From Methanomethylovorans hollandica DSM 15978 (GTDB lineage: Archaea; Halobacteriota; Methanosarcinia; Methanosarcinales; Methanosarcinaceae): a DNA stretch of 64,000 nt. Below are positions 1 through 64,000 of this stretch, piece after piece. How positions within the stretch are numbered: position 1 is the first letter of the stretch; each line of letters opens with the position of its first letter. The stretch covers positions 1,116,001 through 1,180,000 of the forward strand of contig NC_019977.1 in the NCBI RefSeq assembly GCF_000328665.1, read 5' to 3'. Made by a program: the position numbers and the translations under genes. A model generated the notes under the pieces. The model was not told the DNA's origin and made no database searches. It saw nothing but the letters and a program-made list of their open reading frames with translations.

Positions 1-1
1 C

Positions 2-1852
2 CCGGAATATGGGGCTACAATGGGATTCTTCCCTGCTGATGAGAAGACCCTGGAATATATGCTTATGACAGGCAGGGACAGGAAGCATGTGGACATGGTC
101 CGCGAGTACCTCAAGATACAGGGACTGTTCGTAACTGATGATTCTCCGGAACCTGTATTCACACATACGCTGGAACTTGACATGAGCACCGTGGAACCAT
201 GCCTGGCAGGACCCAAAAGACCTCAGGATCGCATAATGCTTTCCGAAATGCCCCACGTATTCCACAAGGCAATGGAAACGTCATTCAAAGAAAAGAGAGG
301 AGGAGAGTTACTCGCAGCAGATCCGGAATACAATCGCTGGCTGGAAGAGGGGGGGTACAGTGTTGCAAAGGACAAATATCCTGGTCATTCTGGTCTTCTG
401 AAGATCAAATGTTCTGAAGATAATGTTTCTGTCTCGCATGGTGCTGTGGTTATTGCATCCATTACTTCATGCACCAATACTTCCAATCCCGCCGTGCTCA
501 TAGGTGCAGGGCTGCTTGCAAAGAAAGCGGTGGAGAGGGGACTGCGGGTGAAACCCTTTGTGAAGACAAGCTTGTCTCCGGGTTCTAGGGTAGTAACCGA
601 CTATCTGAAAGCTTCGGAATTAACACCTTATCTCGAGGCTCTGGGATTCCATGAGGTAGGATATGGATGTACCACATGTATCGGTAACAGTGGTCCTCTG
701 AAGGATTCAGTGTCTCAGGCAATAAAGAACAAAGACCTTACAGTTGCTGCAGTACTTAGCGGTAACAGGAATTTCGAGGGCAGAATCAATGCCCAGATAA
801 AGGCGAACTATCTTGCTTCTCCCATACTGGTGGTCGCATTTGCTCTTGCAGGTACAGTGGACATCGATCTTACCCGGGAACCTGTAGCATGTGATCCTAA
901 TGGGCAGCCAGTGTATCTGAAAGATATATGGCCCGGACGGGAAGAGATCAATGATTATGTTTCCAGGTATGTTCTTCCTGAAATGTTTGAAAACCAATAC
1001 TCCAATGTGTTTGAAGGCACACAGCTGTGGAAGCAAATGAATGCTCCCAGCGGAACCCAATATAGCTGGAATCCTGAATCCACTTATATCCAGGAGCCAC
1101 CTTTCTTCAAGGATTTCCCACTTGATATAAGGGCAAAACAGGATATAAAGGGTGCAAGGGTTCTGGCAATGCTGGGTGACAGTATAACCACTGACCATAT
1201 ATCACCTGCAGGGTCCATACCTGCACACTATCCTGCCGGAGAATATCTCCTTAACCGCGGTGTAGATGAAAAGCATTTTAATTCATATGGAGCCCGCAGA
1301 GGAAATCATGAGGTCATGATGCGTGGGACCTTTGGTAATGTCAGGCTCAAAAATCAGCTTGTTCCAGGAAAAGTGGGCTCCTGGACCTTGCATCTGCCTG
1401 ACAGACAGGAGATGTACATCTATGATGCTGCCATGCAGTATATGAAAGATAAAGTCCCATTGATAGTGATCGCAGGCAAAGAGTATGGTACTGGAAGTTC
1501 TCGCGACTGGGCTGCCAAGGGTACTCAGCTTTTGGGAGTCCAAGCAGTGATAGCTGAATCATTCGAGCGTATTCACCGCAGCAATCTTATAGGCATGGGA
1601 GTACTTCCCCTGCAATTCAAGGAAGGAGAGAATTTCAGAACCTTTGGATTAGATGGGACTGAAGTATATGATCTGTTGGATATTGCCATGTTGCAGCCCG
1701 CCGGTGAACTGAGGGTTGTGGCCCACAAGGCAGATGGCACCGCAAAAACCTTCAATGTCATTGTAAGGCTTAATTCTTCCATTGAGGTGGAATATTTCCG
1801 AAATGGAGGAATATTGCATAGGTTCCTCAGGGAGAATATCAAAGGGAACTGA
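2..1852 (+). CDS. acnA: Aconitate hydratase, 5' end outside window
   Basis: Aconitase interconverts citrate and isocitrate with a 4Fe-4S cluster in the cytoplasm. The reading frame is open from base 2, so the N-terminal part lies upstream of the window; about 616 residues are visible. The cluster cysteines appear in SCTNTSNP (near 465-490) and GCTTCIGNSGP (near 668-695), the substrate-binding GDSITTDHISPAG follows near 1180, and the swivel-domain motif GSSRDWAAKG sits near 1495. This is the AcnA/IRP-type arrangement. Citrate synthase follows on the same strand about 750 bp downstream, so the two supply the oxidative branch (citrate to 2-oxoglutarate) of an incomplete TCA cycle. The gap between them and an opposing small gene argue for separate promoters. 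Identity is certain; only the start is missing. Confidence 0.96.
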   Translation, partial: PEYGATMGFFPADEKTLEYMLMTGRDRKHVDMVREYLKIQGLFVTDDSPEPVFTHTLELDMSTVEPCLAGPKRPQDRIMLSEMPHVFHKAMETSFKEKRGGELLAADPEYNRWLEEGGYSVAKDKYPGHSGLLKIKCSEDNVSVSHGAVVIASITSCTNTSNPAVLIGAGLLAKKAVERGLRVKPFVKTSLSPGSRVVTDYLKASELTPYLEALGFHEVGYGCTTCIGNSGPLKDSVSQAIKNKDLTVAAVLSGNRNFEGRINAQIKANYLASPILVVAFALAGTVDIDLTREPVACDPNGQPVYLKDIWPGREEINDYVSRYVLPEMFENQYSNVFEGTQLWKQMNAPSGTQYSWNPESTYIQEPPFFKDFPLDIRAKQDIKGARVLAMLGDSITTDHISPAGSIPAHYPAGEYLLNRGVDEKHFNSYGARRGNHEVMMRGTFGNVRLKNQLVPGKVGSWTLHLPDRQEMYIYDAAMQYMKDKVPLIVIAGKEYGTGSSRDWAAKGTQLLGVQAVIAESFERIHRSNLIGMGVLPLQFKEGENFRTFGLDGTEVYDLLDIAMLQPAGELRVVAHKADGTAKTFNVIVRLNSSIEVEYFRNGGILHRFLRENIKGN

Positions 1853-2012
1853 GTTTCCCTTTAGATCATTTTTTAATAAATTTTAAAAATATTATGCTAC
1901 CCGGTGGTCCTGGCATGAAAAACAGTAAAATATAAAAAGAGCTTTGTCGGCATATATAAGTAATACCGACAGCAGATCAATAATTATAATTTAGTATATT
2001 GATGACTTAAGT

Positions 2013-2216
2013 TCAGTATCTCTTTGGTGGCCTGTGAGCTGGCAGGCAGTCCCTGCAGTATACTGGTCTGTCGGGGTCAGGTTCGAAAGGTACCTGTGTT
2101 TCCTTACCACAGTCTGCGCAGGTTGCATTGTGCATCTCTCTGTTTTCCCCACCGAAACCGCCACGGCCGCTGCCGCCTCTGTTTCCTTGGGATGATCCAA
2201 ATCCTCTGCGTTCCAT
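2013..2216 (-). CDS. Small CxxC-x17-CxxC zinc-binding protein
   Basis: A 67-residue protein with a Gly/Arg-rich flexible N-terminus (residues 4-26) and a C-terminal zinc-binding module. The module is CADC, then exactly 17 residues, then CRDC, which is the spacing that defines the CxxC-x17-CxxC family of small archaeal and bacterial proteins of unknown role. The RGG-like N-terminus suggests nucleic-acid contact, but that is inference. The ATG at 2214-2216 is preceded on the minus strand by a purine-rich AGGAGG-like stretch (near 2223-2229), supporting this start. It lies between aconitase and citrate synthase on the opposite strand and is probably transcribed alone. Confidence 0.75.
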   Translation of the reverse strand: MERRGFGSSQGNRGGSGRGGFGGENREMHNATCADCGKETQVPFEPDPDRPVYCRDCLPAHRPPKRY

Positions 2217-2608
2217 ATATTTACCTCCTATTTATTTTATTATCAATCTATCCAAAAGAGACACTCTGTTTCTTGTAGGAGGCTTTTTGAACATAATTGA
2301 CTCATTTATACATTGTTTTTTCAAATATAATAGTTTTGCTTAAAAAGGGTATAAATTCACATGAATATGAAACTGTAGGTTGCGGTTTTGTTTAAAATGA
2401 ATTTTTATTATATAATTTTTTATATTAATTTGTGCTTTATATACACTCGGTTTCTTAAAAGATTTATAAAAATTGAAAAAGCTCATAAAAGGGTGCTACA
2501 GAATGAATATGATAGATGCTAATTCGTAAAAACACTTAAATATGTTTGAATAAAACACTCATATTACATATTTTACTAAAAACACGTTGCTTATAAAATG
2601 GGATTTTG
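2217..2608. other. AT-rich gap with promoter for citrate synthase
   Basis: No gene seen. The gap is strongly AT-rich and must hold the promoters for the small zinc protein (leftward) and citrate synthase (rightward). A TATA-like GCTTTATATAC near 2432 on the plus strand would give the citrate synthase message a leader of roughly 150 nt; this is a guess from the motif alone. Confidence 0.4.
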
Positions 2609-3706
2609 ATGGACCAGGTAAAAAAGGGCTTAGAGGGTGTTGTAGCTTTGGATACGCAAATATCTTTTATAGACGGTGTCCAGGGCATACTCAGATACAG
2701 AGGTATAGAGATAGAAAAGCTTGCAGACCTTTCTTATGATGCGGTTTCTTATCTTCTCATATATGGAAAGATACCCGACGCCGGAGAACTGAAACCATTT
2801 TCCATGGAGCTTATTAAGGAAAGGGACGTGCATCCACATCTTCTGGACATGTTGAAGTTCTGTGATTTTGAGCACGAATTCCTCGATGCCTTGAGAACTG
2901 CTATTTCCGTATGTGCGCATTTTGATGAAGATTTAAATGACATTTCTGAGCAGGCCAATGTCAGAAAGGCCATAAGGCTCATTGCGCGGTTCCCGACACT
3001 GGTTGCCGCTTTTTACAGGATGGCTAATGGTCTGGAAGTAATATCCCCGGATCCATCTCTCTCCCATGGAGCGAATTTCCTGTATATGCTAAGAGGAGCA
3101 CTTCCCACTGCACTGGAAGCGCAAGCAATGGAAAAAGATTTTATTCTCAGTGCGGAGCATGAACTGAATCCTTCTACCTTCGCTTTGAGGATAACCGCTT
3201 CCACTCTCTCTGACATGCATTCAGCCGTCATATCAGGTCTCTGCACCCTTAAAGGCTCCCTGCACGGCGGGGCAAGGGAGGGAGTGATGGATATGCTGGA
3301 TGATATAGGTTCAGCTGACAATATCGCAGCATATGTTCAGGAGCATCTGGAGCACAAGCAGAGAATAATGGGATTCGGACACCGGGTCTATAAGACCTAT
3401 GATCCCAGGGCCCGTATCTACAGGGACATAGCAATGCAAGTGGCCACGGAGAAAGGTAAAAGCCACTGGTTTGACCTTGCCAGGGAAATAGAGTCAGTAA
3501 TGTATCATGAAATGGTTGAGAACAAGCATAAACCCATATATCCGAACGTGGACTTCTACTCAGGGGTACTGTATAAGGACCTGGATATTCCTTCATATAT
3601 GGCTACCTCTATCTTTGCCATAGGAAGGATATCCGGATGGATAGCTCATTTTATGGAACAATATGCTGATAACAGGGTCATCAGGCCCAGAGCACATTTT
3701 GTTTAA
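2609..3706 (+). CDS. gltA: Citrate synthase
   Basis: Condenses acetyl-CoA and oxaloacetate to citrate. All three catalytic residues are visible: His in SLHGGAREG (near 3255), His in MGFGHRVYKTYDPRA (near 3375), and Asp in PNVDFYSG (near 3545). At 365 residues it has the short dimeric type II length usual in archaea and Gram-positive bacteria. ATG 2609 is used; a TTG directly before it could add one residue. Together with the upstream aconitase it makes precursors for glutamate in a methanogen with an incomplete TCA cycle. Some members of this fold are 2-methylcitrate synthases, but no methylcitrate-cycle genes are nearby. Confidence 0.95.
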   Translation: MDQVKKGLEGVVALDTQISFIDGVQGILRYRGIEIEKLADLSYDAVSYLLIYGKIPDAGELKPFSMELIKERDVHPHLLDMLKFCDFEHEFLDALRTAISVCAHFDEDLNDISEQANVRKAIRLIARFPTLVAAFYRMANGLEVISPDPSLSHGANFLYMLRGALPTALEAQAMEKDFILSAEHELNPSTFALRITASTLSDMHSAVISGLCTLKGSLHGGAREGVMDMLDDIGSADNIAAYVQEHLEHKQRIMGFGHRVYKTYDPRARIYRDIAMQVATEKGKSHWFDLAREIESVMYHEMVENKHKPIYPNVDFYSGVLYKDLDIPSYMATSIFAIGRISGWIAHFMEQYADNRVIRPRAHFV

Positions 3707-3750
3707 AGGATCTGCAACATCAAAAAGTCTCGGATCCAGAGGACTGAAAA

Positions 3751-4203
3751 TCAAGGATCTCTGTTTGCCTTTCTTTTTTCGGCTATTATCTTCAGTTGCT
3801 CGTTCATGGCATTGAAGCCATTTTCCGTGTCTTCTTTTATCAGATACATAAATAATGGTACGAGAAGGCCGGTGAATTTTTCGCAATTGATGAAATGTAC
3901 ACTTCCATCTTCCATTTCCTCTATCCTGAACAAATGCTCGCCGTCCAGTAATCCCTTTACCCAGAATTGCCCTTTCCAGCGTATTTCCCTGTTTACCTCT
4001 GTATTGAGCACCACAGGTTTGAGATTGATCTTCAAGAAGTCATTGGTTTTAAACTGCACTTCGAGCAGTTCTCCAATTTGCAGTTTTCCGGAAACATGGG
4101 TGATAAATGGGTTCCATGCATGATACTCTTTGAGATCAGCGAGAACTTCCCATACATCTTTCGGCAATGCCTGAATGTTGATCGTTGTACAAATTCTTTT
4201 CAT
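3751..4203 (-). CDS. SRPBCC (START-like) family protein
   Basis: A 150-residue protein with the pattern of the helix-grip SRPBCC fold (polyketide cyclase/dehydrase and lipid-transport group): an N-terminal strand with short helices carrying VWEVLADLKEYHAWNPFI (residues 17-34), a run of beta strands, and a long C-terminal helix beginning GFNAMNEQLKIIAEKRK. Such proteins bind small hydrophobic ligands; substrate and role cannot be read from sequence. It converges on citrate synthase with a 44-bp gap. Family assignment is sound, function unknown. Confidence 0.8.
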   Translation of the reverse strand: MKRICTTINIQALPKDVWEVLADLKEYHAWNPFITHVSGKLQIGELLEVQFKTNDFLKINLKPVVLNTEVNREIRWKGQFWVKGLLDGEHLFRIEEMEDGSVHFINCEKFTGLLVPLFMYLIKEDTENGFNAMNEQLKIIAEKRKANRDP

Positions 4204-4524
4204 ATTGATCTTTTAAAACCCTTAAAAGTTTATTGCGGCTTAGAGGGTGTCATTTATGAGAACATCAATGATCTTATGAAAACCTTCCTTATCTGCATTT
4301 TTGAAATAATGTGCAGAATCTATGCCTATAACCATGAAAAAAACCAGTAAAGCATTGTTGAGCGAATATCTCATTAAATTCTCCTTGTCATTTTAATGCA
4401 CGAGCTCAAACTTTAAATGTTTAGCGTTTGATATATTATCACAAGATACTAGAGGCTTTATAAAAACCTCATTATTTGAAAATAGTTGTATGACGTACAT
4501 AACTAATTGATTATAAAGAGGGTT

Positions 4525-4840
4525 AATCTAAATCTTCAACAATTAATATTGAAACTTAAAGTCTCAATAGAGTCCCTTTATTGAAAAATGAACCAATGAC
4601 TTGATTACTTCTTTTGAGTTCCTTCTTTACCCTTGCCAAGATATTCGTAGTTTTTCTTTTTCTCCAATGCTCTTTTGCTGTATTTTTGTTAGTCACGAGT
4701 GTGCTTCCAGCATCTTCACTATCGACAAAATAATCTTCTAAAAGGTCATATAGATTTATGGTCCTGTATCTTGCGAGCTCACTCCCATGATCTACTAAGG
4801 ACAGGATTATCATATTTTACAGCAATTTAGATACGCTGGC
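4525..4840 (-). mobile_element. Internally deleted relic of an IS256-family element
   Basis: This segment aligns by eye with the intact element at 43840-45093. The right end (4740-4840) matches the transposase N-terminus (NLYDLLEDYFV...) and the terminal repeat region ending GATACGCTGGC. The left part matches the transposase C-terminus (TTNILARVKKELKRSNQVIGSF against TTNILECVNRELKRRSKVIGAF). About 290 codons between the two are gone. The left terminal repeat could not be found, so the relic should not be mobile. An 85-residue fused reading frame remains open at 4556-4813. Confidence 0.8.
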
Positions 4841-4878
4841 GTTTTTCAAGTGCTGAAGGGGCCAGCACTACGAAATTT

Positions 4879-5091
4879 TTATTTCAGTTTTATTACACAG
4901 ACATGATCAATCTTTTCCATGAGTAACTTATCTTCTCTTGCAAGCCAACCAACGGCCATTAAGACTGTTTCGGAATCAAAACCGCTTTTTTTGAGCGTTC
5001 TCTTCAGTTTAGCTGTAGTTGATTCGTCTTTCTCAAGCAGTCTGTAAACATGGCCTGCTGCCTCTCCTATACTAAAACATACGTCATCCAT
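4879..5091 (-). CDS. Winged helix-turn-helix protein (DUF2582-like)
   Basis: A 70-residue protein matching the DUF2582 winged-helix pattern: IGEAAGHVYRLLEKDESTTAKLKRTLKKSG (residues 8-37), then VLMAVGWLAREDKLLMEK (44-61). The AVGWLAREDKL signature is characteristic. Members are thought to bind DNA, but targets are not known. It stands alone between the IS relic and a long gap. The ATG at 5089-5091 is kept because the conserved block starts only a few residues later. Confidence 0.8.
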   Translation of the reverse strand: MDDVCFSIGEAAGHVYRLLEKDESTTAKLKRTLKKSGFDSETVLMAVGWLAREDKLLMEKIDHVCVIKLK

Positions 5092-5541
5092 ATTCTCACC
5101 GGTATTTTACTTTACTTATGTACAGACTATAATGATGGATATGTTAATTTTGAAATGCCCTCATCTTGCAAAAATATACATCTATTCCATTAGATCCCAT
5201 TTTCATGCTACCCCTCATTGCATGTGGAACTCCCCAGTTCCCAATCCGCTTATCACATCTCATCTGAGAAGATATTGCTTATTTCCAATTTAAATAAAAC
5301 TTATTCTATATAACATCTACGGGGTTTAATTTAATGTCATTGCAAAAATTGTAATGCCATTATAATTTTAAAATCTATTGTTCCGGTTACTTTCGCTATC
5401 CTTGGCTCAGGTGCTTATTATCATACTTTCAAGTTCAGATAAAGTATCCAATCAATTGCACATCTGCACTATGTTTCTGTAATTCTGTTACCCACAGATG
5501 CATATTCCACTGTTTTGTAAGGGAAGAGCATTTGAGCTGTT
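5092..5541. other. Gap without recognisable genes
   Basis: AT-rich 450-bp stretch. Only short unconvincing reading frames are seen, and no RNA gene. It holds the promoter of the leftward winged-helix gene. Confidence 0.5.
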
Positions 5542-5639
5542 GGCAGCGTATCTATTTTGCTGTAAAATGTGATAGTCCTGAACCTTAATAGAATATTACA
5601 AACAACTAGGAGAAGGTACAGCAAAATAGAGGCCCTACC
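5542..5639. mobile_element. 98-bp MITE derived from the IS256-family element
   Basis: The left end (GGCAGCGTATCTATTTTGC and onward to about 5617) matches the reverse complement of the right end of the element at 43840-45093, including the stretch around AGAATATTACAAACAACTAG. The right end (AGCAAAATAGAGGCCCTACC) matches the reverse complement of its left end. Everything between the ends, including the transposase, is missing. The result is a short terminal-inverted-repeat element that a full-length copy could in principle mobilise in trans. No target-site duplication is visible. Confidence 0.8.
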
Positions 5640-5965
5640 TAAAATCCCAAGCCTTCTGTATATTCACATACCTTTAGCATATTATGCTGCCCATAATAAT
5701 TTACATTCAGGTCTTGTTAAATATCATTGTGTTATAAGTTATTTTAATCCAGTTAAAAATTACTGGGGCTAAATCCATAGGGGATTAAAAATCCCACAAA
5801 CTTCCCAAGATGTCAGCAAAATTCTCATCCTCTCCATGCTGACATCTCCCACTCTTCACAAGGATGCTGGTTAAAAGATTTGATATGGCTATCCTGCTCT
5901 GTTGCTTTACCGGGCTGCGTTCCGGTTTGACAGTTTAATATAAGAAACATACACCAGGGGCATGA
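5640..5965. other. Gap without recognisable genes
   Basis: No convincing reading frame, RNA or repeat was seen in this 326-bp stretch. Confidence 0.5.
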
Positions 5966-6211
5966 TCACCTCCTCCTGTTGATGGTACCGAATGCTGTTA
6001 CAAAGAACCCAGCAAACACTGCAGTTGCCAGCCATGCCATTCTGTTGACATCCTGGTATTGAGCTGCCACATCAGTAATAGTCATTGTGGTGAACTGATT
6101 GGAGAGATCTGCAACTCTTGTCTGGGTGGTAATGTAGTCTTCTTCTGAGCATACGCCGTTACACACATTTTTACCCACAACCGGGGGAGTACATGGGTAA
6201 ATTGCACACAA
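5966..6211 (-). CDS. Small single-span membrane protein, unknown
   Basis: Encodes up to 81 residues. The C-terminal half carries one predicted membrane helix (MAWLATAVFAGFFVTAFG, residues 58-75) followed by a basic INRRR tail. The N-terminal part has four cysteines. The protein is not recognised. The C-terminal half looks like a real protein while the N-terminus is doubtful; the true start may be further in. It stands alone in a gene-poor stretch. Confidence 0.4.
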   Translation of the reverse strand: MCAIYPCTPPVVGKNVCNGVCSEEDYITTQTRVADLSNQFTTMTITDVAAQYQDVNRMAWLATAVFAGFFVTAFGTINRRR

Positions 6212-6658
6212 TAGAAGAAATATTATTCAATATATCTAATGTTTCTAAAAAAGATTTTTATAAAAATTGATGAAAGGCGGGGTATTGATGCGATTTATAC
6301 AGATTGTCCATATGTATAAAAATATACAATAATGATATAGTTCCAGTACAAAAGTGTAGCAGATCACATGCCAACGGCTGCATGGTTAATGAGTTGAGAC
6401 GATAGTGCAGAAGAGATTTTAGAAGAATAGTGTGTTGGTGGGAGGTGTGTAGGCTCTCATCGAGCGTGTGTGCGCATGAGGTGTGGAAGTTATTAATAAA
6501 TCTATCTATGTGTAAAACGTCCTCTATATAACGAATTTTTCTCGACACAGGCAATAAACTGTTAACATAAATGTAATAATGATAAGTTCCACATAATGGA
6601 AGCAGCAGCAGATTTATTTGTGACAGCCTCAATAGTATGAGTGAAGAAGTCTATTCAC
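6212..6658. other. Gap, nothing convincing
   Basis: A 124-residue minus-strand frame exists (6258-6632), but its composition is implausible for a protein and it has no conserved motif. No RNA or repeat was recognised. Confidence 0.45.
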
Positions 6659-7273
6659 TCAATTTTCAAATGCAAGTGCATCTTTTGGACATATCTCAAT
6701 GCATCTGCCACATTTTATGCAATCTCTTTTAGTAAGGCTATTACGGACATCCAGCTGCATTGGACACACTTTATCACACTTCTTACAGTTGATGCATTTT
6801 TCAGCATCCAATTTTACCTGATACCGATCTTTTCCCAAAATGTGCTGTACCGTACCCATGGGACAGAATGTACACCAGGTCCTGGGATTGATGGACAAGC
6901 CCAGCAATATGGCTATTGTAGTTGTGGTCAGACACATGATCACAAGTATCATACCTATCTGATTGAACAGACCCTGAGTCTGTAGCAGCCTGTATCCCAT
7001 AAATCCCATCATGAACAAAAATATGGGTACTCTTATCCAGAAACTCCTAAGCACAGGAGGGATCTTTTTATTCTGACTGATCTTGCCTAACCAGAAATCA
7101 TTGAAACTGCCTCTGGGACACAGATTTCCGCAGAACCACCTTCCTCTGAAAGGACTGATGAGCAGTAAGGTGCCAAACACCAGGAGCATGAAGTATCCCA
7201 ATACTGGATACCACAAACCTGCAATAGATACGATGATTACAAGGATCCCAAGATATGGAGTAATTTTAAGCAT
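6659..7273 (-). CDS. NapH/CcoG-like membrane ferredoxin (4Fe-4S)
   Basis: A 204-residue polytopic membrane protein with two ferredoxin-type cluster sites. Predicted membrane helices lie at about 8-40, 80-95 and 104-126. CxxxCP-type motifs occur at Cys48/52 (CGNLCPRG) and Cys134/137 (CTFCPMG), as in the NapH/MauN/CcoG family. Two classical 4Fe-4S motifs follow at Cys160/163/166/170 and Cys185/188/191/195. The layout implies electron transfer between the membrane and a cytoplasmic partner, but the partner is not in the window. The gene lies 30 bp downstream of a winged-helix regulator, almost certainly in one transcript. Confidence 0.88.
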   Translation of the reverse strand: MLKITPYLGILVIIVSIAGLWYPVLGYFMLLVFGTLLLISPFRGRWFCGNLCPRGSFNDFWLGKISQNKKIPPVLRSFWIRVPIFLFMMGFMGYRLLQTQGLFNQIGMILVIMCLTTTTIAILLGLSINPRTWCTFCPMGTVQHILGKDRYQVKLDAEKCINCKKCDKVCPMQLDVRNSLTKRDCIKCGRCIEICPKDALAFEN

Positions 7274-7303
7274 TTTTTCACCAGGACAATGTATTAGGGA
7301 CTT

Positions 7304-7681
7304 TCAAGGAACAATTACAATATTTTGATCCTCTTCCCATATTATCAGTTCTTTTTCAACGCGCTCAACCCAGCTATTAATTATTTTCATGATAAGTTCT
7401 TTGATCTCTCTCTTGTTCTTTATCCTGTACACAAAGAAATAGCCCCCTCCGTCCAGGTTGTTCTGGAACTTTTGCAGTACTTTTTTTTCAGTGAGTTTTT
7501 TGACGCTTCTCTGTACTGTGGATATGTCAAGAGACAGATCTGCAGCTACTTGCTCGGTAGTGAACCATCTGGTATCATTTCCCAAGAGATATTTCAATAC
7601 CTGAAGCTCTGCTTTTGTCAGATTGAGACCACACTTTATGACAGCTTCGATCTGGAACTCCTTACATGCAAAATCTACCAT
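7304..7681 (-). CDS. MarR/TrmB-like winged-helix regulator
   Basis: A 125-residue regulator. The winged helix spans about residues 18-85 (LTKAELQVLKYLLGN, then TTEQVAADLSLDISTVQRSV as the recognition helix, then a wing with GGGYFFVYRI). The remainder (KELIMKIINSWVERVEKEL) is a long helix suited to dimerisation. It is the first gene of a two-gene unit with the NapH-like ferredoxin. Its promoter holds several CAGTACTG-type palindromes, one over the expected transcription start, the usual arrangement for an autorepressor. No sensory cysteines or metal site are obvious except the N-terminal Cys6 and Cys17, so a redox cue is possible but unproven. Confidence 0.82.
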   Translation of the reverse strand: MVDFACKEFQIEAVIKCGLNLTKAELQVLKYLLGNDTRWFTTEQVAADLSLDISTVQRSVKKLTEKKVLQKFQNNLDGGGYFFVYRIKNKREIKELIMKIINSWVERVEKELIIWEEDQNIVIVP

Positions 7682-7700
7682 AACACTACCTCTGCATAGT

Positions 7701-7780
7701 TACAGTACTGTATTAACATAACAGTATTATATAAACCATGTCAAGTACTGCAATATACTGACCATTAATAGCAGTACTGC
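7701..7780 (-). promoter_or_regulatory. Promoter with repeated CAGTACTG operators
   Basis: Reading leftward, a TATA box (TTTATATAA, about 7727-7735) is followed about 25 nt later by the 12-bp perfect palindrome TACAGTACTGTA at 7701-7712, at the expected start site of the regulator gene. Related copies lie at 7720-7731 (ACAGTATTAT), 7743-7760 (AAGTACTGCAATATACTG) and 7771-7780 (GCAGTACTGC, perfect). The cluster is best explained as the binding array of the adjacent winged-helix regulator; the assignment is inferred from position. Confidence 0.65.
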
Positions 7781-7848
7781 CAAGAAGAGGGAAAGCCCTT
7801 AACGAATATCCCGATCTCAAGATCATTCGCAAGATGAGTAAATTCCGT

Positions 7849-8463
7849 TTATTGTTTGATATAGCCGGGTGTCAGCTTTTTCTCCAGCAAGGTAAAAGAA
7901 AGATCTATGAACAGAGCCAGCAATATTGCAGGGATAGCTCCTAAGAGCAGCTTTTCAGTGTTATAGCCGATTAGTCCCTGAAAGATGATTTCTCCCAATC
8001 CGCCGCTGCCAATGAACGCAGTAAGTACAGCTATGCTGTTTGCCAGGATGGCTGCAAACTTGATACCTGCGAACATGGCGGGATATGCATTCGGGAACCT
8101 TATATAGCGCTGTATCTGCCATTCACTGAGCCCGATGCCGTTAGCATAGTCTATAAGCGCAGGGTCCACATTTGTAAGACCAATGTATGTGTTCTTGATT
8201 ATAGGCAAAAGCGCCCTCAGCATTATGGCTATAAGTGCAGGAACAAAGCCTATTCCCAGAAAAGGTACCACTATGGCTATCACTGCAAAACTGGGCACTG
8301 CTTGCACAAGGTTGGCAAAGTTCATCACAACTGATGCCAGCCGCCGGCTATAGAGAGAGGCGAATGCAAGAGGTACTGCTACCATGATGCTTGCCAGCAA
8401 CGTGGTGTACACAAGCACGATGTGTTCCCACGTAGCATTCAGTATCAACGCTGTGGCTGCCAT
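7849..8463 (-). CDS. Osmoprotectant ABC transporter permease
   Basis: A 204-residue inner permease with five to six predicted membrane helices. The family loop is visible as IGLSEWQIQRYIRFPNAYPA (about residues 119-138), followed by GSGGLGEIIF. This is the OpuCB/OpuCD (ProW-like) pattern for uptake of glycine betaine, choline or related compatible solutes. It overlaps the preceding permease by 19 bp and is the last gene of a four-gene operon (binding protein, ATPase, permease, permease). Substrate cannot be fixed from the permease. Confidence 0.9.
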   Translation of the reverse strand: MAATALILNATWEHIVLVYTTLLASIMVAVPLAFASLYSRRLASVVMNFANLVQAVPSFAVIAIVVPFLGIGFVPALIAIMLRALLPIIKNTYIGLTNVDPALIDYANGIGLSEWQIQRYIRFPNAYPAMFAGIKFAAILANSIAVLTAFIGSGGLGEIIFQGLIGYNTEKLLLGAIPAILLALFIDLSFTLLEKKLTPGYIKQ

Positions 8464-9101
8464 GTACCATACCTCTTGTACAGTTCTTTTTCAATCCTGC
8501 CAGCCCCGAGGTCAAGTATAACAGCCAGTATCCCTGTCCACAGGCCTGCCAGCAGTATGACATCTTTCTCATACAGCTGGATACCGTTCTGGAGCACGGT
8601 TCCAAGTCCTCCGGCAGCCACAAGCCCTCCCAGTGTGACAACACCCATGGTGAACACCAGAGCTATCCTTATCCCCCCGGCTATGAGAGGCAGGGCCATG
8701 GGTATCCTTACTTTGAGAAGTATGTCCCGTGGTGACAGTCCAATAGCTTCAGCCACATATATGTATTTGCTATCCACGCCTTTAAGGCCGGTATAGGTGT
8801 TCCTTGCTATAGGCAATATTGAATAGATCACCGAAGCAGCTATCGTTGGTCCTGTTCCCAGACGCAAAAGAGGCAAAAGAATGACCAACAATGCCAGATC
8901 CGGTATTGTTTCCAGTAGATTGAGAAAGTTAAGTACCGGGGAAGCTATCCTCGGCCTGATGTATATGAGCACTCCCACACCAACTCCGATTATCACCGAT
9001 ATGGTCAGAGCGATACTGAACATTTCCAGATGTTCAATGGTCCGTATGGTAAGCAGGTGCTTATCCCACAGTGTCATAATTTCGTGGAAATCCTCTATCA
9101 T
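8445..9101 (-). CDS. Osmoprotectant ABC transporter permease
   Basis: A 218-residue permease, paralogue of the next gene, with which it presumably forms a heterodimeric channel. Membrane helices start at about residue 26. The coupling loop appears as IGLSPRDILLKVRIPMALPL, and the conserved GGLVAAGGLG follows. It overlaps its downstream partner by 19 bp and lies 32 bp after the ATPase gene. Confidence 0.9.
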   Translation of the reverse strand: MIEDFHEIMTLWDKHLLTIRTIEHLEMFSIALTISVIIGVGVGVLIYIRPRIASPVLNFLNLLETIPDLALLVILLPLLRLGTGPTIAASVIYSILPIARNTYTGLKGVDSKYIYVAEAIGLSPRDILLKVRIPMALPLIAGGIRIALVFTMGVVTLGGLVAAGGLGTVLQNGIQLYEKDVILLAGLWTGILAVILDLGAGRIEKELYKRYGTWQPQR

Positions 9102-9133
9102 CTTGCTCCATTTACCTTTCCATTATATTTCCA

Positions 9134-10261
9134 TTATATTAACTTCAAAAGCACTTCGTCAGATACCAGCATCCCGCCTACTGTATCTCCGTTCATGACC
9201 ATTGCCATGTGTTCCCCGCTCCTTTTCATCTCAGAGAGTGCTGTTGCCACTGAGTCACGCAGAGCAAAGACCTTCATGGGCTTTGCTATGTCTCTAAGAA
9301 AAGGATGTTGATCCTCACATTTTAACAGGTTCACCATTTCCACTTTGCCTACCAGCATACCATTCTCAAAGACGATACCAATCTCGGTGTCCCTGTCTTT
9401 CATGATCTCCACTGCATCACAGGCATCCACTCCCCCGTCCAGGATATACTTTGCATCCAGTGGGGTCATCAAATCTTTGACATTCAACGTATCCATGTGC
9501 TTGAACTTCCGTTCCGTATCCACGATATCTGCAACCAGGTCGTTCACAGGGTCAAAGATGAGATCTTCCGGAGCACCCACCTGCACAAGCTTGGCATTGT
9601 CCATGATGGCTATCCTGTCCCCAAGTCTGAATGCCTCTTCTATATCGTGGGTGATGAAAACTATAGTCCTGCCGATTTCCTTCTTGATCTCCAGGAACTC
9701 TTTCTGTAACTGTTTTCTCAAGATCGGGTCCAGAGCTCCGAAAGGTTCATCCATCAGAAGAAGTGGCGGATCCATGGCAAGAGCCCTGGCAAGACCCACA
9801 CGCTGCTGCTGGCCGCCGCTTAGCTGCCGTGGATATCTATTGATGAAACGGTCAGGAGGCAGGGAAACGAAATCCAGCAGATGACGCACTCTTCCACTTG
9901 TACTTTTATCGTCCCAGCCTTCAAGTTTTGGAACCAGACCCACATTCTCTCCGATCGTCATGTGAGGGAACAGGCCAATGTTCTGTATCACATAGCCCAT
10001 GTTCCTCCTGAGCTTTACCGGGTCTAACTGCATGACATTCTGTCCATTTATCCGGATGCTCCCGCTGTCCGGTTCTATCATCCTGTTGATCATGCGAAGT
10101 GTTGTTGTCTTTCCGGAACCGCTTGGTCCGATGAGGATCAGCAGTTCTCCTCCCTCTATGGTAAGGTCCAGGGATTCCACAGCATAACGGGAACCATATT
10201 TCTTGCTTATTTGCTGCAGTTCAATGGACTCGATTCTTTCAAACAATCTCTGGGTTGGCAT
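9134..10261 (-). CDS. Osmoprotectant ABC transporter ATPase with CBS domains
   Basis: A 375-residue ATPase of the OpuCA/ProV type. Walker A is GPSGSGKTT (about 45-53), the signature is LSGGQQQRVGLARAL, and Walker B is LLLMDEPFGALDP. The C-terminal third (about 255-375) carries two CBS repeats, which in OpuA-type transporters sense ionic strength or nucleotides and gate transport. It is the second gene of the operon, 55 bp after the binding protein gene, and energises the two permeases. Upstream in-frame starts are absent, so the ATG at 10259-10261 is taken. Confidence 0.93.
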   Translation of the reverse strand: MPTQRLFERIESIELQQISKKYGSRYAVESLDLTIEGGELLILIGPSGSGKTTTLRMINRMIEPDSGSIRINGQNVMQLDPVKLRRNMGYVIQNIGLFPHMTIGENVGLVPKLEGWDDKSTSGRVRHLLDFVSLPPDRFINRYPRQLSGGQQQRVGLARALAMDPPLLLMDEPFGALDPILRKQLQKEFLEIKKEIGRTIVFITHDIEEAFRLGDRIAIMDNAKLVQVGAPEDLIFDPVNDLVADIVDTERKFKHMDTLNVKDLMTPLDAKYILDGGVDACDAVEIMKDRDTEIGIVFENGMLVGKVEMVNLLKCEDQHPFLRDIAKPMKVFALRDSVATALSEMKRSGEHMAMVMNGDTVGGMLVSDEVLLKLI

Positions 10262-10316
10262 CTTTTGTTTCCGGGTATTGTTTTGTAAAAAAGTAATGGA
10301 TGGGACTTATAGAGTC

Positions 10317-11225
10317 TTATGCTTCAATAAGCCCTTCCTGAACAAGGAACTCCCTTGCGATATCCCGTGGCTCCATCTTCTCCACATCGAACTTGTAGTT
10401 AAGTTCTCTCATGGTATCCGTGTCTATCCTGCCATCAAGTTTCTTTAAAGCCTCCACAGCATCAGGATTACTATTCGCGAAGTTTTCTGTCATGATGTAT
10501 ATTGCATCATAAGGAGGCAATGCATTCATGTCATCCTCAAGCACCCTCAGGTTGAAGACCTCGTTCCTGGTATCCGTAGTATATGCGGATATGGCATCCA
10601 CGTCATCTATCTTGACAGCTTCATACATTACCGTTGCAACTGCCTGTTTGTAATCCTTGAACTCAATGCCGTATACAGCCTTTATGCGGGGCAGTCCATC
10701 CTCGCGAGTGGCGAACTCAGGATCTGTACCTACGGTCATCTGAGAGGCATAGTCTTGCAGATCGCTGATCTTCGTGACGTTATTTGCTTCTGCCCAATCC
10801 TCTTTCACTGCAATGGCGTATGCATCTTCGAATCCCGGGCTGCTGACTATAAGTATCTTGTCGGTCTCCTTCAATCCCTTTTCAGTTTCAGTGTATACTA
10901 CTTCAGGGTCCCACACTTGAAGTGCCGGTTCTTTGAGGATCTGGCTGTAGGCGGTTCCTGTGTATTCCACATAGGTATTTATTTCGTCCTTCTTCAATGC
11001 TTCATAGTTGACGAATGTTCCTCCCAGCCCTTCGATAACATCGGTCTTATATCCCGCATCTTCCAGCATAATTGCTGCCATATGGGCAAGTATGTACGAT
11101 TCCTGGAAGAGTTTGGATCCTATTACCACAGTAGGCTTTTCATCAGTTGTCTTTTCAGAGCAGCCACTTGCCAGCAAAGCAACAACTATCACTAATACCA
11201 TCATGACAGACTTTCTCATTTGCAT
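10317..11225 (-). CDS. Osmoprotectant-binding lipoprotein (OpuCC/OsmX type)
   Basis: A 302-residue extracellular substrate-binding protein. The signal peptide ends in a lipobox, LLASGC, with Cys22 as the lipidated residue. The mature part matches the OpuAC/OsmX family (VVIGSKLFQESYILAHMAAIML near the start, then GTFVNYEALKKDEINTYVEYTG), which captures glycine betaine, choline or similar quaternary amines. It is the first gene of the four-gene transport operon. The start could be Met1 or Met3. Methanosarcinaceae commonly import betaine for osmoprotection, and some also as a methyl donor. Confidence 0.92.
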   Translation of the reverse strand: MQMRKSVMMVLVIVVALLASGCSEKTTDEKPTVVIGSKLFQESYILAHMAAIMLEDAGYKTDVIEGLGGTFVNYEALKKDEINTYVEYTGTAYSQILKEPALQVWDPEVVYTETEKGLKETDKILIVSSPGFEDAYAIAVKEDWAEANNVTKISDLQDYASQMTVGTDPEFATREDGLPRIKAVYGIEFKDYKQAVATVMYEAVKIDDVDAISAYTTDTRNEVFNLRVLEDDMNALPPYDAIYIMTENFANSNPDAVEALKKLDGRIDTDTMRELNYKFDVEKMEPRDIAREFLVQEGLIEA

Positions 11226-11294
11226 ATCACATCCACTTTCTGTTTGTTGATAAAGTGCTCAAAAGGTTCCCGCTTTTCAACATGGGAATTGAAC

Positions 11295-11915
11295 TTATTC
11301 CTTGAGTTGCTGGACCTTCCTGAAGTATCTATCGATCTCTTCCCAGTTGACGATGTTCCAGAAAGCATCTATGAATTTACCTCTCTCGTTCTTGTAATCC
11401 AGATAGTAGGCATGCTCCCATACGTCTATAGCCATAATGATCGGGAAATCCGGAAACAGATTTACATTATGCTTTTCTATCTGCATGATCCCCAGTCTTT
11501 TGGTGTCATTGCAGAAGGTAAGTGCTGCCCAGCCTGAACCTTCCACGCTTGCTGCCGTCTGAGTGAACTCTTTTTTGAAACGCTCGAAGTTCCCGAAATC
11601 TTCCTTTATGACCTCGGCCAGTTCACCTACGGGCTCTTTTGTCGCATTGCCTGCCGGGGTCATCTCCCACCAGAAATAATCATGCAGCACATGCCCTCCC
11701 AGATTAAAGGCCACAGCTTTGGCAGTTGCTTTGTAGTCAAAGTCCGTACCTTCCCTGCGGGCCTTTTCCATCATCTGCAGCAGTGAGTTCACATTAGTGA
11801 CGTAAGCCTGATGATGCTTTTCATGGTGTATACGCAATTGCTCTTCTGAAATATACGGTTCAAGGTCGGCATAACCATATTTCAAAGCCGGTAACTTATA
11901 CAGTTCTTTAGCCAT
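11295..11915 (-). CDS. sod: Superoxide dismutase (Fe/Mn family)
   Basis: Dismutates superoxide to oxygen and peroxide. The 206-residue protein shows the metal-ligand motifs [10 protein letters not shown] near the N-terminus, [13 protein letters not shown] in the middle, and [13 protein letters not shown] towards the C-terminus. Start is placed at [11 protein letters not shown] because family members begin just before this point; the frame is open upstream for 65 codons, but that extension has no family similarity. The metal (Fe or Mn) cannot be settled from sequence. It is transcribed alone and gives an anaerobe protection from oxygen exposure. Confidence 0.93.
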
Positions 11916-12315
11916 AGTAGATTCCCCATATTGATCGGCCAAGAGGGTCTGTTCTATAATATTGAGGGAGTATCTGGACGGATAACCCAGGTTACAGATC
12001 CTGTTAACCAATTCCCTGATTTCATACTCACAAAATATCTCAGACCACAATGCTGCTTTAATTCCCACAAAATTTCCTATGCAACAAGTAGTCCTATATA
12101 TTGCATTCAAAAAGCTTCTATATAAAGTTATGTAGTGATGGTTTTAGAATATATGAAGTTACAAGCAGGTTTAAAACAGGTTTCACATGCAGTTACTATT
12201 ATCCGTTTATAACAGGAAAAAACGGCAGTCTTTCACGAAGTTTGTCTGAAATTTATATTTTACTTGCAAATATAGGACAATTGTTTCCAAAGAGATATAT
12301 AAGAAAAAGCAAGAT
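11916..12315. other. Divergent promoter region
   Basis: A 400-bp gap between two divergent genes. Rightward, a TATA box (GATATATAAG, 12291-12300) sits about 25 nt before the ATG of the DUF5996 gene, implying a leaderless message. Leftward, TTTATATAG near 12117-12125 could serve superoxide dismutase with a leader of about 180 nt. The open minus frame in between is not considered coding. Confidence 0.5.
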
Positions 12316-13239
12316 ATGAGATTTATGGAAGACGGGAAAAAAGAAACTTGGCCTGAATTATCCTTTGAAGAAGGAAAAGAAACTTATCAGACCATCCACT
12401 TATGGACTCAGATTGTTGGAAAAATAAAACTGACGAAAATGCCTTGGATCAATCATTCATGGCATGTTACCCTAATGGTTACACCAGTTGGTCTTACTAC
12501 TGGCGATATTCCTTCAAACGGCAAACATTTTCAAATAGACTTTGACTTTCTCAATCACAAATTAGAAATAACAACCAGCCAAAATGAAGTAAGAACATTC
12601 AACTTGTTGTCTCTTTCCATTGGTGCTTTTTACAGAAATATTTTGTCTTCATTGGAGGAGCTTGGAATAGAAGTAAAAATCAATCCAGTACCAAGTGAAA
12701 TGGAAAATCCTACTCCTTTCGATAAAGATGAGAGGAACTTCTATGTACCCGCAATAGCCACTGCTCTGCATTATGCCCTGCTTAAATCTAATGAAGTTTT
12801 TACACAGTTCAGGGCAGGCTTTATCGGAAAATGTAGCCCTGTTCACTTCTTTTGGGGAAGCTTTGATTTGGCAGTTTCTCGTTTCTCCGGACGTAAAGCT
12901 CCACCACATCCCGGAGGTATCCCTAATTTTCCGGATTGGGTAGCCATAGATGCTTATTCTCATGAAGTGAGCAGCTGTGGTTTTTGGCCTGGAAACGAAG
13001 CAGTGCCTTTTGCAGCTTTTTATAGCTACATTTATCCTGAACCCCAAGGTTTTAAATCTGCTGCTATAAAGCCTGAAAACGCTTACTATCATAAGGATTT
13101 ACGCGAATTCATCCTTCCTTATAAAGAGGTACAGCAAGCTAGTGATCCATCTCAGATGTTATTGGATTTTCTTAATACCACTTACAGAGCAGCGGCAGAT
13201 GCAGCTTATTGGGACAGAGAAAATTTAGAAAGACAGTAA
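12316..13239 (+). CDS. DUF5996 family protein
   Basis: A 307-residue protein with the DUF5996 signature: TYQTIHLWTQIVGKIKL (about 24-40), NHSWHVTLMVTPVGLTT (about 46-62), HFQIDFDFLNHKL, and a C-terminal PHPGGIPNFPDW / SHEVSSCGFWPGN block. Function is not known; conserved His, Trp and Asp residues suggest an enzyme or ligand-binding fold. The family is mainly bacterial, and this copy is more AT-rich than the neighbouring genes, so acquisition by transfer is likely. A leaderless start at 12316 is supported by the well-placed TATA box. Confidence 0.85.
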   Translation: MRFMEDGKKETWPELSFEEGKETYQTIHLWTQIVGKIKLTKMPWINHSWHVTLMVTPVGLTTGDIPSNGKHFQIDFDFLNHKLEITTSQNEVRTFNLLSLSIGAFYRNILSSLEELGIEVKINPVPSEMENPTPFDKDERNFYVPAIATALHYALLKSNEVFTQFRAGFIGKCSPVHFFWGSFDLAVSRFSGRKAPPHPGGIPNFPDWVAIDAYSHEVSSCGFWPGNEAVPFAAFYSYIYPEPQGFKSAAIKPENAYYHKDLREFILPYKEVQQASDPSQMLLDFLNTTYRAAADAAYWDRENLERQ

Positions 13240-13409
13240 AGGAAAAAGTTACACAATACAATTTCCATCGAGAAATCAATCTACAGAGCCCTAAACAGAA
13301 AACGCATCGGTGGCTTGTGTTGTGTTCTCCTTAAATCAGATTTATATTATTTTACATTAGAACATGTTTATAGAGTCTAAACTCCCGGAATGTACAAGCC
13401 CTCTGCCCA

Positions 13410-15875
13410 CTATGCCTCTGCGCCTTCCTGTATCCTCTTCTCCTGCTCTTTCATATCCCTTATCTCTTTCAGACGGCGTATGATGACCTCAAGCAGGAAT
13501 AATATAAGAGCTGCCAGAATGAAGTATATCTTCTGGCTGACATTTTCCTTGATAAGCTTTTGTGAGTTTTCCCTTGCATCCCTTAGAAGCAAGGCCTGAG
13601 CTTCACTCTTGGTGTATGTTTCTCCACCATTGGCCTTGATCATCATTTCAAGGTCCGGGTTGATCCCTACATCCCTGTATTCCAGAGCATAGTTCACTGC
13701 TATCGGATATCCTGAGATGTAATGCACTCCCACCTGACCAACATCTACTGTTGCTTCATATGTGTCCTTGCCTGTAAGCGAAAGGTCTATGCTTCTCGTA
13801 TCATCAAGTGTGATGGCGGGTATGCCTTCGTCATACATAGTGAGCTTAAGTTGTGCGGGAGTACCGAACCACGTGTCCTCTGCCTCCAGCACGGCTCCTT
13901 CCTCTACCTGCGGATTGCCGACAAGCCAGTTCATGGTAGATGAAGTGAGCTTTGAGTTATTGCCGGAGTACATCTGTGTGCTCCACATATTATCATAACC
14001 TTTACCATTATCAGTGCTCAGGGAAGCCACGCGTCCCAGGCCGTATCTCCACACAGTGAGCACAGGTTTACCTGTAGAAGTAAGGATCAGCCTGTCTGCT
14101 CCGGGTTTTGGTGTCACGTCATTGTAACCTGTGATGTTGCCCGAAAGGTTCACATTCCTGGTGATGAAATGGGTAGGGTTGTATTTTATGAGAGTAAGTG
14201 CGCTATAATCTATAGATTCGTTAGTATCTGGCTGTTCCATCTCATCGAAGACCAGATTGACCCTGTCTTCTTTTTCCACAGGGAAATACAGCCCGCCAAC
14301 TTCATCCATCAAAATCTTTGCAAAGGCATTACCGGATTTATCGTATTGTGAAGGTGCACTGGACTTAACATGTACATAATATAACTTGACTCCCGCATCA
14401 GTGAGCTCACTGGCAACTTTGAGACTTTCCTCATATTTTTGTTCTATCCCACCATCTGAGATGACAATTACATCAAGTTCACCTTCTCCTTCTGCAAGCC
14501 ATTCCTGTGCAATAACAAGACCCTGGTCCAGTGATGTGGTACTGGTTATCGCGGGGGCGATCGAAGATATCTGTTCTTCCAGGCGATTGATGTTGGAAGG
14601 CACGCCCATGTATACAAGGCCACCGGAAACGTCAAGTCCTTCTGTTCCAAAGGCAATCACTCCTACATTTGCACCTCTCAGATTCTCATTATTTTTAGTG
14701 AGAACATGTATAGCATTACCCAGAATATCTCCGTGAGTACCATGGGCAGATGTACTCATGGAAACATCAAGGACCAATACCACATTCCTGCCACCCTTCC
14801 ATTCGGTGGCCTTGGAATATACAGGCAATAATCCTTCAAGAGATGAATTAAGATAATTCCCATAGTCATAGGAACTGTCTCCTCCTACCACGTACAGGCC
14901 ATTGCCAGAACTTACATAATCTTGGAGGTTCTGTATCTCTGCTTCCGACAGAGATCCTATTCCCCTGTTATCCAGCACAACAGCCTTTTTATTATCCAGG
15001 TCTGTTAGCTGCGTGCTGATTGAGGTCTCATATAGGTTAAGCAGTACATCGGCCATGGGTGAACCTGTATCATCAGTCACTACCTGGATCTTCGGTTTTG
15101 GGACGACATATACGGTCTTATAGAAGACATTATTGATAGGCTGTCTGTCATCGGAAGCAGTAATACTGGCCGTTATCGTGTGGGCGCCCAGAGAAGTGAA
15201 TGTATACGTTACAGGTATGGTCCTGGAATCGTCTTCCTGGTCATATGTTCTGCTGCGTACCAGCTGATCATCCACATACATCTCTATCTGGTAGGCGATG
15301 GGTGTATCTCCGGCCTGCTGAACTATAATGTCGAACTGGTATTCATTATTCAGGACCACTGTCTTCTCACCACTTATATACAGGCTGACATCATTTACCT
15401 GCAGTTCAGGGATGACAGAGTAAACCGTGGTGCCTGTCTCCTTTGCGAATTCCAGAGCTTTTCCTAGATCCTGGCCCTTGTTACTGTTGCCGTCAGAAAC
15501 TAGAACTATCTGATTGTCCCCGCGGGCGTATTGTACAATGGCATCGCCCAAAGCTGTGCTCTCACCAGTGAGCTTTACAACGTTGGTAGGTGTATTCGCT
15601 GCCAGGGATCCATATAACTCCGTAGCTGTCTGCTTTTCGAAAAGCTCCATACTGGCAGTCTCATCGGATATCAGCACAAGATCGGGGTTCTCACTGCTTG
15701 ATATCTTGCTCACCACATTATAAGGAGATGCAAGGGCAATGACCAGCAATGCAAGCACGACCATCCGGGATATGATCAGACCTTTTTTAGCGCCTTTGCG
15801 AATAAGGTAGATGCCCGCTGCTATTACCGGCACCATAAGCCATAACATCTCTGGCTGCTGCAGGTTCAGCATCAC
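13410..15875 (-). CDS. Membrane VWA-domain protein, large
   Basis: An 821-residue protein with two N-terminal membrane helices (about 10-24 and 33-50), an extracellular part, and a C-terminal helix (about 783-800). A central von Willebrand A domain has an intact MIDAS (D370-V-S372-M-S374). An earlier VWA-like stretch around 66-160 lacks the canonical MIDAS. A segment near 300-350 (VLDNRGIGSLSEAEIQNL, then GGDSSYDYGNY) resembles the glutamine-amidotransferase-like domain seen in similar proteins. It is the last gene of the operon and overlaps the previous one by 4 bp. Likely a surface assembly acting with the MoxR chaperone; the substrate is unknown. Confidence 0.85.
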   Translation of the reverse strand: MMLNLQQPEMLWLMVPVIAAGIYLIRKGAKKGLIISRMVVLALLVIALASPYNVVSKISSSENPDLVLISDETASMELFEKQTATELYGSLAANTPTNVVKLTGESTALGDAIVQYARGDNQIVLVSDGNSNKGQDLGKALEFAKETGTTVYSVIPELQVNDVSLYISGEKTVVLNNEYQFDIIVQQAGDTPIAYQIEMYVDDQLVRSRTYDQEDDSRTIPVTYTFTSLGAHTITASITASDDRQPINNVFYKTVYVVPKPKIQVVTDDTGSPMADVLLNLYETSISTQLTDLDNKKAVVLDNRGIGSLSEAEIQNLQDYVSSGNGLYVVGGDSSYDYGNYLNSSLEGLLPVYSKATEWKGGRNVVLVLDVSMSTSAHGTHGDILGNAIHVLTKNNENLRGANVGVIAFGTEGLDVSGGLVYMGVPSNINRLEEQISSIAPAITSTTSLDQGLVIAQEWLAEGEGELDVIVISDGGIEQKYEESLKVASELTDAGVKLYYVHVKSSAPSQYDKSGNAFAKILMDEVGGLYFPVEKEDRVNLVFDEMEQPDTNESIDYSALTLIKYNPTHFITRNVNLSGNITGYNDVTPKPGADRLILTSTGKPVLTVWRYGLGRVASLSTDNGKGYDNMWSTQMYSGNNSKLTSSTMNWLVGNPQVEEGAVLEAEDTWFGTPAQLKLTMYDEGIPAITLDDTRSIDLSLTGKDTYEATVDVGQVGVHYISGYPIAVNYALEYRDVGINPDLEMMIKANGGETYTKSEAQALLLRDARENSQKLIKENVSQKIYFILAALILFLLEVIIRRLKEIRDMKEQEKRIQEGAEA

Positions 15876-17749
15876 AGCTCACCTCGCTTTTTGATTATGT
15901 ACAACTCCAGGATTACCAGCAGGAGTACCAATGCTATCATAATAGTGTCCAGATACTTCTTAGATTCGTATGTTGTCGCCCTCACAACAGACGGCTCATC
16001 TTTTAAGGATGTTCTCTCAATGACATCCGAAGCATCTATCGTGGTGTCGGATTCTTTGTCATTGTACAGATTAACGGCAATGGTCCTGCCTGCAACCTCA
16101 TATAGACCGGCGCTGCTGTAAAGCACCCTTTTTGTAAGCTCTGTCCCACCCGGAGTAGTTATTTGCTGTTCTTTTGCCAGAGTAGATACAGCTCCTGTCT
16201 TCAGATTGTACTCTGAAATATCCCCTGAACCGCCGAGCCACCCTGCGAGTTTGAACCAGAAGACAGGGAAATCGGGCAGATTGTGGAAGTTGTTCCAAGC
16301 TCCTTCTCCAAGCTGATCGCTGAACCCTAAGTAGACAACTGTGCCTTCACCCACAGTTCCGAAAGCCAGCATCGGAGTATCTTTATCAGATGTGATAAGA
16401 GTGGTAGTGCCTAATCTGGGAGTTGCATTCAGGTACTTATACACAGCTATTTCATCCAGGGCCAGATCATCAGTAAGTCTCGTGGATTGGTTCACCTTCA
16501 TCTGCAGACCTTTTTGTGTTTCTGTTATGCTGGATGTCCTTACAGGTAGCAGTTTCTGTAGTTCCAGATCTGCACCCTGTGCAGCAAGACTGTCGCTTGC
16601 TATGAATATGACCTTACCCCCACCGTTAATGTACGATGAGAGCACCGAGATCTCCCCGGATGAGAGGGACTGGTTAGCTTTGGCAACTACGACCACGCTG
16701 AACCGTGCAAGGTCCTGAGGTACGCCGTTAGCTGAGGTCGTATCGATGCCGGGCATAAGGGACACTGAGGTCATAGATGGCAACAGTGGCTGTTCAGATA
16801 CGAACAGGACACGCTTGTTAGAAACCCTGGGTATTGAGACGTAGGCAGTATTATCAGCAGGCAGACTGTCATCTCTATTGATCTTTATTGTAGTGACTCC
16901 TGTGCTAAGATTTTGTAATATGAACTGCTGTGTAGCCATTGCCTTAACCGGCAGGTCGATGTTCTTGGTAACACTTTCGCCATCAGTAGTAGTGATCTCT
17001 AAAGGCACGTTCTGATCATTGCTGCCATAGTTTTTTATAACACAATTATAGGTATAGCCACTCTGCGTGGTTTCAAGCCTGCCCTGGATAATTCCTATAT
17101 TATCTGCTGCACTATTACCTATTCTTATGAACTCCACCTTAAGACCGTATGATTCTGCAAGGTTCTTTGCAGAAACAGGGTCTTCTCCTTCCCAGTTGGT
17201 GAAATCAGAGATCACTATTAGCCTTCCGCCGTCCTGGGACAGTATTCTCATGCCTGTTCCCATGGCAGCAGAGATATCTGCCACCGTTGCACCTGGCCTG
17301 AGAGAGGAAAGAGCTGCCTGAGTGGTGGTTGCATCCTGTTCTTCAAGTAATGTTACAGGAATATTATGAGCAAGCACTATGCTGTTCTCCTTGCTTACGT
17401 ATTCCTCTGCCTTACTGATGGCTTCCTGGAACCGGTTCCCTGTCTGCATACTGGCGGACACGTCCATAACCAGTACTGTATGCTCATCGCTCAGAGGTTC
17501 ATTGGTAGTAATGTAAGGCGCAGCAGCTGCCAGGGCTAACAGAATGAGTACCAGTAGCTGTATAAGGAACAAAGGGTCTTTGATAAGTTTTGTGATGGAA
17601 GTGAAGAAGCGCTTCTTTTCTTCCACCTGCATGAGGAACATCACTGATGGTATCCTCACTAATAGAGGCTTTGGCCTCAGAAGGTAGAGAATGATAAGAG
17701 GTATGACGCTTACCAGTGCCAGCAGAGCCAGGGGTGTCTCAAAGGCCAT
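15872..17749 (-). CDS. BatA-like VWA membrane protein
   Basis: A 625-residue protein. It begins with the aerotolerance-regulator (BatA) N-terminal domain: a helix at 5-25, the RPKPLLVRIPSVMFL linker, and a second helix at 60-78. A VWA domain with intact MIDAS (D96-V-S98-A-S100) follows; long beta-rich segments lead to a final membrane helix (about 604-618) and a basic tail. It is the fourth gene of the operon, overlapping DUF58 by 11 bp and the next VWA gene by 4 bp. VWA proteins of this sort are clients of MoxR ATPases. Confidence 0.88.
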   Translation of the reverse strand: MAFETPLALLALVSVIPLIILYLLRPKPLLVRIPSVMFLMQVEEKKRFFTSITKLIKDPLFLIQLLVLILLALAAAAPYITTNEPLSDEHTVLVMDVSASMQTGNRFQEAISKAEEYVSKENSIVLAHNIPVTLLEEQDATTTQAALSSLRPGATVADISAAMGTGMRILSQDGGRLIVISDFTNWEGEDPVSAKNLAESYGLKVEFIRIGNSAADNIGIIQGRLETTQSGYTYNCVIKNYGSNDQNVPLEITTTDGESVTKNIDLPVKAMATQQFILQNLSTGVTTIKINRDDSLPADNTAYVSIPRVSNKRVLFVSEQPLLPSMTSVSLMPGIDTTSANGVPQDLARFSVVVVAKANQSLSSGEISVLSSYINGGGKVIFIASDSLAAQGADLELQKLLPVRTSSITETQKGLQMKVNQSTRLTDDLALDEIAVYKYLNATPRLGTTTLITSDKDTPMLAFGTVGEGTVVYLGFSDQLGEGAWNNFHNLPDFPVFWFKLAGWLGGSGDISEYNLKTGAVSTLAKEQQITTPGGTELTKRVLYSSAGLYEVAGRTIAVNLYNDKESDTTIDASDVIERTSLKDEPSVVRATTYESKKYLDTIMIALVLLLVILELYIIKKRGEL

Positions 17750-18629
17750 GTCCGTGTCTCCTGTCTATGGTATAAAGGAAAGCTTCAAAGATGGGCACAT
17801 CCGTAGTGAAGACATAGTACTCTGCTCCCACGTGGTAGCATGTGTCCTTGATGCTGTTCATATGCTCCATCAATTTGCGCTGATAGTTTTCCTTGAAGCT
17901 GTCGCCTACGTAGGTTTTAAGATCCTTCTCTGTTTCCAGGTCCATGAATTTTGTATGACCGTGTACCTGAAGCTGAGCTTCTGTTCTGTCCAGCACCTGT
18001 ATAAGGATGAGATCATGGTCAGCAAAACGATATATTGCCGATCTGATGGCATCCAGATCATCCATGAAATCAGATATGATGATCACAAGAGAGCGTGAAT
18101 GGATCACACGGCTGTAACTGATGATACATTCATGTATGTCTGTCTTACCCTGCAGTTTTGTGGTCTCAAGTCTTTCAAGTGTCTGGAACAGGTGTTTCTT
18201 TCCTCTGCGTGCCTGGGATATATCCACATCTTCAGAAAAGGTGGAAATAGCGAACTTGTCATTATCCTTTGTCACCATGTATGCAAAACCCATGGCAAGC
18301 ATCAGGCCATATTCGAATTTGGTGATACCTTTATCAGGATAGTCCATGCTCTTGCTGGCATCCAGTAGTATATGTGCAGTGAGAGATTTGTCTTCCTCGA
18401 ACTGTCTAACATACAGTTTTTCCGATCTGGCATAGACTTTCCAGTCAATGGACCTGGGATCGTCTCCGGGATAGTATTCCCTGAACCCAATGGTATCTAT
18501 ACCCCTACCACTGTTAACAGAGCGCCGGCTACCGGCATATACGCTGGACACTCTTTTGTTCACCATGAAAGAGAAACGGTCAAGCTGCCGGAAAAAATCC
18601 GCATCAATAGTGTGTTTGCCGGGGTTCAT
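17739..18629 (-). CDS. DUF58 domain protein
   Basis: A 296-residue cytoplasmic protein with the DUF58 signature GFREYYPGDDPRSIDW (48-63) followed by a VWA-like half with D90-A-S-K-S. DUF58 proteins are always close to MoxR ATPases and are thought to adapt them to VWA partners. Here it lies 14 bp after moxR and overlaps the BatA-like gene by 11 bp, so translational coupling is likely. Confidence 0.92.
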   Translation of the reverse strand: MNPGKHTIDADFFRQLDRFSFMVNKRVSSVYAGSRRSVNSGRGIDTIGFREYYPGDDPRSIDWKVYARSEKLYVRQFEEDKSLTAHILLDASKSMDYPDKGITKFEYGLMLAMGFAYMVTKDNDKFAISTFSEDVDISQARRGKKHLFQTLERLETTKLQGKTDIHECIISYSRVIHSRSLVIIISDFMDDLDAIRSAIYRFADHDLILIQVLDRTEAQLQVHGHTKFMDLETEKDLKTYVGDSFKENYQRKLMEHMNSIKDTCYHVGAEYYVFTTDVPIFEAFLYTIDRRHGHGL

Positions 18630-18643
18630 GTCCTGCCTGATTT

Positions 18644-19618
18644 TTATTTGACCTGTGCAAGTATTCCCTTTATCATCTGGTCTGCAGTGATACCACGCCT
18701 CTCAGATTCGAAAGAGAGACCAAGCCTGTGGCGAAGTATCGGATAAGCCATTGCGTCTATATCCTCTTCGCTCACATAATTCCTGCCTTTGATCAGAGCA
18801 CGTGCCTTTGCGGTCAGGATAAGACCGATAGACGCTCTGGGAGATGCACCGTATTCTATTTGCTCGCTGTTCTGCCTTGTAGCCAGGACTATCTTCACTG
18901 CTCTGAATTTTAACTGGTCGGAGATAGGCACTTCGGTGGTCAGCTTCTGCAGGTCAAGCAATGTGCTCTTGTTCATAATCTTTCTGACCTGCGGGATGTC
19001 CATTTTAGTATATCTGTCCACTATGGTGAGCTCCTGCTCGAATGTGGGGTAGTCCAGCAAGATCTTCAGCAGGAACCTGTCCAGTTGTGCTTCAGGCAAC
19101 GGGAATGTGCCCTCCATCTCAATAGGGTTCTGGGTGGCCAGAATAAAGAACGGCTTATCAAGCAGATAAGTATCATTGGCTACAGTGATCTGTTTTTCCT
19201 GCATGGCCTCAAGCATTGCGGATTGTGTCTTGGGAGAAGCACGGTTGATCTCATCTGCCAGCACTATGTTGGCAAAGATAGGCCCTGCCTGGAACTTGAA
19301 CGACTTGACACCGCCGTGTTCCTCGATAATGTTCGTTCCCGTGATGTCCGCAGGCATCAGGTCCGGTGTACACTGGATCCTGCTAAAGCGCAGGTCCATG
19401 ACCTTTGCTATGGTAGAAATGGTCAACGTCTTCCCAAGACCGGGGTTGCTCTCCACCAGAGCATGCCCATTGCAGAGCATAGCTATTATCATCTGTTCCA
19501 CATATTCTTGCTGTCCTACGATGACTTTCCCGATCTCAGCGAACAATGCGTTGAACATCTCGCTCGCAAGCCGGTATGTCTGGGACAGATTTCCTGTGCT
19601 CATTTCACTGGAGTTCAT
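18644..19618 (-). CDS. moxR: MoxR family AAA+ ATPase
   Basis: A 324-residue AAA+ chaperone. Walker A is SNPGLGKT (57-64), Walker B with sensor is LADEINRASPKTQSAML, sensor 1 is ATQNP, and the MoxR-specific EGTFPLPEAQLDRF follows. The C-terminal lid carries SPRASIGLI. MoxR proteins remodel or insert metal or partner subunits into VWA proteins, matching its place at the head of the DUF58-VWA-VWA cluster. The start could also be the internal Met6. Confidence 0.94.
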   Translation of the reverse strand: MNSSEMSTGNLSQTYRLASEMFNALFAEIGKVIVGQQEYVEQMIIAMLCNGHALVESNPGLGKTLTISTIAKVMDLRFSRIQCTPDLMPADITGTNIIEEHGGVKSFKFQAGPIFANIVLADEINRASPKTQSAMLEAMQEKQITVANDTYLLDKPFFILATQNPIEMEGTFPLPEAQLDRFLLKILLDYPTFEQELTIVDRYTKMDIPQVRKIMNKSTLLDLQKLTTEVPISDQLKFRAVKIVLATRQNSEQIEYGASPRASIGLILTAKARALIKGRNYVSEEDIDAMAYPILRHRLGLSFESERRGITADQMIKGILAQVK

Positions 19619-19667
19619 CTCTGGTCTCCTTTACATTCATGGATCAATAGTAAGGTTCTGTATGTCA

Positions 19668-20555
19668 TTATTGTCCTGCCATTTTCTCAAAGTACTGTTT
19701 AATGATGCTTTCGTATCCTTCCGGCAGTTTCTCGGAATAGATGGATGAGGAGATTACACTTATATCGTATGCTGAAGACGGAGTAAAACCATCGAGTGTG
19801 CTATTGGTCTGATTCCCCTGCGTAAAACCTGCGCCTGTGCCAGGTGGAAGGGTCAGATCGACCTGTTTTCCTTCGACCACCACAACTGCAGGTTCACTTA
19901 AAAGATCTTCAGTGGATTTATTTCCCGGATCATCTGAAATTTCTTCCATTACTGCCAGATCTGAACCGCCTGCATTTTCAGGTGACAGGGGGTCTAAGAG
20001 ATCTTTGATATCCTGGGGTGTGGATGAGATACGATATTCACTCACACTGACATACGTAAGCAAAGAAATAGCTATCAGCAACGAGAAAAAGCCAATATAC
20101 ATTCTTTTCTTGTTGAAGAAGTCAGCAGGTATCACTTTGGAGGACGCACTTACCACATTTTCCCGGAGATCTGCAACTATGATATTATCAACTTCACGGT
20201 TGTCGTACGCAGTACTGAGTCTCTCGCGCAGCACCGGGTATTTTTCTTCAACAATGTCTATTGTTTCTTTTTTGTCATCTTTTATGTGCAATATGAAAGT
20301 CAGTAAAAGACCGAAGGCCAGTGACAGAAAGAACAAGAAGATCTTAGGGTATGAAAGAGTTGCACCAAGAAAACTTATCGATGCAGCAGAATATACTTCA
20401 AGTTCAGGAAACATCTCAAAGATCATTTCCATATTAGTGATCAGTAAAATGGCATACAATAGGAATGTTATGGAAATAACATCAAGCAGTTTATAAAAAC
20501 GCCTGTATTTTTGAATAGCTATATCTATATTTTCTATGAAGTCTTCAACCTTCAT
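19668..20555 (-). CDS. Membrane protein of MoxR operon, unknown
   Basis: A 295-residue protein not assigned to a named family. Helices are predicted at about 24-40, 56-75 (with AASISFLGATLSYPKIFLFF), and near 150-168. The first 120 residues resemble a membrane-plus-amphipathic arrangement (KVEDFIENIDIAIQKYRRFYKLLD, later EKYPVLRERLSTAYDNREVDN), and the C-terminal 120 residues look disordered and outward-facing. It is the first gene of the five-gene operon, 49 bp ahead of moxR, so a role in the same envelope machinery is likely. Orthologues with this order are expected in related methanogens. Confidence 0.7.
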   Translation of the reverse strand: MKVEDFIENIDIAIQKYRRFYKLLDVISITFLLYAILLITNMEMIFEMFPELEVYSAASISFLGATLSYPKIFLFFLSLAFGLLLTFILHIKDDKKETIDIVEEKYPVLRERLSTAYDNREVDNIIVADLRENVVSASSKVIPADFFNKKRMYIGFFSLLIAISLLTYVSVSEYRISSTPQDIKDLLDPLSPENAGGSDLAVMEEISDDPGNKSTEDLLSEPAVVVVEGKQVDLTLPPGTGAGFTQGNQTNSTLDGFTPSSAYDISVISSSIYSEKLPEGYESIIKQYFEKMAGQ

Positions 20556-20597
20556 GGTAATGCACTTGTCCTGTATACCAATGTCCCCTATGTTATT

Positions 20598-21488
20598 TTA
20601 CATCATCTCATAGGAGCCTAGCACTTTCATCATCCCTGCTTTCGGCAGAATGCTATTTAAAGCATCTTTTATAATAGTATCGCTGATATTCCCTGCAAAG
20701 TCTATGTAAAAGATATAATCTCCCAGAATACGTTTTGAAGGTCTGGATTCAATGCGTGTAAGATTTATCTTCCGGATTGCGAATTCCCCCAGCAGGTCAT
20801 ATAATGCTCCTGGCCTGTCTCTGTCAAGATAGACTATGATAGATGTTCTGTGGGGAAGATCTCTCTTTGCTGTGTCATCGGTTTCGGCTACACTTCCACT
20901 GCAAGTCTTCCAGGCAAGATCATCATCTTCCTGTTTTTTCCTGAACACTATGAAACGGGTATGATTGTTATTGCAATCCTGAATATTGCAGAGCAGTACG
21001 TTAAGTCCGTACATGCCTGCTGAATCTCTGGATGCGATGGCTGCCATTTCCTCAAACTCAGTGGCAAGTTTGGCTGCATGGGAGGTGCTCCCTGTTGTGC
21101 GTATCTCTGCATGAGGAAAATGGCTTTTGATGAACTGCCTGCACTGTCCCAGTGCCTGGGGATGGGAAAGTATGACCCTTATATCCTCTATCTTCCCCCT
21201 GGACAGCAAACAGTGTTCAATGGGCACAACTACCTCCCCGATTATATGGATCTCATGTTCCATGAGCATGTCAAGGGTAACACCCACCGAGCCTTCGATG
21301 GAATTCTCTACAGGTACAATGCCAAGATCAGCATTTGTGAGAATCACAGCATTGAATGTATCGATGATATCGTCGCAATATTTCAGAGATATGTCCTTCA
21401 GGGGTGAAGCAGTGTATTCTTTACTGAGCCACAGGCTGGCGGCATGGTCCGAATAAGATCCCCTGGGTCCCAGTACACCGATGATCAT
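20598..21488 (-). CDS. pheA: Prephenate dehydratase
   Basis: Converts prephenate to phenylpyruvate in phenylalanine synthesis. The 296-residue protein starts MIIGVLGPRGSYSDHAA, has the catalytic-domain motifs ENSIEGSVG and HTRFIVF, and ends in an ACT domain (about 200-290) with the phenylalanine-sensing motif ESRPSKRILGDY, so feedback inhibition is likely. The start is placed at 21488; an open extension of 17 codons upstream is rejected because the TATA box lies within it. A TATA box about 26 bp ahead means a leaderless message. Confidence 0.93.
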   Translation of the reverse strand: MIIGVLGPRGSYSDHAASLWLSKEYTASPLKDISLKYCDDIIDTFNAVILTNADLGIVPVENSIEGSVGVTLDMLMEHEIHIIGEVVVPIEHCLLSRGKIEDIRVILSHPQALGQCRQFIKSHFPHAEIRTTGSTSHAAKLATEFEEMAAIASRDSAGMYGLNVLLCNIQDCNNNHTRFIVFRKKQEDDDLAWKTCSGSVAETDDTAKRDLPHRTSIIVYLDRDRPGALYDLLGEFAIRKINLTRIESRPSKRILGDYIFYIDFAGNISDTIIKDALNSILPKAGMMKVLGSYEMM

Positions 21489-21504
21489 AATGCCTACACT
21501 ACGG

Positions 21505-21523
21505 CACAACTTATATAATTGTG
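21505..21523 (-). promoter_or_regulatory. pheA promoter with palindrome over TATA box
   Basis: The 19-bp sequence CACAACTTATATAATTGTG contains the TATA box (TTATATAAG on the minus strand) flanked by the inverted repeat CACAA/TTGTG. The spacing to the pheA ATG fits a leaderless start. A repressor bound here would block TBP; which protein binds is not known. Confidence 0.55.
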
Positions 21524-21739
21524 TATATGTGCCATGCACATGCTCTCTCTCTCTGTTTTTATTTGTACTTGTTTTCCAATTGTGAACCTCTTGATATAAC
21601 CCTTTTTAGAACTCTTTCTAAGACCTTTCCTAAGACCTTATTCTGAAACAGGATGTCTTTTCAGGAACCAATAAAAAACACAATGTTTAAATAATTATAA
21701 TGTAATATGCTTGACAAACAAGTTCCATAGGACAGCATC

Positions 21740-24700
21740 ATGGCCGAAAAGCAAAAAAAAGGAATAAATGAACTTATCAATGACACTGATGCTTACATTC
21801 CCTTTGCACTTATAGGCATATTCATCCTGCTGTTCTCATTGCTGACAGCCGTGGATCTCACACGTATGGATTACCAGCTTGCAGAGGTGGTATATTCCAC
21901 TGATACATCGGATCCGCAACATGATATCCTTGACATGGCATGTGCTGATATATCGAGGTGTCTTAACTATGCAGGCATGGAGGCTTTAGAGTGGCAGGGG
22001 GAGCATCCTGTCATTCAGCCCGGATCTGTTTCCGTAAAAGCCTGGAACAATGCAGGCTTTGAGGCTCGTCCTTTAAACAAAGATCTGGAACCGGGGGATG
22101 TTTTGCAGGTAGAAGTAGAACTCCCCTCTAATATCCTGGGAACCTTACTTTCTCTTGTCAGCAGTCAGAACAGGGTGCTTACTGTATATGATGAAAGCGG
22201 CAGCTTCAATATGAGCTTCAACTACAACGCATCCCATCGCTTATGGGGGAGTTCTTCTTTCGTACAGGAAGTCAGCATCCCCACAGATGCATCATATGGG
22301 TTTGGTTACGTTGTACTAAAGGTTGGAAATGATGTGCAGGCCACTGACTGGTTCCATGTGGGTACCAATCCCGTGAAGGATATTGTTGCAGCACGTTTCA
22401 ATGAGCTCATGGAGAACAACTACAAAAACGGTGTTCATATAACAGGCAGGTATGTATTGAACATCAACGGGGACATAACTCCTGAACAGATCATTATCGA
22501 TAAAGTTAACGGAACCCTGAATAGAAGTATGGCACAGGACCAAGATGATTACATTATTCATTATACCCTAACAGTAAAGCATCTTAATTACACGCTTACT
22601 GATGTCGATACAGGTATAGTGGAAAATGGAAGCATGGATATTTTCACACCTGTCGATTCGAGGGAGCCTCTGCTGGCACAGCTCACCGCAGAGTACGAAA
22701 GGGAACTCAATACTGGTGTATCTGCGGACATTGTACTCGGGATGTCTAATGTGCGTTCCTTTACCTATGGCCCCTGGCAGCATTATGCAGGCGGTCCACT
22801 GAATATCCTGACAGGTCCTTCTATTGCAGGTGCTGTGAACACGGGTACAATGTATGCCCAGAAGCGTGTCTTTGATGCCGCAGACCCCTGGTCTTTGATG
22901 TATACGGGCTACTATAACGGGAAGGTCATGTACTCTGATGTAAAAAGGGATACTTCGGACTATGATCTGCAGAAAGGCAATCTTTCAGCGGTCTATGCTG
23001 ATCTTGCGCAGAACGGTTCTTTCAATATGAATATTCAGGAAGATATGGATGGTTCCATGCAGGATGCTGGTACCAGCCTACAGGCAGTTGAGGATAACAC
23101 TTCCGTTATCCTGGCGGTCTCCAACTATACGGCAGGTGTACAGAATGGTTGGATATTCAATGATCGGATGTGGAGTCCCGCAGATCCCGACCTCATACAT
23201 GATGTGACCCGTAAGATATACAGTGCTGAAGTAATGCCGGAAATAATACGGAGTGGTGTAAATGATCAGCCTGGGGCTCAGGATGTACTGGTTGAAACAC
23301 ACTTTGATCCTGAAAGTGTACGTCTGGTCAATATCTTTCCTTTCTATCACCTTACGTGGGATGCCGAATATCTTGTCTCCCTGTGGCACGAGGGTGCTGT
23401 TGTGCCCGGATATATGTTCGAGAACACAAGCAGAATAACTTACAGTGCACGCATAATGAAACCCGGTCCCATTGCAGATCTGGACATTGCCAACTGGCAC
23501 ATCACAGACGCCAGGCTTAGACATCGGTCCACCTCCCTGGAAAACCTTAAGGTCACGCCTGTGATGAACTATGCAGACAATGACAGACTCCTGAGCATGG
23601 AGCGGGAAGGTGGCTTCCTTAACAGTGAATCACATTCCTTTGACTGGGATGTGGAATATATTGTGGAATTCGATATCTCTTCACAGTGGGACCTGGATTA
23701 TGGTTATGCGTATACACACACAGGCATGATCGACAGCGCTTATGAAGATGAAAGACTGGATATGTATGATCATGTACAGCAGACACATAGTGAACCTGAG
23801 ACAGAGAACATTACCATAGTTTATCACAAATGTTTCAGGACCAATACCTATGAGGGTCTTGAAAAATACGAACAGGCTATTGAAAATGATTTCAATGACA
23901 CCACAGTGATAGTTGATGGGATGGAACTCGTAGATACCTCCTGCAGCGATGCTGCTGATAAGTACAGGGAGGCTTATGTGGATGTAGCACAGATCGAAAG
24001 AGCATATGGAATGTATGGTGATGGTACTTATATGCCCAGGCGCACCGTTGCATGTGATGTGCCAGTGTGGCTTCCCGGCCTTATGACAAAGGAAATGCTA
24101 TCCATGCTTGGTGCAATGGATGACACCGGTCCCTCCCGGAAGGTGTCTTTCATGGGGAATAACCTGGGCCGCAATCCTGCGGACCTTTTCTGTGAGGCTG
24201 CAGAGGACATGGCCTTGGAAATGCAGAATGAAAGGGAGGAGTATGTGCAGGCTGCAGGACATTTCACAAGAAATGAATTTACCACCTGCAGTGATGCAGC
24301 CCGCATGATCGTAAGGAACGAGGCTTATGAGAGGACCATGCAGCAACTTGTGGATAGCAATACCAAAGTACGGTATTCACTGGATGGATATGTGAACGAT
24401 GCTTTCTCCAAAAAGGCAGGATCCGCACTGTCGGACCTGCTGGGCGGGCTCTCACCTTCTTCACTTTTGTTCAACAATCCTGCTCTGTCCATGGCAACAA
24501 ATGCGCTGGCACAGGAGATGGGTGTGATCGATACCATGGAAGTGGTGGACTGGCCCCACAGCAAATACAATTGGACTGAGAATATGACTCTGCTGGTGGA
24601 CCAGTACCCGGACTATCTGTACCATGATGCAGATTTTGATCTGCAGGACCAGTTCTTATGGGAGGATGCGATTACAGGTAAGACTATCTATCCTCTGGCA

Positions 24701-25756
24701 GTGCGTAATGTATGTGTCTTTTCCGGGGATATGAGCGGTGCGGTCGCAGATGTTATGCAGAGCTGCACTGATCCTTTAAAAACAGCAGTTTCGGAGCAAA
24801 TGAGCAGCAGTATCCTTGAGATCAACTCACAGGTGAATGATGTGATAGCACAGATAGGCGTTGAAGCTGTGAACCTGACACAGGCAGGAGTGAGCACAGA
24901 TACCCGCCTGCTTAGGGATAACCAGACCCGGCTTATCAATACCTATGCTGGGCAGCTTCGTATGGACATTCCGGCGCAGGTCAACAGACAGGTAGCTGCT
25001 GATCCTGTGCTGTCCACTTGCATAGATCCGGGTCAGGTGGAAATGATCACTCAGCAGTATCTGGCATCCTTAAGTAATGAACAGCTTGTGGCCATGACTT
25101 CTGATGACAGACTGGCACTGGAACTTTTTAACGTGCTCAAAAATAATATGGACCTGAACAATGGTGCAAGTAACACAGAGGTCGATATTGCCCTGCTGCG
25201 CCTTGAAGCCGACATGCGTATGGGTGTTGCGGACGGGGTATGCGCGGCTATAGAGATGTGTCATGAGACCATTGATGCATGTTTTGCCAATATCGATAAA
25301 GAACTGCAGGCAAAGCTTGATGCTTCAGCTGATAAACTGACAGGCAAAGCCGCAGAAAAAGTGGAAAGAAGACTGGAAAAAGCCATGAGGTACGTACCAG
25401 CAGGTCTACCGCTGCTGCCACCTAACTGGGTCTGCACGGTGAATATCTGGGAATATGATGTGAAAGGACGATACAAAACATTCCAGATAAGTGATATAGA
25501 TAACGAATGCATCGTTGATCCATTTTATGGGCATAAGGCGCAGATGTATGTAAGGGAAAAAAATTATATTTTCCACCCAGTAAAAAAAGATTCTAAAGGA
25601 GGTCGTATTTTATTAGGTCGAAATGCTCCAATTGAGTTCCAGTATAATGGTTATGCAGCGACGGTTGTAGGGCCAGGACCAAAAGGTGTTGGTGATAAAA
25701 TTGGTGGAAGAGATGAAAAATCTCCAGGTTATGATAATTTTGAATCACAATTTTGA
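21740..25756 (+). CDS. Large membrane-anchored extracellular protein (DUF7286-like)
   Basis: A 1338-residue protein with one N-terminal membrane helix (about 22-42, IPFALIGIFILLFSLLTAVDL) and a very large outside domain rich in Asn-X-Ser/Thr sites. Coiled helical stretches occur around 1035-1230. The C-terminal tip has GVGDKIGGRDEKSPGYD, similar to the ending of haloarchaeal DUF7286 proteins as I recall them; that match is from memory. The topology is like archaeal pilin-type or secretion-associated surface proteins. From about 25540 the codon use turns AT-rich and stays so through the next gene, 9 bp downstream. Function unknown. Confidence 0.75.
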   Translation: MAEKQKKGINELINDTDAYIPFALIGIFILLFSLLTAVDLTRMDYQLAEVVYSTDTSDPQHDILDMACADISRCLNYAGMEALEWQGEHPVIQPGSVSVKAWNNAGFEARPLNKDLEPGDVLQVEVELPSNILGTLLSLVSSQNRVLTVYDESGSFNMSFNYNASHRLWGSSSFVQEVSIPTDASYGFGYVVLKVGNDVQATDWFHVGTNPVKDIVAARFNELMENNYKNGVHITGRYVLNINGDITPEQIIIDKVNGTLNRSMAQDQDDYIIHYTLTVKHLNYTLTDVDTGIVENGSMDIFTPVDSREPLLAQLTAEYERELNTGVSADIVLGMSNVRSFTYGPWQHYAGGPLNILTGPSIAGAVNTGTMYAQKRVFDAADPWSLMYTGYYNGKVMYSDVKRDTSDYDLQKGNLSAVYADLAQNGSFNMNIQEDMDGSMQDAGTSLQAVEDNTSVILAVSNYTAGVQNGWIFNDRMWSPADPDLIHDVTRKIYSAEVMPEIIRSGVNDQPGAQDVLVETHFDPESVRLVNIFPFYHLTWDAEYLVSLWHEGAVVPGYMFENTSRITYSARIMKPGPIADLDIANWHITDARLRHRSTSLENLKVTPVMNYADNDRLLSMEREGGFLNSESHSFDWDVEYIVEFDISSQWDLDYGYAYTHTGMIDSAYEDERLDMYDHVQQTHSEPETENITIVYHKCFRTNTYEGLEKYEQAIENDFNDTTVIVDGMELVDTSCSDAADKYREAYVDVAQIERAYGMYGDGTYMPRRTVACDVPVWLPGLMTKEMLSMLGAMDDTGPSRKVSFMGNNLGRNPADLFCEAAEDMALEMQNEREEYVQAAGHFTRNEFTTCSDAARMIVRNEAYERTMQQLVDSNTKVRYSLDGYVNDAFSKKAGSALSDLLGGLSPSSLLFNNPALSMATNALAQEMGVIDTMEVVDWPHSKYNWTENMTLLVDQYPDYLYHDADFDLQDQFLWEDAITGKTIYPLAVRNVCVFSGDMSGAVADVMQSCTDPLKTAVSEQMSSSILEINSQVNDVIAQIGVEAVNLTQAGVSTDTRLLRDNQTRLINTYAGQLRMDIPAQVNRQVAADPVLSTCIDPGQVEMITQQYLASLSNEQLVAMTSDDRLALELFNVLKNNMDLNNGASNTEVDIALLRLEADMRMGVADGVCAAIEMCHETIDACFANIDKELQAKLDASADKLTGKAAEKVERRLEKAMRYVPAGLPLLPPNWVCTVNIWEYDVKGRYKTFQISDIDNECIVDPFYGHKAQMYVREKNYIFHPVKKDSKGGRILLGRNAPIEFQYNGYAATVVGPGPKGVGDKIGGRDEKSPGYDNFESQF

Positions 25757-25765
25757 GGTAAAAAA

Positions 25766-26359
25766 ATGAAAGTTGTTTTTTTGCTACTATTTATTACTAG
25801 TATTTTATTAAGTTCACCTGTAATCGTGTCTGCTCAAAGTCCTTATGCTAAAATAGATTTATATTATAATGGAATTCTTTACCCGGGTGCTGATATTCCA
25901 AGGCCACTTTTAAAGATTGGAGAGCCATTCATTATTCGTTTTGATGTGACATCTTATAAGAAATGTTATTTATCGGTAGAATTGTGGTCTATAGATTCAG
26001 AAGATTTTGTGATTATAGATGGTCCAACTTTAGAACTTGAAAAAGGTATACATGGTCTAATAGAAGAAAATGAAACAAAAACATATGAATGGACTGTTGC
26101 ACCCACAGAAAATTGGGCAAGTGGTAGTGTTCCCATTAACTTCTACTATCAATTTACTGATTTAGACACAGCAGACACTATTATAAAAGATGAATTCACC
26201 GCCGCTTACGTAACCGTCAGCGAGGAGTACTACGATGGTGAAAAAACCGAAGTTGCCACAGAACCCGCCATTGAACAACCCTCACAAGCTCCTGGATTCA
26301 TATTGCCTATAGCTGTCGGAATGTTGTTGTTAGCCGAGAAGTGCAGAAGAAACACGTGA
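25766..26359 (+). CDS. Sarcinarray family surface protein
   Basis: A 197-residue secreted protein. The signal peptide is about residues 1-23 (VVFLLLFITSILLSSPVIVSAQ). The mature domain begins SPYAKIDLYYNGILYPG and includes LKIGEPFIIRFDVT and TKTYEWTVAPTENWASGS, the pattern of the sarcinarray (MAST domain) proteins of Methanosarcinaceae. The C-terminus has APGFILPIAVGMLLLAEKCRR, a PGF-like tripartite sorting signal of the kind cut by archaeosortases. It follows the 1338-aa gene by 9 bp and is probably co-transcribed. It has the same AT-rich composition as the end of that gene. Family by recollection of motif. Confidence 0.72.
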   Translation: MKVVFLLLFITSILLSSPVIVSAQSPYAKIDLYYNGILYPGADIPRPLLKIGEPFIIRFDVTSYKKCYLSVELWSIDSEDFVIIDGPTLELEKGIHGLIEENETKTYEWTVAPTENWASGSVPINFYYQFTDLDTADTIIKDEFTAAYVTVSEEYYDGEKTEVATEPAIEQPSQAPGFILPIAVGMLLLAEKCRRNT

Positions 26360-26402
26360 TATTTTGCTTATTCTTATTAGAAGAGGAAAAAGAAGTGAAT
26401 TA

Positions 26403-26416
26403 CGCCGCCTGCGGCG
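26403..26416 (+). terminator. Hairpin after sarcinarray gene
   Basis: CGCCGC-CT-GCGGCG forms a tight GC stem followed by GGGTTGTTGTT, about 45 bp past the sarcinarray stop codon. It could end that transcript. Archaeal terminators rely mainly on T-runs, so this is tentative. Confidence 0.4.
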
Positions 26417-26500
26417 GGGTTGTTGTTATGGACAGGGGTCTGGTAAACTCCTATGTGCTGTATGCGGTTAAAAAACATTTGTTATTCGGGAAGTAAATGC

Positions 26501-26962
26501 CTAGTACATTTGTTTGTCTGTTTTGTTGTCCCATTCTTGCAGCAGTTCCAGACAGGCTTCGCGCTGAATGATTGTAAATTCTACTTCTGCTGTCTGTTCT
26601 CCTTTGATGATGTTGTAGATGTGGCTATCGTCGAAGCCTGCAATGGCTACTTCTTCAGTTGTGGTACCGTAATGGATACGCTTGATCCTGGCCCAGCAGA
26701 TGGCTGCAAAACACATGGGACAAGGCTGCGAGGTAGTAAATATCTCGCAATCAGACAGGTCAAATTTTCCCAGTTGCTGGGAGGCTCTGCGGATAGCAAG
26801 TATTTCAGCATGTGCCGTGGGGTCTTTGCTGCTAAGCACTTCGTTATGAGCTGTGGATATTATGCCTCCGTCTTTGACGATAACAGCACCAAAAGGCCCT
26901 CCGTGATTGTTCTGCATGCCTCTGCGAGCTTCATCGATAGCAATATGGATTAATCGGAACAT
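26501..26962 (-). CDS. Nucleoside/guanine deaminase (CDA fold)
   Basis: A 153-residue zinc deaminase. The catalytic motif HAEILAIRRAS gives a zinc His and the proton-shuttling Glu; PCPMCFAAICWA gives the two zinc cysteines. The C-terminal FDDSHIYNIIKGEQ and the overall length fit the guanine deaminase (GuaD) branch better than tRNA adenosine deaminase (TadA), though the two are hard to tell apart. It would act in purine salvage. It is transcribed alone, convergent with the sarcinarray unit. Confidence 0.87.
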   Translation of the reverse strand: MFRLIHIAIDEARRGMQNNHGGPFGAVIVKDGGIISTAHNEVLSSKDPTAHAEILAIRRASQQLGKFDLSDCEIFTTSQPCPMCFAAICWARIKRIHYGTTTEEVAIAGFDDSHIYNIIKGEQTAEVEFTIIQREACLELLQEWDNKTDKQMY

Positions 26963-27330
26963 TTTATTAGATCATACTCCTGCAGGATCGCAGTATGTAC
27001 CTTTAAATGGCTTGCATATACAAAAATATGTTCTTTTTACACATTTTCTTCATCCTATGGATGGTCGGGCTAATTTGCATGACCGTCTTTTTGTAAGTTC
27101 TGTCGGATTATCAGCGAAATTTAAATATAATTAAATTAATATAATATTGTTATACAATTTAGTGTCTTCGATCCATAAACATTCAAAAGTGCTACAGGAG
27201 CCTCATATGTTAGTGAAAAAAAACGTAAAAGCATTATGCATGGCATTTTTACAAAACCCTCGGATTCAGACAACTGCTTCGCGATCAGACGATACGCAAA
27301 CCAATTACTATCATCGTTTTTCTGGAGGAT
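26963..27330. other. Gap with promoter of deaminase gene
   Basis: No convincing gene. Near 26971-26996 the inverted repeat CATACT...AGTATG sits close to the deaminase start and could be regulatory. Several short frames on both strands look random. Confidence 0.35.
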
Positions 27331-27477
27331 ATGATGACAGCTAATATCATCACCCTTAGGCCTGACTCGGTAAAGAACCTTAAAAGACTGGATGCGGAAA
27401 CAAAGAAAAAAATAAAAGAAGGCCTTGGCTTCATTGAGCATGAGCCACATGAAAATAATTATATAAGATATGTGTAA
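27331..27477 (+). CDS. Short RelE/ParE-like N-terminal fragment
   Basis: Encodes 48 residues after a strong GGAGG at 27324-27328. The segment ITLRPDSVKNLKRLDAETKKKIKEGL resembles the N-terminal strand and helix pair of RelE/ParE toxins. The remaining beta strands and active-site residues are missing, and the frame stops soon after, so this is either a truncated toxin or an unrelated small protein. No antitoxin frame is evident upstream. Too short for a firm assignment. Confidence 0.35.
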   Translation: MMTANIITLRPDSVKNLKRLDAETKKKIKEGLGFIEHEPHENNYIRYV

Positions 27478-27557
27478 GGTATATTCAAGGCAGCAATGAT
27501 TATGATTAACTAAAATTGAGTTATGGATATATTTTTATTTGTAATTAAAGTGGATCT

Positions 27558-28148
27558 TCACACGTAACTAATTTCACCGGCTGCGAAATCTACCAGTATC
27601 TTCCGGATATCTTCCTCGGTCAAAAGGACATATAATTTGTTGTTAACCGAATATCTGTTAGCTGTACTCAGGATCACAGGAACGTTGGACATATGAGATT
27701 CTCCCATGTTTATGTATGGTATATAATGCTCCAGTGAGTACTCCCCATGCTCTACAGATACGCGTGTCTGTATAGGCACCTTGTAGTATGCATCGGGCTC
27801 AGGTATTTCTTTACCGCATTTGCATTTGCCTCCCGGTTTGCGCCATTGCGCTCTGCCGCATTTGGGACATGCTATCTTATAGGCGGGAGCTAACTTCAGG
27901 CTCTCAAACCTACTATGTGCTGTCTGCACTACCTGTTTTATCTGTAACATCATCTCGTTGTCGAAAACCTGAAGCCTTCTGATACGCAGAAGCTGAGGGC
28001 CGCGCACTTCAATGATCCCGTTAGCCTCCTGAAATACCGCATTCCCGTCATAGATATACTCATCTGATACCTCAGACCTCCAGGGAACATTAAGATCAAC
28101 TAACTGGAACTTACCGTTTTGCAATCTGACAAACTCTATTTCGAACAT
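27558..28148 (-). CDS. Zinc-ribbon protein, unknown function
   Basis: A 196-residue protein not assigned to a named family. A zinc ribbon is seen at about residues 95-112 (CPKCGRAQWRKPGGKCKCG). Before it is a beta-rich domain of about 90 residues with VRGPQLLRIRRLQVFDNEMM, and after it IPYINMGESHMSNVPVIL. The start at 28148 is chosen because GAGGTT lies about 7 nt ahead of that ATG; an upstream Met would add nine residues. It stands alone next to the CRISPR island. Confidence 0.6.
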   Translation of the reverse strand: MFEIEFVRLQNGKFQLVDLNVPWRSEVSDEYIYDGNAVFQEANGIIEVRGPQLLRIRRLQVFDNEMMLQIKQVVQTAHSRFESLKLAPAYKIACPKCGRAQWRKPGGKCKCGKEIPEPDAYYKVPIQTRVSVEHGEYSLEHYIPYINMGESHMSNVPVILSTANRYSVNNKLYVLLTEEDIRKILVDFAAGEISYV

Positions 28149-28393
28149 TACGGCAACCTCAAAACTTCCATGCAATTATCCTGCCATCACTATGCGTTCT
28201 GCTTTCATGCCTGATCTCCTGTCCTGCAGGTCAATCACAGGAAACCTGTAAGCATCAGCTTTATATCAGATCCATTCATGATCAGGATTAATAATTGCAT
28301 GTTTTGCTTATATTTAAGCATTCTTTAATGGATGTAAAGAGAAATAGAGGAACATTTGTTCTTATTACCCATTTTAAATGTACAATTTGTACA

Positions 28394-29732
28394 GTTTAAC
28401 CCTTTTTTTAGTGGATTATGCTTTCGAATGTACAAGAGCAAACTTGCTTTTTGCAAGAAAAAGTGTTTCAATCCTTGTTTTAGTGGATCATGCTCTGAAA
28501 GTTATCGGCAAAGTGACTGGTTTTATGCAAACTTGTAATGATTTTATTTTTGTTTTGGTGAAAGCAAGTTTCAATCCTTGTTTTAGTGGATCATGCTCTG
28601 AAAGCAGAAGACTCGGATTCGGATATCTCCAATAACCGTCTCGTAAGTTTCAATCCTTGTTTTAGTGGATCATGCTCTGAAAGTGCTAGGGCTGTAAAAT
28701 ATTATGGAGAAAAGGAAGATAGCGAAGTTTCAATCCTTGTTTTAGTGGATCATGCTCTGAAAGCCAGACTAGGGAATTTTTAAAAATCGGGCGGAAGGTT
28801 GTTTCAATCCTTGTTTTAGTGGATCATGCTCTGAAAGGAGACGGCTCATGCCCGTTAACCCCAAGTTGAGCAACAAAGGTTTCAATCCTTGTTTTAGTGG
28901 ATCATGCTCTGAAAGTGCATACGGCAGGGTAGGTATAGGCACAGTGGACAGGTTTCAATCCTTGTTTTAGTGGATCATGCTCTGAAAGTAGTTATCGCCG
29001 TGAAGATCCTAGGAGTTAGTTTTTGTTTCAATCCTTGTTTTAGTGGATCATGCTCTGAAAGGTGAAAATAAAAGATCGAAACCAAGGACGACGCAGGGTC
29101 AAGTTTCAATCCTTGTTTTAGTGGATCATGCTCTGAAAGTCATCTAGTGACAATAACAGTGTCACGAGGGTAAGTTTCAATCCTTGTTTTAGTGGATCAT
29201 GCTCTGAAAGAAGAAGTATATATGCTCATGATTGCTCAGATGAAAGAGAGTTTCAATCCTTGTTTTAGTGGATCATGCTCTGAAAGAGGATGTTTGGGTG
29301 GCTATAAAGACCGCCGTCGAAGCGTTTCAATCCTTGTTTTAGTGGATCATGCTCTGAAAGCCGGCAAACGCATGTATTATAATGCCTATGGATAAGTTTC
29401 AATCCTTGTTTTAGTGGATCATGCTCTGAAAGCCAATATGCCAGCATCGCCAAAACAACTTTACTTGTGTTTCAATCCTTGTTTTAGTGGATCATGCTCT
29501 GAAAGATTGATGGTGAGGGTAAGCGCAAAAATACGGTTGCAACTATAATGTTTCAATCCTTGTTTTAGTGGATCATGCTCTGAAAGTGCTTGCTCTGGTA
29601 ATACCTGTAGCCTCAGCGAGTGTTTCAATCCTTGTTTTAGTGGATCATGCTCTGAAAGTTGATATGTCTATTACCATTAAATGACAACGATACATGTTTC
29701 AATCCTTGTTTTAGTGGATCATGCTCTGAAAG
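28394..29732 (-). CRISPR. CRISPR array 1, 17 repeats plus a degenerate one
   Basis: The 37-nt repeat reads GTTTCAATCC...GCTCTGAAAG on the plus strand. Seventeen essentially identical copies start at 28465, 28568, 28647, 28727, 28801, 28879, 28952, 29025, 29103, 29174, 29250, 29324, 29396, 29469, 29550, 29622 and 29696. A decayed copy of the same 37-nt length is at 28394-28430. Read on the minus strand the repeat ends GGATTGAAAC, the usual 8-nt crRNA handle, and the decayed copy is then at the far end. So transcription runs leftward from a leader near 29733-30070. Spacers are mostly 34-45 nt; the one at 28502-28567 is 66 nt and seems to include an eroded repeat. Confidence 0.98.
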
Positions 29733-30076
29733 AGGGGAATTTTTCCCTTTGTTTGGGCTGGAAATCCAGGAAAAGACTCCTTTTCAGAGGGCAAATTTCT
29801 TGTTGGTTTTTTATAGATGAGTTTATAAACTCAAGCCTATATTAAAATTTTGGTTAAGAATTGCTGCATATCGAATTAATTTTTTTTGACTGCATATGTA
29901 TGTACAGTATTAATAAATTCTTTAGACACTTAGTGTGCAGCAGTTCATTTACAATCATGAAAGGGATGTATGAAATAGCAAGAGTGGTTGGGAAGACAGC
30001 AAAATATTTATGCTTGTTATAAGAGAAGTATTGTAAGATAAATTTGAAAATTGTGTCGAGTGGGGGCAGACTGTGC
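29733..30076 (-). promoter_or_regulatory. Leader of CRISPR array 1
   Basis: AT-rich 344-bp stretch with no gene between the intact end of array 1 and the cas side. The perfect palindrome GAGTTTATAAACTC at 29819-29832 contains a TATA-like core on the minus strand, about 90 bp before the first transcribed repeat, and would give a start near 29797. Leader status follows from the position beside the intact repeats. Confidence 0.6.
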
Positions 30077-30202
30077 ATGTGCAATAAAAGTGTAAGACCT
30101 TTGTGTCTTTCCGTTTCAGAGATAAACAGTTCTAATAAGATCGATCTGACGATCGGTAACTTGAAGGATGGCTACGTGAAGATCGGATCTTCAGGAAAAT
30201 AG
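30077..30202 (+). CDS. Short frame ahead of cas6, possible gene remnant
   Basis: A 41-residue frame ending SNKIDLTIGNLKDGYVKIG plus four residues, with its TAG one base before the cas6 ATG. The C-terminal 25 residues look protein-like while the beginning does not. The tight spacing to cas6 is what one expects for the 3' end of an upstream operon gene, so this may be the leftover end of a lost cas gene. It is not recognised. Confidence 0.3.
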   Translation: MCNKSVRPLCLSVSEINSSNKIDLTIGNLKDGYVKIGSSGK

Positions 30203-30203
30203 C

Positions 30204-30857
30204 ATGGATCTGAAAATACTTTCCCTTACTCTTACCTCCACCCGCCCTATTCAGGAATCCGGTGCGCAGCTTAGGGGATTTTTTGCTACAAAGTTCAATG
30301 AATACAGCCTTCTGCACCAGCATGATGCTGACAAATTCATTTACCGCTATCCCATGGTTCAGTATAAAATGATACACAGAACGCCTACTGTACTCGGAAT
30401 CAACGAAGGTGCCGAGGTCTTGAAAGAAATATACGATGAATATGATAAGATTACACTTAATGGCAATGAGTACGAGATAGCAGAACGAGGGATCACTTAC
30501 AAAAAAGAGGATTTCGGAATCTCTGAGAAACTTATCAAGTATGATTTTTTAACACCCTGGTTCGCACTTAATCAGGAGAACTACAGGAAATATATTTCTT
30601 CGAATAACGAGCAGCAGGCAGCATTGCTCAACAGGAATCTTGTAGGTAACCTCCTTTCCATGTCGAAATCCCTGGATTATCAGGTACCTGATAAGATAAA
30701 GTGCCATATTGAAGTGAAAGAGCAAAGTTCAAGTTTGAAAGGGAATGATATCATTGCCTTCCGGGGTTTTTTTGTTACTAATTTCCAGATCCCTGACCTT
30801 CTTGGCTTAGGCAAGTCGGTATCACGTGGTTTTGGGACAGTGAAAAGATGCAACTAG
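30204..30857 (+). CDS. cas6: CRISPR endoribonuclease Cas6 (Cas6b type)
   Basis: Cleaves the array transcript within each repeat to leave the 8-nt handle ATTGAAAC. The 217-residue protein has the C-terminal glycine-rich RAMP loop GLGKSVSRGFGTVKR. His38 and His40 in SLLHQHDADKF are in the positions of the two active-site histidines described for methanogen Cas6b. It is the first clear gene of the cas6-cas1-cas2-cas4 operon and overlaps cas1 by 10 bp. Because the repeats of arrays 1 and 2 share their 3' halves, one Cas6 can plausibly process both. Confidence 0.93.
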   Translation: MDLKILSLTLTSTRPIQESGAQLRGFFATKFNEYSLLHQHDADKFIYRYPMVQYKMIHRTPTVLGINEGAEVLKEIYDEYDKITLNGNEYEIAERGITYKKEDFGISEKLIKYDFLTPWFALNQENYRKYISSNNEQQAALLNRNLVGNLLSMSKSLDYQVPDKIKCHIEVKEQSSSLKGNDIIAFRGFFVTNFQIPDLLGLGKSVSRGFGTVKRCN

Positions 30858-31816
30858 TTATCAACTCCTACGGCTCATTTTTGAAAAAGAACCATAACTG
30901 TTTTCTTGTCAGGAATGAGGATAAAGTCTTCGAAGTATCTGCGGACAAAGTAGAAAGCATTCTGATTGCCACATCCGCCACCATTACCACGGATGCTGTC
31001 AAATTCGCTGTGGAGAACAATATAGACATCGTTTTTCTCGACCATTCTGGAGACCCCTATGGGAGAATATGGCATACAAAGCTTGGAAGCACCACGCTTA
31101 TCCGCAGGCGCCAGCTTGAGGTGGCTGAGAAGAAAAAAGGCTTCAGGATGGTAAAAAAGTGGACCGAGGTCAAGCTTAACAATCAGATCACTTTCCTGAA
31201 AGATCTCAAGAAGAACCGGCCTGAACAAAAGGCCGAACTGGAAGAGTTTATTGCAAACATCGAAAAGCTGCAAGCTCAGCTTCTTGAACTCGACGGTACC
31301 CTGGAGGAGAAAAGAGGTTCTGTCATGGGAGTAGAGGGTATGGCTTCCCGACACTATTTCGATGCACTTGGTTACATAATGCCTGAGAAATGGAAGTTCA
31401 ACGGCAGGAGCAGGAATCCTGCGGTTGATGCTTTCAACTGTATGCTGAACTACGGGTATGGGATACTGTATTCCCTGGTCGAAAAGGCATGTATCATTTC
31501 CGGGCTTGACCCGTATGTGGGTTTTCTACATACTGACAATTACAACAAGAAGTCTCTGGTCTTTGATATAATTGAGATGTATCGTATCCACGCTGACAGG
31601 ACCGTGGTCAATCTGTTCTCCACAAAGCAGGTACATGACGAATTTTTTGACAGCATTCCTAATGGAATGAGCCTGAACAGCAATGGGAAAGCTGTGCTTA
31701 TCGGGGCATTCAATAAAGCCCTTGACCAAAGTGTGGAATATGATGGCAGAAACATAAAAATCAGGGATATAATACAGCACGATTGTCATAAAATTGCAAA
31801 CGGGCTTATAAAATAA
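30848..31816 (+). CDS. cas1: CRISPR integrase Cas1
   Basis: Metal-dependent integrase that, with Cas2, inserts spacers at the leader end. The 322-residue protein shows the metal ligands Glu163 (GVEGMASRHYF), His228 (VGFLHTDNYNKKSLVFD) and Asp240/Glu243. All are intact. This is the Cas1 type found in I-B systems. It overlaps cas6 and is 12 bp ahead of cas2. It is not fused to the reverse transcriptase encoded 2 kb downstream. Confidence 0.97.
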   Translation: MQLVINSYGSFLKKNHNCFLVRNEDKVFEVSADKVESILIATSATITTDAVKFAVENNIDIVFLDHSGDPYGRIWHTKLGSTTLIRRRQLEVAEKKKGFRMVKKWTEVKLNNQITFLKDLKKNRPEQKAELEEFIANIEKLQAQLLELDGTLEEKRGSVMGVEGMASRHYFDALGYIMPEKWKFNGRSRNPAVDAFNCMLNYGYGILYSLVEKACIISGLDPYVGFLHTDNYNKKSLVFDIIEMYRIHADRTVVNLFSTKQVHDEFFDSIPNGMSLNSNGKAVLIGAFNKALDQSVEYDGRNIKIRDIIQHDCHKIANGLIK

Positions 31817-32119
<303 letters not shown>

Positions 32120-32127
32120 GGTTGTGT

Positions 32128-32739
32128 ATGAAAGCAGCTTTTGACCACGGAGCTTTCGATCATGAAGTATTGATAACGGTGTCAGATGTAATGGAATACA
32201 GTTTCTGCCCCAGGTTCGTTTATTTTATGCATTGCCTTAATATATCCCAACATGCTGAGAACCGTTTCAAGGTCGTGAAAGGCAGGGAAGTACATGCAGA
32301 GCGTAAAAACACGAACCGCGACCATGTCAGAAAAAAGCTGCACTGCATCCTGAAAGATCCTGAGGTTCTGCTGGTTTCAAAAAAGCACCATATAAAAGGT
32401 ATCGTGGATGAAGTGCTCTTTCTGGAAGATGGCACTGCAGCACCTCTGGAATACAAATTTGCCCAATACAGGGACGAAATATTCTTAACTCACATTAATC
32501 AGCTTGCTTTGCAGGCTATCCTTATCGAGGAGAACTATGGGCGCAAGGTCAAAAAAGGCTATATCTGCTACATCCGCAGCAAAAATCTTGTAAAAGAAGT
32601 GGAGCTCCACAAAGCTGATCTCAGTAAAGCAAAAAAGTCCATAACTGAGATACTTGAGATAATTAAGAAGGGTACCTATCCTGCTGCAACACATGAAGAC
32701 AAGTGCACAGACTGCTGTTATCGCAACATCTGCGTATAG
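32128..32739 (+). CDS. cas4: CRISPR exonuclease Cas4
   Basis: A RecB-type nuclease with a 4Fe-4S cluster that trims prespacers and selects PAM orientation. Cluster cysteines are in FCPRFVYF near the N-terminus and CTDCCYRNIC at the C-terminus. Nuclease motifs are IKGIVDEVLF (Asp), PLEYKF (Glu-x-Lys) and QLALQAILIEE. The ATG at 32128 is preferred over an upstream TTG. It is the last gene of the adaptation operon and is followed by the leader of array 2. No cas3, cas5, cas7 or cas8 is adjacent. Confidence 0.95.
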   Translation: MKAAFDHGAFDHEVLITVSDVMEYSFCPRFVYFMHCLNISQHAENRFKVVKGREVHAERKNTNRDHVRKKLHCILKDPEVLLVSKKHHIKGIVDEVLFLEDGTAAPLEYKFAQYRDEIFLTHINQLALQAILIEENYGRKVKKGYICYIRSKNLVKEVELHKADLSKAKKSITEILEIIKKGTYPAATHEDKCTDCCYRNICV

Positions 32740-32851
32740 CACAATGTTCTTATATTTATAAGCACCTTGATAAATTAGTAGCAAGAATTCCAGTGCTGGA
32801 AAAGAAGGATTCCTAATCTTTCTTTAGTCCATCATAGGAAAAAATTGCCCT
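32740..32851 (+). promoter_or_regulatory. Leader of CRISPR array 2
   Basis: A 112-bp gap between cas4 and the first repeat of array 2. CTTATATTTATAAGC near 32750-32764 contains a TATA-like, palindromic core suited to rightward transcription. Its place at the intact end of the array supports leader status. Confidence 0.55.
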
Positions 32852-33832
32852 ATTCGAGAGCAAGATCCACTATAACAAGGATTGAAACTTTGAGCTCCTT
32901 TGCTATCCTGCTGTACGTTTCATCATTCGAGAGCAAGATCCACTATAACAAGGATTGAAACAGAAAAAAATTTTCCTGCCCCATAATATGTATCCCTATT
33001 CTCAAACTCAAGGATAGCAAATCCTTGGGAATGAAAAAATTCTCTATTTCCCATAATAGTGCTCTGGTCAAAACTACTGTCCCGACCAGAACTCCAAGTA
33101 GGCATGTCATTAATTGCAACAGGGACACTTCCACTCATCCATATTTTTCCATACGGATGAATGACTTCAGAGAGACTCATCTCTCTAACGGCCGTTTCCC
33201 AAGAAACGGTCGCTCCCCCTTTAATACGAAGAAGGGAAAACTCTGTCTTACTCCCATAATCGTTTCTATAGATTCGAGAGCAAGATCCACTATAACAAGG
33301 ATTGAAACATTGTGTCATTTCGACATGTATCATTTCTATGGGTTCTATTCGAGAGCAAGATCCACTATAACAAGGATTGAAACTCATAAAACTCCTGCGG
33401 CGTATCCAAATCCGACCCAAATTCGAGAGCAAGATCCACTATAACAAGGATTGAAACGTGATGCACTGGGGCTTTAAAAAATTCCGTAACCTATTCGAGA
33501 GCAAGATCCACTATAACAAGGATTGAAACGGTTCTTCTTGTAGCGCTATAATAAAATCTGTGAACATTCGAGAGCAAGATCCACTATAACAAGGATTGAA
33601 ACCATCAAACTCCTGGGAATTAATAACAACATTTTCATTCGAGAGCAAGATCCACTATAACAAGGATTGAAACAATTTCCAAGATGCATGGAAATTAAAT
33701 CATCTATTACACATTCGAGAGCAAGATCCACTATAACAAGGATTGAAACATCCTAAACCAGGAATAAAAAGTTCTTCAAGCGAATTACCTTCCAACTTTG
33801 TATTCGAGAGCAAGATCCACTATAACAAGGAT
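32852..33832 (+). CRISPR. CRISPR array 2, 10 repeats, last one truncated
   Basis: The 37-nt repeat reads ATTCGAGAGC...GGATTGAAAC on the plus strand. Copies start at 32852, 32925, 33272, 33347, 33421, 33493, 33566, 33637, 33713 and 33802; the last loses its end after GGATT. It differs from the array 1 repeat (in crRNA sense) at about five positions, all in the 5' two thirds. Transcription is rightward, away from the cas operon, opposite to array 1. Most spacers are 34-39 nt; the one before the last repeat is 52 nt, and a 310-nt segment separates repeats two and three. Confidence 0.97.
32962..33271 (-). other. 310-nt insert within CRISPR array 2, open reading
   Basis: This segment lies between two perfect repeats where a 35-nt spacer is expected. 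Its minus strand is open for the whole length (103 codons) and reads like a real protein interior, for example KGGATVSWETAVREMSLSEV and MSGSVPVAINDMPTWSSGRD. There is no start or stop of its own and no repeat-like sequence inside. It looks like a captured fragment of a foreign coding gene, source unknown. Loss of several repeat-spacer units would not normally leave a continuous frame. Confidence 0.6.
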
Positions 33833-33855
33833 TTATCTATTTAATCCCGATACTT

Positions 33856-35103
33856 TTGACGGAAGTATCATTAGCTGATCGATTTGAATCAGAATTGGGG
33901 GTTAGGCAAGTTATGGATAAGGTTGCACAGATACAGCTAGAGCTTTACCAAAAGGCGTTCAATGATCGCACAAAGCGGTTCAGGAAACTCAAAAAGTATC
34001 TTGTTATGGATGAGTTTCTCTATGCAGCATGGGAAAATGTCTGTAAGGGCACCAGATCTGCCGGTGTTGACTCTATTTCAGTGGCAGATATTAAAAAGAC
34101 GGGTGTTGATGAATTCCTGCAATCGTTGAAAGAAGATATAAAGGAAAACAGATACGAGCCAGACAGGATATTAAAACATGAGATATTAAAGCCGAATGGA
34201 AAAGTCAGAAAGTTAGGGATCCTCACTGTAAAGGACAGGGTTGTCCAGTATAACATGAAACTGGTACTGGAACCGATATTTGAAGCGGACTTTGACAGTA
34301 GTTCTTTTGGTTTTAGGGCTAACAGGTCTGCACAGCTTGCCAGCCTAGAGGTCTACAAATGGCTGGAAGCAGGTAATCATTATGTTTTCAAGAGCGACAT
34401 ATCCCAGTGTTTTGATAACATACCGCATGAACTTTTAATGAAACGCATTAAAACGCGTATCAAAGACAGGCAGGTCCGAAGGATCATACGTGCCTGGTTA
34501 AACGTGAATTCTGCATGCCTTCTCAATGAAGAAGCAACGTATGGAAAAGATAAAGGGATCCTACAGGGTGGAATAATTTCACCCCTTCTGCTAAATATAT
34601 ATCTTGACCAGTTCGATGATGAAAGGGAAAACATCGGTCTTAAAAGTATAAGATCCGATGGTCAGGGACATCTTGTGAGGTATGCTGATGATTTTGTAAT
34701 ACTTTCAAAGCAACCCATTGACACTAAACCCGTTGAAGGATCATTAAAAAAGATCGGCCTGGAACTTAACCCGGAAAAGACCTACCAGACCCATATAGAA
34801 GATGGCTTTGAGTTCCTGGGATTCTATTTCAAAGGAGCATTCGTCGAGGACAGATACAAAGGAAAGATAGACATATACCCAACCGAAGGTTCTATAGAAC
34901 GAGTGCTTGACTCAATCAGAACCATGACAGATCCAATGAACGGAAATACAAAACCTCCAGTTGAAACTATCCAGGAGATCAACAAGTCCATAGACAGCTG
35001 GCTCAATTATTACCACCACACAGATTGCAATTCCGGCCTGCAAAGAATGAACGATAGCTATAGTGACTATCTGTACAAATATGTTACTAACTATCAAAAT
35101 TAA
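33856..35103 (+). CDS. CRISPR-linked reverse transcriptase, stand-alone
   Basis: A 415-residue reverse transcriptase of the group II intron-like lineage. Seen are the N-terminal RT0 region (about 42-75), the first catalytic Asp in KSDISQCFDNIP (Asp181), QGGIISPLLLNIYL (237-250), the YADD box at 276-279 and the GFEFLGFYF motif (317-325). A short C-terminal thumb/maturase-like segment (IQEINKSIDSWLNYY) follows; there is no HNH endonuclease. The frame opens with TTG 33856, 24 bp after the truncated last repeat; the frame itself is blocked by a stop within that repeat. All catalytic residues are intact. Its place between a CRISPR array and a type III operon suggests spacer capture from RNA, as known for RT-Cas1 systems. 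Start codon uncertain. Confidence 0.9.
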   Translation: MTEVSLADRFESELGVRQVMDKVAQIQLELYQKAFNDRTKRFRKLKKYLVMDEFLYAAWENVCKGTRSAGVDSISVADIKKTGVDEFLQSLKEDIKENRYEPDRILKHEILKPNGKVRKLGILTVKDRVVQYNMKLVLEPIFEADFDSSSFGFRANRSAQLASLEVYKWLEAGNHYVFKSDISQCFDNIPHELLMKRIKTRIKDRQVRRIIRAWLNVNSACLLNEEATYGKDKGILQGGIISPLLLNIYLDQFDDERENIGLKSIRSDGQGHLVRYADDFVILSKQPIDTKPVEGSLKKIGLELNPEKTYQTHIEDGFEFLGFYFKGAFVEDRYKGKIDIYPTEGSIERVLDSIRTMTDPMNGNTKPPVETIQEINKSIDSWLNYYHHTDCNSGLQRMNDSYSDYLYKYVTNYQN

Positions 35104-35200
35104 TGCAGTAACTATTTATAGGTTCACATATCATATTTTTATTGTTGGTGGGTTATGGATTTCATTTTAATGAGCATGAATTCATGGATGGTGGATATTT

Positions 35201-35485
35201 TTGGAATCTCGAAAGTTAGACTGTGAGATTGACAGGTCCTTATCTTTGGAAGAGATTAAACTCAAAGCAGTTGTTGAAGGCTTGCTTTTTATTATAAGAA
35301 AGGGAAATTACATGGATAAAGAGATTAGATTTTTGAAATACAAATATATTCATTTAGTTTCTGCTTTGCACATATCTCTATTTTCTGGAATGTTATTTAT
35401 GAAAATCCACCAATATGCTGATAATGGTTTTGGAATAGGAACTAGAAAGATGAATGATCAGAGTTGCTTATCTAGGTTAAACTGA
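35201..35485 (+). CDS. Possible small protein, unknown
   Basis: An open frame of up to 94 residues starting with TTG in the 460-bp gap between the reverse transcriptase and cmr1. It has charged N-terminal and hydrophobic middle parts (YIHLVSALHISLFSGMLFM). No motif is recognised and no ribosome site is evident. It may be spurious; the rest of the gap shows nothing else. Confidence 0.25.
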   Translation: MESRKLDCEIDRSLSLEEIKLKAVVEGLLFIIRKGNYMDKEIRFLKYKYIHLVSALHISLFSGMLFMKIHQYADNGFGIGTRKMNDQSCLSRLN

Positions 35486-35567
35486 AGTCTTTTGGCTTTG
35501 CCTCTATAATTTCAAGAGAATAAATTGAGATTGCATTTACTTAACCGCTGTCTATTGGGAGTATTGG

Positions 35568-36536
35568 ATGACTGCTAATACAAGAACATATCATTTTCAG
35601 GCATTAAATGATATTTGGACGGGGTCCGTTCAACTGGATATGGAAAATAATAAACTGAAGATTGTACCGAATCGTTTTGTACAAACAGGTTTACTGGGTT
35701 CAATTCGTTGGTGGTTTGAGGTGGTAGTTCGTGGACTGGGTGGCGAAGCATGTGATCCCAGTAATAGTGAATGTAAGGACTCAAAACATTGCGTTGTCTG
35801 TGAACTGTTCGGTTGTACCGGTTGGGCGCGAAAGTTCAGGTTTCAGGTTTTCGATGATAATAATAGTGTCAAAGTGTCTCAAATCAAGAAAAACATTAAA
35901 TTCGAACTCCAGTTCACATCCCTTCGACCCATTAGTTATGAAGAATGGGCATTATTAGACTTAACGCTTCATATTGTAGCAGAATTTGGTGCTGTTGGGG
36001 GGAAAACCGCATTTAAACCATCGACTGAAAATGGTCATGAAAATAAGCTCCATCATCGAGATTTTGGTAAGATCAAACTGGAAATAACAGAATCACAAAC
36101 TAAACCTGTAAGTAAAATTGAATTCGAGCACTATGTGCGTGATAGTCGCTGGCTTAAAATTGAAAACAATGACTTTACCTGGGCATCTTTCAATAACTTT
36201 TGGGTGGTAAACAATAGATACCTTGCCCGGCAAAATCAATTCAAAAGTACATTCAACAGTGTAATCGGTCGCCCACCACAAAAGAAAAAAGCATCACAAA
36301 ATGATAGTTTTCTAGCAGGTCGTAGACCAGATAGTTATAGAAAAATTGATGGCGAAAGCAAAAAAGTATTCAGTTTCAAAAACCCTCCCACTACTTTCGG
36401 TTTTATCGATGGGGAGAGCATAACATTTGATAAAATGAAATACTTGCTTAAAACAGCATGGTATGATATGAAAGATGATGAATTTAGAACAGGGGATAAA
36501 ATTTTAGATGACTTTACCAGAGGAGAACAATCATGA
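35568..36536 (+). CDS. cmr1: Type III-B RAMP protein Cmr1
   Basis: A 322-residue RAMP subunit of the Cmr complex. The N-terminal motif TGLLGSIRWWFEVVVRGLGG (about 41-60) and the cysteine-rich CDPSNSECKDSKHCVVCELF are the Cmr1 signature; Cmr1 caps the 3' end of the crRNA-bearing complex. It is the first gene of a six-gene operon and overlaps the next by 4 bp. Codon use is more AT-rich than that of the core genes. Confidence 0.88.
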   Translation: MTANTRTYHFQALNDIWTGSVQLDMENNKLKIVPNRFVQTGLLGSIRWWFEVVVRGLGGEACDPSNSECKDSKHCVVCELFGCTGWARKFRFQVFDDNNSVKVSQIKKNIKFELQFTSLRPISYEEWALLDLTLHIVAEFGAVGGKTAFKPSTENGHENKLHHRDFGKIKLEITESQTKPVSKIEFEHYVRDSRWLKIENNDFTWASFNNFWVVNNRYLARQNQFKSTFNSVIGRPPQKKKASQNDSFLAGRRPDSYRKIDGESKKVFSFKNPPTTFGFIDGESITFDKMKYLLKTAWYDMKDDEFRTGDKILDDFTRGEQS

Positions 36537-37417
36537 CATTCGACTACTATGCTTCCCTGGGAAATAGAAAGCAAATTCCAGAAGAAGAAACACTTTCATT
36601 CGAATTGGTTGACATTTGTTCTACACTGTATTTCAAAGGTAATAAGAAAGAAGCTCGTGAGTACTATATTAAACAGACTCTAAAGACAAAATTTAAAGTT
36701 CCAAAAGAATTGGATTTCTCCCCAATTTTATCCATCATGCCGGATTCAGCTTGGATTGGTTTTGAGGTGGAGTTTATCCTAAAAACTCCTTGGTACTCAA
36801 AAGACGATCGAAGTTTTCATGTTTTGGAGAACTCTCTTCGTAAGGACCATGTGTTCGGAATCCCATTCCATCCAGCATCTTCATGGAAAGGATTATTACG
36901 TTGGGCTTGCAGAATGGAATCTGGACTATTTGAGCATCTGGAAAAAAATGGAATGAAATTTGAAGGCTGGAAAGACGACAAGTGGATATTATATTTATTT
37001 GGGAATGAAAAAAATAACACTGATGAATTATATCAAGGTGTGATTAACTTTTATCCAACATTTTTTGATAGAATCAAATTTGAGGTCATAAATCCACACA
37101 GTCGCAAAACGCGTGCTGGTACTCAGCCGATTTATTATGAAGTTGTTCCCCCTAAAACAAAAGCAAAATTGCAACTGGTTTACGTGCCACATGCTGGATG
37201 TGAAATGCACACAGAGACGAACTGTTTAGAGACGATAAATAAATTACTGACCGCTACAGAGAAATTGCTAACCATATACGGTTTTTCTGCTAAACGCACA
37301 GCAGGGTGGGGAACTGCAGAGATTAGCAAGTGGAGAGCATTTAAGGCTGGTATGACTGTAGAGGAGGCTTCACTTGAAAAGTTCAAGGAAGCACTAAAAA
37401 TCCAACTCAAACTATAG
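36533..37417 (+). CDS. RAMP superfamily protein, Cmr6-like
   Basis: A 294-residue RAMP protein. FGIPFHPASSWKGLLRWACR (about 105-124) is the Cmr6-type entry motif, RAGTQPIYYEVVPP follows, and the glycine loop is AKRTAGWGTAEI. Cmr6 is a backbone/cap subunit contacting the crRNA. It overlaps cmr1 by 4 bp and lies 10 bp before the large-subunit gene. Assignment to Cmr6 rather than another RAMP is by motif and gene order. Confidence 0.75.
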   Translation: MTFDYYASLGNRKQIPEEETLSFELVDICSTLYFKGNKKEAREYYIKQTLKTKFKVPKELDFSPILSIMPDSAWIGFEVEFILKTPWYSKDDRSFHVLENSLRKDHVFGIPFHPASSWKGLLRWACRMESGLFEHLEKNGMKFEGWKDDKWILYLFGNEKNNTDELYQGVINFYPTFFDRIKFEVINPHSRKTRAGTQPIYYEVVPPKTKAKLQLVYVPHAGCEMHTETNCLETINKLLTATEKLLTIYGFSAKRTAGWGTAEISKWRAFKAGMTVEEASLEKFKEALKIQLKL

Positions 37418-37427
37418 AGGTACTTAT

Positions 37428-40391
37428 ATGGGCAATAAATCTTTCGAAAAAGTGCTTGACATTCATCGTTCTCTTTTACTATCAATGGAAGCTATAGGCT
37501 GGCTTCACATGGCTGGAAAGGCTCATCCTGACTTTCTTCGATGTCAGGCAGGAGTTGAAAACGGCTATAAATACAAACAATGGTATAAGCAGGCGAATTT
37601 AGAATGGAATGAGTTTTTTCAGTCGATTAAAACCTCATATGAGTCTGAAATACTTTTTCCAGAATCAATGGATAAGTTCATTACATCTCACACAAACAAG
37701 GGTCCTGGAATCCTTGGATTGCTTCAGGCAGCCCATGGTTTGGTTTCAGGTGTTGAGAAAAATCTCTACAAAAACACATCAGAATATCTAAAACAGTCGG
37801 AATCCCACATGTGGTTCTCCACTTCTTTTGGCTACCCTGTACGAAATCTCTTGAGTGATCCTCCAAGTGTATTAAAAGAAGAAGGATGGCCAAAGTTAAT
37901 CAAATCAGTAGATGAATGTTTATCTGAACTGAAAACTCTAAATGAACCATGTACAGAGGTAAAGAAATGGTGGGATTGGCGTGAAAAAGCCATTGGATAT
38001 GATGGATTTCTTCGCAAAGCCTTTACAGAAACCCTTGCTGAGACTCGTCTGCCTAATAATGATGTAACTCTCTGGGACCAGTCATACGTAACTGCTGCTT
38101 TGTTCAAAAGTGCACTTGCAGGTGCTTTATTGCAGAGGGAATTTCCTTGGAAAGATGACAGATTAAACGATAAAACCCACTGGAGTCTCCTTTCAGTGGG
38201 AATTGGTGCTGACAATTATGAGATGAGATCGGTTCGTATTGGTGATTCAATAGGGTCTAAGCATGAGATTAATACCTTTTTTGAAAAAGTACGCGAGTTC
38301 ATTGAAGTTAATCTCGCTGTAGGAGCAATGCTTTACAAAGATGATTCTGTAATAGTCTTTTCATTTCCTGAATTGAATGCTAATGTTTCTCATGATTTTA
38401 AGGATTCACAGAACTTTTATGCGTATATCAAAAAAACTATTGATGCTTATGCCCAGGAATCAAATTTCGAAACTCCACCCCACTGTATTATATCTCCTTC
38501 TTCGCGCTCGTTGCTGAATTTATCCCAGCAATTGAAAGATATTCGTAAAAAATTGGCAATTCCTGTTCATCGGAACTGGGAGATTGCTGATAATAATGTT
38601 TCAAAAGGCCACATCTGTCCGGTATGTCAGGTTCGTTTTAATGAAAATCCAAATGATAAACAAAAGCCCTGTACTGTCTGTAGTAAACGCCGTATCGGTA
38701 GGCTTGAAGCATGGCAAAGCGGTAAATTGGGATCAGATACTATCTGGTTGAGTGAAGTAGCTGATGAAAACGATCGGCTGGCAATTATCACAATGAGTTT
38801 TGATTTGGACAGTTGGCTGGATGGAAGTCATTTTGACTCACTTCGCAGTCAATCTGCTTTTGAATGGGTGTCAAAAAGTCAAAAGAAAGCAATTACAAAG
38901 GATATAAAGAGAGATAAGCCCTTACTGGATCTTCAAACATATATTAAAAAAGAACTGGAAAAAGCAGAAAAACAGAATTTTTGCATCAATGAAAACGACA
39001 CTATAATGAACACTCTAAATGGTGGTTTTAAATATAGTAAAGACTGGAAAACCTTTTTTGAAAAAATGGTAGAGGATAGAGCTAGTTCTCCAAAATGGGA
39101 AAAGCTAACCAATGAGGGACGAGCAAAGTGGTTAACTCATCAGCTTCTAAGAAAAAATGCTTCCCCGGGACGCATGTATCGTGTACAGCGCCAGACTGAA
39201 GAGTTCTTCAAAATTCTATTAGAAAAATTAAGGCAGGTTGTGGATTCCAATTCCAATCAATGGTGTACAAAAAGGCTGATTTTAAAAGTAAAGGACGGTC
39301 AGTGGGAAGATAAGCAGACCTATAGTGGTCACTATAACGATGCCCCCGTTAGTTTATTGTATCGGAAGCAATCCAATGATTTTATAACTATCTGCAACAT
39401 GGGCAGACTGCTTGAGAATGTGCACCCGAAAGAGATCCTAATAAACAAAAGGATCGAATTAAAAAATGACGATTCCAAGGAAATTATTTCAATTGAAATT
39501 AAATCTGTTAAGGATAAAGCAGAAAAATATCGTCCCATAGTACCACTTGAGATTGATCCCAGACGATTCCGGGTCGTTGTTCCTCTGAACAAAGCTAATG
39601 AATGTATAAAAGTCGCTATTGAAATGTGGAAGGAACAGTATTCCAGAGTATGGGACCGCATGCCCCTGAGAATTGGAACAGTTGCTTTCTCTCGAATGAT
39701 GCCATATCAAGCGGTAATAGAAACTATCAGAAATCTTGAAAACGAATTGGAAAAGAGAAAACAAGAGGCATGGTATGTCATGAATAAGGATCTTTGCCAA
39801 GGAGTTCTTTGTCTCTCCATAAAGTCTCCTGAAGGAGAAGAGTCCTTACGAACCACTCCAGTAAAATTGCCTGATGGCCAATTAGATGTTTTCTACACAT
39901 ATTGTGAAGTTGAAGAAACGAAAGTAAGATATCCCCGGGACTTCCAAGGTCCTGACAGAAAGATATATCGTCATATCTGCGATTTACGCATCGGAGATGG
40001 AATTTATATTAAACCTGCTGTCATTGGCACTGTTTTTATGGAAAGCACTGCCAGTCGCTTTGAGAATATTTTTGTTTACAATTTAGATGAATGGCAGAGA
40101 ATGACTGACCTTTGGCATATACTTGAGAGGCTAGCTCCAAGTCAGACTGCACTCCGTGGTGTATGGGATATTATCTGCGAACACAAGGAACGTTGGCAAG
40201 GGCAAAATCATGATTGGAAAGATGGTGAAGAGGAAACATGGTTGGCATTTGTTCGATCTATAATATATGATCGCTTTGATGCTAACTCGGCATCTTTGGA
40301 ATATTTGGTTGATACAGTAAATTTGGGACTTTTTGATAGATGTATGGATTGGCATATTCGTGTACTTAAAAAGAAGATAACCGAGGAATAA
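37428..40391 (+). CDS. csx11: Cas10-type large subunit, Csx11-like, altered motifs
   Basis: A 987-residue large subunit of the type III effector. A zinc ribbon is formed by Cys397, Cys400, Cys415 and Cys418. A palm-like core is around 220-330. The region RMPLRIGTVAFSRMMPYQAV (about 760) fits the Csx11 branch of Cas10. Two usual active sites are changed: the N-terminal HD position reads WLHMAGKAH (His27-Met28), and the cyclase GGDD position appears as YKDD (303-306). If these are the equivalents, the protein may lack DNase activity and perhaps cyclic oligoadenylate synthesis. It lies between cmr6-like and cmr4 with short spacings of 10 and 2 bp. Large-subunit identity is strong; the Csx11 name is from memory of the family. 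Confidence 0.82.
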   Translation: MGNKSFEKVLDIHRSLLLSMEAIGWLHMAGKAHPDFLRCQAGVENGYKYKQWYKQANLEWNEFFQSIKTSYESEILFPESMDKFITSHTNKGPGILGLLQAAHGLVSGVEKNLYKNTSEYLKQSESHMWFSTSFGYPVRNLLSDPPSVLKEEGWPKLIKSVDECLSELKTLNEPCTEVKKWWDWREKAIGYDGFLRKAFTETLAETRLPNNDVTLWDQSYVTAALFKSALAGALLQREFPWKDDRLNDKTHWSLLSVGIGADNYEMRSVRIGDSIGSKHEINTFFEKVREFIEVNLAVGAMLYKDDSVIVFSFPELNANVSHDFKDSQNFYAYIKKTIDAYAQESNFETPPHCIISPSSRSLLNLSQQLKDIRKKLAIPVHRNWEIADNNVSKGHICPVCQVRFNENPNDKQKPCTVCSKRRIGRLEAWQSGKLGSDTIWLSEVADENDRLAIITMSFDLDSWLDGSHFDSLRSQSAFEWVSKSQKKAITKDIKRDKPLLDLQTYIKKELEKAEKQNFCINENDTIMNTLNGGFKYSKDWKTFFEKMVEDRASSPKWEKLTNEGRAKWLTHQLLRKNASPGRMYRVQRQTEEFFKILLEKLRQVVDSNSNQWCTKRLILKVKDGQWEDKQTYSGHYNDAPVSLLYRKQSNDFITICNMGRLLENVHPKEILINKRIELKNDDSKEIISIEIKSVKDKAEKYRPIVPLEIDPRRFRVVVPLNKANECIKVAIEMWKEQYSRVWDRMPLRIGTVAFSRMMPYQAVIETIRNLENELEKRKQEAWYVMNKDLCQGVLCLSIKSPEGEESLRTTPVKLPDGQLDVFYTYCEVEETKVRYPRDFQGPDRKIYRHICDLRIGDGIYIKPAVIGTVFMESTASRFENIFVYNLDEWQRMTDLWHILERLAPSQTALRGVWDIICEHKERWQGQNHDWKDGEEETWLAFVRSIIYDRFDANSASLEYLVDTVNLGLFDRCMDWHIRVLKKKITEE

Positions 40392-40393
40392 TT

Positions 40394-41389
40394 ATGACTG
40401 AATCTCAAATGAGTTATCAAGCTTACGAACACATCGGTTTGGCATTAGACCCTATCCATGTAGGAACCGGTGGAAATCGATTGGGACGTGTAGATAATAC
40501 GATTATTCGCGACCCAGTTACAAAAATACCTAAGATTCCGGGGTCAAGTTTAGCCGGAGTTCTGAGGACATATGTAGCTATGTCTGAAAATAAATATCCA
40601 GATTGCGCAGGACAGGGACAGCCTCGTAAAGATGGCACTGGAGGACATTGTGGTCAGAATAATTGTCCTGTATGCACAACATTTGGATTTGCAAAGGGCA
40701 ATAATGGTGGCTTTGCAGGTTTGGCAAGTTTTAACGATATGCATGTCCTTCTTTTCCCAGTAGCAACTTGTGAAGGTCCATTCTGGGTCACTGCGCCTAT
40801 AGCATTAAGGCAAATAGAAGAATTAAAAAATATCAGCGATCTCCCTGATAGCAATTCGGTATATTGCATTGACAGTGAAAATAATAAAAATTCAATAAAC
40901 TTTGGATGGCTGTTGCTGCCGAAAAAATCAGGCTGGAATAGCATGGATTGTGTAAAAAACAATTTTAAAAAAATACTACCTGAAAATATGATATTAGGCA
41001 ATATTGCGGTTGTGTCAGACAAGCTTTTTTCTCATATCGTTAATAGTAATCTGGAAGTTAGAACTTCCGTGTCAATTAATCCTGCCACAGGAGCTGCAGA
41101 AGATGGGGCACTTTTTACTTATGAAGCATTACCTAGGGGTACAATCCTCCACTGGATTGTAATCTGTAGGAATCCAAACCACTTCAAAATTGATAACCAC
41201 ATCATCGCAAGTGCCCAAGAACCAAGAGGTGTGCACGAATATCTTAAGAAAACTTATCCTTATCTGGAATACCTTGGTATTGGAGGTATGACAAATCGAG
41301 GTATGGGAAGACTTCGTGTTTTAAATGACAACATCTCAGGAAATATAGGAACAAAAGTTGAAAATGATAACTCCCAAATGGAGAGATGA
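40394..41389 (+). CDS. cmr4: Type III-B backbone subunit Cmr4
   Basis: A 331-residue Cas7-type RAMP that polymerises along the crRNA and cuts target RNA every 6 nt. The motif IHVGTGGNRLGRVDNTIIRD contains Asp34 in the place of the catalytic aspartate of Cmr4. KIPGSSLAGVLRTY follows and a Cys/His-rich insert (about 71-94) resembles the Cmr4 zinc site. The C-terminal loop is GIGGMTNRGMGRLRV. It overlaps cmr5 by 4 bp. Because Asp34 is kept, RNA cleavage should be intact. Confidence 0.9.
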   Translation: MTESQMSYQAYEHIGLALDPIHVGTGGNRLGRVDNTIIRDPVTKIPKIPGSSLAGVLRTYVAMSENKYPDCAGQGQPRKDGTGGHCGQNNCPVCTTFGFAKGNNGGFAGLASFNDMHVLLFPVATCEGPFWVTAPIALRQIEELKNISDLPDSNSVYCIDSENNKNSINFGWLLLPKKSGWNSMDCVKNNFKKILPENMILGNIAVVSDKLFSHIVNSNLEVRTSVSINPATGAAEDGALFTYEALPRGTILHWIVICRNPNHFKIDNHIIASAQEPRGVHEYLKKTYPYLEYLGIGGMTNRGMGRLRVLNDNISGNIGTKVENDNSQMER

Positions 41390-41760
41390 TCATGGAAAAC
41401 CTAGATATGAAGTGTGCCCAGCTGGGTGCAAGAATTGGAAGCAAAGTTGAAGAGAAGATCCTTACAGATGCTTTGGGTGTATTGCAAGAACAGGGAGTTT
41501 ACGCATTTTTTCTTTATCTTGAAGCAAACAAAAAACATGATGGGAAATTTATCAGCAACCAGTGTTTAAAATTCATGGGGAGTACACCAGAACATAATTC
41601 ATTGATTACAAGTAACGATGAAGAGAATAAGCCATTTCCACGTATTTTAGCACTCTCTGAAGATTTGGACAACTTGCTTTTTGCTCGTGATCTTCTGCTT
41701 CAGGCACTTGTATACGGCCGTTATCATGCGAAAATAAATTCTAAGAAGGAACCACAATGA
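41386..41760 (+). CDS. cmr5: Type III-B small subunit Cmr5
   Basis: A 124-residue all-helical small subunit that stacks along the target-binding groove. Seen are KCAQLGARIGSKVEEKILTD and the long C-terminal helices, with FARDLLLQALVYGRYHAK matching the Cmr5 end. The start may be Met1 (overlapping cmr4) or Met3. It overlaps the next gene by 4 bp. Confidence 0.85.
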   Translation: MIMENLDMKCAQLGARIGSKVEEKILTDALGVLQEQGVYAFFLYLEANKKHDGKFISNQCLKFMGSTPEHNSLITSNDEENKPFPRILALSEDLDNLLFARDLLLQALVYGRYHAKINSKKEPQ

Positions 41761-42647
41761 ACTGGGAACTTTATCGCTGGGTGTGGGTTCTTCAATCTCC
41801 GCTTTCAGTTGGTACACTACCATCTGGTTCATTGAACCGATGCCATCTTTATATCCCCGCAAGAGCAATATGGGGAGCAATTACAGCTGAGGTCGCGAGA
41901 CGTTCAGATGGTCATTTTCCTGACTATGCTGTGATTGGAAATGGAATTCAGGAAGAAATCCGCTTTACATATCTATTTCCTGCAGTCAAGATAAATCAAG
42001 AGTGGAAAGCTTGGTTGCCGTGTTATATGGAAGACAAAGGACTGTGTTGGCAGTTAGAAGATGCTAATGATGATTTTAATAATGTCATTTCAAACCAGAT
42101 TTTTCGGTCAAGATTACTTTATACACGCCCAGGAACATCTATTAATCCCGAAAGCGATTCCGCAGAAGAAGGATCTCTTCATGAAACCGAATGTATCCAG
42201 ATATATTGGAGTCCCAGTGAGGAAAAAAATAATAAACAATATCAGCAAATCGGAATGATTGGATATGTTCTTGTTAAATCGAATTCATTATATATCGACT
42301 CCATAAAAGAAATTGAGACGCTACTCATAGGCGGAGATACAAGATATGGATTCGGTAAGTTGAGACAAGTAGATTTTTCAAACCAATCATACTTATTTAA
42401 TAATACTGTCAACCTTTCAAACAGTGAACCAATAATCACTGGCCGTAGTGTATTAGGACACACCGCCACAGTAAAAAACATGAGCGGTGACATAGAAGCC
42501 CTTGCAGGTTGGGATTATTTATCAAACGGTAGGTTGAAAGGATTTGAAAAAACCTACTGGACTCCAGGATCTTTTAGTCCTGATGGTCAAAGCGACTGGA
42601 AAATAGGTAGACATGGGCATTGGGAAAATGTTAACAAAAACTCATAA
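41757..42647 (+). CDS. RAMP protein, candidate Cmr3 (Cas5-like)
   Basis: A 296-residue RAMP with PARAIWGAITAEVARRS near the N-terminus and the glycine loop LIGGDTRYGFGKLRQV (about 197-212). It is the last gene of the Cmr operon. Cmr3 is the only standard subunit not otherwise accounted for, and it would bind the crRNA handle; the short length and weak similarity leave Csx10-like as an alternative. Convergent with the next gene, 35 bp away. Confidence 0.65.
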   Translation: MNWELYRWVWVLQSPLSVGTLPSGSLNRCHLYIPARAIWGAITAEVARRSDGHFPDYAVIGNGIQEEIRFTYLFPAVKINQEWKAWLPCYMEDKGLCWQLEDANDDFNNVISNQIFRSRLLYTRPGTSINPESDSAEEGSLHETECIQIYWSPSEEKNNKQYQQIGMIGYVLVKSNSLYIDSIKEIETLLIGGDTRYGFGKLRQVDFSNQSYLFNNTVNLSNSEPIITGRSVLGHTATVKNMSGDIEALAGWDYLSNGRLKGFEKTYWTPGSFSPDGQSDWKIGRHGHWENVNKNS

Positions 42648-42682
42648 ATCCTTTATTTATGCTTTTTTTGAAGCACATGTTG

Positions 42683-43702
42683 TTAACTGTCATTTAATTT
42701 TTCAAGACGAACAATATAACCAGCATTTTTCAGTACCTTAGCAATAGTCAAGGCTTCCTTTCCAATTTCATTAATTGTTACGTACAGAATCCCTTGCAAA
42801 TCTCAAGGCATAGTTACATTTCCACACATCAAAGCACAAACCTTATTGCGACCCAACGCTCCAATTAACAATCCATGTTCAAAAATAACATTTTGTCTTG
42901 CGCGAGGTTCTTCTTCCCCTCCAGTTATTTTTCCGACATCTTCTGGAGTATAGATTACAAAACAAAAATCAACAGTCATAGATATTGTTTCTAAATACTC
43001 AATAATTGTCAATCCTTTTGCACTTTCGGGTTCCAACACCTCAGGTTCAAAATCCATTTTCTTTAATATTTGTACCAATTTATCTCTTATATGGTGGTTC
43101 CTTCCATGAACAACAAAAACACGTCTACCATAATTGACGGCTTTTAAAGCAGCAATGATCCTAAAAACTTTATCAAAAAACTCATCTGCAGAAATATTGA
43201 CCTCTTTTACAAATTCGGCGTCATTCGGATTTAAGTAATAATATTCAGATGGTCTCTGATACCAAGAGTGTTTACTAGTTTTAGTAAGAGGGGCAACAAA
43301 TACTTTTTTTCTATCCAAAAAAGCTCTACGAATGCACTCAGCAGTCCCTTTACCACCACCAATGGCTATCAACAGATCTGCTTTTTGAACGAGTAATGCT
43401 CTTTCTTCTAACCACCAACGACATTTGGGAAGTTTTATGACTTTTCCGATTTCTGGAATCTGGGAAATTTTTTCGGGTAATAAAAAAGTAATATAATTTT
43501 TTGGATTTTTACCCGTTTCTTTGCATAATCGTGCGATTTCGTTAGCGATCAAAAAGTCATATTCCCCAAGAGTAGTCAATATTACATGGTGGTCCTCAGA
43601 TAGTAAATGCCTTGCAAAAGAAAGACAAAAATTATCCACCAGTTCTTTTTCATTTGGTAAATCTCGATTTTTACTCCAACCACCTTGAAAAAGTATATTC
43701 AT
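42683..43702 (-). pseudogene. SLOG + TIR-like effector broken by one UGA
   Basis: Residues 1-185 form a Rossmann-like SLOG domain with IAIGGGKGTAEC (113-123). Residues 194-299 are a TIR-like nucleotide-binding domain of the PF10137/CAP12 kind (RRVFVVHGRNHHIRDKLVQI, GLTIIEYLE, PRARQNVIFEHGLLIGALGR). The frame stops at TGA 42803-42805, yet the next 39 codons in the same frame (DLQGILYVTINEIGKEALTI and on to the TAA at 42683-42685) complete the domain as expected. The family has Ser at the stop position, so a TCA to TGA change explains it. TIR and SLOG domains use or bind NAD-derived nucleotides in anti-phage systems such as Thoeris and CBASS. The 299-residue product lacks the last strand and helix. 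Convergent with the Cmr operon. Confidence 0.8.
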
Positions 43703-43839
43703 AACCCTAGCCTCTTGACAATTAAGTTTAATTCGTCTTTTATTCTTTAAAGACTATTTTTTAACTGATCAATATTTAAGAATCCTTAGATAATTAAACG
43801 TATTCATCTAAAATATTATTGATGGAATAGCTACCTATA

Positions 43840-45093
43840 GGTAGTGTCCCTATTTTGCTGTAAATTCCCCTGTACCCTGTATGATCTTAATCTTCCATAT
43901 TTAAATATCTGTTTCCAGTGATCCACTCTTCATTGATATCGATCAATATTGAGACTGAAAGTCTCAATAGAGCTTCTTCATTGGGAAATGCACCAATGAC
44001 TTTACTTCTTCTTTTAAGTTCCCTGTTTACACATTCTAGGATGTTAGTAGTTCTTATCTTTCTACAATGCTCTTTTGGAAATGCCTGACAGTTATGAGTA
44101 CCGAAGTGGAATCTGGCCAATGTTTCAATAGCCTTGTTTAACTTTCTTTCCCCTAGGTATTCTACCACTTTAGATAACTGCAATGGATCTTCCATAGCTT
44201 CCTTTATCTTCTCTGCTACTTCCTTTTGATGCTTTTTTGGTATTGTCTTCAATACAGCTCTTATCAAATGCACATGACACATCTGCCAGCTAGATCCCGG
44301 AAATGAAGTTGTTACTGCTCTCTGGAGACCTTTGTGACCATCTGAGATGATCATTTCTACTCCTCTTAGTCCTCTTTTCTTAAGGTCAGTAAAGAGATCT
44401 TCCCTAAACATTGCATCTTCTCCATCTGCTATCCTTGCTCCCAGAATTTCCATATATCCATCTTTCCTCACACCTGCAACTACAAACAAAGCTTTGTTTG
44501 TATATCGCGCGCTATCCCTTATATTAAAGTAAGTAGCATCAACTAACAGGTACTTGATCCCCTGTTCTATTGGTTTAGAAATAAATTCTCGAACCTTCTC
44601 ATCCAGTTCCTGAGTGATCCTTGATACTCTGGAAGCAGAGACGTTCTCAATTCCTAGCTGAGAGATGATATGCTTTATTTTTCTAGTAGACACTCCTTGC
44701 AGATACGATTCCATTATAGCATTTGCTAATGCTTTTTCAGTTCGAGAATATCTTTCGAATACTTGAGTTTGGAATGGAATTTCACGTAACTGAGGTTTCA
44801 ACAACTCAAGTGTTCTATGTCTGGTTGTCAGTGATCGTTTTCTATAACCGTTTCTTTGAACATTCCTGCTATCATTCCTTTCATATGTATCTGCACCAGA
44901 CTGCTGTAAGGCTTCAAATTCCATAACCGGGTTCAAGAACCAGGTTATGAGGGTTCTTACAGAATCTTCACCATCGACGAAGTAATCTTCTAACAGGTCA
45001 TATAGATTCATGGTCCTGTACCTTCCTAGTTGTTTGCAATATTCTAATAAGGTACAGGACTATCACATTTTACAGCAAAATAGATACGCTACC
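43840..45093 (-). mobile_element. IS256-family insertion sequence, complete
   Basis: A 1254-bp element with imperfect 25-bp terminal inverted repeats: GGTAGTGTCCCTATTTTGCT at the left and, on the other strand, GGTAGCGTATCTATTTTGCT at the right. It holds one transposase gene. No target-site duplication of 8-9 bp is visible, so the boundary may be off by a few bases or an end has recombined. Two reduced derivatives occur at 4525-4840 and 5542-5639. Confidence 0.88.
43887..45011 (-). CDS. IS256-family (mutator-type) transposase
   Basis: A 374-residue DDE transposase that appears intact. The catalytic residues sit in LLVDATYFNIRD, MIISDGHKGLQ and NILECVNRELKRR, as in the IS256/Mutator family; the C/D-x2-H signature region is WQMCHVHLIRAV. 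Zinc-binding or DNA-binding parts are in the N-terminal 120 residues. An intact copy could act in trans on the 98-bp relative near 5.6 kb. Confidence 0.93.
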   Translation of the reverse strand: MNLYDLLEDYFVDGEDSVRTLITWFLNPVMEFEALQQSGADTYERNDSRNVQRNGYRKRSLTTRHRTLELLKPQLREIPFQTQVFERYSRTEKALANAIMESYLQGVSTRKIKHIISQLGIENVSASRVSRITQELDEKVREFISKPIEQGIKYLLVDATYFNIRDSARYTNKALFVVAGVRKDGYMEILGARIADGEDAMFREDLFTDLKKRGLRGVEMIISDGHKGLQRAVTTSFPGSSWQMCHVHLIRAVLKTIPKKHQKEVAEKIKEAMEDPLQLSKVVEYLGERKLNKAIETLARFHFGTHNCQAFPKEHCRKIRTTNILECVNRELKRRSKVIGAFPNEEALLRLSVSILIDINEEWITGNRYLNMED

Positions 45094-45122
45094 GATCATA
45101 AGGTTTAATGTAGTCCATAATT

Positions 45123-46841
45123 ATGTTAATATCTAAGGTGGAGGGGCTAAAATTGGATGATGAATTAACAACAAATCAAATACGTCTTTTGTATCTGATT
45201 CATAAATCTAACACTAACACAATTATCCAAGGAATAACTGTTTTCAGAAATGCTGTTTATATACTGTCGAAAAAACATATCTATTCTTATACCGATTTCA
45301 AACCCATAAATCATGGAGGTATAGGTAGTTCTTCTATTGAACTTAACTCTGATCTTAACCTGCTAATTGGAAGTAATCTCATTGAAAAAAAATTAGAGCC
45401 AGGGCCATATACTCGAATGTGTAGTCTTATAATAACAGATAAAGGAAAAGATCTCATTAAAAATTTGATTTTTGACTCAATTGACTCTTTTCTCAATGAT
45501 TTAAATGCGGATGTTATGAAATCAGAAAGTCAATGTAAACCTGGTTCACTTGAATACTACACTAAAATATCAGTTAAACTGCGATCAGAAGTAAGTGTAT
45601 ACTTTGATATGCAAGTTCAAGGTGCAGCCAATGTAAGTTGGGAAGAAGCTTTTTTTAAATATTCAAATGAGGCACAAATACATCTTTTCTTTGTAACTTG
45701 GATACCAATAGGTCCGCTTCATTTTGAGAGGTTATATCAAGATATTAAAAGAGGGTCACCTTGCACAATTGAACAAAAAATATCGGAAAATAATGCAGAA
45801 AAATGTGATTCAAAAGAAATCAAACAAAATGAGATATGGTGTTCCAAGATTATTCAATTCAATGAATTTAGCAATTCTGACTTTATTCTAGAGAAAGATT
45901 TACATATAGAATACGTAATCGGATCACCTTTTGGAAATTTAGGTGTTGAATTACATCGTGATGGAGTAATTATTGTTGGGATTAGTACTAACGAGTTTGA
46001 TGAAAATATATTAGATATCATAAAGAAAATTTCAATAAATCATTTATTTTCAATTATGAGTGACATTCAACTTGACATGTTTGTTTTTTCGAAAAGCAAT
46101 GGAATTGACAAAAGAATAGACATACCTGGCAATTTCTTTGCAATATGCAACAATCATTTTTATAATAAGCTTGAAAACGAAGAGTATAAAACTAAAAACA
46201 AATTAAATAGTAATAATAAAAACTTAATTTCTTATATAAGTATATCCCATTCAAATGATGTCATAAAGCAATTGATTTATACAAATATTATCAAGACTAT
46301 CGATGATCTCATAATGGAATTGTTCCTTTTGTTGTGGGCAATTTGGAATCGTGATTTACAGAGCTTAAACAGCGAACTCATGGAAAATATAGATGCAAAA
46401 AGATTAAAATCAATAAAAGATAGGACCAATAAGATTCGAAAAGATCTTATTGATATAAATTTGATTTCAGAGTATCTCCACGAAGTAATTTCCCATAAAC
46501 GAAGCGAAATTTATAAGATGCCAGATTTCAAAAAAGAAAAGATTGATTTATTACAATGGAAACTTAATGACTTAAATCGCTTAGTAAAATCTTCTATAGA
46601 TTACCATGACAAAACTAACGAGCTAATAAGTGCACATTATGAAGATATTAATTCAGAGTATGATCAAAAAAGAAATCTATCGATGAACTTTTTAAATTCA
46701 ATAGTTTCTGCTACTGTTGTATCCAGTATTTTATTGGAATTTATGCCAAATTTCCGAGCAGTGTTAATTCTTCTTCCAGCTTTGTCAATCTTAGGCTATA
46801 TAGCATATAAAATAATTATGTATTTTCATTCAAATATGTAG
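45123..46841 (+). CDS. Winged-helix N-terminus, two-helix membrane C-terminus; unknown
   Basis: A 572-residue protein of unknown family. Residues 14-115 look like a winged helix (TTNQIRLLYLIHKSN, then ITDKGKDLIKNL). The middle is alpha/beta. Residues 400-520 are long helices, probably coiled coil, and two membrane helices close the protein (about 521-540 and 544-566). Helical stalk plus two terminal spans recalls the CorA topology, but the GMN signature is missing. The gene is very AT-rich. The ATG is 29 bp from the right end of the insertion sequence, so its original promoter may have been displaced. Adjacent to the defence genes; a membrane effector is a guess. Confidence 0.6.
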   Translation: MLISKVEGLKLDDELTTNQIRLLYLIHKSNTNTIIQGITVFRNAVYILSKKHIYSYTDFKPINHGGIGSSSIELNSDLNLLIGSNLIEKKLEPGPYTRMCSLIITDKGKDLIKNLIFDSIDSFLNDLNADVMKSESQCKPGSLEYYTKISVKLRSEVSVYFDMQVQGAANVSWEEAFFKYSNEAQIHLFFVTWIPIGPLHFERLYQDIKRGSPCTIEQKISENNAEKCDSKEIKQNEIWCSKIIQFNEFSNSDFILEKDLHIEYVIGSPFGNLGVELHRDGVIIVGISTNEFDENILDIIKKISINHLFSIMSDIQLDMFVFSKSNGIDKRIDIPGNFFAICNNHFYNKLENEEYKTKNKLNSNNKNLISYISISHSNDVIKQLIYTNIIKTIDDLIMELFLLLWAIWNRDLQSLNSELMENIDAKRLKSIKDRTNKIRKDLIDINLISEYLHEVISHKRSEIYKMPDFKKEKIDLLQWKLNDLNRLVKSSIDYHDKTNELISAHYEDINSEYDQKRNLSMNFLNSIVSATVVSSILLEFMPNFRAVLILLPALSILGYIAYKIIMYFHSNM

Positions 46842-47151
46842 TATTACAATTTTGGGCTCTCTTCAACATCGTGTGGGTAATTGCATCACCAGTATATCAC
46901 CAATGCCCCATATAATAACAATTCACTGTATACTAAATATCCGCTGAAATTAGGAATCAACATCATGTAGCGTAGTTGTCAAGGCCACCAAAAAATGTTC
47001 AGTAAATCAGAACACTCTTTTACTCCAAATCCCTTCCGAATTTTCCCATTCAATGCTGTGGAGAGCCCAATTTTTCTCCTTTCCTTCTTTCCCATCCCCT
47101 AAACATATTTATCCGATCCTGCCTTCTCTTATCTAAGAAGGTGGAAATAAA
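46842..47151. other. Gap ahead of AMP phosphorylase
   Basis: No gene seen. AAACATATTTATCCG near 47101-47115 could be the TATA region of the AMP phosphorylase gene, with the ribosome site AAGGTGG at 47138-47144 before its ATG. Confidence 0.45.
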
Positions 47152-48672
47152 ATGCAGTTAAAAGTACAGCCTATTGATATCAAGGTCGGTAAATTCAAGG
47201 TGGTTTTGAATAATCTGGATGCCAAGGAGCTTGGCGTCAATCCCGGGGACAGGGTCAGGATAAAGAATCATACGACTGTTACTGCTATTGTTGATTTCAC
47301 GGAGGATATGATCTCTCCGGGGATGATCGGACTTTATCATGAGGTGCAGGAACAGCTGCACAGGGAATGGACAGAGACCGTGGAAGTGGAGCCTGCCGAG
47401 AAGCCCAAGTCTGCACGTATCATCAGGAAGGTCATGGATCAGCAGAAGCTTACCAAGGAAGAAATCTATGAGCTTGTAAAGGATATTACGGAAGAGAACC
47501 TCACCGATATAGAGGTCTCAGCATTCCTTACTGCTTCCTATATAAATGATATGACAGAGGAAGAGACCGAATGGCTGACCAGGGCCATGGTGGATTCCGG
47601 AGAGAAGATAGAGTTTGACATGCATCCCATTGTGGACAAGCACTCTATCGGAGGCGTACCAGGCAACAAGATCACCCTGCTCATAGTGCCTATCGTGGCA
47701 GCCAATGGCCTGCTCATACCAAAGACCAGCTCCAGGGCAATAACAGGGGCCGGAGGCACTGCCGATCTCATGGAAGTACTGGCTCCCGTGGAATTCACTG
47801 CATCCCAGATCAAGGAAATGACCCAGAAGGTCGGAGGTGTCATAGTATGGGGAGGAGCCACCAACATAGCCCCTGCCGATGATAAACTCATCAAGGTGGA
47901 ATATCCACTCTCCATAGATCCCCACTGCCAGTTGCTCGCATCCATCATGGCAAAGAAGAGTGCAGTGGGAGCGGACAAAGTGGTCATAGACCTGCCCATG
48001 GGTTCCGGTACCAAGATACCGGATATGGCTACCGGACGCAAGCTCGCCCGGGACCTCATGAGTCTGGGAGAGCGTCTGGGCATGGAAGTTGACTGTGCCC
48101 TTACCTATGGTTCATCACCTGTGGGAAGGACCATCGGTCCGGCCCTGGAAGTTCGGGAAGCTCTTAAAGTGCTGGAAAGCATGGAAGGTCCTAACAGCTT
48201 TATTGAGAAAAGTGTTGGCCTTGCAGGTATGCTTCTGGAGATGGGCGGTGCAGCAGCCCGGGGACAGGGACACGACCTGGCACTGGAGACTCTCCAAAAC
48301 GGTAAAGCTCTGGCCAAGTTCAAGGAGATCATAGCCATACAGGGTGGCGATCCCAACGTAACCAGCAACGATATACAAATCGGTGAATTCAGTGCAGAGG
48401 TAAAAGCTCCCAGCAATGGATATATCATTGAGTTCCGCAACAAGCGCATAGTACAGATCGCAAGGCTGGCGGGTGCGCCAAACGACAAAGGCGCTGGTGT
48501 GTATATCCATAGAAAACTTGGCGAATCCGTAAAGCAGGGTGAACCCGTTATAACCATCTATGCAGAAAAAGAGGCAAAACTGCAGGCAGCTCTCAAGAGT
48601 GCCAGACAGGACCCCCCATTGATCGTGGAAGGCATGCTTATTGAAAGGCTGACCGATATCCGCGAGGTTTAA
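47152..48672 (+). CDS. deoA: AMP phosphorylase
   Basis: Phosphorolyses AMP (also CMP, UMP) to ribose 1,5-bisphosphate and base, the first step of the archaeal nucleotide-salvage route through ribose-1,5-bisphosphate isomerase and RuBisCO to 3-phosphoglycerate. The 506-residue protein has the extra archaeal N-terminal domain (about 1-85) ahead of the thymidine-phosphorylase-like core, with KHSIGGVPGNK, KTSSRAITGAGGTADLMEVL and the active-site KKSAVGADKVVIDLP. AAGGTGG lies 7 nt before the ATG. The tRNA methyltransferase gene follows within 20 bp and is likely co-transcribed. The isomerase and RuBisCO genes are not in the window. Confidence 0.95.
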   Translation: MQLKVQPIDIKVGKFKVVLNNLDAKELGVNPGDRVRIKNHTTVTAIVDFTEDMISPGMIGLYHEVQEQLHREWTETVEVEPAEKPKSARIIRKVMDQQKLTKEEIYELVKDITEENLTDIEVSAFLTASYINDMTEEETEWLTRAMVDSGEKIEFDMHPIVDKHSIGGVPGNKITLLIVPIVAANGLLIPKTSSRAITGAGGTADLMEVLAPVEFTASQIKEMTQKVGGVIVWGGATNIAPADDKLIKVEYPLSIDPHCQLLASIMAKKSAVGADKVVIDLPMGSGTKIPDMATGRKLARDLMSLGERLGMEVDCALTYGSSPVGRTIGPALEVREALKVLESMEGPNSFIEKSVGLAGMLLEMGGAAARGQGHDLALETLQNGKALAKFKEIIAIQGGDPNVTSNDIQIGEFSAEVKAPSNGYIIEFRNKRIVQIARLAGAPNDKGAGVYIHRKLGESVKQGEPVITIYAEKEAKLQAALKSARQDPPLIVEGMLIERLTDIREV

Positions 48673-48689
48673 CGGGTACAGTGAACATC

Positions 48690-49217
48690 ATGCAAAGAAT
48701 AGTGATCTTACGTCTAGGACACAGGGCCTTCAGGGACAAGCGTATAACCACGCATGTAGGGCTGACCGCCCGGGCCCTTGGCGCTGAAGGCATGCTGCTT
48801 GCCTCTGATGACCCCAGCATCAAGCAGAACATCGAGGATGTGGCTGCCCGCTGGGGCGGTGATTTCTATGTCACCAATGACGTGAACTGGAAGCATGAGA
48901 TACGGAAATGGAAAGACGCAGGCGGAAAGGTCTGCCATCTTTCTATGTATGGCATAAACCTTCCGGACGCTGTGGATGAGATAAGACAATGTGAGCAGCT
49001 CATGATAGTTGTGGGTGCAGAAAAGGTACCTTCTGAGATATACGATCTTGCTGACTGGAACATTGCAGTGGGTAACCAGCCCCATTCCGAAGTCGCAGCT
49101 ATTGCCATAACAATGGACCGCATAGCTGCCATGGATCCTCTTAAAAATCAGTTATCAGGAGGACAACTATCCATAGTGCCCATGGAACGAGGAAAAAAGG
49201 TTATCGAAAGACAGTGA
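48690..49217 (+). CDS. tRNA (cytidine(56)-2'-O)-methyltransferase
   Basis: Archaeal Trm56, a SPOUT methyltransferase adding a 2'-O-methyl group to C56 in the T-loop of tRNA. The 175-residue protein begins MQRIVILRLGHRAFRDKRIT, typical of the family, and has the SPOUT knot region HLSMYGINLPDA / MIVVGAEKVPSEIYDLADWN / VGNQPHSEVAALA-like (here VGNQPHSEVAAIA). ATG 48690 is preferred to GTG 48681 because family members start at this point. It follows AMP phosphorylase by 17 bp. Confidence 0.92.
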   Translation: MQRIVILRLGHRAFRDKRITTHVGLTARALGAEGMLLASDDPSIKQNIEDVAARWGGDFYVTNDVNWKHEIRKWKDAGGKVCHLSMYGINLPDAVDEIRQCEQLMIVVGAEKVPSEIYDLADWNIAVGNQPHSEVAAIAITMDRIAAMDPLKNQLSGGQLSIVPMERGKKVIERQ

Positions 49218-49349
49218 TCTGCCAGGCTTTCTACAATAGCCCAAAAAGTAATAATATATGATCAAAAAGTCAGGAGATGCAACAACTATTGCACCTCTTG
49301 GTATTTAAATACTTATTGACAACAATGAATCTTGACACCATCAATAATA

Positions 49350-49598
49350 TTAGATGGTTGTCTTGTTTATAGTTTCGTTAACAATTTCTGTGGTCTCGTT
49401 AACAATTGTGGTTGTGGTCTCTGCTACTATAGGCACTACTGTTTCGTTTACGGTAGTGTTTATAGTTTCCTTTACCGTTGTTGTGGTATTGTTCACAGTT
49501 TCTTCTACGTTCTTGTCTGCGCAACCGGAAAAGGCCACAAAGCCTATAACCAGCAGTCCCAATAATAGGAAGTTGAATATTTTCTTCAAAGTAGTCAC
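49350..49598 (-). CDS. Small Thr/Asn-rich lipoprotein
   Basis: An 82-residue exported protein. The signal peptide carries a lipobox (VAFSGC, Cys26). The mature 56 residues are a low-complexity series of near-heptad units made of V, N, E, T and I (for instance NNTTTTVKETINTTVNET), with at least seven Asn-X-Thr sites that could be N-glycosylated. It is likely a heavily glycosylated, stalk-like surface lipoprotein. No family is recognised. GGTGACTA-like purines precede the ATG on the minus strand. Confidence 0.7.
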   Translation of the reverse strand: MTTLKKIFNFLLLGLLVIGFVAFSGCADKNVEETVNNTTTTVKETINTTVNETVVPIVAETTTTIVNETTEIVNETINKTTI

Positions 49599-50578
49599 CT
49601 AGCTTGTTAATTAATATACATTTATATGAAGTGTCGATTTAGGACCAGCAGGTTTAGCACCATTGTGGAATCCGGCTTTTAAACCCATTAGCCATAATTT
49701 CGAACATTTGACTATTTATTATCTATATAGCACGTATTGCTCTATAGTATAGGTGAATAGCATAATATCGATCTGTTATATATCTTTCGGTTTTGTATCC
49801 GGATCGGTAAATTACATGCCGGATGGATTTTAAATAATTTAGTTTAAGTAAAATATAATTTTTTGTTTTGCAATTGTGCATCTGAATGGGGCATGAATAT
49901 TTATGAAAGTATTATTTTTATCTATCTCGTGTAATACAATATCCTGCAGCATAATATTCTTTTGTTCAAAGGACATGAGAATTCAGCTCTCTTAGATCTT
50001 CTATGGTTTCAAAATATTAACCTGATCGAGCTCTTTTCTAAATGTTTCCGCAGGTATTGGCAGGTATAGCCTTATACTGATAATATTATAGTTAAACACC
50101 GATGGTTTGTAACTTATGAATGCTAAAATCGCATTCAATAGATGGTGATGTTAATACCATAAGTTTCAAACAAATGGTTAATAACTATAATTTGAGAGGA
50201 TTTCAAAAAACCCCGTTATTTTAAAATTATCTTATAGCGTATATAAATTATCAAATAAAAAAGCGCGGTTATTGAAATCCTATTTGATCTATTAGAAGTC
50301 TCTCTCTGTTATTGTTTTAATCCCGATTCATTTCCTACTGAAAACCATTTTTAACGCAAAGACGTAAGGTTGCAAAGACGCAAAGCTTGTTATATGCTTC
50401 TTTGCGCCTTCGCGTCCTTGCGTTGATAAAAAATTATGCAGATCGATTAAAAAAGAGGTTTATCGAAATTCTCTGTGATTGTTTTCCAGAGGTCCAAAAA
50501 GAACTATAAGTATAAAGTCATGTGCATACAAGCATATTTTGCAAAGTGCTTGGATCTTGAAATCACCGGAGAAATCAA
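49599..50578. other. Long gap, no gene
   Basis: About 980 bp of AT-rich sequence. Only a large imperfect hairpin repeat (50353-50424) stands out. Short frames, including one overlapping the next gene's start, look spurious. Confidence 0.5.
50353..50424. repeat. Long imperfect hairpin with AACGCAAAGACG motif
   Basis: The left arm is AACGCAAAGACGTAAGG followed by GCAAAGACGCAAAGC; the right arm reads GCTTCTTTGCGCC followed by TTCGCGTCCTTGCGTT. The two arms pair over most of 30 bp around a short AT loop. The AACGCAAAGACGC-type word also repeats directly inside the left arm. Dispersed repeats with this word are known from many prokaryotes; their role is not established. Confidence 0.65.
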
Positions 50579-51424
50579 ATGGTACCTATAGAAACTCTTG
50601 CTATTCTTATTGGACTTGTATCTGCATTGTCATGGGGTGCAGGGGATTTTATAGGAGGGTTTGCTACCAGAAGGACAAGCGCGTATTCTGTGGTTCTGGT
50701 CACTCAAATAATAGGTATTATTATATTCCCGATCCTTGCATTTGTATTTTCAGAGAGCATACCTCCGTTAAACAATCTTTTGTGGGGTGCTTTTGCAGGA
50801 TTTTTTGGAGCTGCAGGGTTGATAGCACTATATATGGGTCTGGCCAAAGGCAAAATGAGTATAGTTTCTCCTCTGGCTGCAGTAATATCAGTGATCATAC
50901 CTGTAATATATTCAGCTTTAAATGAAGGTATACCTTCTATTTTTAAGATCATGGGTTTTATTTTTGCATTTATTGGCATATGGTTCATTGTTAACGTGGA
51001 CCTTGGATCCAATTTAAAATTAACATATCTGGAATATCCCCTGCTTGCAGGTATATTATTTGGTTTGTTCTTTATATCCATTGATAATTTCAGTGCTGCT
51101 GCAATTTACTGGCCATTGACGGTTTCAAGGATCACAGCATTTTTCATGCTCACAGGATTTATGATGTTCACAAAAACTGTCAGTAAAACCACACTTAATG
51201 TAATTCTGGCAGTTATCCTTGCAGGATTGTTTAACACAGGAGGTGCTATCTTGTTTGCTCTGGCCTCAGAAGCTGGGAGATTGGATGTTGCCACAATCCT
51301 GTCATCGCTAAGCCCCGCAGTTACAGTGTTGTTGGCATGTATTGTATTAAATGAACAACTTGCTCCGCGTCAATGGATAGGGGTGATAGCCTCCCTGATC
51401 GCTATAATCCTTATATCCATCTGA
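50579..51424 (+). CDS. EamA/DMT family transporter
   Basis: A 281-residue membrane protein with ten predicted helices in two EamA halves (first half about 5-135, second about 148-280). Family marks are ALSWGAGDFIGG near the N-terminus, GLAKGKMSIVSPLAAV at the end of the first half, and EAGRLDVATILSSLSPAVTVLLA in the second. Such drug/metabolite carriers export or import small metabolites; the substrate is unknown. Transcribed alone. Confidence 0.9.
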   Translation: MVPIETLAILIGLVSALSWGAGDFIGGFATRRTSAYSVVLVTQIIGIIIFPILAFVFSESIPPLNNLLWGAFAGFFGAAGLIALYMGLAKGKMSIVSPLAAVISVIIPVIYSALNEGIPSIFKIMGFIFAFIGIWFIVNVDLGSNLKLTYLEYPLLAGILFGLFFISIDNFSAAAIYWPLTVSRITAFFMLTGFMMFTKTVSKTTLNVILAVILAGLFNTGGAILFALASEAGRLDVATILSSLSPAVTVLLACIVLNEQLAPRQWIGVIASLIAIILISI

Positions 51425-51502
51425 ACTTTGGTGAACATCTCGGGCATATGGTGTCAGCTACAGAGGAGTCGATGAAAAGGCTTTTTTTCTGAGAAAGGCC
51501 CT

Positions 51503-51780
51503 ATGCAGAAGTTCTTATAATTAAATTTGATAGTACCCCAGTGGGTTTTGCAGTTTTCTTCCATAACTTTTCTACATTTCCTGGAAAACCCGGATTATAT
51601 CTGGAGGATATATGCGTGCGGAGCACTGTGAAAAAGGGGTTTTAGCTGCTTTGTTCACTGCATGTGTCCGCATAGCCAGGGAATCTGATTGCGGTCACAT
51701 GCAATGGAGTGCTTTGGATTGGAACCCGGCATGTAAGTTCTATGAAAGGTTCGATGCCCGGACCCTTAAAACATCTCTGG
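51503..51780 (+). pseudogene. Decayed GNAT acetyltransferase
   Basis: Frame one reads AEVLIIKFDSTPVGFAVFFH and STFPGKPGLYLEDICVRSTV, then stops at a TAG near 51642. A second frame continues ALFTACVRIARESDCGHMQW and SALDWNPACKFYERFDA, the end of the same fold. Joining them recreates an N-acetyltransferase of the spermine/diamine type, but the CoA-binding R-x-x-G-x-G/A motif has been lost at the junction. The N-terminus is also missing. A dead gene. Confidence 0.75.
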
Positions 51781-51782
51781 CA

Positions 51783-52511
51783 CTAAAGCACCTTGCTCAG
51801 GAAAGTGATGGTCCGCTCATTTTGCGCATGGTTGAATATATCCTGCGGAGTTCCTTCTTCCACTATCATGCCATCATCCATGAATAACACTCTGTCACTT
51901 ACTTCCCTGGCAAATCCCATCTCATGGGTAACCACTATCATCGTCATTCCTATTTTTGCAAGGTCGTTCATCACGTTCAACACCTCCCCTACCATTTCAG
52001 GATCAAGGGCCGAGGTTGGTTCATCGAAAAGCATGACTTTAGGGCGCATTGCCAGAGCTCTTGCTATTGCAACACGCTGCTTCTGTCCGCCGGAGAGAGC
52101 AACAGGATACACGTGTGCTTTATCTTCCAACCCAACCTTGCGCAATATTTCCAGTGCTCTTTTTTCTGCTTCTTCCTTAGACAGTTTCCTTACTTTGATA
52201 AGGGCAAGGGATACATTTTCAAGGGTTGTTTTATGCGGGAACAGATTGAAATGCTGGAATACCATTCCGGCTTCCTCTCTGATCCTATTGATATCAATAT
52301 GGGGCTCGGTTATTTTATTTCCATCTATCCATATATCTCCCGATGTGGGCTGTTCCAGAAGATTGATACACCGCAGGAAAGTACTTTTTCCGGATCCGGA
52401 AGGACCTATCACGCAGACGACTTCACTTTCCTTCACATTGACCGATATCCCTTTGAGGACCTGAAGATCTCCAAAGCTTTTGTATAGATCCTTAACTTCT
52501 ATCACTGACAC
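51783..52511 (-). CDS. Polar amino acid ABC transporter ATPase
   Basis: A GlnQ/ArtP-type ATPase of about 242 residues. It begins [18 protein letters not shown], with Walker [13 protein letters not shown], signature [15 protein letters not shown] and Walker [15 protein letters not shown]. The start is one of two GTG codons (52511 or 52505) just after AAGGAGG at 52516-52522; longer frames are rejected. It overlaps the permease gene by about 20 bp. The binding protein of this transporter is not in the window. Confidence 0.93.
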
Positions 52512-53184
52512 CCAGCCTCCTTTCAGAATATGCAACCAGCCTGGAAATTGCAAGGGTCATCACCAGGTACATCAGTGCTATAGCGATGTACACAGGGAAA
52601 GATGCAAAGGTCCTTGAAATATAAAGCTGACCATTCTTTAGCAGTTCATGCACTCCGATTACAGCGAGCAAGGAAGAATCTTTGAGAAGAGCTATGAATT
52701 CATTACCAAGGGGTGGAATTATTCTTCTGAAGGCCTGGGGAAGAATGATCTCTTTCATTGCTATTCTTTCTGTCATACCTAAAGAGCGTGCAGCTTCCAT
52801 CTGGCCTTTGTCTATGGACTGGACACCTGAACGCACGATCTCTGCAATGTAGGCACCGCTGTTTATACTGCACACAATGACACCTGCAAGGATGGGGTCT
52901 ATTGACAGAGGTCTACCTGTTACATTTGAGAAAAGACCGGGAATGCCATAGTAAAAAAGCAGGATCTGCACCAGCAGTGGCGTTCCTCTTATGAAGTCCA
53001 CATAAGCAATGGAAGGATAACGGAAGATCTTTTTACGTGATAATTTTCCAAGTCCTGATATTGTTCCAAGTATAAGACCAAATAATACACCCAGGCTTGT
53101 GACCTCGATGGTCACCATAGATCCCAGGAGAAGATCAGGGAACACTTTGATTATGTGACCGATATATTCGTCCAGGAGTGACAA
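52492..53184 (-). CDS. Polar amino acid ABC transporter permease
   Basis: A 230-residue permease of the HisMQ/GlnP family. [20 protein letters not shown] and the coupling loop [20 protein letters not shown] are typical. Five membrane helices are predicted. As the sole permease it would act as a homodimer with the ATPase. No solute-binding protein lies upstream, where a 480-bp gap separates it from a divergent gene; it must be supplied from elsewhere. Confidence 0.93.
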
Positions 53185-53440
53185 CTTGACTACCTCGAAA
53201 TGGATAGGGAAATATTGGAAAAACTGTTTTTATAGCAGCAATACATGGGCTAAATATAAACATAGCGATAAGGACTACTTTTAAGAGGAGACCATCTAAT
53301 TAGCTCCAAATGATCCTTATTCTAATTAGACAATAACTTTTGAAGGATATAACAGCATATTGAAGCACTTCCTGGTAAGTTTGAGGCGAAAATAAAAATA
53401 TTTGCTAAAATATATATACTGCCTTATCTCACATATCTTA

Positions 53441-53615
53441 TATCTGCAGGTGTGCTGGAATTTTGTCAATTATCTGAATTGCAGTTATTTGTCAAACATT
53501 AGTATTACTATTCAATATAATAATGGCACATTTTGTAATAAATATTATATTTTGTACCTAGAAAGTTTTAAAAAGAGAAAATGCCTGTTTTTTTCTTGAC
53601 ATCTGTAGAAAGAAA
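53441..53615. repeat. Direct repeat, upstream copy
   Basis: About 175 bp, imperfectly repeated in the same direction at 56738-56913. Shared blocks include CTGGAATTTTG, the 22-bp region around TTATCTGAATTGCAGTTATT, AATATAATAAT, AAAAGAGAAAATG and GACATCTGT. This copy lies just ahead of the LVIVD-repeat gene and may contain its promoter. Together the two copies bracket that gene. Confidence 0.75.
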
Positions 53616-53681
53616 CATATAGGTATATGAGTATACACTGAGATGGCTTTAACTTCCTTATAACGCGTGGAGTGGGCGTGT

Positions 53682-56594
53682 ATGCAAATAAGATCAAGTA
53701 GGTTAATTTGTTCTGTAATTGTAGTGCTGTTGCTGCTACTGACTTCAGGAGTCAGTTTAGCTGATGACATTAATGTAGAATTAGTAAGTCACTTTGGTGG
53801 TAGCATTAATGATGTTGCGATCCGGGGGGATTATGCATATCTCGGACAGGGACAGGATTTAGTTGTGCTGGATATTGCTGCTGTTGATAAACCATTCGAA
53901 GTAGGAAGAATAGTTACTCCATCAGTAGTGATCGATGTTACTGTCTTAGATAATTATGCCTATGTAGCCGATGGTAGTAGTGGTCTTCTAATTATAGATA
54001 TTACTAATCCTTCCTCACCAACAATTGTGGGCAGTTATGACACCACCGGTCATGCATATGGCATTGTTGTAGCAGGTAATTATGCCTACGTAGCTGATGG
54101 TAGCAACGGTCTTGCGATTGTGGATGTCACAAATCCTGCAGCACCTATTCCTAAAGGTAGTTATGACACTGGTAGTTATGCACATGGTGTTGCTGTAGCA
54201 GGTAATTATGTCTGCGTCGCCGATTCAGACAATGGCCTTGTTATCATGGATATCACTAATCCCACCGCACCAACACTCACGGGTAGTTATAATACAGCCG
54301 GTCATGCATATGGCATTGTTGTATCTGGCAATTATGCCTATGTAGCCGATGCCGAAGGCGGTCTTGTGCTTGTAGATATTAGTAATCCATCCTCACCAAC
54401 CCTTGCAGGCAGTTATGATACTAATGATTATGCAGAGGGTGTTGTTGTAGCAGGTAATTATGCCTATGTAGCCAACAGTGGCAGGGGTCTTGTGGTTTTG
54501 GATATCAGTAATCCATCATCATTAGCACTTGTGAGTACTTACTATACTTATGCACATGCTGTTGCGGTGTCCGGTAATTATACATATGTAGCCGCTGGTG
54601 ACAATGGTCTTCTTATTGTGGATATTATCAATCCTTCATCACCAGCACTGGCAGGAAATTATGGTACTGTTGGTAGTGCAGGAGCTGTTGATGTATCAGG
54701 TAATTATGCCTACTTAGCAAGCGGCGGTAGTGACTATGTTCTTTTAAGTATTGTGAATGTCACATCTACTTCCTCACCAACACTTACAGGCAGCTATAAT
54801 CTTTATGCTGATAATGGAATTGGTGTTACTGTCTCAGGCGATTATGCCTATATAGGCGTAGGTTTCCCTGGTCTTTCAATTTTGGATATCAGTGATCCGG
54901 CCTCACCGAGACATGTGAGTGATTATGGAGAATTTGGTCCTCTTAATTATACGGCAGTTGTTGTTGTATCAGATAATTATGCCTATATACCCAGGGAAAA
55001 TGGCCTTGAAATTTTGGATATTAGTGATCCTTCGTCACCAATATTTGTAGGCAGGTATGATACTGCTGGTAGTGTAGGAGCTGTTGATGTATCAGGCAAT
55101 TATGCTTACGTAGCCGACGAAAATGGTCTTTATATTGTGGATATCAAAGATAAATCCACACCAACTTTTGTAGGAAGCTATGATACTGCTGGTTATGTAT
55201 CAGGGGTTGCCGTCTCAGGTAATTATGCCTATGTAACTAGTACCGTTTATTTAGACGATGCTTACCAGAGCCATTTTGAAATTTTGGATATTACCAATCC
55301 TTCATCACCAACACTTGTAGGAAATTATGATACTACTGATTATGCACGGGTTGTTGATGTATCAGGTAATTATGCTTACGTAGCTGATGAAAACGGTCTT
55401 TATATTGTGGATATCAGTGATAACTCTGCACCAACTTTAGTAGGAAGTTATGATATTGCTGGTTATGTATCTGATGTTGCTGTCTCAGATAACTATACCT
55501 ACGTGGCCACTGGCGAGAATGGTCTTGTCATCCTGCGTGTAGACGGAGCACCTGTACTTGCAGCAATTGGCACTAAATCTGTCAATCTGAAAGAGCTACT
55601 TGCATTCACTGTTTCTGCAACAGGTTCTGATAATGATACTATAACCTACTCTGCGACAGGTCTGCCAAAGGATGCCACTTTTAATGTTGCTACGGCTGCA
55701 TTCAAGTGGACTCCCGATTATGGTGATGCTGGAGTATATAATGTCACCTTCACAGCAACTGCTAATGGCCGTAGTGACTCCGAAACCATAAATATAGTTG
55801 TGGGTAGCACTGCATTGCCTGATTCGGTAGGTGTGTATAACAATCAGGCCACCTGGGCTCTCTGGAGCAGGATTCACAATTCTGTCAATATAGTAGGATT
55901 CGGCTGGCCTGGTACTGAACCAATTGTAGGTGACTGGAATGGAGATGGGCTCACTGAGTTAGGTATCTACAACCGTGCCGGTAACAATTTCCTGCTCCAG
56001 AGCGAGTCTGTCTTTGATATAATCGGTCTTGGATGGAAGGGTGTCACTCCTGTCGTGGGAGACTGGAACGGAGATGGTGACGATGATGTGGGTGTCTATA
56101 ACAACGAAGGCACGTGGGCACTATGGAACACCAATGCTAACTCTGCAGACATCGTGGGCTTCGGCTGGCCGGGTACCGAGCCGATAGTAGGTGACTGGAA
56201 CGGCGATGGGGTTACTGAAGTGGGAATCTACAACAGAGGAGGTAATAACTTCCTGGTCCAGACAGATTCCGGATTCGAGGTCATTGGACTGGGATGGTCG
56301 GGTGTTACACCTGTAGTAGGTGACTGGAATGGTGATGGCGCTGACGAGGTTGGTGTGTATAACAATGAAGGTACTTGGGCTCTGTGGAACACCGACACCA
56401 ATTCCGTTGATATCGTGGGCTTCGGATGGCAAGGCACCAAACCGATGGTAGGTGACTGGGATGGAGATGAAGTTACTGAAGTGGGTATTTACAACACTGG
56501 GGGTAATAATTTCCTGATCCAGAATGATTCTGGCTTTGATATCATTGGCCTTGGATGGGCAGGTGTGACTCCAGTTGTGGGCAACTGGGGTTAA
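53682..56594 (+). CDS. Secreted LVIVD-repeat and FG-GAP-like surface protein
   Basis: A 970-residue exported protein. The signal peptide (about 1-29) ends near SGVSLADD. Roughly a dozen repeats of about 43 residues follow, of the form SGNYAYVADENGLYIVDISD...PTLVGSYDT, the LVIVD family expected to form beta-propellers. A cadherin/Ig-like domain is near 620-700 (YSATGLPKDATFNVATAAFKW). The last 255 residues are repeats with GDWNGDGxxExGIY, an FG-GAP/VCBS-like unit with Ca-binding DxNxDG. No C-terminal anchor is seen, so it is probably released or bound to the S-layer. ATG 53682 is chosen over GTG 53667 because it starts the signal peptide. Direct repeats flank the gene. Confidence 0.9.
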   Translation: MQIRSSRLICSVIVVLLLLLTSGVSLADDINVELVSHFGGSINDVAIRGDYAYLGQGQDLVVLDIAAVDKPFEVGRIVTPSVVIDVTVLDNYAYVADGSSGLLIIDITNPSSPTIVGSYDTTGHAYGIVVAGNYAYVADGSNGLAIVDVTNPAAPIPKGSYDTGSYAHGVAVAGNYVCVADSDNGLVIMDITNPTAPTLTGSYNTAGHAYGIVVSGNYAYVADAEGGLVLVDISNPSSPTLAGSYDTNDYAEGVVVAGNYAYVANSGRGLVVLDISNPSSLALVSTYYTYAHAVAVSGNYTYVAAGDNGLLIVDIINPSSPALAGNYGTVGSAGAVDVSGNYAYLASGGSDYVLLSIVNVTSTSSPTLTGSYNLYADNGIGVTVSGDYAYIGVGFPGLSILDISDPASPRHVSDYGEFGPLNYTAVVVVSDNYAYIPRENGLEILDISDPSSPIFVGRYDTAGSVGAVDVSGNYAYVADENGLYIVDIKDKSTPTFVGSYDTAGYVSGVAVSGNYAYVTSTVYLDDAYQSHFEILDITNPSSPTLVGNYDTTDYARVVDVSGNYAYVADENGLYIVDISDNSAPTLVGSYDIAGYVSDVAVSDNYTYVATGENGLVILRVDGAPVLAAIGTKSVNLKELLAFTVSATGSDNDTITYSATGLPKDATFNVATAAFKWTPDYGDAGVYNVTFTATANGRSDSETINIVVGSTALPDSVGVYNNQATWALWSRIHNSVNIVGFGWPGTEPIVGDWNGDGLTELGIYNRAGNNFLLQSESVFDIIGLGWKGVTPVVGDWNGDGDDDVGVYNNEGTWALWNTNANSADIVGFGWPGTEPIVGDWNGDGVTEVGIYNRGGNNFLVQTDSGFEVIGLGWSGVTPVVGDWNGDGADEVGVYNNEGTWALWNTDTNSVDIVGFGWQGTKPMVGDWDGDEVTEVGIYNTGGNNFLIQNDSGFDIIGLGWAGVTPVVGNWG

Positions 56595-57143
56595 AACCTT
56601 GTCTTTTCCTCAAACACTGGCTTAAGCATATCAAAGTAAAGATCATCACATCTATCCAGTTTGATCGGTTAGTCCTGACAAGCTCTGGTTGGTATGGGTG
56701 TGCAAGGAGTGTGTCTTTGTAGGCATAGATATATTATATATTCCGCAGATGTCCTGGAATTTTGCTAATTATCTGAATTGCAGTTATTTGTCAAAAGTTA
56801 ATAATACTATTTAATATAATAATAACATATATTGTGCTAAATATTGGACTTGATTCGTATAAATTGCTGAAAAGAGAAAATGTCTGTTTTTTTTATGACA
56901 TCTGTGGAAAGTGAGCTGTTATTCTTGTCTCACTGCTCTGAAGCGTAGTTCCAAAACTAACTATCTGTATCAATATCAAGAAATCTGCACTCATTGACCA
57001 AAATCTAATAGGTCTCTGAGCACTGTAGGAGCTACGGTAATAGCCTGTGAGCTTGTGAACTACGGTTCAAGGGATGAAGCAGGAAGCAACTCGGTCTTTA
57101 GCCTAGTGGTAGTTCACGGTTTTGAATTGAAAAAGATAAGCAT
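56595..57143. other. Gap holding second direct repeat
   Basis: No gene seen over about 550 bp. Besides the direct repeat (56738-56913), GTCTTTAGCCTAGTGGTAGTTC near 57098 looks like a piece of a tRNA D-arm, but no cloverleaf can be made. Confidence 0.45.
56738..56913. repeat. Direct repeat, downstream copy
   Basis: Same-direction imperfect copy of 53441-53615. It resembles the upstream region of the LVIVD gene but no such gene follows, which suggests that a paralogue was once here or that recombination between copies inserted the gene. Confidence 0.75.
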
Positions 57144-57163
57144 CCTGCGATTTTGCTCGCAGG
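57144..57163 (-). terminator. Hairpin terminator of fae
   Basis: CCTGCGA and TCGCAGG pair perfectly around a 6-nt loop. It lies 10 bp past the fae stop codon; on the minus strand it is followed by TATCTTTTTC, and on the plus strand by a T-run as well, so it may work in both directions. Confidence 0.6.
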
Positions 57164-57172
57164 AAATCTTTT

Positions 57173-57682
57173 TTAAGCAAATGGGTGCTCTGCTGAGTCC
57201 TTCTTTGCAAGTGCCTCATCAACTGTTGGAGTTCTATCGATAGCACGCTTTATTGCAAGCTTTGTTGCTTCGTAGTTGAACTTGTAGATCTTTTCCTTGT
57301 CCGTTGCATCCCATTCGATAAATACTGAAACAATGACAAGAAGATTCTCTGCTTCTTCTTTTGGAATAACGCTGTCAGCCACACTGTCCATTACAGCTTT
57401 TGCAATAGCTGCCTGTGCAGGTCCGAACATCAGGGAAGCCTGGGTTGCGTTCTTTATGGTTACCTTGTTCACCAGAAGTGTTGCTGGTTTTGGCATAACA
57501 TTTGGTTCGAGTACTGCAAGTAATGGGGAATGACCCCGTTGTGGGTTTGCAAGTGCGTTCATGAATGCGTTCTCAACTGCACTTCCCTTTGTACCGATAA
57601 CAAGATCGATGTGTGCAACTTCAGGTCCTTCTCCTACCAATGCTTCGCCAATAAGACTCTGTGTTATTTTTGTCATGTTCAT
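57173..57682 (-). CDS. fae: Formaldehyde-activating enzyme
   Basis: Condenses formaldehyde with tetrahydromethanopterin (or sarcinapterin) to the methylene derivative. The 169-residue protein has VGEGPEVAHIDLVIG with the catalytic His, GSAVENAFMNALANPQRGHSPLLAVLEPN, and TQASLMFGPAQAAIAKAV, all Fae hallmarks. It starts at MNMTK after AAAGGAG; the frame is open for 21 more codons without family similarity. In methanogens Fae detoxifies formaldehyde and feeds C1 units to the methanogenic pathway. A palindrome beside its TATA box and a divergent broken HxlR gene suggest former local control. Confidence 0.95.
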   Translation of the reverse strand: MNMTKITQSLIGEALVGEGPEVAHIDLVIGTKGSAVENAFMNALANPQRGHSPLLAVLEPNVMPKPATLLVNKVTIKNATQASLMFGPAQAAIAKAVMDSVADSVIPKEEAENLLVIVSVFIEWDATDKEKIYKFNYEATKLAIKRAIDRTPTVDEALAKKDSAEHPFA

Positions 57683-57802
57683 TTCTCCTTTTGGACTTTG
57701 TAGAATTACCCACATTGAATGCTCAAATTCAGATGGCTCGAACATCTATGTATTTTGGATTACATCTTAAATGTTCTCTACAATGCCGTCTTAAACACCC
57801 TA

Positions 57803-57817
57803 ATTACTAATAGTAAT
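57803..57817. promoter_or_regulatory. Perfect 15-bp palindrome in fae promoter
   Basis: ATTACTAATAGTAAT is a perfect 7-1-7 palindrome. On the minus strand it lies just downstream of the TATA-like GTATTTAAAT (57816-57825) that would drive fae. HxlR-type regulators bind short palindromes of this kind, and a broken hxlR gene starts 43 bp away on the other strand. Another half-site-like TTTAGTAAT is at 57838-57846. Confidence 0.6.
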
Positions 57818-57859
57818 TTAAATACTTAACCTAACCATTTAGTAATCAGGTGAGAATTC

Positions 57860-57976
57860 ATGGGAAAATTAGAACGCAGTCCAATAGATAACGCGATCAA
57901 AATAATAAGCAAGAAATGAACTCTTCACATTATAAGAGATACGTTCTGCGGAAGCAAACACTTTAATGATTTTTAA
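57860..57976 (+). pseudogene. Broken HxlR-family regulator
   Basis: The frame reads MGKLERSPIDNAIKIISKK, then TGA (57917-57919), then TLHIIRDTFCGSKHFNDF, then TAA. The TGA takes the place of the near-invariant Trp of the HxlR motif (IGGKWT...), so TGG became TGA. The recognition helix and the rest are missing after the TAA. GGTGAG precedes the ATG. Divergent from fae, with the palindrome between them. Confidence 0.72.
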
Positions 57977-58165
57977 AGCAGGGCATTTGTGGCATATGAA
58001 CTTGAAAATGCAGAAGCCTATATGGCTGCTGCATTCCCTTGGAGAAATATAATTAAGCGTGAAACCCCTGAGTCTTTAGCGGGGAATGGTTTACATGAGT
58101 TACAGAGAAGCCCCAAGAGCCGTTTTCTTTTGTTCACTAAATTTAAGAGGTGGCAATGGTCATAA
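57977..58165 (+). mobile_element. Possible IS200/IS605 (TnpB) 3'-end relic
   Basis: In frame after the HxlR fragment, 62 codons are open (with ENAEAYMAAAFPWRN and AGNGLHELQRSP). Inside, near 58067-58087, CCCC-TGAGTCTTTAGC-GGGG forms a hairpin followed by AATGGTT, a layout seen at the right ends of IS605/TnpB elements. The peptide would be the tail of a TnpB. Insertion of such an element would explain the loss of the HxlR 3' end. The assignment is tentative. Confidence 0.35.
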
Positions 58166-58312
58166 ACCCCTGTATGCGGCCGGATTTACACCAAAACAGC
58201 AAATGAAGCTTAGAGGCAGTAACAGAAAGACTTAAATTATCAATCATTATAAATTATTCTCATGATTGTTTATTAAAATTTTATTTATATACCATAAGGC
58301 TGTTTTCGTGTT

Positions 58313-58510
58313 ATGTTTGAAAAATACTGGTCTTTATTCCTTACAGCCGCTATTGGCCTTATCATCGTTGAGCATCCTTACCTGGGAATTAGATTATCTT
58401 TCATAGGCTTCGCTTTAGCGAGACATAAAGTAGATTATGTACATGTGGACACATTCTCCGTAGATGTACAAAAACACGAATCTCTTGAGAGTTATGCCAG
58501 CATCCAGTAA
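58313..58510 (+). CDS. Small hydrophobic protein, unknown
   Basis: A 65-residue frame with a hydrophobic N-terminal half (SLFLTAAIGLIIVEHPYLGI) and a polar end. A TATA box (ATTTATATA, 58283-58291) about 26 bp ahead would give a leaderless message starting at this ATG, the main reason to keep it. No family recognised. Confidence 0.35.
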   Translation: MFEKYWSLFLTAAIGLIIVEHPYLGIRLSFIGFALARHKVDYVHVDTFSVDVQKHESLESYASIQ

Positions 58511-58699
58511 ATTCTTTTTTTTCTAAAAGGTAATTAGTATCCAGGCATATTTCTGCTGGATACAATTCGCCTACAAGCCGCCTACAGGCGCACGGGAAAC
58601 ACTTGTTGGTAACCAAGACCCTCCTCGCAGGAGCATATCCAAAAATCGAGGCATGAAAAGGAATATGAACTTAAGAATATTAGTATAAGTGGAGGAATT

Positions 58700-58924
58700 A
58701 TGATGACTGCAGTAGAAGATACGGCATCTCATAAAAAGGCGTCCATACAGATAAGTAAAAATGGCCCTTATATCGTAAAAAATATAGACAATCTCATCAA
58801 TTCAGATGGTGTTTTTTTAACGACCTCTATCGTAATGGCTTTGTGCAGATGCGGCGGATCCGATAATAAACCTTTCTGTGATGGCACACATATTGCTATT
58901 AACTTTAAAGATGATGAGATCTAG
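58700..58924 (+). CDS. CDGSH iron-sulfur protein
   Basis: A 74-residue protein with the full CDGSH signature near the C-terminus, CRCGGSDNKPFCDGTH, whose three Cys and one His hold a 2Fe-2S cluster. The N-terminal part (IQISKNGPYIVKNIDNLI) is the usual strand leading in. CDGSH proteins serve redox or cluster-transfer roles; the partner is unknown. AGTGGAGGAA lies just ahead of the ATG. Confidence 0.9.
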   Translation: MMTAVEDTASHKKASIQISKNGPYIVKNIDNLINSDGVFLTTSIVMALCRCGGSDNKPFCDGTHIAINFKDDEI

Positions 58925-59031
58925 CCTCGCCTGTCTTACACAAAAAGAAATAACCACACTTCCACAATCGCTATAGGTCTAAAAGAAGCACAAAAAGCAG
59001 TAACAACTTGTGACTATTAGAAGTATTTTGA

Positions 59032-59104
59032 TAGCCCGGCACGGATTCGAACCGAGGTTGCGGGATCCAGAGTCCTGCATGATTGACCACTACACTACCG
59101 GGCT
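59032..59104 (-). tRNA. tRNA-Gln (anticodon CUG)
   Basis: Minus-strand 73-nt cloverleaf. The acceptor stem AGCCCGG pairs with CCGGGCT and the discriminator is A. D-arm GTGTAGTGGTCAATCAT, anticodon loop CTCTGGA (anticodon CUG, reading CAG), and T-arm with GGTTCGAATCC are all present. No intron and no encoded CCA. One anticodon-stem pair is a mismatch (A-C). It sits between the CDGSH gene and a two-gene regulator unit. Confidence 0.93.
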
Positions 59105-59157
59105 ACGGTGAATGTATTCTATTAACTGCATATTTCGTATATTAATGTGTCGCTTTA

Positions 59158-59559
59158 TTACAAGCTGTCAGGATTTTCGTTCAGGACAGCTGTCCACCAC
59201 CACCTTGCCATATCCAGCAGATCTTTACTGAACTGGCCTGAAAGACGATATTCACGATTCCGGTTTGATATTAATCCTGCTCCAAGTAACTTATTGCGCA
59301 TGGAATAAAAAGAGCCACGATCAACTCCTAGCTGTTCCATGATCTCTTTCCACTCATTTGATCTCAGAGGATTACCACTCTTCTGGCGCTCTTCTATCAT
59401 CAGGAGGAATTTCTGTCCCCTCGTGGCAGTAGCTTCTTCCTGGAACAAGCGCCTCATAAGACTATAATATGGATCTCGTGAATGTGTGATCCTTGCATTA
59501 GAGTCAGACCTAAGCACAATTGTGGTCGATGTTCTTGGAGCATCTTTTACAATGGACAT
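59158..59559 (-). CDS. Winged-helix DNA-binding protein, uncharacterised
   Basis: A 133-residue protein. Residues 35-110 look like a winged helix ([29 protein letters not shown], then [20 protein letters not shown] as the recognition part, wing NREYRLSGQ). The N-terminal 30 residues are polar. It is 13 bp downstream of the DUF2551 gene, in one transcript with it. Target unknown. Confidence 0.7.
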
Positions 59560-59572
59560 TTATTGAGACATC

Positions 59573-59899
59573 TCAGATGCCAGTTACCTGGCCATTCTTT
59601 GATTCAAGTTCAGTGCGCAAGAGGTCTGCATATTCTTCCTTCAAAGAATATACTATCGGTGTTTTGTAAGATTCTTTATAAGATCTGAGTATGCCAAGTT
59701 TTGAATAGATATATCCTACCATTGAGGCAACAGCGCTTCTTGAAATCTCGAACTTCGAATTGATGCTCTGATGCAGTTCATCTACTGTGGTCTTTTGCAC
59801 CTGTAAGAACACAGATAGAATGTGGGTGCGCAAACCATTTACATCCAACTCGATAAAAGTCTGAAGTCTCCGTTTTATTTTGGATTTTATCGAATCCAT
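59573..59899 (-). CDS. DUF2551 family protein (winged-helix-like)
   Basis: A 108-residue protein matching DUF2551, a family of methanogens: KIKRRLQTFIELDVNGLRTHIL, then SRSAVASMVGYIYSKLGILR and SYKTPIVYSLKEEYADLL. The fold is expected to be a winged helix. First gene of a two-gene unit; the upstream gap to the divergent 169-aa gene holds both promoters. Confidence 0.87.
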   Translation of the reverse strand: MDSIKSKIKRRLQTFIELDVNGLRTHILSVFLQVQKTTVDELHQSINSKFEISRSAVASMVGYIYSKLGILRSYKESYKTPIVYSLKEEYADLLRTELESKNGQVTGI

Positions 59900-60071
59900 A
59901 GTTTCACCTCTGCCTAAGCATTAAAAGTTATTATCCTTTAAAGTATAAAAAAGTTTGTAATAAAAGAGTGTGAGGTGCGTAAAAATGCGTCAAAGGTGCT
60001 TAGATAAGCGATAAATAACGATAAGGTTATCAATGAAGATTAAGATATCCATGGAATAATGTGATAGCCTA

Positions 60072-60581
60072 ATGCTCTTTAAATACGATTCTTCTAATAA
60101 TTTCCTGCAGGTGGATAACACTATAGTTCCATCGTATGACTTGACCAAAAACCCCATAGGTACATGTAGCTTCTGCGATGCTCAGATTATAAGCCAGAGC
60201 CATCATTACCTTGGAAATGATATAGCAGTTGTTGCCTGCTGTGAAAAATGCGGCGCTTCTTTTATCAATTTGTATGACAGGGAATGGAACTGGTTAAGTG
60301 AACAGCCCATCTCTCACTTTTTTTCCTATACGGAATCAAATATGCATGAAAAAGGCGAGTCTAATAAAGCAAGGATCTCGGACAGGTCCGTTTTAGAGGT
60401 ATATTACACGGATCTTTCAAAAGTGCCACTGAACAAGCTCAATACAATATTCTCTCCTTCGGAGATCGAAGCTATGTTTTCCAAATCCCTGGGGGAAAAA
60501 TATGTGAGGCAATACCTATACAGGGCTCGCAAGAAGTACAAAAAGTTCCAGGATGTATTTGGGATCACTTTAGATATCTAA
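60072..60581 (+). CDS. Zinc-binding protein, unknown
   Basis: A 169-residue protein with CSFC (near residue 32) and CEKC (near 56) that can form a zinc ribbon, and a basic C-terminal helix region (SEIEAMFSKSLGEKYVRQYLYRARKKYKKF). DNA or RNA binding is plausible. No named family is recalled. It is divergent from the DUF2551 unit. Confidence 0.65.
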   Translation: MLFKYDSSNNFLQVDNTIVPSYDLTKNPIGTCSFCDAQIISQSHHYLGNDIAVVACCEKCGASFINLYDREWNWLSEQPISHFFSYTESNMHEKGESNKARISDRSVLEVYYTDLSKVPLNKLNTIFSPSEIEAMFSKSLGEKYVRQYLYRARKKYKKFQDVFGITLDI

Positions 60582-61998
60582 CTCCAGTCTCACTTTTTGT
60601 TATCAGAGGATTAACAGTTTATAAAAAGAAACTGTTTAAATATTAACATAGCACTATGTTAAAAAAACAAACAATTACTAAAATAATTAACTGCCATTGT
60701 TTTTTTAGAAGTTTTGCTACAAATTTTGTTTTTATATGCTGTGACTAAAAATAGTTACACAATAAATTTAAACATGGTCTGCAGAATGTTAATTATTAAG
60801 TAATTTTAATTAGTTACAGTCTAGTTTTATTTATTAAACTTCAAGTTCAGCATTTTTTTAAAATAGTGGTGTATAAAATACAACTATTATTTATTTTTAT
60901 TATTCATACAGAACTTTGTATCCAATTAAAGTTTACAACTTAATAAAAATAATCAATGTATGTCCAGTTAACTGAGAGTAAAAAAGTAAGGTAAATAATA
61001 TAACAATAAAAACAATAGGTACTAAAATTATATCCATTTGAATGGTAGCCAGTAAAATGTTGTATGCAAAATCACTCTGTCTATCATGTTCATCAACAGA
61101 AAATATATAGCCTGATTCATTCATATAGTATATATGATCAACTGTTTTGGCTTGCAAAATTGGCACTTTTTGTGAACACGACAATTACATATACTATATG
61201 AATATGGGTTTTCTCAACTGCAACCCCCCCATTTACTGCATGATTTAGTACAAGATCCGCATAGATTACTATTTTTGCAAGTTATTCATAATGTCAATAG
61301 GAATAAGATCGCTTGACTACAATAATATATCTCCTTAAATACCAATTGCATGAATTGTAGTTTTTTAGCTATGTGTATTTTAGCCCATTTAGCTCAAAAG
61401 GGGTAGACTAAACAGGTCGAAAAGTATATTATACACATAGCTAAATAAAAATAGCTTTAGCATTTTTAATTTTTTATTGAAAATAACGAGCAAAAATAAT
61501 ATAACTATCTCCATTGAGGGTCTGGTATCAGCACTCAGAAAAAAAAATATTGAATCAAGCATATGTAATTTTTGCATTTATCTATATTGTAACTTATGAA
61601 TTAATATTATATGTGTACATAATTTCTTAATTTACGACTCTTACTACTTATCTAGTTTGATGTATATACTCATTAGTATGTTTTGTTACAAACATTTATT
61701 TTAAAGTAGATATTATATAATATACTTTTAGTTATTCTTTTTGCAAATTAGTTATTTTAAAGTAAATACTTTAAAATATATATTCTATGTATTCAACATG
61801 TTATATATTTAATAGATTATATATTTAATATATTATATATTATCCATGTTGTATATTTAATATCGTAAAAATAATTTCAAAATAGTTGAAACTTTACTCT
61901 TTTAAAATTTGCACAATAATAAAGACAGCGGAATAATTAATATCTGTGAATACATTGCAAGTTTAGATTTATTATTCAATTTTTAGGTATGAACATAC
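60582..61998. other. 1.4-kb AT-rich gap
   Basis: Among the most AT-rich parts of the window. A minus-strand frame of 83 residues (60933-61184) has one hydrophobic segment (IILVPIVFIVILFTLLFY) and might encode a small membrane protein, but nothing else supports it. Near 61754-61777, TTTTAAAGTAAATACTTTAAAA forms an inverted repeat, and 61795-61865 holds tandem TATATTTAATA-type words. No origin-binding genes are near. No other gene seen. Confidence 0.45.
61754..61865. repeat. AT-rich inverted and tandem repeats
   Basis: TTTAAAGTA and TACTTTAAA form a hairpin, with similar halves at 61699-61710. Then TTATATATTTAATA-like units recur three times, bracketed by CATGTT near 61797 and CATGTT near 61846. 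It lies about 135-245 bp ahead of the MFS transporter gene. Confidence 0.5.
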
Positions 61999-63141
61999 AT
62001 GAAAAAAGATCGATTCCTTGTATATGCCACGGTGTTCCTAATAATGGGATTATCCAACGCTGTTATACCAGTATTGCCCGAGCTGGCATCCAGGGACCAT
62101 ATGTCCCATAGTGCCTTAGCTTCTTCCTTACTGTTTTCTGCATATTTTATTGGTGCACTGGTTACGATGTTGCCTTTTGGCCTTCTTTCTGACAGGTATG
62201 GCAGAAAGAGACTTATTGTTTTCAGTATGTTTCTCACATCTATTTCAGGAATTATGTTGCTGGAACTACAAGACACTTATTGGCTCACTCTTGCAAGGCT
62301 TATAGAAGGTACTGCATGCGGAGCTTTTTTTCCTTCAGCACATTCGTTACTCTCAGAATACCGAGAGAAAAGCAGATTCTTTGGCGAATTTAATTTTCTG
62401 CTCAATGCCGGTTTGGCAGCAGGTGTTGTTATTTCGGGGTATGTCGCACAGGACTACATCAAAGGAGGTATCTTCCTGTTCACGGTAGCTTCGATCTTAT
62501 TACTATTCATAGGCATCCGGGAGCTATACCATGCAAAAAAAGTGAGAGATAACACAACCAGCAGCTCAGTCAATCTTCAAATACACTCTGTTTCCGAGAT
62601 AAGAGATCTATCTTTTAGAAAAAATTATCTTATGATCTGGTCAAGTTCATTTTTGCTTTTTGGAGTTACAGGAGTGGTACTTTCCCTATATCCGGATTAT
62701 AGTGCAGGCCTTTTGAACAAGGCGGAACTTGGTATGGCCCTTGCAGGGATGTACGCAAGTTCAATGATAACCACTCTTATTGCAGGAAGACTTCGGCTGC
62801 ATTATGGCATAATGATCCGAAGTGGGGTTATCCTTGCTGCACTGGGTACTATACTCGCAGTGTATTATCCGATATACGGTTTCATTCTGATAGGTATAGG
62901 ATCGGGCATAGGCCTGATAGGTCTTCCGGTTGCAGTATCTTATATGCAGAATGACAGGGGCCTTTTGATGGGCATATTCAACACATATACCTACGCCGGC
63001 ATGGGATTCATGCCTATCATCGCAGGTGCACTGGTACCAGAGATGGGCTTCAGAATGGTTTTTTTCTTTTGCAGCCTTGCCCTTTGTCTACCCCTGTTAA
63101 TGAAAAACAGAGTGGAAAGTGAGAGAAAAGTACAGATCTGA
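61999..63141 (+). CDS. MFS transporter
   Basis: A 380-residue carrier with about 12 predicted helices. The loop 2-3 signature GLLSDRYGRKRLIVFSMFL (about 60-78) is the classic MFS motif, and ARLIEGTACGAFFPSAHSLL is helix 4 of drug-exporter-like members. The C-terminal half ends near residue 370. Substrate unknown; multidrug or metabolite export is likely. It may form a unit with the following gene, 78 bp downstream. Confidence 0.9.
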   Translation: MKKDRFLVYATVFLIMGLSNAVIPVLPELASRDHMSHSALASSLLFSAYFIGALVTMLPFGLLSDRYGRKRLIVFSMFLTSISGIMLLELQDTYWLTLARLIEGTACGAFFPSAHSLLSEYREKSRFFGEFNFLLNAGLAAGVVISGYVAQDYIKGGIFLFTVASILLLFIGIRELYHAKKVRDNTTSSSVNLQIHSVSEIRDLSFRKNYLMIWSSSFLLFGVTGVVLSLYPDYSAGLLNKAELGMALAGMYASSMITTLIAGRLRLHYGIMIRSGVILAALGTILAVYYPIYGFILIGIGSGIGLIGLPVAVSYMQNDRGLLMGIFNTYTYAGMGFMPIIAGALVPEMGFRMVFFFCSLALCLPLLMKNRVESERKVQI

Positions 63142-63219
63142 TTTTATATCAGGCCCATCTCTTTTCTCGCCGTACATAAAATAGAAACTTTATTATATTA
63201 AACAGTTTATTAAAACTTC

Positions 63220-64000
63220 ATGGTCAACTCAATAACAGTACCGATCAATAAAAACAAAATTACATCCTGCTTTTTTTTGTTCGTACTTTCCATCTATTGT
63301 ATTTTGTCGGTGGTGCCTGCAACTGCATACACTGAGGTCATGGTCAATCCTGTTAATACTCCCTCAGGCCTGGTCATTGTGATCGTGGATGGATTAGGTT
63401 CACCATACATCTATCCAGAACATATACCACATTCCCTCGACGGTGAGTCTCTGGAAGTACCAGTTTTCTACAATATATCAATGTTAGGTGCGACAGGAAC
63501 TAAAGTATCGGCCGTCAGGGCACCACAAACATATACAGAGGCAGGTCATTCTGTACTTGTTACAGGTGATCCAAAAGCACTTTCGAATACTGTAAAACTA
63601 CCAATGTCCACAATATATGACATTGCCCGTGAATATAATTATCTGGCATTTGGAATTATGGAAAAAGGAGATTCTGCCAGTATGTGTGACGAACATGATG
63701 TAATAGTTCACGACTCTGCCAATTCCATGAAAGCCCCGGAAATGGTAGTAAAATCGTCACCAACTGCCTCATATAACACAGTTTGCATGGAAATTAAAGA
63801 GATCATGGAAGAGCAAGCCATGAAACTGCCTGCCCAGCTGCAGGAATCAAAACAGTCTTCCCAGGAAAGATATGACACATATGACAGATGGGCTTTGAGC
63901 ACAGCCGCACAGGTTGTTGAATGTATGGCTGAAGAGGCCCCTGATCAGAAATATATCCTGACAGTAAATGTCGGAGCTGTCGATGCTGCAGGCCATTACA
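63220..64000 (+). CDS. Secreted alkaline-phosphatase-superfamily protein, 3' end outside window
   Basis: At least 260 residues, running off the window end. A signal peptide or anchor is at about 14-35 (TSCFFLFVLSIYCILSVVPA). The metal-site entry VIVIVDGLGSPYIYPE (near residue 49) and the nucleophile region GATGTKVSAVRAPQTYTEAGHS resemble the alkaline phosphatase/sulfatase/iPGM superfamily; VNVGAVDAAGHY at the visible end would supply further metal ligands. A TATA-like TTATATTA is about 25 nt ahead of the ATG. The exact substrate is not known. Confidence 0.7.
   Translation, partial: MVNSITVPINKNKITSCFFLFVLSIYCILSVVPATAYTEVMVNPVNTPSGLVIVIVDGLGSPYIYPEHIPHSLDGESLEVPVFYNISMLGATGTKVSAVRAPQTYTEAGHSVLVTGDPKALSNTVKLPMSTIYDIAREYNYLAFGIMEKGDSASMCDEHDVIVHDSANSMKAPEMVVKSSPTASYNTVCMEIKEIMEEQAMKLPAQLQESKQSSQERYDTYDRWALSTAAQVVECMAEEAPDQKYILTVNVGAVDAAGHY

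Follow-up and report, generated by a model that had tools for sequence, protein, structure and literature searches.

A 310-nt spacer resembling a structured, protein-coding RNA in a reverse transcriptase-linked CRISPR array of Methanomethylovorans hollandica

Results

Organization of the CRISPR locus

The window analyzed here is a 64,000-nt stretch of the M. hollandica DSM 15978 genome, which comprises 2.71 Mb in two contigs and is near-complete. The genes cas6 (30204–30857), cas1 (30848–31816, the sole intact copy in the genome), cas2 (31829–32119), and cas4 (32116–32739), all on the plus strand, form an operon spanning 30204–32739. CRISPR array 2 (32852–33833, plus strand) is located downstream of this operon and is followed by a gene for a group II intron-like reverse transcriptase (RT; 33856–35103, plus strand), so that it sits between the two. 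After the RT gene come the genes of a type III-C effector, cmr1, cmr6, csx11/cas10c, cmr4, cmr5, and cmr3 (35568–42647, plus strand). The genome search revealed no cas3 above the cut-off. The locus thus has the composition of an RT-associated type III CRISPR system, with a group II-like RT beside an array, cas1/cas2, and a type III effector, and Toro et al. 2017 (PMC5541045) place the M. hollandica RT in the RT-CRISPR-1 clade. Array 1 (28465–29732, minus strand), with 17 repeats related in sequence to those of array 2, lies in the opposite orientation. Directly downstream of the type III-C genes, on the opposite strand, 42803–43702 encodes a protein with a TIR domain, assigned to the CAP12/Pycsar effector type and to PADLOC PDC-S35, which may be an associated effector.

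Array 2 consists of nine perfect copies of the 37-nt repeat ATTCGAGAGCAAGATCCACTATAACAAGGATTGAAAC and a truncated last copy at 33802–33833. Its presumed leader (32740–32851, plus strand) is assigned by position, since it adjoins cas4 opposite the end with the degenerate repeat. The second spacer counted from this end is 310 nt long (32962–33271) and is flanked by perfect repeats at 32925–32961 and 33272–33308; the remaining spacers measure 34–39 nt, except for the last one of 52 nt. It occurs once in the genome, and its minus strand, the presumed sense RNA, contains 103 open codons. Long terminal spacers are present in both M. hollandica arrays: 66 nt at the far end of array 1 (28502–28567) and 52 nt in array 2 (33750–33801).

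The preliminary description of this DNA had placed 310 nt between two perfect 37-nt repeats, and its coordinates proved exact. It had also seen no trace of a lost repeat inside the insert and considered ordinary repeat loss an unsuitable explanation; both views held. Aligned without gaps, the insert agrees with the repeat at 19 of 37 positions at best, which is the chance level, shuffled sequences usually giving 17–20, and the length does not correspond to a whole number of repeat-spacer units ((310 − 36)/73 = 3.75). Erosion of repeats and joining of spacers are therefore excluded as far as the sequence can tell.

Coding character of the insert

Two frames are open over all 103 codons, minus frame 2 and plus frame 1, the latter being its codon-by-codon complement. 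The full-length open frame reported in the preliminary description is thus real, but it is not confined to one strand, and only the minus frame is gene-like. Minus frame 2 had a codon score of 0.041 per codon, close to the 0.136 ± 0.074 of host genes, and plus frame 1 scored worse. The best of six frames in dinucleotide shuffles scored −0.23 ± 0.07, with one in 10,000 reaching the value of the insert (p ~1e-4). When the base-paired structure was kept during shuffling, 0 of 10,000 sequences reached it, hence palindromes alone do not create the frame. A fully open frame of any kind appeared in 285 of 20,000 shuffles, so openness by itself beats chance only at approximately 1%, and it is the codon score that carries the case for coding. 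Minus frame 2 has a purine at 66% of first codon positions and T at 47% of third positions. With the coding frame on the minus strand, a crRNA from this spacer is antisense to the coding RNA. The sense strand ends in ...GGAAAATTTTTTTCT with the frame still open, and a non-coded 3′ A tail of the kind found on RNA-derived spacers of the Marinomonas RT-Cas1 is not evident there. Structure prediction for the 103 amino acids, run without homologues, gave a pLDDT of 39 and was unusable.

Predicted RNA structure

The minus strand of the insert has a minimum free energy of −110.5 kcal/mol and a z-score of −6.83 (−5.9 with a second shuffle set); the plus strand also folds strongly (z −6.5). In the predicted fold, hairpins of 7 to 14 bp follow one another along the minus strand, at 33009–33027 (7 bp, 5-nt loop), 33061–33092 (14 bp, 4-nt loop), 33131–33164 (14 bp, 6-nt loop), 33167–33188 (9 bp, 4-nt loop), and 33189–33212 (7 + 2 bp, 4-nt loop). 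A 10-bp helix pairing 33235–33244 with 32967–32976 closes a domain of the same strand (32967–33244) and brings the ends of the insert close together.

The insert was compared with real DNA via regression on dinucleotides, which avoids shuffle noise, using three control sets that partly overlap. Windows as extreme as the insert sense strand were found in none of 1,486 strand-windows of M. hollandica (among them the provirus, contig C1, and a tRNA region), none of 1,428 windows drawn from the host, Methanosarcinaceae, and psiM2, and none of 1,228 windows that included T4, T7, and lambda. The same comparison classed 29% of 92 Leviviricetes windows as equally extreme. These 92 windows, taken from ten genomes, had a mean z of −5.0 with 29% below −6, the host windows averaged approximately −0.4 with a lowest value of −3.5, and windows of dsDNA and ssDNA phages seldom reached low values. 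With a small shuffle set, one 310-nt window near z −6 was noted in each of phi6 M (dsRNA) and lambda. The G-U asymmetry between the strands was rejected as strand proof because the coding strand folds better in DNA phages too.

The most structured host windows in this comparison map to contig C1 (L173:13330-15500), with a regression z of about −4; they are not coding-like at a glance and perhaps represent a mobile element's non-coding RNA.

Searches for relatives of the insert

The preliminary description had proposed searching virus, plasmid, and methanogen genomes with the 310 nt and their translation; only chance matches were obtained. This applied to Pfam, PHROGs, phages and plasmids (each as DNA and protein), IMG/VR, and GTDB contigs, as well as to 186 genomes of the order and 393 of the phylum, the exact-peptide-word searches detecting close relatives only. 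A match in one genome (G269) was discarded, as it contained two stops and its E value of 4e-4 referred to a single genome among 393. No Rfam family was assigned (best E 0.29, all hits far below the gathering scores). Similarity was seen neither to the maturation, coat, and replicase proteins of Leviviricetes nor to 90 RNA-phage contigs. No DNA copy of the source was found in the phage, plasmid, and genome collections, nor was an RNA source. Comparison of the relatives' spacers with the insert or with RNA phages gave short chance matches only.

Other spacers and RT-linked arrays

Spacer 1 of array 2 (32889–32924, plus strand) has an antisense match, 97% over 34 nt, to a gene of a DNA provirus on the same chromosome (G000:C2:1196958-1196994) that carries RecT and terminase genes; hence the array 2 system does sample DNA-virus genes. 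This leader-most spacer, which has a mismatch to the provirus gene, is a self-targeting type III spacer. The other 24 spacers of the two M. hollandica arrays are not structured as RNA.

The RT adjoins an array in relatives as well. In the RT-adjacent arrays of ten relatives the crRNA is antisense to coding in 192 of 255 spacers, as against 160 of 251 for other arrays in the same loci, and the count for M. hollandica is 20 of 25. Since the coding-strand classifier is 76% accurate on host genes, 192/255 lies near its ceiling and nearly all RT-array spacers may be antisense. Such a bias is compatible with the sampling of RNA and with selection for RNA targeting alike, so it cannot separate the two. 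Over-long RNA-like spacers were absent from the RT arrays of the relatives.

The spacers of one RT-linked array (L043:14268-17383, relative G024) are unusually hairpin-prone, with a mean z of −0.97 and 30% of them at p ≤ 0.05, compared with 7% of host 36-mers and 15% of RNA-phage 36-mers. Several cover an apparent ribosome-binding site and start codon. This is possibly a second RT array with structured-RNA spacers.

Discussion

On its minus strand the insert joins a coding-like frame to an extraordinarily strong RNA fold. The likeness of this fold to that of an RNA-virus genome, the strongest feature of the piece, had escaped the preliminary description. Coding and structure that extend along a whole piece are what RNA-virus genomes show, an argument from likeness and not from homology. 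The resemblance is closest to Leviviricetes genomes, also coding RNAs with dense local hairpins, within whose range the z-score of the insert falls although protein or nucleotide similarity to them was not detectable. We put at roughly even odds (about 0.5) the reading that the insert is a cDNA of excessive length, copied from a structured RNA that encodes protein and most resembles the genome of an RNA virus, and captured by the RT and Cas1-Cas2. More tentatively, at odds somewhat short of even, we propose that the source was an RNA virus infecting a methanogenic archaeon, of which the RT-CRISPR system kept this unusually long cDNA as a record in the genome. A protein homologue was found nowhere in the collections searched, so the RNA origin is argued from likelihood and the viral nature is a further step.

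The events could have run as follows. The source, which most resembles a positive-strand RNA virus genome, would have been one contiguous 310-nt piece of structured coding RNA, and the RT of the locus would have reverse-transcribed it. Cas1-Cas2 would then have integrated the cDNA untrimmed as a single over-long spacer, with duplication of the repeat as in normal acquisition; speculatively, the 10-bp closing helix may have kept both ends together. The preliminary description had suggested capture of a very long DNA piece, or insertion by another route possibly involving the nearby RT; entry as a single long contiguous piece, possibly via the RT, is the best-supported route, the role of the RT being inferred. 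Transcription and Cas6 cleavage would yield a long crRNA intermediate, antisense to the source RNA given the orientation of the insert. Because type III crRNAs undergo 3′-end trimming, the first 30–40 nt (from 32962) could serve the type III-C effector as a normal guide, and there is probably no need for the earlier concern that the crRNA would fall outside the usual size.

The closest known systems share parts of this scheme. In Marinomonas, RT-Cas1 copies and integrates RNA protospacers (PMC11014452), and the type III-B system of M. mediterranea likewise combines an RT, Cas1-Cas2, and a type III effector in a path from RNA through cDNA to spacer. There the RT is fused to Cas1, whereas in M. 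hollandica it is unfused; the spacers peak at 34–35 nt against the 310 nt of the insert. No direct precedent for an over-long RT-Cas1 product was found. The RT-CRISPR-1 systems of Methanosarcinaceae have an RT of the same clade, separate from Cas1, together with type III, but the available portion of their description (PMC5541045) mentions no over-long RNA-like spacer such as the one in M. hollandica array 2. Spacers that record RNA replicons, Obelisks among them, have been reported (PMC13096302), and some of these spacers belong to type III systems. As records of RNA they parallel the reading proposed here, yet they are bacterial and normal-sized, unlike the insert. Obelisks themselves are circular RNAs of approximately 1 kb with a characteristic protein, Oblin-1, which is not seen in the insert.

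The main rival explanation, which we regard as unlikely, is that Cas1-Cas2 took up, whole and untrimmed, a 310-bp gene fragment from a DNA virus or plasmid not yet sequenced, the fold of the fragment being incidental. The match of spacer 1 to a DNA provirus and the unstructured normal spacers speak for such a source, and no homologue contradicts it, but the composition-corrected controls of 1,486, 1,428, and 1,228 partly overlapping windows hold none that folds as well, and similar DNA is missing from the phage, plasmid, and genome collections. Insertion of a mobile or structured element (a MITE, an insertion-sequence end, or an intron-derived RNA) in or beside an ordinary spacer appears less probable still. 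It has a precedent in a relative (G035), in which a 212-bp MITE present in about 40 copies has entered a CRISPR array where a repeat meets a spacer and, together with an intact 36-nt spacer, makes up a 248-nt gap (L052:15731-15978). That gap is likewise giant and lies between perfect repeats, and the M. hollandica insert is rich in palindromes. The MITE, however, is multi-copy and non-coding, with stops in nearly every frame, and so displays the marks of ordinary insertion, none of which the M. hollandica insert has: it is single-copy in its genome with no dispersed copies, absent from the 186 genomes of the order, outside any Rfam family, and open and coding-like throughout.

Homologous recombination at the repeats, with another array such as a virus-borne mini-array as partner, or a deletion between two arrays might also have left foreign DNA behind. 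We judge this quite improbable: the repeats are identical and array 1, 3 kb away, has a related one, but array 2 degenerates at its far end only and not at the insert, and in the source a piece of a gene would have to lie between repeats, an arrangement that was not found. Least credible of all is the fusion of normal spacers through repeat loss, or an assembly error. Repeats often decay at the far end of arrays (PMC4869251); here, no repeat remnant rises above chance, the length is no multiple of the unit, one frame is open end to end, and the genome is near-complete in two contigs.

Reverse transcription and capture of a structured coding RNA, if correct, would bear on RNA viruses, none of which has been firmly tied to an archaeon (PMC10492444). 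A normal 36-nt spacer is too short for an unknown RNA virus to be recognized, whereas 310 nt display both a frame and a fold, and the insert can be used as a probe in a methanogen that is in culture. Such a capture would open RNA viruses of Archaea to study at the sequence level, would represent a new type of acquisition product, and would mean that RT-linked adaptation can keep RNA copies much longer than the Cas1-Cas2 ruler usually permits.
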